Positions 1 through 39,136 of a stretch of DNA of 39,136 bases are shown in pieces. Numbering within the stretch: position 1 is the first letter of the stretch; every line of letters begins with the position of its first letter. The DNA is from Tissierellia bacterium (lineage in GTDB: Bacteria; Bacillota; Clostridia; Tissierellales; Tepidimicrobiaceae), in assembly GCA_012518955.1 (NCBI GenBank), contig JAAYRD010000012.1:1-39136 (forward strand), read 5' to 3'. A program made the translations under genes and the position numbers. The notes under the pieces were generated by a model, which was not told the origin of the DNA, ran no database searches, and saw only the letters and a program-made list of their open reading frames with translations.

Positions 1-2
1 AT

Positions 3-80
3 CAAAAACAATATAACTGGGGTTCTTTTGTAAAAGAATATATAGAGACGGTTATGTGTTATTTACATATAAGAAAGTAA
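3..80 (+). CDS. possible 3' end of an unidentified gene (partial)
   Basis: An open frame enters from the window edge and runs 25 codons to a TAA at 78-80. The peptide ends with ...SFVKEYIETVMCYLHIRK. It has a plausible coding composition but is too short to assign to a family. The following 200 bases to the next gene show no clear ORF and only AT-rich sequence. It could equally be chance. Confidence 0.2.
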   Translation, partial: QKQYNWGSFVKEYIETVMCYLHIRK

Positions 81-283
81 AAAGACGGAGTTATTGCTTC
101 TAACAAGATTCAATGATAAAATAGCCTCAAGATGGTATAAGTGCGGAAAACCTAAAATTAAATATATGATCTGATTTTAATAATTAATTTTGCAATTTTA
201 ATGAAATTCTAATGTTATTTGAACTGTTTTTAAAGTTTCTATTGTTATAATAAAACCATATTAAATAACAGGAGGTTATATTT

Positions 284-859
284 ATGGTTACCTTAGAACA
301 AGTAGAAAAATTATGTGAACGAACAAACCTTTCTTATGATGAGGCAAAAGCAGCTCTGGAAGAAACCAATGGAGATATTCTTGAAGCTATAATTAATCTT
401 GAAAAGCAGAATCGGATAGAGGCTCCCAAAGGAGGAGGGTATTACAGTTCAAAAAACACACAGAAAGACATGGGGGATAATTGCTGCAATAAAAACTTCA
501 AAGGAGAATCTGAGAAAGATGATGGTACATCTTTTGGAGAGTTGTTGGGTAGCTTTTTAAGATGGTGTGGAAAAATAATAAACAAAGGGAATAGGAATAA
601 TTTTGAAATTATAAAAGATGGAGATAAGGTAATGTCTATTCCAGTAACTGTATTAGCAGTGCTTTTATTATTCATGTTCTGGATTACTATTCCTCTTATG
701 ATTGTAGGGCTATTTTTCGGATATAGTTATATGTTTAGTGGCCCTGACTTGGGTAAAGAAAAAGTTAATCGTGCCATGGATTCAGTTGCTGGGGCAGCTA
801 AAAATCTAAAAAAGGAAGTCAAAGGTGAGAAATCTAATGGGGAGAATTCTGATAATTGA
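284..859 (+). CDS. UBA-like/DUF4342 membrane protein
   Basis: A 191-residue protein of unknown function. Residues 1-43 (LEQVEKLCERTNLSYDEAKA... DILEAIINLE) have the helical pattern of a UBA/TS-N-like domain as found in DUF4342 proteins. A hydrophilic linker follows, then a hydrophobic stretch around residues 125-155 that makes one or two membrane segments, and a Lys-rich tail. The start has a strong AGGAGG site 8 bases upstream, and a TATAAT at 246-251 may be its -10 box. The gene's 3' end overlaps the ribosome site and start of the response regulator, so all three genes probably form one operon. That linkage suggests a role in the same envelope response, but this is inference. Family recognition is fairly good; function is unknown. 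Confidence 0.75.
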   Translation: MVTLEQVEKLCERTNLSYDEAKAALEETNGDILEAIINLEKQNRIEAPKGGGYYSSKNTQKDMGDNCCNKNFKGESEKDDGTSFGELLGSFLRWCGKIINKGNRNNFEIIKDGDKVMSIPVTVLAVLLLFMFWITIPLMIVGLFFGYSYMFSGPDLGKEKVNRAMDSVAGAAKNLKKEVKGEKSNGENSDN

Positions 860-1520
860 AGATGAAGAAAAAATAGCACGTTTTATAGAGCTAGAGCTTA
901 AATATGAAGGGTATGAGGTGGAAAAGGCATTTAATGGAAGGGACGGGTTGGAACTTGTAAAAACTCATCCCTTTGATCTTGTATTGCTTGATATTATGTT
1001 GCCAGGTTTAAATGGAATTGAAGTTCTTAGAAGGATCCGACAATTTTCTGATTTGCCTGTTATACTTCTTACTGCTAGAGATGCTGTTGTAGATAAGGTT
1101 ACTGGTCTTGATGGTGGTGCAGATGACTATATTACTAAGCCTTTTGCAATTGAAGAATTACTTGCTCGAATTAGGGCGACTCTGAGGAAAAAGAATGTTG
1201 ATAGTGTAATCAAAACATCATCTGAACTTGTTTTAGGTGCTTTACGTCTTGATCCTATGAAAAGGGAAGTTCATGTGAATGAAGACTTAGTACATTTAAC
1301 AAAACGGGAATTTGATTTACTACATTATCTTTTAGAAAATAAAAATATAGTTGTAAATCGTGAAACCATACTTCAACAGATCTGGGGTTATGATTTTACA
1401 GGAGAGACAAATGCAGTAGATGTTTATATTAGGTATCTTCGTGCAAAGATTGAGGAACCATTTGGTTTAAAATTACTATATACTGTTCGTGGAGTGGGGT
1501 ATGTAATAAAAGATGAGTAA
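837..1520 (+). CDS. OmpR/PhoB-family response regulator
   Basis: A DNA-binding response regulator. The receiver domain (about residues 1-115) has the acidic pair in IIEDEE, the phospho-acceptor Asp52 in VLLDIMLPG, and the conserved Thr/Lys (LLTA, ITKPF). The C-terminal winged helix (about 130-227) ends with the typical DVYIRYLRAKIEEP and TVRGVGYVI motifs. An in-frame GTG at 825 gives four more residues, but AAAGGTGAG at 821-829 is well placed as ribosome site for the ATG at 837, so that start is chosen. The gene begins inside the end of the DUF4342 gene, and its stop overlaps the start of the histidine kinase by 8 bases, which indicates translational coupling. Its partner is almost certainly that kinase. 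The target genes cannot be told from the sequence. Confidence 0.95.
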   Translation: MGRILIIEDEEKIARFIELELKYEGYEVEKAFNGRDGLELVKTHPFDLVLLDIMLPGLNGIEVLRRIRQFSDLPVILLTARDAVVDKVTGLDGGADDYITKPFAIEELLARIRATLRKKNVDSVIKTSSELVLGALRLDPMKREVHVNEDLVHLTKREFDLLHYLLENKNIVVNRETILQQIWGYDFTGETNAVDVYIRYLRAKIEEPFGLKLLYTVRGVGYVIKDE

Positions 1521-3009
1521 TACAAGAAATGTACATTCAACCAATATAGCTAATAAAATACGTTCATCTCTAGTTATAAAACTTAATGTCCGAATGATAG
1601 GGAGATTGTTCTCTGGATTTTTAGCAATAAATGTTCTTGTTTTTTCAATAGGTCTATTTCTTATTTTATGGAAAACAGAAGAAGGAGCCCAAGGTGTAAT
1701 TGAAACAATAAAACAATCTCAAGATAATTTACAATCAACATATCATGGGAGCTATCAAATATTGGTGATTGATGAACCATCGGAAGGTATTACGCTTCCT
1801 CGTAGCATACAAAAAAAATTGCCTATAGAAATTTCTGATGCAAAGAGGAGTATTGAAATACCCGAAACTAATAAAGAAATGAAGTTATTGAAAAAGGTAT
1901 ATTCAGTTAAGTATACGATTGGATTTTCGATTAATGGTATATTCTATCAAATAGTATATGCCTTGGGGTCTGATTTAAGGTTGTTTCTATTCTTGTTCCT
2001 TATTTTACTAATATTTGAATTATTGATACTAATGGGAAACATAGGTAAAGGCTCAAGGATGATAAGGAAAACTCTTAAACCTTTGGCCGATTTGACAGAA
2101 GCAGCAAAGAGTCTTAATGCTGAAGTATCTTTTATGGGTTCTAAGGCAGATGGCACACATATTAAGGATCTGGCTGGTGTTATTAGTAGTATCGATGTTA
2201 ACAAGCTTGATAGACATATATCTGTTGATAGTTCTCAAAATGAGCTTAAAGATTTAGCATTTGCTATAAATGATATGCTAAACCGTATTAATGATTCTTA
2301 TCAATCCCAGGTGCGGTTTGTTTCAGATGCATCTCATGAACTGCGAACACCTATATCTGTCATACAAGGATATGTAAATCTTCTTGACCGTTGGGGTAAA
2401 AAAGATCAAAAAACTATGCAGGAATCTATTGATGCAATTAAGATTGAAACAGAGAACATGAAGGAATTGGTTGAACAGCTTCTTTTCCTTGCTCGTGGTG
2501 ATAATGAAACTATTCAGCTTCACCGAGAAGTCTTTGATGCTTGTGAAGTGGTTGAAGAGATAATCCGTGAAACACAAATGATCGATTCAAATCACAACTT
2601 TGAAATTGATTTAAATAGGCCAGCTTATATTAACGCTGATAGGCAGCTTCTTAAGCAAGCTATTCGAATATTTGTGGATAATAGTATAAAATTTACACCT
2701 AAGGGAATGGAAATTATTCTTAGGATTAGTAGTGAAGAAGGGTATGTTTATATTACAGTCCAGGACAGGGGTATAGGGATAGAACCAGAGGATTTGCCCC
2801 ATATCTTTGATCGTTTTTATCGTTCGGATGAATCTAGAGCAAGAAAAACAGGCGGTTCTGGGCTAGGTCTATCAATTGCTAAATGGATAATTGAACGCCA
2901 TGGAGCTCATTTCGAAATATTGAGTAGAGTAGATATAGGTACTCGAATAACTATTGCTTTTCCAGTCACTAAAAAGCCAATATCAGAAAGCAATATTATT
3001 AAAGCATGA
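1513..3009 (+). CDS. membrane sensor histidine kinase
   Basis: A 498-residue two-component sensor. TM1 lies around residues 31-53, an extracytoplasmic domain of about 100 residues follows, and TM2 lies around 157-175. A HAMP-like linker precedes a HisKA domain with the phosphorylated His275 in SDASHELRTPISV. The HATPase domain shows the N box (FVDNSIKFTP), G1 box (DRGIGIEPEDL), F box (IFDRFYRSD) and G2 box (GGSGLGLSIA). The start overlaps the response-regulator stop. No signature in the sensing domain tells the ligand. The arrangement of UBA/DUF4342 protein, OmpR regulator and HAMP kinase resembles envelope-stress type systems in Clostridia, which is inference. Confidence 0.93.
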   Translation: MSNTRNVHSTNIANKIRSSLVIKLNVRMIGRLFSGFLAINVLVFSIGLFLILWKTEEGAQGVIETIKQSQDNLQSTYHGSYQILVIDEPSEGITLPRSIQKKLPIEISDAKRSIEIPETNKEMKLLKKVYSVKYTIGFSINGIFYQIVYALGSDLRLFLFLFLILLIFELLILMGNIGKGSRMIRKTLKPLADLTEAAKSLNAEVSFMGSKADGTHIKDLAGVISSIDVNKLDRHISVDSSQNELKDLAFAINDMLNRINDSYQSQVRFVSDASHELRTPISVIQGYVNLLDRWGKKDQKTMQESIDAIKIETENMKELVEQLLFLARGDNETIQLHREVFDACEVVEEIIRETQMIDSNHNFEIDLNRPAYINADRQLLKQAIRIFVDNSIKFTPKGMEIILRISSEEGYVYITVQDRGIGIEPEDLPHIFDRFYRSDESRARKTGGSGLGLSIAKWIIERHGAHFEILSRVDIGTRITIAFPVTKKPISESNIIKA

Positions 3010-3097
3010 TTTTTCATTTCTCATTTTTTATTTTTATTAAATTCTTTTAAAACTCAAACAATACTTTAAGTTGAAAGCAATTGTATTATAAACTCTA

Positions 3098-3146
3098 TTG
3101 ACAAACTAACACTTGTTAGCTACAATAATACTAACAAGTGTTAGTT
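3098..3146 (+). promoter_or_regulatory. promoter with two TetR-type operator copies
   Basis: TTGACA at 3098-3103 and TACAAT at 3121-3126 are separated by exactly 17 bases. AACTAACACTTGTTAG fills the spacer (3104-3119). Its exact reverse complement CTAACAAGTGTTAGTT lies just after the -10 box (3131-3146). Each copy is itself a CTAACA-N2-TGTTAG palindrome. A bound TetR dimer on either copy would block RNA polymerase, so this is very probably the autoregulatory operator of the TetR gene two genes downstream. Confidence 0.88.
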
Positions 3147-3162
3147 TGGGGGAGTGAAGTTG

Positions 3163-3864
3163 ATGGAAATCACAATCATACATGGTCAAGGACATAAAGG
3201 AAGTACTTATCACATAACCACCATGATAAAAGAACGGTTGATTGATAAGAAGACGAAAGTTCATGAGTATTTTATGCCAAAAGATGCACCAGGTTTTTGT
3301 GTTGGTTGTTTTCAGTGTATGGAAAAGGGGGAAGAATATTGTCCTCAGGCGGATAAGGTACAGAATATAGTAGAATCAATGCTTAGTTCTGAAATTATTA
3401 TAATCGATTCACCCACATATTGTTTGGAGATGACAGGACAATTGAAGACCCTATTTGACCATTTGGGCTATATGTGGTTATCCCATAGGCCTAAGGAAGA
3501 GATGTTTAGTAAAACAGGTATCGTATTATCTACAGCTGCTGGAATTGGTGCAAATAGAGTTACAAAAACTATAAAAAAGCAAATGTCCTGGTGGGGCATA
3601 CCAAAAATTTATCGAATACATTTCAATGTTAATGCGGCCAGCTGGAAAGATGTTCCCGAGAAAATTAAGGGAAAAATCACACAAAAGGTTAACGAGGTAT
3701 CCGAGAATATAGAAGACGATATAGGCAAGGATAAATTCAATATCAAAATAAGATTATTGTTTAATATCATGCGTAAAATGCAACAATCAAATACATGGAA
3801 TATGACGGATAGGAGTTATTGGGAAGAAAAGAATTGGCTTAAAACAGCTAGACCATGGAGGTAG
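3163..3864 (+). CDS. NAD(P)H-dependent flavodoxin-fold oxidoreductase
   Basis: A protein of about 233 residues in the flavodoxin-like/FMN reductase superfamily (PF03358/PF02525 type). The N-terminal phosphate-binding loop reads IIHGQGHKGSTYH, and DSPTYCLEMTGQLKTLFDH is the usual second flavin loop. A cysteine cluster GFCVGCFQCMEKGEEYCP (C-x2-C-x2-C-x7-C) resembles that of iron-sulfur flavoproteins and could hold an Fe-S cluster. ATG 3163 is preferred because GGGGGAG at 3147-3153 is 9 bases upstream. A GTG at 3154 overlaps that site, and TTG 3160 is another candidate. The TetR gene follows after 4 bases in the same operon, so the enzyme is probably induced by a small electrophile or quinone-like compound, though the inducer is not evident. 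Confidence 0.85.
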   Translation: MEITIIHGQGHKGSTYHITTMIKERLIDKKTKVHEYFMPKDAPGFCVGCFQCMEKGEEYCPQADKVQNIVESMLSSEIIIIDSPTYCLEMTGQLKTLFDHLGYMWLSHRPKEEMFSKTGIVLSTAAGIGANRVTKTIKKQMSWWGIPKIYRIHFNVNAASWKDVPEKIKGKITQKVNEVSENIEDDIGKDKFNIKIRLLFNIMRKMQQSNTWNMTDRSYWEEKNWLKTARPWR

Positions 3865-3868
3865 ACAA

Positions 3869-4489
3869 ATGGACAATAATACAAAAGATACTATCATGTG
3901 CCAGGCACTGACTTTATTTGCCAATAGAGGCTATGAAGGGGTGTCTATGCGAGATATTGCAAGTGCTGTAGGAATAAAGGCCGCATCCCTTTATAACCAT
4001 TTCAGTAGCAAGGAGGATATTTTTAATAGCATTATTGATGAGATGTCAAAGCGTTATGAGAGGGCGATTATAAAAATACAGGTGCCTTCTGGGGGAATAG
4101 ATGAGGTGGTAGAGCAATATATGGCAATAACAGAGGATACTCTTGTAATGATTGTAAAAGATTTATTCTTATATTTCTTAAAGGATGATTTTGCATCTAA
4201 ATTTAGGCATATGCTTACCATTGAACAGTTTAGAAGTACACAGGCTGGTCATGTATTTCAAGATTTTTTTATTAATGGAGCACTTAAATTTCAAAAGGGT
4301 TTATTTGAAAACATGATAAAAATGGGAGAGTTTATCGATTGTGATCCATATATTATGGCACTCCACTTTTATTCCCCTATATTTTTGCTTTTAAGTAAAT
4401 ATGACCATCTTCATAATAAGGAAGATGAGGCCCTTGATATTCTAGCAGGTCATGTAAAGCAGTTTTGTGCTATTTATAAGGATACTTAG
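3869..4489 (+). CDS. TetR/AcrR-family transcriptional regulator
   Basis: A 206-residue repressor. The N-terminal helix-turn-helix is typical of the family (ALTLFANRGYEGVSMRDIA then GIKAASLYNHFSSKEDIF, about residues 10-53). The rest is an all-helical ligand-binding domain with no recognisable ligand signature. It lies 4 bases after the flavoprotein gene. The paired palindromes in the promoter at 3098-3146 are the likely binding site, making this an autoregulated operon. The region from its end to 4639 holds only a ribosome site and AT-rich sequence. Confidence 0.93.
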   Translation: MDNNTKDTIMCQALTLFANRGYEGVSMRDIASAVGIKAASLYNHFSSKEDIFNSIIDEMSKRYERAIIKIQVPSGGIDEVVEQYMAITEDTLVMIVKDLFLYFLKDDFASKFRHMLTIEQFRSTQAGHVFQDFFINGALKFQKGLFENMIKMGEFIDCDPYIMALHFYSPIFLLLSKYDHLHNKEDEALDILAGHVKQFCAIYKDT

Positions 4490-4639
4490 AATAATACAGT
4501 AACAAGAGAAAGGATTATATGCTTGGATATAATTAATTACACTTTTACTAAATATTGTTGGATGTTTTAGATAGGTGAATATAAAGATTTGAAAAATAGA
4601 GAGAAATAGTTTTGAAGATTAATAGGAGGTGAAGTTTTC

Positions 4640-6242
4640 ATGCTCTTACAATCCCACAATACATATGCTAGTGAGGTTATGTCTAAAGACTTTACTATTG
4701 TAAAAGATAATATTAATCTAGATAAAATTCTATCTATATTGATTAAAGATAAAAAAGAAGAGATTTTTATAGTAGATAATTTCGATAGATTGATAGGGAT
4801 TATTACATTGAAGGACTTATATAAGATATATGATAGCGATGATAGTATGGATCATTTTGAAAAATTTATATAGAAGGATATAGTTTGTGGTAAACCCGGG
4901 GATACATTGTTAAACTGCAGAGATATTATGTTATGTAAAAACATAGGAAGGTTACCCATATTGGACAACGGAGAAATTGTTGGGGTTATACGACAGGAGC
5001 ATATTCGGGACTATCTATATATGGGTATTGAGCAGACTGGAATAATATTAAAGTATGTATTGGATAATATACAAGAGGCTATATGTGTCGTAGATGCAGA
5101 AGGAAGAGTTGAGATATGGAACCACAACGCAGAAAGGCTATATGGCATTAGTTCATCAGAAATAAAGGGGAAATATCTGGTGAATTATTTTCCTAATGCT
5201 ATAGATGCTAAGATAATTCAAACTAGAAAACCGGTTAAAAATCTATTTCATACACCTAAAGAGGGATGTCATATAGTAATAAGTGCAGCCCCTATTTATA
5301 TCAACGATAAATTTGTTGGAGTTGTAAGTACCGATAGAGATGTCCAAACAGATAGCCCAAACCAATGCCGCTGTGCTAATCACCGGTGAAAGTGGCACTG
5401 GAAAGGAAGTGTTTGCCCGAGCAATCCATGAATATAGCGGTGCGGAAGGTTATTTTGTCCCGGTAAACTCCAGTGCCATTCCTACGGAATTATTTGAAAG
5501 TGAATTTTTTGGATATGAGGAAGGGGCTTTTACGGGGGCAAAAAAAGGTGGGAAGATTGGTCTATTTGAATTGGCTAGTAATGGAACCATATTTTTAGAC
5601 GAGATAGGAGATTTGCCATTATCTATGCAGGCAAAATTATTGAGGGTATTGCAGGAGAAGAGGATACAGAGGGTTGGGGGAGAAAAGTTGATAGATATAA
5701 ATGCTAGAATAATCTCTGCAACCAATAGGGATTTAGAAAAGATGGTGGAAGAAGGAAAGTTTAGAGAGGATTTATACTATAGGTTAAATGTAATAAATAT
5801 AGATATACCTCCATTGAGGAAAAGAAAAGAAGATATAGTATTGCTTTTCAGACATTTCCTGGAGGATGTATGCAATGAAAATGATATGGAAGTTCCAAAG
5901 GTGGATAACAAGGTGATAGATATATTGACTAGATATGATTGGGAAGGGAATGCCAGGGAGTTAAAAAACGTAGTTGAACATATGACGTTTTTGAACAGAA
6001 ACAACACCATCACAGTCGATTTAATACCCAGCAATATAAAGGAAAAGCTATTGGAAGGCAATATGATGAGGGATAGATCGACCAATTTCCTAGACTTAAA
6101 CAAATCCCTTGAGGAATTAGAGATATCTTTGATAAAAAAAGCCCTAGAGGTAACCGATGGAAATAAATCGAAAGCGGCAACCCTATTAAACATACCTCGG
6201 ACTACATTGCATTCTAAATTAAATAATTATAATATAACATGA
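4640..6242 (+). pseudogene. prdR: PrdR-like sigma-54 activator, apparently disrupted
   Basis: This region encodes a CBS-PAS-AAA+-Fis activator split into pieces. It starts at ATG 4640 behind AGGAGGTGA and reads CBS domain 1. A TAG at 4871-4873 then interrupts the frame, which continues through CBS 2 (IGRLPILDNGEIVGVIR) and a PAS domain to about 5340. There the sequence jumps from the PAS end (GVVSTDRDV) straight to QIAQTNAAVLITGESG in another frame. The linker and roughly the first 25-30 residues of the AAA+ domain are therefore missing. The remaining frame (5340-6242) keeps Walker A GESGTGKE, GAFTGA, Walker B TIFLDEIGD, the R finger region and a C-terminal Fis-type HTH (NKSKAATLLNIPRTTLHSKL). 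Its place directly before the prd sigma-54 promoter supports PrdR identity. Either a decaying gene or an assembly error; the stop-free AAA+ frame suggests recent damage. Confidence 0.75.
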
Positions 6243-6248
6243 CTAAAA

Positions 6249-6353
6249 TTAGACTATGTCTAAAAGTGGTCAATGTGACAATAAACCTCATATTTACAGG
6301 GATCAGAGAGAAAATGGGAAAACGATACCAAGAGAACTGACTAGAATAAGTCA
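6249..6353. promoter_or_regulatory. candidate activator binding sites upstream of prd operon
   Basis: Three short dyads lie 80-190 bases before the -24/-12 promoter: TTAGAC-TAT-GTCTAA (6249-6263), GTCA-ATG-TGAC (6269-6279) and TGACT-N6-AGTCA (6338-6353). They share GTCA/TGAC or AGTC cores and are at enhancer distance for a bacterial sigma-54 activator. Which, if any, is bound cannot be decided from the sequence. Confidence 0.35.
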
Positions 6354-6384
6354 ACTTTTAAAAATTAGATAGTTTAATTTCAAA

Positions 6385-6426
6385 GGGTCTAGAACTCGCA
6401 TATATGCGAGCTCTAGACTCTTTTTT
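6385..6426 (+). terminator. rho-independent terminator after the prdR-like gene
   Basis: A long inverted repeat (6385-6420, about 17 bp per arm with one mismatch and one wobble, core CTCGCATATATGCGAG) is followed by six T. It ends transcription of the regulator just 7 bases before the sigma-54 promoter of prdC. Confidence 0.85.
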
Positions 6427-6432
6427 AAAGCC

Positions 6433-6449
6433 TTGGCACGGCTTTTGCA
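6433..6449 (+). promoter_or_regulatory. sigma-54 (-24/-12) promoter of the prd operon
   Basis: TTGGCACGGCTTTTGCA fits the sigma-54 consensus TGGCAC-N5-TTGC exactly. The invariant GG (6435-6436) and GC (6447-6448) are separated by 10 bases. The predicted transcript starts near 6460, about 45 bases before the prdC start. Proline-dependent control of prd genes by a sigma-54 activator (PrdR) is known in Clostridioides difficile. Confidence 0.92.
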
Positions 6450-6503
6450 ACACAATATAGGTGCAAGGTAAATTAATAAAATTAATCAGTGGGAGGTGAA
6501 GTA

Positions 6504-7790
6504 TTGGACATATCAATACTATTAAGACAACATGTGGGGGGACCATGTAAGCCCATAGTGTCCGAAGGAGAGGAAGTAAAAAGAGGACAATTGATAGCGG
6601 TACCTGAGGGATTGGGGGCCAATATCCATTCGAGTGTATCGGGAAAGGTGAAGAAGATAGTTGAGGATAGGATATTAATCCAGCCTGATGGAGAACAAAG
6701 CCCAGACTATATAAAGATTGATGAACATGACAATCTTTTGGAATCCATAAAGGCGGCAGGTATAACCGGAGCTGGAGGAGCTGGTTTTCCTACCCATATA
6801 AAGCTAGATGCAGATTTGAAGGATGGTTGTGTGATAGCAAATTGTGTTGAATGTGAAACTGCACTTCATCATAATATAAGATTGCTAGAGGAGGATCCCC
6901 AGCTAGTTATAAAGGGGATACAATATGCCATGGAAGTTACAAAAGCCCCTAGGGCATATATAGCTATCAAAGAGAAGAATACCCAGGCTATAGATGCTTT
7001 AGAAAAACACCTACTGGATAATATTGGGATCAAAAAGTTGAAGGATATATATCCTATGGGAGAAGAAAGGGCAATAATCCATGCTATATTTGATCAATGG
7101 TTGGAGCCAACACAGCTTCCTTTAGAGGCAGATTGTGTGGTCTTGAACACAGAGACATTGGCTAATATAACAATGGCAATTGAAGATAGGAAACCTGTAA
7201 TAGATAAGGATATTACAATTATTGGCCAATTGAATGGAGGGAAAGAGCCTCATATATTGTTCCAGGTACCTATAGGAACACCTATAAAGGAATTGATCGA
7301 AAGATGTGGTGGAATCCATGGGGAATATGGGGAGATCATAATTGGAGGGCCCTATACAGGAAAGGCGGAGGATCTGGATACGGCCGTTGTTACTAAAATG
7401 TCAGGAGGGGCCATAGTAACCATTCCATTCCCAAAATACGAGGGACCCGTAGGACTTCTAGCATGTGCTTGTGCCGCAGATGAAGCAAGATTAAGGGATG
7501 TGGCTGGGAAGATGGGTGCCCAAGTTACGGGTGTGGTAGAATGTAAAAATATAGTAGATGTAAGAGGAGCTAAAAAATGCAAGACCCCTGGAGATTGTCC
7601 AGGACAAGCAGAGAAGGTTATAGAACTAAAGCGAAGTGGGGCGGAAAGAATCATTATCTCAAACTGTAGTGATTGTTCCAACACGGTGATGTGTTGTGCA
7701 CCAAAGATGGGGATTCCCGTATATCACCATACAGACCACGTTTTTAGAACATTGGACTATACATTAACCAGGAGATTACCTATGGATTAA
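6504..7790 (+). CDS. prdC: proline reductase-associated electron transfer protein PrdC
   Basis: A RnfC-like protein of about 428 residues that is thought to pass electrons from NADH or reduced carriers to D-proline reductase. The N-terminus has the RnfC-type barrel-sandwich region (RQHVGGPCKPIVSEGEEVKRGQLIA). The GITGAGGAGFPTHIKL loop, typical of RnfC/NuoF flavin-nucleotide folds, and a cysteine-rich NCVECE motif follow. The C-terminal part carries a further Cys cluster (KKCKTPGDCPGQ, NCSDCSNTVMCC) that is likely redox active. TTG 6504 is chosen because GGGAGGTGAA (6491-6500) fits it, whereas the upstream in-frame GTG (6489) overlaps that site. It is the first gene after the sigma-54 promoter and 27 bases before prdA. 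No in-frame UGA occurs, so this copy is not a selenoprotein. Confidence 0.9.
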   Translation: MDISILLRQHVGGPCKPIVSEGEEVKRGQLIAVPEGLGANIHSSVSGKVKKIVEDRILIQPDGEQSPDYIKIDEHDNLLESIKAAGITGAGGAGFPTHIKLDADLKDGCVIANCVECETALHHNIRLLEEDPQLVIKGIQYAMEVTKAPRAYIAIKEKNTQAIDALEKHLLDNIGIKKLKDIYPMGEERAIIHAIFDQWLEPTQLPLEADCVVLNTETLANITMAIEDRKPVIDKDITIIGQLNGGKEPHILFQVPIGTPIKELIERCGGIHGEYGEIIIGGPYTGKAEDLDTAVVTKMSGGAIVTIPFPKYEGPVGLLACACAADEARLRDVAGKMGAQVTGVVECKNIVDVRGAKKCKTPGDCPGQAEKVIELKRSGAERIIISNCSDCSNTVMCCAPKMGIPVYHHTDHVFRTLDYTLTRRLPMD

Positions 7791-7817
7791 ATAAAGAAAT
7801 GAAAGGAGATGTAATAT

Positions 7818-9890
7818 ATGTCGATAACTGCTGAGCAGGCAATGGAGATGAAAAGTGAACTAGCTGTTGTATGCTGTAGGATAGAAGAAGGTGTAGTTAT
7901 AGAAGCAGAGCATCTAGAAGATCCAAGTATATTTCCAGATCTTGTAGACTCTGGATTGCTAGATATTCCAGCTGATTGTTTAAAAATAGGGGAAGTCATT
8001 GGAGCTAAAATGACCAAAACCGTAGATTCATTAACGCCTCTTACATTGGATATAGTCGAAGGTACAATTAAATTAGAAGAGGACGAGCATGTAGAATTAG
8101 AGGATGAAGATGAAAAAGCCGTTTTAAAGTTTAATAAAGGGGAAGGGGAAATTATAGCTATAGAGGATTTGGAAAATCCAATGCATTTCGATAAATTAAC
8201 CGATTCATTGTTAATAGATTTAAATGACAAGGTGCTAAGCAGAAAGGAAGCTGTAGGGAAAAAGTTAACTAGAGATGTGGAAGCCTTAACTCCGATAACT
8301 CCCGATATGCTTGAAGGCTATGAGGCGATTGTAGAAGAGACGGATAAAGTATATCAAAGGGCTGCCAATGATGGCATATTGAGGATAAAGATAGATGAAG
8401 GAAAGGGAATCGATATAGAGGTTCCATTGGGAATGGGTGGTACGCCAGTAGCTAGGGAAGTACCATTTAAAGCGAAAGAGAAAGAGGCAGTAGTTGAAGA
8501 AAAAGAGGAAGAGAAGGTAGTAAGGAAACTGACTAGAAAGCATTTCCAAATAGATCAGGTTAAATTAGGTACGGAAACCCTGATAGATGGTACAACCCTA
8601 TATATAAGGGAAGATGCTTGTAAAGATGCTATAGAAACTGAAAAATTGGTTACTGATATGAAAATAGACATTATAACCCCAGATAAATACGATGAATATA
8701 GTAATACCATTATGGATGTACAGCCCATAGCAACCAAGGAAGAAGGCCAGCTAGGGGAAGGTATAACTAGGGTAATTGATGGAGTTGTAGTATTGGTTAC
8801 TGGAACAGATGAGAATGGAGTTCAAATTGGAGAATTTGGTTCATCAGAAGGAAGATTAGAAAGAAATATTATGTGGGGTAGACCAGGTTCACCAGATAAA
8901 GGGGAAATATTTATAAAGACAGATGTAACAATAAAAGAAGGTACAGGCATGGAAAGGCCAGGACCTATGGCAGTTCATAAGGCAACGGATATGGTGGTTC
9001 AAGAAATCCGAGAAGCATTAAAAGAAGCTGACGAAGATCTAATCGTAAATACCGATGAATTAGTACAAAAAAGACGTCCAGGAAAGAAAAAGGTAGTCAT
9101 TATAAAGGAAATAATGGGGCAAGGTGCTATGCACGATAACTACTTATTACCAGTTGAACCGGTGGGAACTCTAGGTGCGAAAGCGAATGTGGATTTAGGC
9201 AATGTTCCTATTATGGTATCCCCGTTGCAGGTACTAGATGGATGCGTGCATGCGTTAACATGTATTGGACCAGCTTCTAAGGAAACATCTAGACATTACT
9301 GGAGAGAACCTCTGGTTCTAGAAGCTATGAACGATGAAGAAATAGATTTAGCTGGTGTAATATTTGTAGGTTCACCACAGATAAACTCCGAAAAATATTA
9401 TGTGTCCGAATTGTTGGGAATGATAGTTGAATCCATGGATGTAGATGGTGCTATAATTACAACGGAAGGATTTGGAAACAACCACGTAGACTTTGCATCC
9501 CATATCGAGCAGGTGGGTAAAAGAGATGTACCAGTAGTAGGGGTTACTTATGCGGCAGTTCAAGGTCAATTGGTAGTTGGAAATGAATATATGGATGCTA
9601 TGATAGATTTAAATAAATCTAGACAAGGTATTGAAAATGAGATATTGGGAAATAACTGCTTGGCATATGAAGATGCTATAAGAATCCTATATATGCTAAA
9701 GGCCAAGATGGCTGGGGAAGAGATAGTAGCACCAGAAAGATCTTGGAAGCCAGAAGTAAAATCAAATAATATAGATTTAATAGAAAAAGCGACTGGAAAA
9801 GAAATAGAGATTGCACCAAATGAAACTTCTTTGAAGATGAGCAAAAAGAGAAGGGAAATATATGAGAAAGACGAGATAGAGGAGAACTAG
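7818..9890 (+). CDS. prdA: D-proline reductase proprotein PrdA
   Basis: The precursor of the two PrdA-derived subunits of D-proline reductase, which reduces D-proline to 5-aminovalerate in Stickland fermentation. In the studied Clostridium sticklandii enzyme the proprotein cleaves itself at a cysteine, which becomes the pyruvoyl group. The matching site here is HALTCIGPASKETSRHYW with Cys482 (codon 9261-9263). The C-terminal fragment (about 210 residues) fits the small pyruvoyl subunit. At 690 residues the protein looks longer than I recall for PrdA. The N-terminal part holds two related segments, residues 32-82 (LEDPSIFPDLVDSGLL... LTPLTLDIVEG) and 118-167 (LENPMHFDKLTDSLL... LTPITPDMLEG), followed by an acidic/Lys linker (215-240). 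Ribosome site AAAGGAGATG precedes the ATG. Identification is firm; the duplication is seen directly. Confidence 0.95.
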   Translation: MSITAEQAMEMKSELAVVCCRIEEGVVIEAEHLEDPSIFPDLVDSGLLDIPADCLKIGEVIGAKMTKTVDSLTPLTLDIVEGTIKLEEDEHVELEDEDEKAVLKFNKGEGEIIAIEDLENPMHFDKLTDSLLIDLNDKVLSRKEAVGKKLTRDVEALTPITPDMLEGYEAIVEETDKVYQRAANDGILRIKIDEGKGIDIEVPLGMGGTPVAREVPFKAKEKEAVVEEKEEEKVVRKLTRKHFQIDQVKLGTETLIDGTTLYIREDACKDAIETEKLVTDMKIDIITPDKYDEYSNTIMDVQPIATKEEGQLGEGITRVIDGVVVLVTGTDENGVQIGEFGSSEGRLERNIMWGRPGSPDKGEIFIKTDVTIKEGTGMERPGPMAVHKATDMVVQEIREALKEADEDLIVNTDELVQKRRPGKKKVVIIKEIMGQGAMHDNYLLPVEPVGTLGAKANVDLGNVPIMVSPLQVLDGCVHALTCIGPASKETSRHYWREPLVLEAMNDEEIDLAGVIFVGSPQINSEKYYVSELLGMIVESMDVDGAIITTEGFGNNHVDFASHIEQVGKRDVPVVGVTYAAVQGQLVVGNEYMDAMIDLNKSRQGIENEILGNNCLAYEDAIRILYMLKAKMAGEEIVAPERSWKPEVKSNNIDLIEKATGKEIEIAPNETSLKMSKKRREIYEKDEIEEN

Positions 9891-9893
9891 GCA

Positions 9894-10145
9894 ATGGATA
9901 GATTGAACTATATTTCCAGTGAAAAATATTTTGAGGGCATAATTGTAGATGTGAACGATTGTGCTATTACCATAGATTTTAAAGGAAGATTGGGAGAATT
10001 AAAGGTACCAAGAAGAATGGTCATAAGTAATTATGAGATAAAAATAGGGCAAGAAGTGGGTTTTATGATGTCCTATCCAGAGGTTTTAGAACCGGGGATA
10101 GATATAGATTATGTCGATAATATTAAAAGGAAAAGTTGCAAATAG
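9894..10145 (+). CDS. small conserved prd-cluster protein
   Basis: An 83-residue soluble protein between prdA and prdB, starting 4 bases after the prdA stop with GAGGAG inside the prdA end as ribosome site. Its pattern (EKYFEGIIVDVNDCAITIDFKGRLGEL then KVPRRMVISNYEIKIGQEVGFMMSY) looks like a small beta-barrel. I believe this matches the small protein found at the same place in other proline reductase clusters (CBO2463/CBO2479-type), but that is from memory. The position suggests assembly or maturation of the reductase, which is unproven. Confidence 0.75.
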   Translation: MDRLNYISSEKYFEGIIVDVNDCAITIDFKGRLGELKVPRRMVISNYEIKIGQEVGFMMSYPEVLEPGIDIDYVDNIKRKSCK

Positions 10146-10159
10146 AAGGAGGAGATATC

Positions 10160-10885
10160 ATGGGTTTAACGGTAATAAAGGGTTTACAATCTGAGATATA
10201 TGTGCCAATAACACCACCTGTAGTATGGACTCCAGTGGAAAAGCCATTAAAAGAGATGACAGTGGCATTGGTTACAGCTGCAGGAGTTCATCTTAAAAGC
10301 GATAAAAGATTTAACTTAGCTGGGGATACGGGCTATAGGATAATACCATCGGATGTGGATAGCAAAGATTTAATGGTATCCCACGGGGGCTATGACAATA
10401 GCGATGTAAATAAGGATATCAACTGTATGCTACCAATAGATAGATTAAGGGAGCTGAAGGAAGAAGGTTTTATAAAAGAAATTGCCCCAAAACATATAGG
10501 ATTCATGGGGGGCGGGGGAGATGTGGAGGAATTTATCAACCATACAGGACCTGAGATAGCGGAGGTTTTAAAAGAGGAAAATGTGGATGCAGTACTGTTG
10601 ACGGCAGGCTGAGGAACATGCCACCGCTCTGCCGTGATTGTGCAGAGAGCGATTGAGGAAGCTGGAATTTCAACCATAGTAATTGCAGCTCTACCTCCAG
10701 TAGTACGCCAAGCTGGTGCTCCAAGAGTAACAGCACCATTGGTACCAATGGGTGCTAATGCAGGCGAACCAAATAATCCTGAAATGCAAAGAAATATAGT
10801 AAGGGATACATTGGAACAACTAGAGAAAATAGAAACACCAGGAAGGATAGTAAGTCTTCCATATGAATATATTGCGAAGATTTAA
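10160..10885 (+). CDS. prdB: D-proline reductase selenoprotein subunit PrdB (UGA-encoded Sec)
   Basis: A 241-residue catalytic subunit of D-proline reductase. The frame is interrupted only by TGA at 10610-10612 and continues in the same frame to TAA at 10883-10885. The context is LLTAG-U-GTCHRSAVIVQRA, the hallmark PrdB selenocysteine motif, with Sec151. ATG 10160 is chosen because AAGGAGGAG lies just upstream; an ATG at 10136 within the previous gene has no such site. The residues after the UGA align with PrdB (AALPPVVRQAGAPRVTAPLVPMG in two parts), so this is one gene and not two. The Sec attacks D-proline bound to the PrdA pyruvoyl group in the known mechanism. Translation needs SelA/B/C/D, which are not in the window. 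Confidence 0.96.
10610..10640 (+). promoter_or_regulatory. UGA selenocysteine codon with candidate bSECIS hairpin
   Basis: Right after the UGA, CACCGCTCTGCCGTG (10622-10636) can fold with five pairs, one C-C mismatch and a three-base apical loop at about 16-18 bases from the UGA. That is the expected distance for a bacterial SECIS element. The UGA and the frame continuity are certain; the exact fold is a manual estimate. Confidence 0.6.
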
Positions 10886-10922
10886 AACGATGGTTTAAAC
10901 AGATTATATAGGGGGTTTTAAA

Positions 10923-11810
10923 ATGGTAACCATACTTTTTAGCGTCCTAGGTATTATATGTATATTCTATTTAATCTACTTTATTAGAGATTTTATAGAG
11001 CATAGGGACAATTTAGAGGATAATTCCTGGTGGAAACTATCCACAATAGGTTTTGTAACCAATTTCTTTGATGTGCTAGGAATAGGATCTTTTGCTACAG
11101 GGGCATCATTACTTAGAATATTTAAACAAAGTAATGATAGGGTAATACCCGGAACCTTGAATGTTGGATATACTATTCCGGTTATGTTGGAAGCTTTGAT
11201 ATTCATCAAAGTAATAAAAGTCGAGCCTTTAACACTGATAGGTATGATTATATCAGCTTTAATAGGTTCTTGGCTAGGAGCTGGAATTGTATCAAAATTT
11301 TCAGAGGAGAGAGTACAAAAAGTTATGGGTGGGGCTCTTATAGCTACGGGAGTGTTGATGACCTTGAGTCAAATAGGGCTAATCCCTAGCGGAGGAAATG
11401 CAATAGGACTTGGAGGCGGAAAGCTAGTATTTGCTCTAGTGGTAAATTTAATACTAGGTGCCCTAATGACTGCAGGGATAGGACTTTATGCTCCTTGCAT
11501 GGTATTGGTATACTTCCTAGGGATGTCCCCGAAAATAGCATTCCCAATTATGTTTGGCTCATGCGCATTCCTGATGCCTATAGCTTCAATAAAGTTTATC
11601 AAGGAAGGTGCCTACAATAGAAAAGCCTCTATGGCATTTTCTACAGTAGGGGTATTGGGAGTATTAATAGCTGCCTATTTTGTAAAATCACTACCCATTA
11701 ATATACTTACCTGGATAGTTATTGTTGTAGTATTTTACACAGCCATATCCATGTTAAAAGCAGCATTAAAGCCTGAATCAGAGGAAGTTGAGGAAGTTTT
11801 GGATTATTAA
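10923..11810 (+). CDS. TSUP (TauE/SafE, DUF81) family membrane permease
   Basis: A 295-residue integral membrane protein with about eight hydrophobic segments. The two family-type Gly/Pro-rich loops are visible (GFVTNFFDVLGIGSFATGASLLR near residue 40, split here, and GIGLYAPCMVLVYFLGMSP near 200). TSUP proteins move sulfur compounds or organic anions. It starts 37 bases after prdB and ends at a strong terminator, so it is the last gene of the prd transcript. Transport of a substrate or product of proline fermentation is possible, but the family substrates are mainly sulfonates and sulfite, so this remains a guess. Confidence 0.85.
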   Translation: MVTILFSVLGIICIFYLIYFIRDFIEHRDNLEDNSWWKLSTIGFVTNFFDVLGIGSFATGASLLRIFKQSNDRVIPGTLNVGYTIPVMLEALIFIKVIKVEPLTLIGMIISALIGSWLGAGIVSKFSEERVQKVMGGALIATGVLMTLSQIGLIPSGGNAIGLGGGKLVFALVVNLILGALMTAGIGLYAPCMVLVYFLGMSPKIAFPIMFGSCAFLMPIASIKFIKEGAYNRKASMAFSTVGVLGVLIAAYFVKSLPINILTWIVIVVVFYTAISMLKAALKPESEEVEEVLDY

Positions 11811-11818
11811 ATAAGTAA

Positions 11819-11856
11819 AGCCATAGTATATATTAATATATACTATGGCTTTTTTA
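11819..11856 (+). terminator. terminator of the prd operon
   Basis: A perfect 32-bp palindrome (11819-11850, half-site AGCCATAGTATATATT) is followed by a T6 run, directly after the TSUP stop codon. Confidence 0.9.
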
Positions 11857-11966
11857 ATTCCACAGAAACAATTAAAAAACCTCTAGTATGAATTTATAAA
11901 TTGATGTAGAATTATATAGGGAAATCCAGGATTCGAACATAATAAAATGATAAAGGAAGTGATTAA

Positions 11967-13121
11967 TTGAAAAAGAAGAAAAAAATATTGAAACCGGTAT
12001 TATCTAGTATTATATTTGGAATTGTAGGTGGTATTATAGGTATGATTTCGGCAAAGTATTTTGATGATTTTGCGGGCATAGATATCTATAGTGGTGATAT
12101 TCCAGTAGATATATTTTATGTATCCATTATAGTCCTAGTGTTCTTTACGGCTAACCTGATACATATAATCATCCATGAGGCTGGCCACCTTATATTTGGG
12201 CTTATGACTGGATATTCCTTTATATCCTTTAGGATAGGCTCCTTTACCATAATAGAGGAGGATGGAAAGTTAAAGATAAAGAGGTTCAACCTACCGGGTA
12301 CGGCAGGGCAATGTCTTATGATGCCCCCTGAGTCTAAAGATGGGGAATACCCATTTGTAATATATAATCTAGGTGGGGTCATTATGAATTTAGTTTTGGC
12401 TATAATGGCTATATGGATTTCGATATCCATAGAAAGGATAGTATTCCCTTGGAATGGCTTATTATTTGCATTTGGAGCAGTAGGTATATTTGTCGGAGTG
12501 ACCAATGGGGTCCCCATGAAGATTGGAGGAATATCCAATGATGGACACAATATATTATCCATGCTCAAGGATGAAGATGCTAGGAAAAGTTTTCACCTAC
12601 AACTTAGGATAAACGGCTTATTGAGCGGGGGAATTAGGATTAAGGATATGCCTTTAGATACATTTAAATTAAAAGAGGATGCAGACCTTTCTAGCCCTTT
12701 GAATACTGCCATTGGACTAATGGAATATAATTGGTATCTAGATAATATGGATTTAGAGGAAGCCAGAAGGTGTATAGATTCCTTTAAGCCCTATCTGGAT
12801 AAGGTCATACCATTATATAGGAATGAGATAAATTGTGAAAGAATGTTCCTGGATTTGGTAGGGGATTGTGACAAGGATTTTATCGATAATATATATGATA
12901 AGGATTTAAAAAACTATGTTAAGAGAGCAAAATATATGATAGGTAAGAAGAGACTCCTTATGGCCTATGAAGGCTTCTACAATAAAAGGAAGGATAAGGC
13001 ATCTAAATATTATAAAGAATTAAAAGGGTTGGCTAAGAAATATCCTATAAAAGGTGAGGCGGAGATGGAGCTTATGTTAGGGGATTGGATTTGGGATGAA
13101 TTGGAGGGCTTAGCTATATAG
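11967..13121 (+). CDS. M50-family membrane zinc metalloprotease
   Basis: A 384-residue site-2-protease-like protein. A first TM segment lies near residues 10-28, and the zinc-binding HEAGH lies inside the membrane segment LIHIIIHEAGHLIFGLMTGY. The second zinc-ligand region reads GVPMKIGGISNDGHNIL, matching the NxxP...DG pattern of M50 enzymes. The C-terminal 150 residues are soluble and helical with no recognised domain. The start is a TTG behind AAAGGAAGTGATT. It is a single-gene unit between two terminators, so its substrate (an anti-sigma factor or a peptide) is unknown. Confidence 0.85.
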   Translation: MKKKKKILKPVLSSIIFGIVGGIIGMISAKYFDDFAGIDIYSGDIPVDIFYVSIIVLVFFTANLIHIIIHEAGHLIFGLMTGYSFISFRIGSFTIIEEDGKLKIKRFNLPGTAGQCLMMPPESKDGEYPFVIYNLGGVIMNLVLAIMAIWISISIERIVFPWNGLLFAFGAVGIFVGVTNGVPMKIGGISNDGHNILSMLKDEDARKSFHLQLRINGLLSGGIRIKDMPLDTFKLKEDADLSSPLNTAIGLMEYNWYLDNMDLEEARRCIDSFKPYLDKVIPLYRNEINCERMFLDLVGDCDKDFIDNIYDKDLKNYVKRAKYMIGKKRLLMAYEGFYNKRKDKASKYYKELKGLAKKYPIKGEAEMELMLGDWIWDELEGLAI

Positions 13122-13136
13122 ACTGAATACTAAAAC

Positions 13137-13168
13137 AATAGGGTAGGGGATTTTATCCCTACCCTATT
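13137..13168. terminator. bidirectional terminator
   Basis: AATAGGGTAGGG (13137-13148) pairs with CCCTACCCTATT (13157-13168) across an 8-base loop. It separates the convergent M50 and cupin genes and has T-rich or A-rich flanks for both directions. Confidence 0.85.
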
Positions 13169-13170
13169 TA

Positions 13171-13668
13171 TTACCAATATCCAGAATACCTTTCAGCATC
13201 TTCTTTAGTTCTATGAACTGTACCATGTGGATGTGCAGGTGGTGCATAAATAGAATACAATTTAATTGGTACACAACCTGTATTGATCAGATTATGCCAT
13301 TTACCAGCAGGTATAAATATTACATAATCATCATAGACTTTTCTTTGAAAGTTCAAGCAATCCTTCCTATCTCCCATTAAAACAATTCCTTGACCCTGTT
13401 CAATACGAATGAACTGATCAAGGTCATGATGCATTTCTAAACCTATATCTTCTCCAACATTGATGCTCATCAAGGTAAGCTGTAGATGTTCTCCTGTCCA
13501 TAAGGCGGTACGAAAATAATTATTTCGTTTAGTAGCCTCTTCAATATTGATTACAAAGGGTTCTGGTCCATAATCTTTCAGCTTAGGAAATTGTCCCCAA
13601 TATGGACAATTTATTGGCTTATTGTCCCAGTAAGGACATGGTCTATAATTATCATACATATTTTTCAT
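13171..13668 (-). CDS. cupin-domain protein
   Basis: A 165-residue single-cupin protein. The cupin core runs from about residue 65 to 145. Metal-ligand motif 1 is EMHHDLDQFIRIEQGQG and motif 2 is PAGKWHNLINTG. The N-terminus is rich in Pro, Tyr and Trp (YRPCPYWDNKPINCPYWGQF). It resembles the stand-alone cupins annotated as mannose-6-phosphate isomerase-like, but the catalytic function is not evident. AAAGGAATG immediately precedes the start on the minus strand. Confidence 0.85.
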   Translation of the reverse strand: MKNMYDNYRPCPYWDNKPINCPYWGQFPKLKDYGPEPFVINIEEATKRNNYFRTALWTGEHLQLTLMSINVGEDIGLEMHHDLDQFIRIEQGQGIVLMGDRKDCLNFQRKVYDDYVIFIPAGKWHNLINTGCVPIKLYSIYAPPAHPHGTVHRTKEDAERYSGYW

Positions 13669-13985
13669 TCCTTTCCTATGGTTTATAATATTATATGTTC
13701 TATATTCGGTAGAGGTTCTTTAATTTAGAATAGGTGAAATTTAGGTAAAGAATTCAAAATATATCTCTATTGATTTAATTTATCAGACTTTGAATGCTAT
13801 AGATATAATCTATTAGACTATACAGTGTTATAAATATATAGTTGAAAATGGTTTAAAAAATATAATTATTTTAAGCATTAGAATTTACAGAGTACATTAT
13901 AAAATTAATAAAAAAATTAGATAAGATGGATTAGAAATATGATTTTAAATAATAAAGAAAGATGGTAAACAAGGGGGGTGAAAGA
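13669..13985. other. AT-rich intergenic region
   Basis: About 317 bases between the divergent cupin and ABC-transporter genes. It is very AT-rich. I looked for a T-box (AGGGTGG) or a SAM riboswitch before the transporter and saw neither. No convincing -35/-10 pair or small ORF stands out. Confidence 0.5.
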
Positions 13986-14948
13986 TTGATTGAAATAAAA
14001 AATCTAGAAAAATCTTTTGATGATGTAAAAGTATTGAAAGGGATAAATATAGACATACCCTCAGGTGCAAAGTATGGGTTAATCGGAAGAAGTGGGACAG
14101 GAAAATCCACATTACTTAGGTGTATAAATGGATTAGAATCCTATGATAAAGGTTTCTTGAAGGTAGATGGTGTAGAAATAAAAGATTTAAATAAAAAAGA
14201 GCTTAAAGATTTAAGAAGAGATATGGGAATGATATTTCAACATTTTTCATTATTGGATAGGTTAGATGTATATCAAAATATAGCATTACCACTTAGATGT
14301 TGGAAATATGATAATAAGTTTATAGATAAAAAGGTAAAAGAACTATTAGAAGTAATAGGAATACCAGAAAAAATTCATTCAAGACCGAGGGAACTTTCAG
14401 GGGGACAAAAACAGAGAGTAGCAATAGCAAGAGCATTAAGTTTAGACCCCAAGATTTTATTATGTGATGAGGCAACCTCAGCTTTGGATCCCAAAACAGC
14501 TCAATCTACAATAGAACTACTAGACAATATAAATAAAGAAATGGGAATAACATTAGTAATAGTTACCCACCAGATGTCCGTACTTAGAAGTATATGTGAA
14601 GATATATCTATATTAGAAGATGGAGTAGTAGCAGCTCAAGGAAGTATTAATGATATCTTTGTAGAAAAACCAAAAGCTTTGGAAAACTTAATGGGAACAA
14701 AAGATATAGTCTTACCAAGAACAGGAAGGACAATAGAAATCTTCTTTACAGAAAACAATGGTTCAAAACCAATAGTAAGCCAAATATCAAGAGAACTAAA
14801 CATAGATTGTCTAATAGTAAGTGGGGATATGGAAATGTATGGTGGAAATCAATTAGGCTCCTTGATAATAAATATACCTATTGAAAACCATGAAGAAGTA
14901 GGAAAGTACTTAGATAAGGAAGGATTCATTTGGAAAATATTAAAATAA
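13986..14948 (+). CDS. metN: MetN-like ABC transporter ATPase (copy 1)
   Basis: The ATP-binding subunit of a methionine/D-methionine-type importer, about 320 residues. Walker A is GRSGTGKSTLLR, the signature is ELSGGQKQRVAIARAL, Walker B is ILLCDEATSALDP and the H-loop is VTHQM. The C-terminal 75 residues (from about EIFFTENN) form the NIL regulatory domain that binds the amino acid and gives trans-inhibition. TTG 13986 is preferred because AAGGGGGGTG (13971-13980) is spaced for it; an in-frame ATG at 13962 lies upstream of that site. It is followed by MetI and MetQ homologues at 15 and 10 bases. Unlike the second copy at 28.6 kb it has no T-box leader, so its substrate may differ. Confidence 0.88.
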   Translation: MIEIKNLEKSFDDVKVLKGINIDIPSGAKYGLIGRSGTGKSTLLRCINGLESYDKGFLKVDGVEIKDLNKKELKDLRRDMGMIFQHFSLLDRLDVYQNIALPLRCWKYDNKFIDKKVKELLEVIGIPEKIHSRPRELSGGQKQRVAIARALSLDPKILLCDEATSALDPKTAQSTIELLDNINKEMGITLVIVTHQMSVLRSICEDISILEDGVVAAQGSINDIFVEKPKALENLMGTKDIVLPRTGRTIEIFFTENNGSKPIVSQISRELNIDCLIVSGDMEMYGGNQLGSLIINIPIENHEEVGKYLDKEGFIWKILK

Positions 14949-14963
14949 AGGAGGAAGAAAATA

Positions 14964-15635
14964 TTGAATGTGAAATTTTGGCAAGAATGGTGGAAGTTTT
15001 TTGAAAAGATAATAGTACCATCAGTATTGGCAACCTTTAGAATGGTTGGAGCCACAATGGTATTAGGATTATTTTTTGGATTTATCCTAGCGGTACTATT
15101 GACATTATTTTCTCCCCAAGGGCTTAATCCTAAAAAAAGAGTATATAGAGTATTAGATTTTATAGTAAATACAATAAGATCTTTTCCTATACTGATACTA
15201 ATAGTTGCAGTATCACCATTGACAAGAAAAGTAGTAGGAACAACAGTAGGAGAAAAAGCAGTAATCTTGCCATTATCAATAGCAGCAACATCATTTATAG
15301 CAAGGGCATTAGAAAATACATTTAAAGGAGTAGATCCACAACTGATAGAAGCTGCAAAATCCTTTGGTGCATCAGATTTACAGATAATCTTTAGGGTAAT
15401 AGTAAAAGAATCAGTACCAGGAATAATATCAGTAGCAACAATGTCAACAATAGCATATATAGCAGGAAGTACCATAGCGGGAGCGGTAGGTGGTGGAGGA
15501 ATAGGAGCTATAGCACTAAACTATGGTTATCAAAGTTTTAATGATTCAGTACTTTATACATCAGTTTTTATATTATTTTTAATGGTACAAGCTACCCAAG
15601 CAATAGGAAACTGGATATATAAAAAGAGCTTATAG
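14964..15635 (+). CDS. metI: MetI-like ABC transporter permease (copy 1)
   Basis: A 223-residue inner-membrane permease with about five TM segments. The conserved EAA loop reads EAAKSFGASDLQIIFRVIVKE, shown here as EAAKSFGASDLQIIF and RVIVKE, and the C-terminal AGAVGGGGIGAIALNYGYQ is typical of MetI. It starts at TTG 14964 with AAGGAGGA eight bases upstream; the nearby ATG is out of frame. It works with the MetN-like ATPase and the MetQ-like lipoprotein on either side. Confidence 0.9.
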   Translation: MNVKFWQEWWKFFEKIIVPSVLATFRMVGATMVLGLFFGFILAVLLTLFSPQGLNPKKRVYRVLDFIVNTIRSFPILILIVAVSPLTRKVVGTTVGEKAVILPLSIAATSFIARALENTFKGVDPQLIEAAKSFGASDLQIIFRVIVKESVPGIISVATMSTIAYIAGSTIAGAVGGGGIGAIALNYGYQSFNDSVLYTSVFILFLMVQATQAIGNWIYKKSL

Positions 15636-15645
15636 GAGGATATGA

Positions 15646-16494
15646 ATGAGAAAAATATTAAAAACAACAAAACTAATTACATTATTATTAATTTTAACCC
15701 TTGCATTAACGGCATGTGCAGGAGAAAAAAAAGAAACAAATAAAGGTGAATCAATAGAAGGAAAGGATACACAGGGAAAGAAAGAAATTAAAATAGGATG
15801 TATGGCAATAACAGAACCAATGATAAAATTTCTTGGAGAAGGTTTAGAAAAAGAAGGATATAAAATAGAACCAGTTGTATTTGATGGAAACCATTTACCA
15901 GCAACAGCATTAAAAGACGGAAATGTAGACGGAGTAATATTAAACCATTTACCATGGTTAGAAACATTTAATAAAGAAAACAATGCAGATTTAGTAATGC
16001 CAGAGCCATATAAGTACTATTCTAGAAATGCTGTATATTCATTAAAACATGACAAATTAGAAGATATACCAAATGGTGCAACAATTGCAGTGCCAGGTGA
16101 TCCGGCCAATTTAGATAGAAGCTTAAGAATTTTAGACGAGCTTGGATTTATAAAACTAGGAGAAAAGACAGATAATTTTTATACACTAGTAGATATTGAA
16201 GAAAATACTAAAGATATAAAAATTTTAGAAACAGAAATAACAGCGACGATTAGAAGTATAGAAGATGTGGATGCAATTATTTCAGTAGCAAATTCGGTGA
16301 GAGAGGCAGGGTATGATCATAATAAGTTTTTATATGAGGATCCGACGAATAAAGATTACCCATTAGGATTAATAGTTGGAAGCGAAGATGAAAATGAAGA
16401 TTGGGTTAAAGCAATTTTAGAATATCAACAGACAGATGAATATAAAGAAAAATTTGATGAGCGTTACGATCAAACATACGTATTGTTTAGATAA
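15646..16494 (+). CDS. metQ: MetQ/NlpA-family substrate-binding lipoprotein (copy 1)
   Basis: A 282-residue binding protein. The N-terminal lipoprotein signal ends in the lipobox LTAC, with Cys25 as the lipid-modified residue. The mature part shows the NlpA fold (IKIGCMAITEPMIKFLGEGLEKEG... DGVILNHLPWLETFN). Compared with the second MetQ in this window, the DINAFQH region is replaced by DGVILNHL, so ligand preference may differ. It lies 10 bases after MetI and 17 bases before the DUF169 gene, making a four-gene operon. Confidence 0.88.
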   Translation: MRKILKTTKLITLLLILTLALTACAGEKKETNKGESIEGKDTQGKKEIKIGCMAITEPMIKFLGEGLEKEGYKIEPVVFDGNHLPATALKDGNVDGVILNHLPWLETFNKENNADLVMPEPYKYYSRNAVYSLKHDKLEDIPNGATIAVPGDPANLDRSLRILDELGFIKLGEKTDNFYTLVDIEENTKDIKILETEITATIRSIEDVDAIISVANSVREAGYDHNKFLYEDPTNKDYPLGLIVGSEDENEDWVKAILEYQQTDEYKEKFDERYDQTYVLFR

Positions 16495-16511
16495 TAGATT
16501 GGAGTGCTTCA

Positions 16512-17305
16512 ATGAATAATATAAAAGAGGATTTATTAAAAATAAACACTTACCTTGATTTAAAACGACAAATAGTAGGCATAAAGTTTCTTTTTAACCA
16601 AGAAGAATTTGAAAATGCAAAAGGGAAAAGTTTAATAAGTAAAATGGCCTATTGTACTATGATAAGAAATGGCATGAGGGTAAAAAAATAAAAGCAAAAT
16701 TAGAAAACTTTGCATGTTTATCAGCAGCTAAGGCTGTAGGGCTTTTGGAGGTAACAGCTATAGACGTATCAGGAAAAAGAAGAATGGACATAGGAACATA
16801 TAAAAATTTGTGTATAGGTAGAAGTGTAAGTAAAGATATGGTTTATTGTGAGCATGAAATATATGGGGTAAATATAATGCCTCTAGAGGAATACGGAGAA
16901 GAACCGGATGTAGTAATAATAGTTACAGAACCATTCAATATGATGAGAATAGTTCAAGGACATGCTTATCATAATGGACAAGTAAAGAATATAAAGTTAG
17001 CTGGGATGCAGGCGATATGTCAAGAATGTACTTCCTATCCTTTTGAAACCAATGACATAAATATATCCTTATTATGTGCAGGAACAAGATTATTGGCTCA
17101 ATGGGAAGAAAGTGAATTAGGAATTGGGATGCCCTTTCATAAGTTTTCAGAAATAGTGGATGGAATAGAAAAGACAATAAATCCAATAGAGAGAAATAAA
17201 AACAAAAGAATAATAGAAGAAAAAATAAAAGAAAACAAACTAGAAGATCAAGTTGAAATAATCTATAATAAAAACTATGATGATGGTCTGTATAAGGGAA
17301 TATAA
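16512..17305 (+). pseudogene. DUF169-family protein with a frameshift at an A7 tract
   Basis: The gene starts at ATG 16512 behind GGAGTG and reads 59 codons (MNNIKEDLLKINTYLDLKRQ... CTMIRNGMRVKK) to TAA at 16689-16691. The rest of the protein (KIKAKLENFACLSAAKAVGLLEV... CQECTSYPF... to 17305) is in the -1 frame. The switch falls in seven A at 16682-16688, within GTA-AAA-AAA-TAA. A -1 slip there joins both halves into one protein of about 264 residues that fits DUF169. This could be a one-base loss in a homopolymer, a sequencing error, transcriptional slippage, or programmed frameshifting on A-AAA-AAA directly before a stop. DUF169 function is unknown; here it is joined to a MetNIQ-type transporter. 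Confidence 0.75.
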
Positions 17306-17323
17306 TATAATTAGTTTGAAGAT

Positions 17324-17378
17324 GGCCCTAAATGTTAGATATTTATGTTGAATTAGATAAAAACATTGGGGTCTTTTT
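17324..17378 (+). terminator. probable terminator after the DUF169 gene
   Basis: GGCCCTAAATGTT (17324-17336) pairs imperfectly with AACATTGGGGTC (17362-17373) and is followed by TTTTT. The loop is long and one base is bulged, so confidence is moderate. Confidence 0.5.
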
Positions 17379-17391
17379 CTATGTGTAAAAA

Positions 17392-17400
17392 TGGTATAAT
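17392..17400 (+). promoter_or_regulatory. extended -10 promoter for ybaK
   Basis: TGGTATAAT is a perfect extended -10 element; no good -35 box is present. It would give a leader of about 125 bases before ybaK. I see no known riboswitch in that leader. Confidence 0.5.
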
Positions 17401-17531
17401 ATAGAATATGATTTTAGATTATTTGCACACTGTAATGAGACAAACAGTGGAAAACTTGAAGAAGATGCTTTAGTCTAATTAGGAGATAGCTTTACTGTGT
17501 CGAATCGATACTATATAAGGAGGCATAAGAA

Positions 17532-18005
17532 TTGGCAAAGCTAAAAACAAATGCTATGAGAATTCTTGATAAGGCGGGAATTTCCTATAATACATTTAAT
17601 TATGCCAATAAGGATGGATTAATAGATGGAATTTCCGTTGCAGAAAAAATAGGCCAACCCGTAGAAAAGGTGTTTAAAACTCTTGTAACCAAAGGAATAA
17701 GCGGTGAGCACTATATATTTATTATTCCCGTAGCTGGAGAACTAGACCTAAAGAAAGCTGCCAGAGTAGTGAATGAAAAATCTATTGATATGATCAAGGT
17801 TTCAGATATCATGAAGGTTACAGGTTATGTACGTGGCGGGTGCTCACCAATAGGTATGAAGAAGGAGTATAAAACGATCATAGATAGCTCATGCGAAAAT
17901 TTAGATAATATAATTATAAGTGCAGGTAAGATAGGGTATCAGATTGAAATGAAGCCAGAGGATCTATTAAAGTTAATCAATTGTAAAATTGAAAAAGTTA
18001 TATAG
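17532..18005 (+). CDS. ybaK: YbaK-type Cys-tRNA(Pro)/Cys-tRNA(Cys) deacylase
   Basis: A 157-residue editing enzyme that hydrolyses mischarged aminoacyl-tRNA in trans. The catalytic lysine lies in KVFKTLVT and the substrate-pocket motif is GYVRGGCSPIGMKK. The length is normal. It is of the YbaK branch rather than the ProX/PrdX branch that is found in some prd clusters. The start is TTG with AAGGAGG about eight bases upstream. It appears to be a single-gene unit. Confidence 0.9.
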   Translation: MAKLKTNAMRILDKAGISYNTFNYANKDGLIDGISVAEKIGQPVEKVFKTLVTKGISGEHYIFIIPVAGELDLKKAARVVNEKSIDMIKVSDIMKVTGYVRGGCSPIGMKKEYKTIIDSSCENLDNIIISAGKIGYQIEMKPEDLLKLINCKIEKVI

Positions 18006-18022
18006 AATAGACAGGATATAAG

Positions 18023-18064
18023 AGATGGTTCATGACAAATTAGGTCTTTTGCCATGAACCATCT
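18023..18064. terminator. inverted repeat, possible terminator
   Basis: AGATGGTTCATG (18023-18034) pairs perfectly with CATGAACCATCT (18053-18064) across an 18-base loop, just after ybaK. The T run is poor (TCTGT), so termination is uncertain. It also overlaps the candidate gene remnant on the minus strand. Confidence 0.5.
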
Positions 18065-18138
18065 TCTGTACATATGATCTCTGATCCATCATCCTTTGTT
18101 ATTATTGAGCCAACAGCATGCCTCATGCCTGCATATAC
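18040..18138 (-). other. candidate gene remnant
   Basis: On the minus strand a 32-codon frame ending in TAA (18040-18042) reads VYAGMRHAVGSIITKDD then GSEIICTEDGSWQKT. That looks like the C-terminus of a real protein. A TGA (18139-18141) precedes it, and the same frame upstream of that stop (FYVKVGKNPF) also looks coding but overlaps the 3' end of dps. I do not recognise the family. A decayed gene fragment is likeliest; chance is possible. Confidence 0.25.
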
Positions 18139-18155
18139 TCAAAAAGGATTTTTTC

Positions 18156-18590
18156 CTACTTTAACATAGAATTTACAAACCATAGGTTCTTGCTATAATA
18201 TGCAACATAGTCTTCGAACATAGCTACAGTTTCAAAATCTCCTTCTTCATCTGCAGTATTTCTAATATCAGTTGCTAGGTCTTTCATTAATTCCATATCT
18301 TTTTTAATTATTTCTAAAGATTCTTTCACAGAATAGTCTTTTGCTTCAATCTCTTCAACAGTAGCATTTTCTAAATAGTCTTTCATAGTGGATAGTGGCA
18401 TTATATCTTTCATCTTTAGTAATTCTGCCACTTCATCTAGATTTTGAAATAGTTCATCATAGACTTCTTCTGTATAATTGTGTATTTCCATAAATTGTTC
18501 ACCTATTACATTCCAGTGAATATTGTGTAACTTAATATTCACCAAAGCTAGATTAGACAAATATTTTTGCAATAATTCGATATGTTTCAT
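18156..18590 (-). CDS. dps: Dps-family ferritin-like DNA-protection protein
   Basis: A 144-residue four-helix protein that oxidises and stores iron using peroxide and protects DNA. Ferroxidase residues sit in NIHWNVIGEQFMEIHNYTEE and VYDELFQNLDEVAELL (conserved His, His, Asp, Glu). It is slightly shorter than common Dps but within range, and lacks a long basic N-terminal tail, so DNA binding may be weak. The start at 18590 has AAGGAGG upstream on the minus strand. It is divergent from an HxlR-type regulator with 124 bases between, which may regulate it. Confidence 0.9.
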   Translation of the reverse strand: MKHIELLQKYLSNLALVNIKLHNIHWNVIGEQFMEIHNYTEEVYDELFQNLDEVAELLKMKDIMPLSTMKDYLENATVEEIEAKDYSVKESLEIIKKDMELMKDLATDIRNTADEEGDFETVAMFEDYVAYYSKNLWFVNSMLK

Positions 18591-18714
18591 AATATGCCTC
18601 CTTAAAATGTTTTTATATATTGATTATTATCTAGTATTTGTATTTCTTATCTATATTATATGATATAATGTAAGAAACAAAAAGGAACAAATATGTTAGT
18701 AGGCAGGGGATAAG

Positions 18715-19020
18715 ATGAAAAGCAAAATATCTATTGGGTTTGAAATTGTACAGGATTTGATTAAATTAAGATGGGTTCCAGAAATATTAAAGTCTATTGA
18801 TCTTGGGAATCATCGTTATAGTGATATTCTAGGAAGCATTCCATATATAAGTCATACAGAATTGAATAGGAAACTATCAATATTAACAGAGAAGAATGTT
18901 ATAGCTAAGACAGTTGAAGGCAATAATACATATTATACTTTACTCAATTTTGGTAAAGAACTGATACATATTTTTTACCATTTAGAGGATTTAGAAGAAA
19001 AATATTTTCAAATGTCTTAG
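18715..19020 (+). CDS. HxlR-family winged-helix regulator
   Basis: A 101-residue regulator. HxlR features are visible: LIKLRWVPEILKSIDLGNHRYSDIL, shown as KLRWVPEILKSI and NHRYSDILGSI, then ISHTELNRKLSILTEKNVI and the wing TVEGNNTYYTLLNFG. HxlR proteins often sense redox or aldehyde stress. TATAAT at 18664-18669, preceded by TGA, is a likely extended -10 box. It is divergent from dps, so control of dps and itself is the simplest guess. Confidence 0.85.
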   Translation: MKSKISIGFEIVQDLIKLRWVPEILKSIDLGNHRYSDILGSIPYISHTELNRKLSILTEKNVIAKTVEGNNTYYTLLNFGKELIHIFYHLEDLEEKYFQMS

Positions 19021-19072
19021 TATTAAGTTTATAGTGATGATAGTATTATGGAAATAGGCACTATAATTTTAA

Positions 19073-19099
19073 AAGCCTCTGAAAATAAATCAGAGGCTT
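19073..19099. terminator. bidirectional terminator
   Basis: AAGCCTCTGA (19073-19082) pairs with TCAGAGGCTT (19090-19099) over a 7-base loop between the convergent HxlR and creatinase genes, with A-rich and T-rich flanks. Confidence 0.85.
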
Positions 19100-19117
19100 C
19101 TAAGGATTTATACGGAA

Positions 19118-20356
19118 TTATTTTTTAATTATATTATGTTCAGGACCGTATGGGAATTTGGTTATATTTTCAACTTCGCCGTTTTCATGAATAACCAATA
19201 TATCGTGTTCACGGTATCCACCAGCTCCTGGTTGTCCTTCTGGAATCATTATCATTGGTTCCATTGAAACTACCATACCTGGCTCTAGAACGGTTTCTAT
19301 ATCTTCACGGAATTCTAATCCAGCTTCACGTCCATAGTAATGGGATAGTACTCCGAAGGAGTGACCATATCCAAATGTACGGTTAGGTAGTAGACCGTAG
19401 TTTGCAAATATCTTGTTCAATTCCTCACATACTTCTTTACATTTAATACCTGGTTTAATCAATTTTAATCCAGCTTCATGGACTTCAACGTTTATGTTCC
19501 AGTATTCTAAATGCTTCTTACTTACATCTTGGAAGAACATGGTTCTTTCAAGAGCAGTATAGTATCCTGCTATCATTGAGAAGGAGTTATGGCTTAAAAT
19601 ATCTCCTGGTTGAATCTTTCTGGAAGTAGCCCAGTTATGAGCTCCATCTGTGTTTATTCCAGATTGGAACCAAATCCAAGTATCTCTAAGCTCAGCATGG
19701 GGATAAAGTTTAGCTATTTCACGAGTCATAGCTTGAACACCCGCAAGAGCAACCTCATACTCTGGTACACCTTCATTGATGGCTTCAACTACTGCATATC
19801 CACCAACGTCACATACTCTAGCGCCATTTTTAATATGTTCAATTTCTTCTTTAGATTTAATCATTCTAAATTTCATTAAATCGTTAGCTACATCTACTAA
19901 TTCAAACTCTGGGAAAGCATCTTCTATTTGTTTACGTAGATCAAGGTTAACATGATCAAATTCAATTCCTAAACGTCCTTTTTTGATACCAGCATCTTCC
20001 AATACTTTTTGTACTGCATATAGGTAGTTATCCCTTCTCCAGTCGGTATATACTATATTGTCTTCAAAACTTCTTCTCCATGGCATTCCACCATCTATGT
20101 TAGCACTTACGGTTACATGCTTATCTTGAGTAACTACTAGACCATAGTTTCTACCAAAAGCAGTGTATAGGAAATCGCTATAGTAGTTGATATTATGGTA
20201 GGAAGTGAATAGAACTGCATCTATATCTTTTTCACCCATGTATTTACGTAGTTTTGCATTCCTATTTCCCATCTCTTCCCTTGAGAAAGTAGGTTTTACC
20301 TTTTCACCATTTTTGATGATTTTTAATCTTTCAAGATCTGAAATATTTTGTACCAT
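19118..20356 (-). CDS. creatinase (creatine amidinohydrolase)
   Basis: Hydrolyses creatine to sarcosine and urea. The 412-residue protein has the M24 pita-bread fold but not the metal ligands of Xaa-Pro peptidases. It instead has the creatinase active site. Counting from the upstream ATG at 20374, these are His246 (INTDGAHN), Glu276 (YYTALERTMFF), Arg349 (SHYYGREAGLE) and Glu372 (VVSMEPMIM). The His-to-Glu-to-Arg-to-Glu spacing (30, 103, 126) equals that of Pseudomonas putida creatinase (His232, Glu262, Arg335, Glu358, from memory). Substrate residues Phe73 and Arg75 (AFGRNY) and the blocks FTSYHNINYYSDFLY, SANIDGG and GYREHDIL also match that enzyme closely. ATG 20356 is preferred because AAAGGGGA (part of an upstream in-frame ATG region) is its ribosome site. 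A sigma-54 promoter lies 50-67 bases upstream. Sarcosine would feed sarcosine reductase, not in this window. Confidence 0.93.
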   Translation of the reverse strand: MVQNISDLERLKIIKNGEKVKPTFSREEMGNRNAKLRKYMGEKDIDAVLFTSYHNINYYSDFLYTAFGRNYGLVVTQDKHVTVSANIDGGMPWRRSFEDNIVYTDWRRDNYLYAVQKVLEDAGIKKGRLGIEFDHVNLDLRKQIEDAFPEFELVDVANDLMKFRMIKSKEEIEHIKNGARVCDVGGYAVVEAINEGVPEYEVALAGVQAMTREIAKLYPHAELRDTWIWFQSGINTDGAHNWATSRKIQPGDILSHNSFSMIAGYYTALERTMFFQDVSKKHLEYWNINVEVHEAGLKLIKPGIKCKEVCEELNKIFANYGLLPNRTFGYGHSFGVLSHYYGREAGLEFREDIETVLEPGMVVSMEPMIMIPEGQPGAGGYREHDILVIHENGEVENITKFPYGPEHNIIKK

Positions 20357-20405
20357 TATAATATCCCCTTTCATTATTATATTTTTAAGGTTGTATCTAT
20401 ATTTA

Positions 20406-20423
20406 TTGCAAGACCCATGCCAA
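20406..20423 (-). promoter_or_regulatory. sigma-54 promoter of creatinase
   Basis: On the minus strand the sequence reads TTGGCATGGGTCTTGCAA. GG (complement of 20420-20421) and GC (complement of 20408-20409) have the required 10-base spacing. The predicted start near 20397 leaves a 40-base leader to ATG 20356. Confidence 0.9.
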
Positions 20424-20453
20424 TTATTTTAAAAACCATAGAACCGCTAAATA

Positions 20454-20465
20454 TGCACATGTGCA
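20454..20465. promoter_or_regulatory. palindromic candidate enhancer site
   Basis: TGCACATGTGCA is a perfect 12-base palindrome about 33 bases upstream of the creatinase -24 box, in the space shared with the divergent sigma-54 activator gene. It is the best candidate binding site for that activator, though it is closer to the promoter than most enhancers. Confidence 0.45.
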
Positions 20466-20502
20466 GGAATATTTAATGAAAATACAAATATATAAAAATA
20501 AA

Positions 20503-20544
20503 AAAGCAAATAATTTAGCAATTATTTTCATAATAATTTGCTTT
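20503..20544. repeat. inverted repeat in the creatinase-activator intergenic region
   Basis: AAAGCAAAT (20503-20511) and ATTTGCTTT (20536-20544) are exact inverted copies, with further AT pairing possible in between. It may be a cis-regulatory dyad or a transcript hairpin in front of the activator gene. The rest of the 339-base gap (20357-20695) is AT-rich without an ORF. Confidence 0.45.
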
Positions 20545-20695
20545 AAGTCATTATATTTGTTTATAATTATATATAAGATGCGATAAAAGGAGAACGGATA
20601 ATATTATCTCTATATATAACTTGAGATAAAAGCCATAATTATCTAGGTAGGCGATCTATTCCTTAGAGTTTAGTATTTTAAAAAGGGGGACTTTT

Positions 20696-22120
20696 ATGGA
20701 TTTCATTAGGGTGAAAGATATTCATTTTGCAGACGCTTATATTCAAATATTTGATCTTTTAGATGATGGAATAATGGTAGTAGATATGGATGGAAAGCTC
20801 GTTGTATATAACAGGGCTAGTGAGGAGCTAGATAAGCTAAATAGGGAACATGTAATAGGTAAGCATATAAGGGAATGCTTTAGAATGGAAGGCTATACTA
20901 GTCTAACTTTAAAAACCTTAGAGACTAAAAAAGCATCTAAAAATGTATATCAAAATTATACTACTGTGAAGGGAAAAAGGATTTCATCTGTAAGTAGTTC
21001 CTATCCTTTGATGAAGGGTGATGAAATGTTAGGGGTGCTTACCTTAACAAAGGATATAACTAAATTTAAGGAAACCCTAGATGTTTTTTATAAACATGAT
21101 ATTGTTGAGGCAGAGGAAGATGACGGAAGGGCAAAATATACTTTTGATCAGATCATCGGTAAAAATGATGCTCTGCAACAATGTATAGAGATGGCCACTA
21201 TGGCATCGAAAACTAGGTCAAGCATATTGATCTATGGGGAAACAGGTACCGGAAAAGAATTATTTGCTCAAAGTATACATAATAGTAGTCCTGTTACTGG
21301 AAATTTTGTATCCATTAACTGTGCGGCAATACCTGAAAACCTTTTAGAGGGCCTATTATTTGGTACTACTAAAGGAGCCTTTACAGGTGCTAGGGACCAT
21401 CCAGGATTATTTGAAGAAGCTAAAGATGGCACTCTATTTTTAGATGAGTTAAATTCCATGAGTTTAAACCTTCAATCCAAGCTACTTCGAGCTATAGAAA
21501 CTGGCAAGATTCGAAGAGTTGGGGAGACTAAAGAAAGGATAGTCAGGCCTAGAATATTAAGTGCTTTAAACATACACCCGTTAGAAGCTATTGAAAAAGA
21601 AATCATCAGGAGGGACTTGTTCTATAGATTAGGAATTGTTACAGTTGTAATTCCACCTTTAAGGGACAGATTGGATGATATACCTATATTGGTAGATGAA
21701 TTTATTAAGAAATTTAATAATAAATTTTCTAAAAATGTGAAAGGAATAACAAAAGAAGTAGAAGAAATTTTTAAAAATCATGATTGGCCTGGAAATGTAA
21801 GGGAGTTAGAGCATGCTATAGAGCATAGTATGATAATTGTTGGAAATAAGAAATATATTGAAAAAGAACATCTACCTATATTTATTTTACAGAATCAAAA
21901 TAAGCCCTCTGAAGAAGTTGAAAAAGAACTAATTTCCGAGAAAGTTAAAGAAGAACTAGAGAACAAGAATTTAACCTCTTTAATGGAAGAAATGGAGAAG
22001 GAAATAATAAGGAGTACAATAGATGGAACTGGGGGAAATGTAGCTGAGGCGGCGAGACGACTTGGTATAAATAGACAAAACCTAGAGTATAGGGTAAAAA
22101 AGTATAATATAGGACAATAA
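20696..22120 (+). CDS. sigma-54-dependent activator, PAS-AAA+-Fis
   Basis: A 474-residue enhancer-binding protein. An N-terminal PAS domain lies at about residues 10-120 (FDLLDDGIMVVDMDGKLVVY), suggesting that it senses a small ligand directly. The AAA+ domain (about 150-385) has Walker A GETGTGKE near 181-188, the sigma-54 contact loop GAFTGA near 228, and Walker B TLFLDEL. A Glu/Lys-rich linker leads to a Fis-type HTH (GNVAEAARRLGINRQNLEYRV). GGGGGA precedes the start. It sits between creatinase and a symporter, both on the minus strand and both with sigma-54 promoters. It is therefore very likely their activator, with creatine or a derivative as effector. It could also act on the prd promoter if the local prdR is dead. 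Confidence 0.92.
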   Translation: MDFIRVKDIHFADAYIQIFDLLDDGIMVVDMDGKLVVYNRASEELDKLNREHVIGKHIRECFRMEGYTSLTLKTLETKKASKNVYQNYTTVKGKRISSVSSSYPLMKGDEMLGVLTLTKDITKFKETLDVFYKHDIVEAEEDDGRAKYTFDQIIGKNDALQQCIEMATMASKTRSSILIYGETGTGKELFAQSIHNSSPVTGNFVSINCAAIPENLLEGLLFGTTKGAFTGARDHPGLFEEAKDGTLFLDELNSMSLNLQSKLLRAIETGKIRRVGETKERIVRPRILSALNIHPLEAIEKEIIRRDLFYRLGIVTVVIPPLRDRLDDIPILVDEFIKKFNNKFSKNVKGITKEVEEIFKNHDWPGNVRELEHAIEHSMIIVGNKKYIEKEHLPIFILQNQNKPSEEVEKELISEKVKEELENKNLTSLMEEMEKEIIRSTIDGTGGNVAEAARRLGINRQNLEYRVKKYNIGQ

Positions 22121-22157
22121 AAAATGTCTTAGATATCTAAGACATTTTTTATTGTCC
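22112..22157. terminator. 46-bp perfect palindrome, bidirectional terminator
   Basis: Each 23-base arm ends at the centre ...TCTTAGAT/ATCTAAGA..., and A-rich and T-rich stretches are built into the arms. It includes the activator's stop codon and ends 8 bases before the symporter's stop, serving both convergent genes. Confidence 0.9.
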
Positions 22158-22164
22158 ATATTTA

Positions 22165-23631
22165 TTATGGTGTAGCTATTTCTTCTTCAGCGTCCCTAGG
22201 TTCATAGATTTTGCTTAGTGCGTATAATGCTATAGCAGATATTATTACAGCTAACATAGATGAGAACCATAGGTTAAAGTTGAGTACCATTTCAAAAATA
22301 ACATAGGCAATAGGCCCGATTATAGCTGCTGCCAATGCTCCTTGTTTTGTTGCTTTTGGCCACATTAATGAAGCAAATAGGGGAACTGCTATACATGAAC
22401 CGATACCACTTAAACCTAGATACAGAAATATAGATAGAAATTCTGGTGGATTAAACCATGTTAGTATAAGACATACAACACAGATTATTCCGATTGCAAT
22501 CCTAGTAACGCTGATAACCTGTTTTCCAGATGCATTAGGGTTAATGGATTCAACATATATATCATTTGCAATAGCTTGAGCAACAACTAATAACATGGAT
22601 TGGGTGGTGGACATCATTGCACCAAATATTCCAATCATCATTACGGAAGCTAAAAAGTTTGAAAGATAGTCTATAGCTAATTGAGATGTGATATAGTCTC
22701 CAGCAATATCAGGATATAGTATACGACCTGCTAAGCCTGTGAAATACAATGTGTTGAATACAACTGTCAATACCAATGTAACCGTTAAAAATACACCCAT
22801 TGTTTTTTTGTTGGTGTCCCTTATGGACATGAACCTAGCACATAGATATGGTTGAGATACGAACATTATAGCCCAATAGAAAAATACTCCTATAATACCT
22901 TCAATGGGGAATAGAGCATTAGGTCCTCTAGGCTCTACTACTCTTAGCATATTAGGGTCTATAGCTTTAAGTCCTATTTCTATACCTGAAAATCCTCCAA
23001 CAGCTTTAAGTGCTGTAACTACTAGAATGATGGCTATGGCAAACATAGGTATTCCTTGAACAAAGGAAGTCCAAACAACGGATCTAAGACCACCAAATGC
23101 AACATATAAACCGATGAATATGGTAAATATAAGTATTCCCGTATTGAAGGGAATATTTGTAAAGGATTCCAATAGTACGGCGGCGCCTTTAAACTGTGCA
23201 ACCAATGGGAATAGATAGAATATACAAATTGCAATAGCTATTACTAATCTTATTCCATCGCTCTTATAGTGTTGACCTAGATATTGAGGTATAGTAAGGG
23301 AACCCAATTCTTCTGATTTATGCCTAAGTTTCTTCATTAATAATAGAGCTGGAAATATCATTCCAGGTATTATGGCTATAACTATCCAATAGTAGGGCCA
23401 ACCTACAACGGACATAACCCCCGGCTCGCCCATAAAAGCAGCTGCACTAACGGAGCCAGTAACATAGGAAAAAGCTAAAAATACGGGACCAGTATCTCTA
23501 CCTCCTAGGTAATATTCCTCATCTACGGCGGCCTCCCCTTTAACGTTTTCCTTGGCAGCTAAAATGGCTAAAAAGACCATGGATGCTAAAAACAGACCAA
23601 ACATTACAATAGACCAAAACTTTAAACTCAT
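22165..23631 (-). CDS. sodium:solute symporter (SSS family), probable creatine or amino-acid transporter
   Basis: A 488-residue membrane protein with about 13 TM segments. Family features include the TM2 region FLAFSYVTGSVSAAAFMG with residues typical of the sodium site, PGMIFPALL, and the central SSS region (FVQGIPMFAIAIILVV, FGAMMSTTQSMLLVVAQ). SSS members move sugars, proline, pantothenate and similar solutes with sodium. The neighbours (creatinase, sigma-54 activator) make creatine the leading candidate; sarcosine, glycine betaine or proline are alternatives. The start directly follows the stop of a 34-residue membrane peptide, and both genes share one sigma-54 promoter. Confidence 0.9.
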   Translation of the reverse strand: MSLKFWSIVMFGLFLASMVFLAILAAKENVKGEAAVDEEYYLGGRDTGPVFLAFSYVTGSVSAAAFMGEPGVMSVVGWPYYWIVIAIIPGMIFPALLLMKKLRHKSEELGSLTIPQYLGQHYKSDGIRLVIAIAICIFYLFPLVAQFKGAAVLLESFTNIPFNTGILIFTIFIGLYVAFGGLRSVVWTSFVQGIPMFAIAIILVVTALKAVGGFSGIEIGLKAIDPNMLRVVEPRGPNALFPIEGIIGVFFYWAIMFVSQPYLCARFMSIRDTNKKTMGVFLTVTLVLTVVFNTLYFTGLAGRILYPDIAGDYITSQLAIDYLSNFLASVMMIGIFGAMMSTTQSMLLVVAQAIANDIYVESINPNASGKQVISVTRIAIGIICVVCLILTWFNPPEFLSIFLYLGLSGIGSCIAVPLFASLMWPKATKQGALAAAIIGPIAYVIFEMVLNFNLWFSSMLAVIISAIALYALSKIYEPRDAEEEIATP

Positions 23632-23632
23632 A

Positions 23633-23737
23633 CTATTCTTCCCCCTTTTCCGGCTTCAAGACGTATATTACTATAGCGGCTAAAGAAATAAAAGTTGTGA
23701 ATCCCTGTAAACTCAACATGATTTTCCATGTTTCCAT
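23633..23737 (-). CDS. 34-residue membrane peptide, putative symporter small subunit
   Basis: A short gene with a strong ribosome site (TTTGGAGGCGAT) encodes METWKIMLSLQGF then one hydrophobic helix (TTFISLAAIVIYVL) and a charged tail KPEKGEE. Its stop is 1 base from the symporter ATG, so translation is almost certainly coupled. Small single-TM subunits are known for some sodium symporters, for example MetS with the NSS transporter MetP in Corynebacterium. A comparable helper role here is inference. The region from 23738 to 24066 upstream holds a sigma-54 promoter and AT-rich dyads but no ORF that I can support. Confidence 0.8.
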   Translation of the reverse strand: METWKIMLSLQGFTTFISLAAIVIYVLKPEKGEE

Positions 23738-23828
23738 AAAATCGCCTCCAAAGTTTTACAAATTTCGATTTAAAATACTGTCCCCCTTTTCTAAAACTAT
23801 TGCCAAATATCCTATATCTATATAGATT

Positions 23829-23844
23829 GCAACTAGTGTGCCAA
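23829..23844 (-). promoter_or_regulatory. sigma-54 promoter of the small peptide-symporter operon
   Basis: The minus strand reads TTGGCACACTAGTTGC. GG and GC (complements of 23841-23842 and 23829-23830) have 10 bases between them, an exact match to TGGCAC-N5-TTGC. The predicted start is near 23818, about 80 bases before the small ORF. Confidence 0.92.
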
Positions 23845-23910
23845 AGTTTTAGAAAATAAGGTTAAGCCGGCAGAAATGGCCAATAATATATTTAAAAGAA
23901 AGGAATTGAA

Positions 23911-24017
23911 TATATATGGATATTCATATATCATAGATAAAAAGCAAAAAAATTATAAATTTAACAATGAATATTTTGCCTTTAAGTACAATTGAAAAAC
24001 TATATGTATTCCATATA
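23911..24017. promoter_or_regulatory. two related dyads upstream of the symporter promoter
   Basis: ATATATG-GATATT-CATATAT (about 23913-23932) and TATATG-TATTC-CATATA (24001-24017) resemble each other and lie about 70 and 160 bases upstream of the -24 box, at enhancer distance. Low-complexity AT sequence makes chance possible. They do not match the TGCACATGTGCA palindrome at creatinase. Confidence 0.3.
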
Positions 24018-24066
24018 TAAATTATAACACAGTGGGTATGAGATCTAGAGAATAAATATAAAGGAG

Positions 24067-24618
24067 ATGATAAAAATTAGAGTTTTTATAGCAATAGAAA
24101 TTCCTGAAGCAATAAAAGATTATCTAATTAAAGTTCAGAAAGTCATAAGAGAGAATAGTGGTGGAGGTAATTTTATAGCTAAGGAAAATATTCATTTAAC
24201 CTTACGATTCATAGGAGAGACAAAGGATTGTGAGTTAAATAAACTGAAGAAAGCCCTTAATAGAGTAGCTCTTAATCAAGAGGATTTTGAAATCCACCTA
24301 GAGAAACTAGGTCTATTTTCTAGGGGAAACAAGGGAATAATTTGGGTTGGCGTTCATAAAAGTCATATGTTAGAGAAATTACATTCTGATCTTGAATTAG
24401 CACTGGAAGAAGAAGGGTATAGTAAAGAAGGAAGAAGTTTTGTTCCACATATTACTTTAGGTCGGCAAATACGGCTTACAAAAGAATTTGAAAAGATTAA
24501 AGAAGAAGTTAGGATTGATAATAGGGCAATGTTAGTTGACAAGATTTCACTAATGAAGAGTACAAGGATAAACAATATACTAAGATATATCCCAGTATAT
24601 ACGAAAGAGTTTGATTAA
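24067..24618 (+). CDS. thpR: RNA 2',3'-cyclic phosphodiesterase ThpR (LigT family)
   Basis: A 2H phosphoesterase of about 180 residues that opens 2',3'-cyclic phosphate RNA ends. The two catalytic HxTx motifs are NIHLTLRFIG (near residue 45) and VPHITLGRQ (near 135). The start is unusual: ATG 24067 lies inside the ribosome site AAGGAGATGAT, which leaves no spacer. Family members usually begin M-R-V/L-F-I-A, which would correspond to ATT at 24076 as the initiator. It heads a co-directional run with a small membrane protein, a TctA-like permease and mevalonate enzymes. Confidence 0.9.
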   Translation: MIKIRVFIAIEIPEAIKDYLIKVQKVIRENSGGGNFIAKENIHLTLRFIGETKDCELNKLKKALNRVALNQEDFEIHLEKLGLFSRGNKGIIWVGVHKSHMLEKLHSDLELALEEEGYSKEGRSFVPHITLGRQIRLTKEFEKIKEEVRIDNRAMLVDKISLMKSTRINNILRYIPVYTKEFD

Positions 24619-24652
24619 AGCGAAATTATAAATCTAAAAAGGGGATACTGCT

Positions 24653-24895
24653 ATGGATAACAAAGGACAAATGTTTGAAGTTTGGGGAGATATAATTGAA
24701 ATCAAATCCCTAGTAATATCTATAATTATTTCCAGTACTTCAACAATGGGTGCTTATTTTATAGCACCATCTAATGACAAAACAAAACAGCTATTCTTTG
24801 GTCTAATAGGATCGGTGCTAGGTTTTATAATATCGACTTTTTTCATTAGGCCGAAACGAATTATCACTATAGAAGAAGAGTCAATAGAAAAGTGA
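24653..24895 (+). CDS. small two-TM membrane protein
   Basis: An 80-residue protein with hydrophobic helices at about residues 17-37 and 45-65, separated by a short charged loop (SNDKTKQ), and a basic then acidic tail. AAAAAGGGGA precedes the ATG. It ends 13 bases before a TctA-like permease. TctA permeases normally work with a small membrane subunit TctB; this protein is shorter than TctB and I cannot show homology, but it may fill that place. Confidence 0.7.
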   Translation: MDNKGQMFEVWGDIIEIKSLVISIIISSTSTMGAYFIAPSNDKTKQLFFGLIGSVLGFIISTFFIRPKRIITIEEESIEK

Positions 24896-24908
24896 GGAGA
24901 ATATATTT

Positions 24909-26267
24909 ATGAACTCTATGCATATAATACAGATGTTTTTAGCAGCTTTAGTGGCTGTTTTTATATATACATTTATCGGATTTATCCCTGGTACTGATGA
25001 AACGTCTGTTCTCATGCCAATAACTTTAACTGTAGTTTTAGCTGGTGTACCACCAATTATTGTTTTAACATTTTTTATTGCTGCAATTGTAACATTAAAC
25101 TTAACTAATGCTATACCAACTGCATTAGTAGGACTACCTGGTGGTGTAATGTCTAGCCCTATGCTAGAATATTCATTATTTTTAAAAGAGAAGGGAATGT
25201 CGGCTCTAGTTATTAAAAAGATGACGGTAGGCTCTTTAATTGGAGTGGTTATTTCCATCCCTACGGCTTTATTACTGGCAAATGTATTAGTGGCTTATGC
25301 AGAAAAAATACAGACCCTATCATCATTATTATTCTTCTTAGGGGCTATATTTTTATCGTTAACAGGTAGGAATAAAATATTATCTATGCTTGGTATCATA
25401 CCATTGGCAATATTGTTCATGGGTCTAAGACATCTATACTGGGGAATTGGAATTGTGCCTAGCTCTGCCAATATTACGGTATCTTTCTTTCTAGGTATTA
25501 CAACTGGTCCATTGATGGTATCTTTACTTGGACTTTTAAATAAAAGAAGCCGAAAATCTATGGTAACAAAAAAGATGAAAAAGATTTCAATTCCAAATGA
25601 TGCCATAGGAAATAAAACTTTAAACCCATTTAAAATATTGACCAGAGCAGAGATTGTAAAGGCTTCTATTTCTGCTTTGATTGCAAACTTTTTATTCGTA
25701 CTTAGTCCTGTAGGTTTAACAATTTTACTAGGAGAAGCAGCAACAAATAGGATTAAAGACCCGGTTATCCGATCAAATACAGCTATTACAACTATGAGCG
25801 CATTAATACAAGCCACATACCTATCTGGAATAATTATTCCATTAATTGCTATAGGCGTTCCCTTATCGCCAACAGCCATAGGACCAGGAAGTGCATTGTT
25901 TAATGCTCCCCCGGTTTTTACAGTTGATAACAATTTACATCATAGACTAGATAGCTGGGAATTCATTGTAGCAATTTTAATCGGTGCAGTAATTGCAATT
26001 ACAATAACATATTATATTACAAATAGATATGCCAGTAGAATTTCCACCTTTGTTTTACAAAGAATACCCCATGAAGGAATTTTAGGCTTGTTTATTTCAC
26101 TTATTATTTTATTGGCATACATGGACGCAGGATTGCTTAATGTTTTCGGCGTATTACTAATTGGTATTACTTGTGGTACATTAAATAAAATGGGTATGGG
26201 CTATGGAGTACAATTCATGACTTTATATGCAGCTCCTTGGATTGTGGATAAAATCATTCTATTATAA
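24909..26267 (+). CDS. TctA-like permease (tripartite tricarboxylate transporter family)
   Basis: A 452-residue protein with about ten or more TM segments. The TctA-type loops are recognisable: IGFIPGTDETSVLMPITL near residue 25 and the following TALVGLPGGVMSSPMLEYSL near residue 70, with a related second-half loop around ITTGPL. TctA proteins form the large membrane part of sodium- or proton-driven carboxylate importers with a TctC binding protein. No TctC gene is present, so this is an orphan or a divergent two-component system with the small protein upstream. It is 22 bases before mevalonate kinase in the same direction, so a carboxylate such as mevalonate is an attractive but unproven substrate. 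Confidence 0.78.
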   Translation: MNSMHIIQMFLAALVAVFIYTFIGFIPGTDETSVLMPITLTVVLAGVPPIIVLTFFIAAIVTLNLTNAIPTALVGLPGGVMSSPMLEYSLFLKEKGMSALVIKKMTVGSLIGVVISIPTALLLANVLVAYAEKIQTLSSLLFFLGAIFLSLTGRNKILSMLGIIPLAILFMGLRHLYWGIGIVPSSANITVSFFLGITTGPLMVSLLGLLNKRSRKSMVTKKMKKISIPNDAIGNKTLNPFKILTRAEIVKASISALIANFLFVLSPVGLTILLGEAATNRIKDPVIRSNTAITTMSALIQATYLSGIIIPLIAIGVPLSPTAIGPGSALFNAPPVFTVDNNLHHRLDSWEFIVAILIGAVIAITITYYITNRYASRISTFVLQRIPHEGILGLFISLIILLAYMDAGLLNVFGVLLIGITCGTLNKMGMGYGVQFMTLYAAPWIVDKIILL

Positions 26268-26289
26268 TACTGTAGATAAGGAGTAAGAT

Positions 26290-27240
26290 ATGGATAATAA
26301 AATTGGAGTGGGTACTGGAATTGGTAAAATAATATTAATAGGTGAACATGCTGTTGTATATGGACAACCAGCATTGGCTATTCCTTTTCCAGCTACAAAA
26401 ATAAAAACCACTATTCGCAGGAAGAAGGGATCCATTACATTAAACTGTTTTTTCCATCAGGGTCTGTTATCCAATTCACCAAAAAAGCTGGTTGGATTGG
26501 TATCGGTTATTGAACAAATTGTTCATAGCTTCAATGAAAGGTTGGAGGATTTTAGTATAGATATAGAAAGCTCCATACCTCCAGAAAGAGGTATAGGCTC
26601 TAGTGCTGCGGTGGCCATTGCCACCATTCGTGCCTTATATGATTATTATAATAGACCATTAACCGATGATGAATTATTTAAATGGGCAAATGTATCCGAG
26701 CAAATTGTCCATGGAAATCCTAGTGGCATAGATATGTCCATTATAATAGGAGAAACACCTCTTTATTATATTAAAGGTAAGGCATTTGTTCCATTTACCT
26801 TTAAATTAGATGCATATTTGATAGTTGCAGATACAGGAGAATTGGGGCAAACTCAAGCTGCGGTATCTAGTGTTAGAAAGCTGATTGAATCCAATCCAGA
26901 AGAAGGTAAGTCATTGATTAAGCAGTTAGGTGTTTTAACCAATAGGGTAAAGGTTTCAATTGAAAAAAAGGATGTAGTAAAACTTGGGCAAAGTATGACC
27001 AAGGCCCATAGTTTGTTAAAAAAATTGGGTGTTAGTAATAGTTCATTGGATCGATTGGTTTCTGTTGCTCTTGATAATGAAGCACTAGGGGCAAAGCTAA
27101 CCGGTGGTGGTCGTGGTGGTTGCATAATAGCATTGGCTTCTACTATACAGCAGGCTGATTTTATCTGCGATAAATTATTATCCAATGGAGCTAAAAATAC
27201 ATGGATTTTGGATATGGAGTTGATTAGAAATGGCCAATAG
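26290..27240 (+). CDS. mvk: mevalonate kinase
   Basis: A 316-residue GHMP kinase that phosphorylates mevalonate to 5-phosphomevalonate. Motif 1 is KIILIGEHAVVYGQPALA, motif 2 (ATP loop) is PPERGIGSSAAVAIATI and motif 3 is GAKLTGGGRGGCIIAL. Length is typical. Ribosome site AAGGAG is 8 bases upstream. The gene overlaps mvaD by 11 bases. Substrate assignment rests on the GEHAVVYG motif and on the two pathway neighbours. Confidence 0.92.
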   Translation: MDNKIGVGTGIGKIILIGEHAVVYGQPALAIPFPATKIKTTIRRKKGSITLNCFFHQGLLSNSPKKLVGLVSVIEQIVHSFNERLEDFSIDIESSIPPERGIGSSAAVAIATIRALYDYYNRPLTDDELFKWANVSEQIVHGNPSGIDMSIIIGETPLYYIKGKAFVPFTFKLDAYLIVADTGELGQTQAAVSSVRKLIESNPEEGKSLIKQLGVLTNRVKVSIEKKDVVKLGQSMTKAHSLLKKLGVSNSSLDRLVSVALDNEALGAKLTGGGRGGCIIALASTIQQADFICDKLLSNGAKNTWILDMELIRNGQ

Positions 27241-28201
27241 AGGGAAAGCAAGGGCTCATGCAAATATTGCTTTGATTAAATATTGGGGAAAGAAAGACGA
27301 TGAATTGGTTCTGCCAATGAATAGTAGCCTTTCCCTTACTTTAGATGCTTTCTATACTGAAACGGAAGTAATTTTTAATAAGGATATTGACAGAGATTAT
27401 TTTTATTTAAACGGTGATATTCAAAATGAGGCTGCTACTAACAGGGTGACCCGATTCTTAAATTTGTTTCGTAGTACTGCAAAGATGAATATACCGGCCA
27501 TTATTAAAAGCACCAATTATGTGCCTACGGCAGCCGGGTTAGCCTCATCAGCTTCAGGCTTTGCAGCATTGGCAGCTGCCGCAAATATTGCCAGCGGTTT
27601 GAATTTGGATCACAGGGAATTATCTATATATGCCAGGCAAGGTTCTGGCAGTGCCACAAGGAGCATATATGGTGGATTTGTAGAATGGCAAAAGGGAACG
27701 GGAGGAGATGATTCCTATGCAATTCCCATAGACGATGCCAAATGGGATATTGGAATGGTTATTGTCATAGTAAATCCAGAGAAGAAAACAGTTTCTAGTC
27801 GTGCAGGAATGAAACGAACAGTATCAACATCACCTTTTTATAAAGGCTGGTTAGAAAGTGCTGAAGAGGATTTAAAGCAAATTAAAATTGCAATCAAAAG
27901 GCGAGACATTGAACAAGTAGGACAAATTGCTGAAAGCAATAGCTTTAAAATGCACGCTACCATGTTGGGGGCAAAACCACCACTATTATATTGGGAACCG
28001 GAAAGTATTATGGTAATGGAAATAGTACGGGAATTGAGGAATCAAGGTATTCTCTGTTACCTCACCATGGACGCTGGACCTAATGTTAAGATAATTTGTA
28101 AATTATCGGAAGGGCGTATAATAAAAAGAAAGCTAGAAAAAATATTTAAATCTAAACAAATAATTGTAACAGGTCCAGGGCCAGGTATTGTTGCCTTATA
28201 A
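27230..28201 (+). CDS. mvaD: diphosphomevalonate decarboxylase
   Basis: A 323-residue GHMP-family enzyme that converts diphosphomevalonate to isopentenyl diphosphate. The diagnostic ANIALIKYWGKKD with the following PMNSSLSLTLD is present, as are the ATP loop PTAAGLASSASGFAALA, GSGSATRSIYGGFVEW and the catalytic-Asp region MDAGPNVKII. It starts within the end of mvk. A T-box leader and a methionine transporter operon follow, separating it from the phosphomevalonate kinase of the same pathway. Confidence 0.94.
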   Translation: MANRGKARAHANIALIKYWGKKDDELVLPMNSSLSLTLDAFYTETEVIFNKDIDRDYFYLNGDIQNEAATNRVTRFLNLFRSTAKMNIPAIIKSTNYVPTAAGLASSASGFAALAAAANIASGLNLDHRELSIYARQGSGSATRSIYGGFVEWQKGTGGDDSYAIPIDDAKWDIGMVIVIVNPEKKTVSSRAGMKRTVSTSPFYKGWLESAEEDLKQIKIAIKRRDIEQVGQIAESNSFKMHATMLGAKPPLLYWEPESIMVMEIVRELRNQGILCYLTMDAGPNVKIICKLSEGRIIKRKLEKIFKSKQIIVTGPGPGIVAL

Positions 28202-28243
28202 AGAGAAGGAATGTATCGATATAAAAATATTTTAAAAATTTTG

Positions 28244-28272
28244 TTGACAAGATGGAAAAATCTTGCTATACT
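28244..28272 (+). promoter_or_regulatory. sigma-A promoter of the T-box/metNIQ operon
   Basis: TTGACA (28244-28249) and TATACT (28267-28272) are separated by 17 bases. Transcription would begin near 28279, directly before the T-box leader. Confidence 0.9.
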
Positions 28273-28278
28273 AATCAA

Positions 28279-28580
28279 TAACTTTAACAACAATCAGCGG
28301 TAAAGACTTTGAAAAGAAGAGTAGGCATGCGAATACTCATACAGAGAGCTTCGTTTGGTGAGAGGAAGCAGAGGATAGCAAGCTGAACATGGTCTTGGAG
28401 TCTAGGTGTCGAAGCAATCTTTAGACATCTACGTGTGCACACGTTATAGTGCTAGAGTATTGATGGATATTAATCCTGCGTACTTGATGAGGTACCAATC
28501 GTGAGATAGGTATAAACTTAGGGTGGTAACACGAAGCTTTCGTCCCTTTGCATATTTGCAAAAGGATGAAAGCTTTTTTT
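28279..28580 (+). ncRNA. T-box leader, methionine specifier
   Basis: A tRNA-sensing leader of about 300 bases. The T-box sequence AGGGTGGTAACACG is at 28520-28533. The terminator helix AAGCTTTCGTCC (28534-28545) with GGATGAAAGCTT (28564-28575) and a T run follows. Stem I closes with AGACT (28304-28308) and AGTCT (28399-28403). AGTA (28320-28323) and GAAC (28385-28388) form the usual internal loop, directly followed by the specifier ATG (28389-28391). Uncharged tRNA-Met would favour antitermination and turn on the downstream metNIQ when methionine is short. A further hairpin ACGTG-TGCA-CACGT (near 28434) fits a distal stem. Confidence 0.93.
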
Positions 28581-28629
28581 ATTTTATTTTTTTGATGACT
28601 GAGTGTACTTTAATAAGGAGGTATTGGGT

Positions 28630-29697
28630 TTGATTGAGATTATAGGTGTAACAAAGGTATTTGACAATGGGAAAAATAAGGTTAAGGCAATTCAAGATGT
28701 AAGCTTAAATATTAATAAGGGAGAAATCTATGGGATAATAGGGTATTCTGGAGCAGGAAAATCCACTTTAATTAGATGTATCAATCTTCTGGAAAGACCA
28801 ACTACAGGAAAGATCGTATTTAAGGGGGAAGATTTAACTGCTTTAAGGGAGAAGGATTTAAGATCTCGAAGAAAGAAGATAGGTATGATTTTTCAACATT
28901 TCAACTTATTTAATTCGAGAAATGTATATAAAAATGTGGCCTATCCTTTAAGGGGATCAAAGCTTTCTAAGGAAGAAGAGAAAAAAAGAGTATTAGAATT
29001 ATTGGAATTGGTGGGACTTAAAGATAAGGTAATGGCTTATCCATCTGAATTAAGTGGAGGTCAAAAGCAAAGGGTTGCGATAGCTAGAGCCTTGGCCAAC
29101 AATCCTGAAGTATTACTATGTGATGAAGCCACCTCAGCATTGGATCCAAAGACTACAAATTCCATATTGGAATTATTAAGGGAATTAAAAAACAAGCTAA
29201 ACCTTACAATAGTTTTAATTACCCATGAGATGTCAGTAATAAAACAGATATGTGATAGGGTAAGCGTAATGGAAGGGGGTCAGATTATAGAAGAAGGTAC
29301 AGTAGCTCAGATATTTAGTCAACCTATCCATGAAACTACTAAGGAGTTTATAGATACTACAACCAATAGGGGAAAGATCTATGAGATTTTGAATAAAGAA
29401 GAGAACATTTTTAATATAAAAGAAGAAGATGTATTGGCTAGAGTTGCATATATAGGTGAATCTACCACGGAAGCATTATTATCAAAGGGTTCTAGAAAAT
29501 ATAGAATAGATGCAAGCATTCTATATGGCAATATAGAAATTCTAGGAGAAACCCCTATAGGGGAGATGATTATTCTTTTTAGTGGAGAAAGGGAAAATAT
29601 ACAAAGTTTCATCAATTACTTTAGAGAAAAAGGATTAATAGTGGAGGTGATAGATCATGAAGGAAGTAATTCTAAAGTATATACCAAATGTTCTTGA
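28630..29697 (+). CDS. metN: methionine ABC transporter ATPase MetN (copy 2)
   Basis: A subunit of about 355 residues. Walker A is GYSGAGKSTLIR, the signature ELSGGQKQRVAIARAL, Walker B VLLCDEATSALDP and the H-loop ITHEM. A C-terminal NIL domain gives methionine feedback inhibition. TTG 28630 is chosen because AAGGAGG (28615-28621) is spaced for it; in-frame GTG 28603 and TTG 28624 fit worse. Control by the Met-specific T-box upstream makes methionine the substrate with good confidence. Its end overlaps metI by 41 bases. Confidence 0.93.
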   Translation: MIEIIGVTKVFDNGKNKVKAIQDVSLNINKGEIYGIIGYSGAGKSTLIRCINLLERPTTGKIVFKGEDLTALREKDLRSRRKKIGMIFQHFNLFNSRNVYKNVAYPLRGSKLSKEEEKKRVLELLELVGLKDKVMAYPSELSGGQKQRVAIARALANNPEVLLCDEATSALDPKTTNSILELLRELKNKLNLTIVLITHEMSVIKQICDRVSVMEGGQIIEEGTVAQIFSQPIHETTKEFIDTTTNRGKIYEILNKEENIFNIKEEDVLARVAYIGESTTEALLSKGSRKYRIDASILYGNIEILGETPIGEMIILFSGERENIQSFINYFREKGLIVEVIDHEGSNSKVYTKCS

Positions 29698-30337
29698 TAA
29701 TAGGATTGAATTGATGCAAAGTATAGGGGAAACTATTGCTATGGTGTCCATATCGGGTATCATATCCCTAGTTTTAGGTATTATAATAGGTGTTTTTCTA
29801 GTGGTAACTAAGGAGGGGAATATTTTAGAAAACAATATATTCAATAATATTATGGGAAAAATAATTAATTTTTTCAGAAGCATTCCCTTCATAATACTTA
29901 TAGGAGCACTAATTCCCTTAACGAGATTGATAGTAGGATCTGCCATAGGAACGAAAGGTGCTATAGTTCCTTTAGTATTTGGAACAGTACCGTTCTTTTC
30001 TAGACAAATAGAAACTGCATTAATGGAAGTGGATAAGGGGGTAATAGAAGCGGCTCAGGCCATGGGTTCAAGTCCTTTGGATATAATATTTAGGGTTTAT
30101 TTAAGAGAAGGATTACCGGGAATAATAAGGGGAATTACCATAACTCTTATAAGTTTAATAGGACTTTCAGCTATGGCGGGAGCAATTGGAGGAGGTGGAT
30201 TAGGAGATTTTGCCATAAGATATGGATATCAAAGATTCCAAATAGACATTACCTATGTAACTATAATCATAATTTTAATATTTGTGTCCATTATTCAAGG
30301 ATTAGGAAATTTAGTTTTAAAGAAAATAGAACGTTAA
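29657..30337 (+). CDS. metI: methionine ABC transporter permease MetI (copy 2)
   Basis: A 226-residue permease with five or six TM segments. The EAA loop is EAAQAMGSSPLDIIFRVYL and the C-terminal motif is AGAIGGGGLGDFAIRYGYQ, both standard for MetI. It starts inside the metN 3' end behind GTGGAGGTGAT, an overlap that suggests coupled translation. Confidence 0.94.
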   Translation: MKEVILKYIPNVLDNRIELMQSIGETIAMVSISGIISLVLGIIIGVFLVVTKEGNILENNIFNNIMGKIINFFRSIPFIILIGALIPLTRLIVGSAIGTKGAIVPLVFGTVPFFSRQIETALMEVDKGVIEAAQAMGSSPLDIIFRVYLREGLPGIIRGITITLISLIGLSAMAGAIGGGGLGDFAIRYGYQRFQIDITYVTIIIILIFVSIIQGLGNLVLKKIER

Positions 30338-30353
30338 GAAGGGGAGATGATTT

Positions 30354-31175
30354 ATGAAAAAAATAAGATTGGGAATTATAGTATTAGTGTTAGTATTATT
30401 AGCCGGAGCTCTTTCAGCTTGTAGTAAGCCAGCTTCAACGGATGAAGACGAAAGAATAATAAAATTAGGAATAACAGGTCCAGAAACAGAAGAATGGACT
30501 TATCTGAAAGAACAATTAGCCGAAGAAGGAATTACACTGGAGCTTGTAAGTTTTTCAGATTATACAAGACCTAATTTAGCCTTAAGTGAAGGGGAGATAG
30601 ATATAAATGCCTTCCAACACTATGCATTCTTTGATCAATTTAAAGAAGAGCATAATCTAGATTTAACTGCTATTGGAGAAACCATTATAGCACCACTTGG
30701 TTTATATTCTACAAAAGTTAAAGATGTAAAAGATCTGGTAGAAGGAGATAAGATAGCCATACCAAATGATGGCACCAATGGTGGAAGGTCTCTTATTCTA
30801 ATACAAACTGCAGGTCTAATAAAAATAGATCCAGATGTAGAAGGCCTACCAACCCTTAGTGATATTGTAGAAAATCCATTAGATCTTGAAATTATAGAAG
30901 TAGAAGCAGCCACAACACCTAGGATGTTAGATGATGTGGAGCTATCTGTAATAAATAGCACCATCGCAGTAGATGCAGGATTTATTCCAATAGAAGATGC
31001 CGTGTTTTTAGAGCCGGTAAATGAAGATACGAAACCATATATTAATATATTTGCAGCAAGAACGGAAGACAAGGATGATCCTGATTTGAAAAAACTAATA
31101 GAAAATTATCAAACAGATGAGGTTAAGGAAATAATAGATAGGGTATATAAAGGTTCACAAATTCCAAATTGGTAA
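30354..31175 (+). CDS. metQ: methionine-binding lipoprotein MetQ (copy 2)
   Basis: A 273-residue NlpA-family lipoprotein with lipobox LSAC (lipid-modified Cys23). Mature motifs IKLGITGPETEEWTYLKEQL, EGEIDINAFQHYAFFD and AIPNDGTNGGRSLILIQ are typical of MetQ methionine-binding proteins. AAGGGGAGATGAT precedes the ATG. It ends 47 bases before phosphomevalonate kinase with no terminator seen between, so the T-box transcript may run on into that gene. Confidence 0.94.
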   Translation: MKKIRLGIIVLVLVLLAGALSACSKPASTDEDERIIKLGITGPETEEWTYLKEQLAEEGITLELVSFSDYTRPNLALSEGEIDINAFQHYAFFDQFKEEHNLDLTAIGETIIAPLGLYSTKVKDVKDLVEGDKIAIPNDGTNGGRSLILIQTAGLIKIDPDVEGLPTLSDIVENPLDLEIIEVEAATTPRMLDDVELSVINSTIAVDAGFIPIEDAVFLEPVNEDTKPYINIFAARTEDKDDPDLKKLIENYQTDEVKEIIDRVYKGSQIPNW

Positions 31176-31222
31176 AATACTATATGTAATTAGACAAGAT
31201 AAAGTTTCAAGGAGATGTAAAT

Positions 31223-32308
31223 ATGATAAGAACCTATGCACCAGGTAAACTATTCATAGCTGGAGAATATGCCGTAGTAGAACCAGGTTACCCAGCCATT
31301 TTAGTAGGTGTAGATCGATTTATTGAAGTTGCACTGGAAAAATCATTGAATCAGGGAAGTATTACTTCCTATGGAAGGAAAGCTATATCATGGGTAAGGA
31401 AGAATGGCAAAGTCATCCTATCTCAACAGGATAATCATTTTTCATATATTTTATCCGCTATTAATATGGTTGAAACCTATGCAAAAGAACATGGTAAAGA
31501 ACTAGATCTCTATCATCTGAATATATCTAGCCAACTGGAGACCAATGATGGTAGAAAATATGGATTAGGTTCAAGTGCGGGCGTTACAGTGGCTACGGTA
31601 GAAGCCTTGTGCAAGCATTATGGAATGACAATCTCAAATATGGAACTATTTAAATTGTCTGCTTTGGCCAATTTGGCTATAAATAGAAATGGTTCTTGCG
31701 GAGATATTGCAGCCAGCGTTTACGGTGGATGGATTGCCTTTACAACATTTGATAGAGATTGGGTACTGGAACAACGAAAGGATAGTACAATTACTCAGTT
31801 ATTAAATATAAAATGGCCAGGACTTTCAATTGAAACTTTGACACCGCCTAAAGGATTGGAGCTGGTAGTTGGCTGGACAGGAAAGCCAGCCAGCACCACT
31901 AGTTTAGTAGAACGTGTCAATGAGGGAAGAATTGAAAATAGCACATTCTATAGAAACTTTCTATACCATAGCAAGAAATGTGTTATAAAGATGATTAATG
32001 CTTTCAAAGAAGGTAACCCCTGGGAGATACAAAAACAAATTCAAATCAATCGAGCTCTTTTAGTTGATATGAGTAAGGAGTTGGATCTAGTAATTGAAAC
32101 GCCATTACTGACAAAGCTATGTGATATCGCCTTAAAGTTCAAGGGCTCAGGTAAATCATCTGGTGCTGGCGGTGGAGATTGTGGTATTGCTATTTTCCAG
32201 GATAATAAATACTTAACTCAACTGGTAGATGAATGGAAAAAGGTAGGGATAACCTATATACCTTTAAAGGTATATAATCCTACCAATAAAAACAAAGGAG
32301 TTAATTAA
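31223..32308 (+). CDS. mvaK2: phosphomevalonate kinase
   Basis: A 361-residue GHMP kinase that makes diphosphomevalonate. Motif 1 is YAPGKLFIAGEYAVVEPGYP, a signature of this enzyme; the ATP loop is KYGLGSSAGVTVATVEAL and the C-terminal motif is KSSGAGGGDCGIAIF. It completes the lower mevalonate pathway with mvk and mvaD but is separated from them by the T-box and metNIQ. HMG-CoA synthase, HMG-CoA reductase and isopentenyl diphosphate isomerase are not in the window. Confidence 0.93.
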   Translation: MIRTYAPGKLFIAGEYAVVEPGYPAILVGVDRFIEVALEKSLNQGSITSYGRKAISWVRKNGKVILSQQDNHFSYILSAINMVETYAKEHGKELDLYHLNISSQLETNDGRKYGLGSSAGVTVATVEALCKHYGMTISNMELFKLSALANLAINRNGSCGDIAASVYGGWIAFTTFDRDWVLEQRKDSTITQLLNIKWPGLSIETLTPPKGLELVVGWTGKPASTTSLVERVNEGRIENSTFYRNFLYHSKKCVIKMINAFKEGNPWEIQKQIQINRALLVDMSKELDLVIETPLLTKLCDIALKFKGSGKSSGAGGGDCGIAIFQDNKYLTQLVDEWKKVGITYIPLKVYNPTNKNKGVN

Positions 32309-32333
32309 GAATATTCTTAATTAACTCCTTTGT
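32292..32333. terminator. 42-bp perfect palindrome, bidirectional terminator
   Basis: Arms begin ACAAAGGAGTTAATTAAGA and meet without a loop at 32312/32313. It contains the phosphomevalonate kinase stop codon and ends just before the mnmA stop, so it serves both convergent genes. Confidence 0.85.
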
Positions 32334-32334
32334 A

Positions 32335-33450
<1,116 letters not shown>

Positions 33451-33577
33451 TTACGACTGCTCCTTCTGTAAAAAATTTAGTATATCTCTTATTATACTAT
33501 AGAAATCGTTTAAAATGCACCCTAAACCATATATTCAAAATAGAGAGATATTTAGAACTTAAGATTATCTGGATTCA

Positions 33578-33586
33578 TGATATAAT
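33578..33586 (+). promoter_or_regulatory. extended -10 promoter of the sortase gene
   Basis: TGATATAAT is an extended -10 element. The predicted start near 33593 falls on the upstream in-frame ATG (33594), which argues that translation begins later, at 33645. Confidence 0.55.
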
Positions 33587-33644
33587 ATATTCCATGATAG
33601 ATAGCATATTTAGATGTCTTAATAATAAAGGAAAAGGGAAGAAA

Positions 33645-34346
33645 ATGAGAAGAATAATTATATTAATAAATATAATAATACTGATTATTTCTTTAGTATT
33701 TATAATTGATTATCTAATAAATAGTAACAATGCTAAGAGCGTATACCAGGAAATATCTCAATTATACTATAGAAATAAAGAGAGTAGAGGCCATGGGAAA
33801 AATATAGAAGAACTAAAGTCAATCAACAATGATATAGTAGCATGGATATATATACCTGGTACAAATATTAATTATCCAATAGTGCAAACAAGGGACAATA
33901 TTTATTATTTAGATCATGATATACATGGAAATAGTTCAAAACATGGCTCTATATTTATGGACTATAGAAATAATGTTTCAGAAGATGAAAATATAATAAT
34001 ATATGGTCATCATATGAGGGATGGGAGCATGTTTGGAGGACTTAAAAAGTATAAGAGTGAGGCTTGTTATAGGGACAATAAATATATCTATTTGGATACA
34101 GATAAGGGAAGATTTAAATATAGGGTTTTTTCTGTTTATATTACGGAAGGCAATACAGACTATTTAAAAACTAGTTTTAATTCTACTGATGAATTTTTAT
34201 TATATCTAGAAGATGTTAGCAATAAATCCTTATTTAAGGATAATAATAAATTTAATGGACAAGAGAAATTAATTACCTTGTCCACTTGTAGTTATGAATA
34301 TAAGGATGCAAGAATGGTGGTACATGGATATTTAGTCTTGCATTAG
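33645..34346 (+). CDS. srtB: class B sortase
   Basis: A membrane-anchored transpeptidase of about 233 residues that links surface proteins to peptidoglycan. An N-terminal TM helix (MRRIIILINIIILIISLVF) is followed by a sortase domain. The catalytic triad is visible: His122 in IIIYGHHMRDG, Cys215 in LSTCSYE and Arg223 in DARMVVHG, with the class B features VAWIYIPGTNINYPIVQ and DHDIHGN. The start at 33645 has AAGGGAAG upstream; ATG 33594 coincides with the predicted transcript start. The gene at the right edge of this window encodes an NPKTG-type sorting signal, a typical class B substrate. The 3' end overlaps the convergent ECF S gene by 15 bases. Confidence 0.93.
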   Translation: MRRIIILINIIILIISLVFIIDYLINSNNAKSVYQEISQLYYRNKESRGHGKNIEELKSINNDIVAWIYIPGTNINYPIVQTRDNIYYLDHDIHGNSSKHGSIFMDYRNNVSEDENIIIYGHHMRDGSMFGGLKKYKSEACYRDNKYIYLDTDKGRFKYRVFSVYITEGNTDYLKTSFNSTDEFLLYLEDVSNKSLFKDNNKFNGQEKLITLSTCSYEYKDARMVVHGYLVLH

Positions 34347-35051
34347 CCCATATTTTAATTTTATACGTTCTAATTTTTCGCCAATTGGTTTTGATAATAG
34401 CAGTAAAAATACTACATTTGAAACACAATATACTATGGTAAAAGGAATTGCACCTATAATAGCTATATAATATCGTTTCCAAGTAAAGAGTCCATCTATG
34501 GACAATACAAACCATATATCCATCATAAGAGAAAATAATATACCAGAAAAGATTCCATATAATGTGAGGACAACTTTGTTTTCCATTAAGTTAAATTTTG
34601 CCAGTACTCCCGCTATAAAGCCTAAAATTCCCCAGGATAGCATTTGGAAGGGGGTCCAGGGACCTTGTCCATAGTAGATATTGGACACTATAGCGGATAA
34701 AGCCCCCGTAAGAAAACCTGCTTCGGGTCCAAAAGCAATTCCGGTAATTGCTGTAATTGCTGTAACAGGTTTAAAACCTGGCAACATAACAAATATAAGT
34801 CGACCGGCTACCGATAGGGCAGACATTACCGATATACAAAGAATCTCTCTAGGCTGTGGCCTTCTATTTTCAAATCTGGCTAAAAAAGGAATGCAAGCTA
34901 AAAATGCAATTATAAAGGATATTAGATTATACTTTCTATCGTTTAAAAGCTTAACACCGACTAGAATGACTATAGGTATAATCAATAGGACGGTAGTTAT
35001 ACTTATGGTTATATTTTTCATACTAGTTCGTATCTTTAACTTTGTTGACAT
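34332..35051 (-). CDS. ECF transporter S component
   Basis: A 239-residue substrate-binding membrane subunit. It has about six TM segments with the ECF-S type region ISVMSALSVAGRLIFVMLPG and ITGIAFGPEAGFLTGALSAI, and GQGPWTPFQMLSWGILGFIAG, each given here in part. The type resembles S components annotated for cobalamin or other vitamins (PF12822-like), but the substrate cannot be read from the sequence. It overlaps the ATPase gene by 16 bases in a T-A-S operon and follows the DUF4430 lipoprotein. Confidence 0.87.
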   Translation of the reverse strand: MSTKLKIRTSMKNITISITTVLLIIPIVILVGVKLLNDRKYNLISFIIAFLACIPFLARFENRRPQPREILCISVMSALSVAGRLIFVMLPGFKPVTAITAITGIAFGPEAGFLTGALSAIVSNIYYGQGPWTPFQMLSWGILGFIAGVLAKFNLMENKVVLTLYGIFSGILFSLMMDIWFVLSIDGLFTWKRYYIAIIGAIPFTIVYCVSNVVFLLLLSKPIGEKLERIKLKYGLMQD

Positions 35052-36697
35052 AAATGGATCACATCCTTACTTGTAATTGCATTTTTAAAAATATGTCTAG
35101 ACATTCTATTGGCGGCTGTAGTATAGAAGCTATTGCCACTGAAAAAGCTAATTGGATCATCTTCTGATACAATATTACCATCAAAAAACAATGCACATCT
35201 ATCAGAGTATTCTGCAGAAAATTCAATATCATGGCTTACCATAATAATGGTAACATGAGATTTTTTAAGCTCTTTCATAATCTCTCCTAATACCTTTTTA
35301 GAGTACCCATCTAATCCTTTGGTTGGTTCGTCAAATAAAATAATTTTAGGATTCAGTAATAGTATTTTTGCTAAGGCAACTTTTTGCTGTTCTCCGCCAC
35401 TTAAATCATAGGGATGTTTTTGAAAAAGATGTTTAATATACAATCTTTCAGCTATATTGTTGATTTTTTTATTTGCGGCATCATTATTTAATTTCATTAC
35501 TTTTATTATTTCATCAAATTCCTTTTCAACTTTATTTTTTACAAATAAGGTTTGTGGATTCTGTGGTAATACGGCTATATTATTGTGATAAAGTTCTTTC
35601 TTTTTGTAATCTGAAATCTTTTTTCCATGGAGCAGCACCTTTCCTCTATAAGGAGAACTAATACCTGAGATTACATTTAAAGTAGTGGTTTTTCCGGAGC
35701 CATTACCACCTAAGATGCTAAAGATCTCTCCTTTATAAGCTTGTAGAGAGACTCCTCTTAAAACGTCTGGCAATTCTCTTCCATATCTAAACCAGACATC
35801 CTTCAGTTCCAAAACTATGTTTGAGTTATCTGGTTTTTTATAGGAATTTATTTTATTTATATTGCTTTTAAAATTGTTACTTAGCCAAATACTGCCTTCT
35901 CTAATGGTTAAAGGACATTTATCTTTTGTATTGCACTCATTATATATTCTAATAGGTGTGGGGAAACCATAGATGATATTATGGTTTTTCGCACTTCTAA
36001 GGCTTTCTCCAACCTTTTCAGGAGTATCATATATCAACTTTCTACCTTTATCTAAGACTAGTACTTTATCAGCTATTGGATATACTTCCTCCAACCTATG
36101 TTCGACTAAGATAATGGTAAGGGCTAGCTCTTTATTGATTTTATACAATGTATTTATAAAGTCGGTTGCAGCTATAGGATCTAGTTGGGAAGTGGGCTCA
36201 TCAAGAATTAAAACCTTGGGGTTCATAACCATGATAGAGGCAAGGTTTAACAGCTGTTTTTGTCCCCCGGATAAATCTTGCACATCCTTTCTGAACCATC
36301 CTTCGATGCCAAAGAAACTGGCCATTTCTGCAACCCTACGCCTAATGACAGGAGTTTTTATAGCTAGATTTTCTAATCCAAAGGCTAATTCGTGCCATAC
36401 CTTATCTGTTACGATTTGGTTATCTGGATTTTGCATTACATATCCTATTTCAGACGCATTTTTCTTATCATCTAAAGCCTTTAAGGGGATATTGTTATAA
36501 TATATTTCTCCATGTCTTGCACCATAAGGAGCGATTTGGGGCTTTAACTGCCTAATTAGAGTGCTTTTACCACAACCAGTTTCTCCACATATTAGTATAA
36601 ATTCTCCTTTTTCTATGGAAAGGGAAATATTATCTATTGCCTTAGATTCTTGAGCAGGATATGAGAAACTTAAATTTTTGATATCAATGATCGCCAT
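35036..36697 (-). CDS. ECF transporter fused double ATPase (A1-A2)
   Basis: A 553-residue protein with two ABC ATPase domains. Domain 1 has Walker A CGETGCGKSTLIRQL, signature DLSGGQKQLLNLASIM and Walker B VLILDEPTSQLDP. Domain 2 has Walker A GGNGSGKTTTLNVI, signature DLSGGEQQKVALAKIL and Walker B IILFDEPTKGLDG. A fused A subunit is common in dedicated (group I-like) ECF systems and replaces separate EcfA and EcfA'. The start has AAGGAGGATT upstream and lies inside the T-component 3' end. Confidence 0.94.
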   Translation of the reverse strand: MAIIDIKNLSFSYPAQESKAIDNISLSIEKGEFILICGETGCGKSTLIRQLKPQIAPYGARHGEIYYNNIPLKALDDKKNASEIGYVMQNPDNQIVTDKVWHELAFGLENLAIKTPVIRRRVAEMASFFGIEGWFRKDVQDLSGGQKQLLNLASIMVMNPKVLILDEPTSQLDPIAATDFINTLYKINKELALTIILVEHRLEEVYPIADKVLVLDKGRKLIYDTPEKVGESLRSAKNHNIIYGFPTPIRIYNECNTKDKCPLTIREGSIWLSNNFKSNINKINSYKKPDNSNIVLELKDVWFRYGRELPDVLRGVSLQAYKGEIFSILGGNGSGKTTTLNVISGISSPYRGKVLLHGKKISDYKKKELYHNNIAVLPQNPQTLFVKNKVEKEFDEIIKVMKLNNDAANKKINNIAERLYIKHLFQKHPYDLSGGEQQKVALAKILLLNPKIILFDEPTKGLDGYSKKVLGEIMKELKKSHVTIIMVSHDIEFSAEYSDRCALFFDGNIVSEDDPISFFSGNSFYTTAANRMSRHIFKNAITSKDVIHLCQQS

Positions 36698-37563
36698 TTT
36701 AAATCCTCCTTGATTTCGATTATTGTAGGAAATATCAATAATAAAAAGTAAGATAAATTAAAGGTAATGGTCATGACTGAAAAATCCATATTCTTGACAT
36801 AGGGATAATAGTAAAAAGAACTATATCCATAGACTTCTCCAAGTATATTGATTGAAACCAAAAGGAGGATTATTCCTAATATAATACCGTCCCTTTTATC
36901 GAATTTAAAAATGGAAAATGTGGTCCTACCCTTTAATCCATAGCCTCTAGCCTTCATTGAATCGGCGGTATCAATACCATTTTCTAAAGCCCAAGTTATT
37001 AGAATTGATAGTATTCTAATTCCACTTCTAATCCTCTCTAATATGCTCCCAGTATCTATATACATTCCCAATGTTCTTTGAGAATTAGATATTTGCTTGA
37101 TTTGATCTTTTAATTTAGGGATTAATCTTAAGGTAATAGAAATGATTAGAGCTAAGGTAGGTATAATATTTCCAAATAAACATATAAACTTATCCGAAGT
37201 CATAACCAAATTGTAGCATCTAAACCACAGCATGATAGACACTATCATAGTTGCCATAGCTATGCCATATAGAATGGATTCCAATGTTATAGGATTATAA
37301 TTTATATAGAACAAAGGTGTAACCCCTTTATGACTAAAAATGGGATTGCTGATTGCAATCAATATGAATATTGGTAATATATATAGCAGTGTTTTAAAAA
37401 GCTTTCTTAACCCTACTAATTTACCTAATAGTAGGGTAGAAGAAATGAGGGATATAGCTAAATAAACCGGATGCATGAAAAACATTGTAAAGAGAATACA
37501 GGATGCGAAGAAAACGAATAAAACAATTGGGTGATAGGATTCAAGTGCACTAATTCTAATCAT
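36670..37563 (-). CDS. ECF transporter transmembrane T component
   Basis: A 297-residue membrane protein with four to six TM segments. The coupling-helix Ala-Arg-Gly motif appears in SMKARGYGLKGRTTF; it contacts the ATPase. The start overlaps the lipoprotein stop by 4 bases (ATGA), and the end overlaps the ATPase gene by 28 bases, so the operon is translationally coupled. Confidence 0.92.
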   Translation of the reverse strand: MIRISALESYHPIVLFVFFASCILFTMFFMHPVYLAISLISSTLLLGKLVGLRKLFKTLLYILPIFILIAISNPIFSHKGVTPLFYINYNPITLESILYGIAMATMIVSIMLWFRCYNLVMTSDKFICLFGNIIPTLALIISITLRLIPKLKDQIKQISNSQRTLGMYIDTGSILERIRSGIRILSILITWALENGIDTADSMKARGYGLKGRTTFSIFKFDKRDGIILGIILLLVSINILGEVYGYSSFYYYPYVKNMDFSVMTITFNLSYFLLLIFPTIIEIKEDLKWRSLISKI

Positions 37564-38414
37564 TTAATCCAATTAACCCCCAAGTCTCTTCCCAAATCGC
37601 AAGTATAGCGCCATTCAATATTTTCCCCACCTTTTAATATATATTTATCACATCCTATATTTGGATAGTTTCCGTTTACATTATACATCCAGCCACTAAG
37701 CTCTCCACAACTAAACTCATAAACATTATTTATACCTTGGACATAGACACTGGCATATTTATTTTGATTAGCCCCTTGATATTCCATATGAATTCGATAT
37801 TTTCTTGTAGCTTTTACTAAAATATCAAAAACGCTTTGGTTATCCTCCAATTCAAATTTAGTTTTCTGTAAGATTACTCCATTAGATGGTACGAATCGCT
37901 CATTGTTTAAATTGGGGTCCAATTTATCTCTATTATTGAGGATGGTATCGCATCTAATTGTTAATGTAACATATTTTTTATTGTTACTATTATTTGCAGG
38001 TGTTTCTTTAGGTTTACTACTGGTATTATTAGTTTCTTTAGCATTGGTTTTAGTAGTACTTGATTTCTGATTGATGGAATTGTTGCTATCACTGCTATTT
38101 TTATTGGATTTAGTGGTAGATGTTTTAGTTGAGCCAGAGCTTTTGTATTCTATATCTCTATTATTTTCTGATATATCTGTTGTATTTTTTTCTATTTCTT
38201 GTTTTGACTCTGTTTTTTGTATATCTCCAGATTCTTTTTTTTCATTCTTTTTACCAACATCTACATCGTCATTAATATTATTCTTTAGATCATTTTCAAT
38301 ACTATCTTTTTCGGATATCTTATGATGTTCGTCAATGGACTGAATCTTGCAACCAGTTATAATTGACAATAGGATTATGGTAATAAGACCTATACTTATT
38401 ATTTTTTTTCTCAA
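37560..38414 (-). CDS. DUF4430 lipoprotein
   Basis: A 284-residue lipoprotein. The signal peptide ends in the lipobox ITGC (Cys22). Residues 30-150 are a low-complexity Ser/Thr/Asn/Lys spacer that could cross the cell wall. The C-terminal domain (about 150-284) matches the DUF4430 pattern: FELEDNQSVFDILVKATRK, YVQGINNVYEFSCGELSGWM and GGENIEWRYTCDLGRDLG. DUF4430 is related to the C-terminal domain of transcobalamin/intrinsic factor. It lies directly before an ECF T-A-S set, so it is likely a substrate-capture or docking protein for that transporter; a corrinoid ligand is an inference. Confidence 0.88.
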   Translation of the reverse strand: MRKKIISIGLITIILLSIITGCKIQSIDEHHKISEKDSIENDLKNNINDDVDVGKKNEKKESGDIQKTESKQEIEKNTTDISENNRDIEYKSSGSTKTSTTKSNKNSSDSNNSINQKSSTTKTNAKETNNTSSKPKETPANNSNNKKYVTLTIRCDTILNNRDKLDPNLNNERFVPSNGVILQKTKFELEDNQSVFDILVKATRKYRIHMEYQGANQNKYASVYVQGINNVYEFSCGELSGWMYNVNGNYPNIGCDKYILKGGENIEWRYTCDLGRDLGVNWIK

Positions 38415-38434
38415 AACTATCCCTCCTGTTTATA

Positions 38435-38458
38435 GGGTCAAGGGATAGCCCTTGACCC
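38435..38458. terminator. intercistronic hairpin
   Basis: GGGTCAAGGG (38435-38444) pairs perfectly with CCCTTGACCC (38449-38458) over a 4-base loop. It sits between the anchored-protein gene and the DUF4430 gene and has no T run, so it may stabilise or process the mRNA, or lower downstream expression, rather than end it. Confidence 0.65.
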
Positions 38459-38470
38459 ATAGCACTATAA

Positions 38471-39136
38471 TTATTTATCCTTAGATGGCTTTTTAATCAC
38501 ACCCATAATGGTTAGTGTGGACACCGACAATATAAATAGAAATAGGATAATAAGTATTTGATGATCTCCAGTTTTAGGGTTTTTATCTGTATCTACAACT
38601 TGTCCAATTTTTGAATCTATATTTTTCGTTGCATCTTTCTTAATATCTTTATTTATACTTGTACCTATATCTTTACTTGTATTTTTATCTTTATAATCTT
38701 GAGATATATCGGTTTTATTTTCTTTTTCTAATTTTTCAATCATTTTCATAGCATTTAAGACTTCATCATAAAATTCTATGTGTTTTTTATCTTCATCACT
38801 GAGGGCATCATATCTTGCCATTATATTTAATATAGCAGGTTTATGCTTTAAGGTTATTTCACTTACATCTCCAGGTAAGTTCCAGATGGCTTCATTTATT
38901 TCTTTGATTTCTCTTTCTATATCTTCTATTTTTTCTTTTAATTTCATTAAAATGTCCTTGTTTTCTACTTTCTCTTTATATTTATCCGGTAATTGCATGA
39001 ACATATTATATACCTTCATAATTTCATTTTTATCGTTTAAGCTTATATTTTCTATAATTGGTAGCTGGGAAATTAGTTCATTTAATTTATCTACTTGCTC
39101 CTCGCCAACTGAAGGCAGATAGATTTCTTCTTCCAT
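38471..39136 (-). CDS. cell-wall-anchored surface protein with NPKTG sorting signal (partial)
   Basis: At least 221 residues; the frame runs off the window edge, so the N-terminus is missing (the Met at the edge may be internal). Two helical repeats of about 60 residues are visible: one around SQLPIIENISLNDKNEIMKV and YNMFMQLPDKYKEKVENKD, the other around WNLPGDVSEITLKHKPAIL and MARYDALSDEDKKHIEFYD. These resemble repeats common in Firmicute surface proteins. A Lys/Asp/Thr-rich spacer leads to the C-terminal sorting signal DKNPKTGDHQ, a hydrophobic helix and the basic tail KKPSKDK. NPKTG fits class B sortases such as the one at 33.6 kb. It is the first visible gene of the ECF operon. Confidence 0.85.
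   Translation of the reverse strand: MEEEIYLPSVGEEQVDKLNELISQLPIIENISLNDKNEIMKVYNMFMQLPDKYKEKVENKDILMKLKEKIEDIEREIKEINEAIWNLPGDVSEITLKHKPAILNIMARYDALSDEDKKHIEFYDEVLNAMKMIEKLEKENKTDISQDYKDKNTSKDIGTSINKDIKKDATKNIDSKIGQVVDTDKNPKTGDHQILIILFLFILSVSTLTIMGVIKKPSKDK

Follow-up and report, generated by a model that had tools for sequence, protein, structure and literature searches.

The last 5.5 kb of the analysed window, a stretch of 39,136 nt that represents one entire contig and ends at 39136, carries a minus-strand operon whose products are a wall protein, a lipoprotein with a DUF4430 domain, EcfT, EcfA-A' as a fusion, and EcfS, together with a convergent srtB gene. The assignment of this operon to corrinoids is well supported, and its function is probably the capture and import of cobamides by a split transcobalamin that feeds a CbrT-type importer, with the ligand presumably being handed over from part to part. 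Surface capture of cobamides in Gram-positive bacteria is little characterised experimentally, unlike BtuB/BtuG/BtuH of Bacteroides, and the operon, if this reading is true, would represent a Gram-positive counterpart of the latter system as well as a naturally occurring two-chain form of the human B12 carriers.

A transcobalamin-like clade of SLBB proteins, found with a toroid and in CbiO/CbiQ operons, was previously described by Burroughs et al. (2007), who predicted a role in B12 scavenging, noted that such bacteria are usually without key B12 synthesis enzymes and proposed a Gram-positive origin for the human B12 carriers (PMC1796856). The present system resembles this clade in having a DUF4430/SLBB domain and an alpha/alpha toroid, in its proteins being secreted or anchored to the wall, and in its CbiO/CbiQ operons, but differs in that the alpha and beta parts are located on separate chains, that a class B sortase adjoins the operon and that many carriers keep CbiD (compared with PMC1796856). 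Riboswitches go unmentioned in the text of that study (PMC1796856) and CbrT was characterised later. In the open literature, most subscription journals being outside the scope of the search, no experimental paper on the scheme of DUF4430/SLBB, toroid and CbiO/CbiQ was found; as far as could be found, the riboswitch statistics, the link to CbrT, the dedicated SrtB form, the swapping of anchors and the hairpin described below are new.

Gene order and the ECF importer

The host assembly (G000) comprises 1.9 Mb in 200 contigs and is 97% complete. All operon genes named in an earlier, sequence-only reading of this DNA were confirmed where that reading had placed them, and its claim of a complete ECF set (T, fused A and S) was borne out by matches to profiles for EcfT, two ATPase domains and EcfS. 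EcfT, a member of the CbiQ family (36670..37563, minus strand), matched PF02361 (E=6.7e-10) and is kept with the cassette in relatives, while the fused ATPases EcfA-A' (35036..36697, minus strand) exceeded the cut-off of TIGR04520/TIGR04521 and contain two ABC domains. EcfS (34332..35051, minus strand) matched PF07155/PF12822 and possesses an N-terminal extension of approximately 60 aa. Adjacent operon ORFs share a few bases, with the exception of a 56-nt gap between the gene for the NPKTG protein and that for the lipoprotein. The srtB gene (33645..34346, plus strand; ORF open from 33594, likely start 33645) faces the operon convergently, as had been noted before, and srtB and ecfS share 15 nt at their 3' ends in a tail-to-tail overlap. 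The same gene order, including srtB and mnmA, is present in a genus-mate recorded as Tepidimicrobium sp. (L034 = L052), with 59-90% identity to the host over the common genes.

The substrate of the importer is indicated by its S component. When used as a single sequence, EcfS matched 6fnp_A (CbrT; phmmer E=9.1e-10), and a profile of its orthologs matched CbrT over the core with E=1.3e-21, the one other PDB match being 4hzu_S (5e-4); CbrT is the characterised S component for vitamin B12/cobinamide (PMC5997447). In two relatives (G028 and G030) a single ORF encodes EcfA-A' together with the EcfS sequence, which supports the view that a CbrT-like S component belongs to this module. With the ECF-CbrT transporter of Lactobacillus delbrueckii (6FNP; PMC5997447) the operon has in common a homologous S component, EcfT and two ATPase domains. 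In L. delbrueckii, however, CbrT employs a common ECF module, whereas the present T-A-S genes form an operon of their own, in which the ATPases are fused, the S component is N-extended and a pair of putative extracellular capture proteins is encoded as well.

Extracellular proteins and their fold relatives

The DUF4430 lipoprotein (37560..38414, minus strand; PF14478, 64.9 bits) has a lipobox ending in Cys22 (IITGC), followed by a low-complexity tether of approximately 120 aa and a C-terminal domain resembling the beta domain of transcobalamin. Fold comparison was employed for this domain because the DUF4430 profile gave no credible match among PDB sequences, the proteins being too diverged from the mammalian B12 carriers for a match at the sequence level. 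The model of the full lipoprotein is of low confidence (mean pLDDT 55), with most of the domain core well predicted and the tether and one loop region not. The DUF4430 model retrieved 17 PDB matches at E<=0.001, representing 15 chains of transcobalamin, intrinsic factor or haptocorrin and two chains of the bacterial 3u7z, with the beta domains of the three carriers as the best matches; the Foldseek alignment with the transcobalamin (TC) beta domain (5no0/5np4) gave a TM score of 0.68 on the target. The proposed relationship of DUF4430 to transcobalamin is therefore upheld by the matches of the model to beta domains of the transcobalamin family.

The wall protein had been described as a wall-anchored helical protein with an NPKTG signal. 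The stalk and the signal are indeed present in the window, where the gene (38471..39136, minus strand) encodes the C-terminal 221 aa, consisting of a helical stalk, the NPKTG motif (38568-38581), a transmembrane segment (TM) and a basic tail. Since the contig ends at 39136, the gene is 5'-truncated and contributes the stalk and sorting signal only; its missing 5' end was sought elsewhere in the host assembly and not found. The fragment shares 61% identity with the stretch 326-552 of the complete ortholog in the genus-mate (L034:933-2591), a protein of 552 aa whose N-terminal part is an alpha/alpha toroid.

The toroid of the ortholog was modelled with a pTM of 0.88, and its fold matches were terpene cyclases first and then transcobalamin (E~2e-4) among other toroids. 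Similarly, a profile of the orthologous toroids, the host toroid being located beyond the contig end, matched SHC with E=2.5e-18. As squalene-hopene and drimenyl cyclases are the best matches in both sequence and fold, the toroid might be considered an extracellular terpene-cyclase-like enzyme or an adhesin, in which case only the ECF part would be vitamin-related. This is unlikely, since the DXDD acid motif of class II terpene cyclases is absent from the toroids, the aligned position reading D-x-T without the DD pair in 14/14 cases, and since these toroids are secreted and are encoded in cobalamin-riboswitch operons beside DUF4430. We propose instead, on the basis of the models, that the toroid corresponds to transcobalamin's alpha domain, transcobalamin being one of its several fold matches. 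Taken together, the fold matches of the toroid and of DUF4430 suggest that a transcobalamin-like protein is here divided over two chains, one for each part. The folds of both domains are shared with mammalian transcobalamin, intrinsic factor and haptocorrin (2BB5, 5NP4, 2PMV, 4KKI); those proteins, however, are single soluble carriers, in contrast to two chains tethered to the wall and the membrane.

In the mechanism that we envisage, SrtB would attach the stalked toroid protein to peptidoglycan so as to place the alpha-domain equivalent for capture of a cobamide at the wall, while the DUF4430/SLBB domain of the lipoprotein would provide the beta-domain equivalent on a long flexible linker at the membrane. 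The two halves would close around the corrinoid as do the separately expressed domains of human TC, which assemble only with cobalamin (PMC5599065). The corrinoid would then be handed to the CbrT-like EcfS for ATP-powered import driven by EcfA-A'/EcfT, and cobalamin would turn the operon off through a riboswitch. We regard the complete proposal as evenly balanced, i.e. a Gram-positive relay in which a wall-borne alpha half and a membrane-borne beta half clamp the cobamide between wall and membrane and deliver it to an ECF transporter of the CbrT type, with interchangeable anchors and a hairpin that may set the stoichiometry in sortase-anchored forms.

Cobalamin riboswitches and probable corrinoid uptake

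The sequence-only reading had pointed to a possible cobalamin riboswitch upstream of the operon. The window itself contains none because the 5' region of the operon lies beyond the contig end; among relatives, a cobalamin riboswitch was located upstream and on the same strand in 16/16 operons with a full DUF4430-T-A-S cassette and sufficient contig (G002, G060, T. creatinophila, G031, G022, G030 twice, G009, G004, G033, G045, G015, G028, G057:C31, L055 and L056). Between the riboswitch and the first operon ORF lie 56 to 739 nt in these 16 operons, some of which are many genes long ahead of the cassette. In the genus-mate, the riboswitch (L034, 651-828, 130 bits) is followed 105 nt on by the NPKTG gene, which starts at 933. 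A riboswitch may be expected upstream of the host operon as well; this element was not present on any other contig of the assembly. Across the class, the DUF4430 core is present in 60/148 sampled genomes, and a cobalamin riboswitch precedes 19/29 strong DUF4430 loci on the same strand at a distance of no more than 12 kb, a set which includes contig-end cases where the upstream region cannot be read; the downstream count is two, the opposite strand has no case, and the chance expectation is ~0.6% per locus. Furthermore, contig C52 of the host assembly carries a second pair of genes, for DUF4430 and a CbrT-like S component, downstream of the only cobalamin riboswitch detected in this genome.

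The host would also be expected to benefit from such a system, as CbiD is absent from its assembly (97% complete) and five B12-binding domains are encoded, so that it should need imported cobamides. This does not apply to cassette carriers in general, since most carriers other than the host, G002 and G004 have CbiD, and the notion that carriers are B12 non-producers was accordingly rejected. The earlier suggestion of a relay at the cell surface, for corrinoids or some other vitamin, is thus supported in its corrinoid part by the riboswitches, CbrT and the folds, with ligand binding and the handover along the relay still to be read as conjecture.

Corrinoid uptake may alternatively proceed without a relay, the toroid and DUF4430 acting independently, as a surface store or in scavenging from other carriers, and EcfS taking free cobamide. 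Precedents for direct uptake are available, as LhaS is proposed to take heme directly and LhaSTA works without the Isd receptors (PMC7299338), and as the characterisation of CbrT as a transporter in L. delbrueckii involved no capture proteins of this kind (PMC5997447); in addition, certain relatives (L035, L053, L043 and L044) have a toroid chain with an extra DUF4430 domain of its own, which would make a one-chain clamp possible. On the other hand, the genes for the toroid, DUF4430 and EcfT/A are adjacent across the class and are served by one common riboswitch, which argues for joint action near the membrane, and uptake without a relay is consequently considered a tentative, rather doubtful alternative to the split transcobalamin.

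Sortase, anchors and the intergenic hairpin

The class B assignment of the sortase was confirmed by TIGR03064 (234.8 bits versus a cut-off of 153.75) together with a match to Pfam Sortase, and the active-site Cys (TLSTC) and R are present in their expected context in the translation. An Isd arrangement comprises SrtB and an N-P-x-T-type sorting signal, and the layout of the present locus had been likened to such heme relays. The analogy of layout stands, in that the Isd system with SrtB and LhaSTA of S. lugdunensis also combines a wall-anchored receptor, a class B sortase and a membrane importer, and the existence of an ECF heme importer in an isd locus (LhaSTA) would permit a reading in which heme is the ligand, with SrtB anchoring its receptor and the ECF transporter importing it. 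However, NEAT domains were absent from the Pfam matches of both the operon proteins and the scanned orthologous wall proteins, EcfS matches CbrT, the related operons are linked to cobalamin riboswitches and the model of DUF4430 resembles B12 carriers. The heme reading was therefore rejected as highly improbable, and the two systems are taken to differ in their ligand, a corrinoid instead of heme.

Within the host, SrtB and the wall protein likely constitute a dedicated pair, with SrtB presumably acting on the NPKTG signal. The NPKT[GED] codon pattern has a single match in the host assembly, in this wall-protein gene (a reversed control pattern has two), and the one remaining sortase is encoded next to an LPKTG protein. 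Moreover, in each of the four SrtB-cassette genomes that show the end of the wall protein, this end reads [NS]PKT[GE]D, and SrtB is confined to carriers of the operon in family f1, being present in 2/2 genomes with this operon and 0/18 others. The co-occurrence of DUF4430, ECF, NPKTG-type and srtB genes suggested by the sequence-only reading was found in relatives. Within the order, SrtB adjoins the cassette in five genomes (G000, G002, G060, G085, taken to be T. creatinophila, and G145). The idea that SrtB belongs to the system in general was rejected, as only 5/30 of the best SrtB loci examined adjoin a cassette and most cassettes are without a neighbouring SrtB; the sortase is hence optional for the cassette.

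Other toroids are anchored by different means, namely by SLH domains (L040-L044), by lipid (L038 and L039) or by a C-terminal TM helix (L036, L037 and L054-L056). Judged from these sequences, the toroid appears to be one device with exchangeable tethers (SrtB, SLH, lipid or TM).

The gap between the genes for the wall protein and the lipoprotein contains a stem-loop with a perfect 10-bp stem (38435..38458, minus strand), which is unique in the host genome and folds only modestly better than shuffled sequences (z = -1.9). It has no U-tract, and a function as intrinsic terminator was ruled out for this reason. It is a reasonable guess that the hairpin acts in stabilisation or processing to the benefit of the wall protein. 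A matching hairpin is present in the genus-mate (L034), hairpins of unrelated sequence occupy the same place in L035, L053 and L047, and the corresponding genes of L036, L040, L042 and L054 are 3-13 nt apart or overlap.

Fusions and insertions within the cassette

At two loci from relatives (L040, 8693-11389, and L042, 16228-18888), EcfA-A' and EcfS were joined in a single ORF of 886-898 aa, representing an ABC-ABC-S fusion. Additionally, the B12-riboswitch operon of genome G022 carries a NifH/nitrogenase-component-1 fusion and a second nitrogenase-like ORF between its DUF4430 and EcfS genes (locus L041, 6961-10363), and these ORFs possibly have a role in tetrapyrrole reduction or modification.

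Genes surrounding the cassette in relatives

Downstream of the cassette, locus L037 (12165-16754) encodes a MoxR ATPase, another protein and a transglutaminase-core membrane protein, a set which also follows the cassette at L036, L055 and L056. Long B12-riboswitch operons of genomes G045 and G015 (L064 and L065, respectively) begin with genes for a DUF4430 protein and an ABC ATPase together with what look like FtsX/MacB-type permease genes, and the ECF cassette lies later.

Further cobalamin-riboswitch loci

A second locus of the window's own genome (G000:C52:26176-28381, L048), which has a cobalamin riboswitch, encodes a small DUF4430 protein, two ResA/TlpA-like thioredoxins and a 167-aa CbrT-like S component with no T or A genes of its own nearby. 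Large DUF4430/LPKTG surface proteins were observed in arrays in G031 (C12, 103704-130901) and at L047, several with an individual, often weak, cobalamin riboswitch.

Methionine transporter locus of the window

Elsewhere in the window, a MetNIQ-like methionine ABC transporter preceded by a T-box leader (28300-31175) is flanked on either side by mevalonate-pathway-like kinases.
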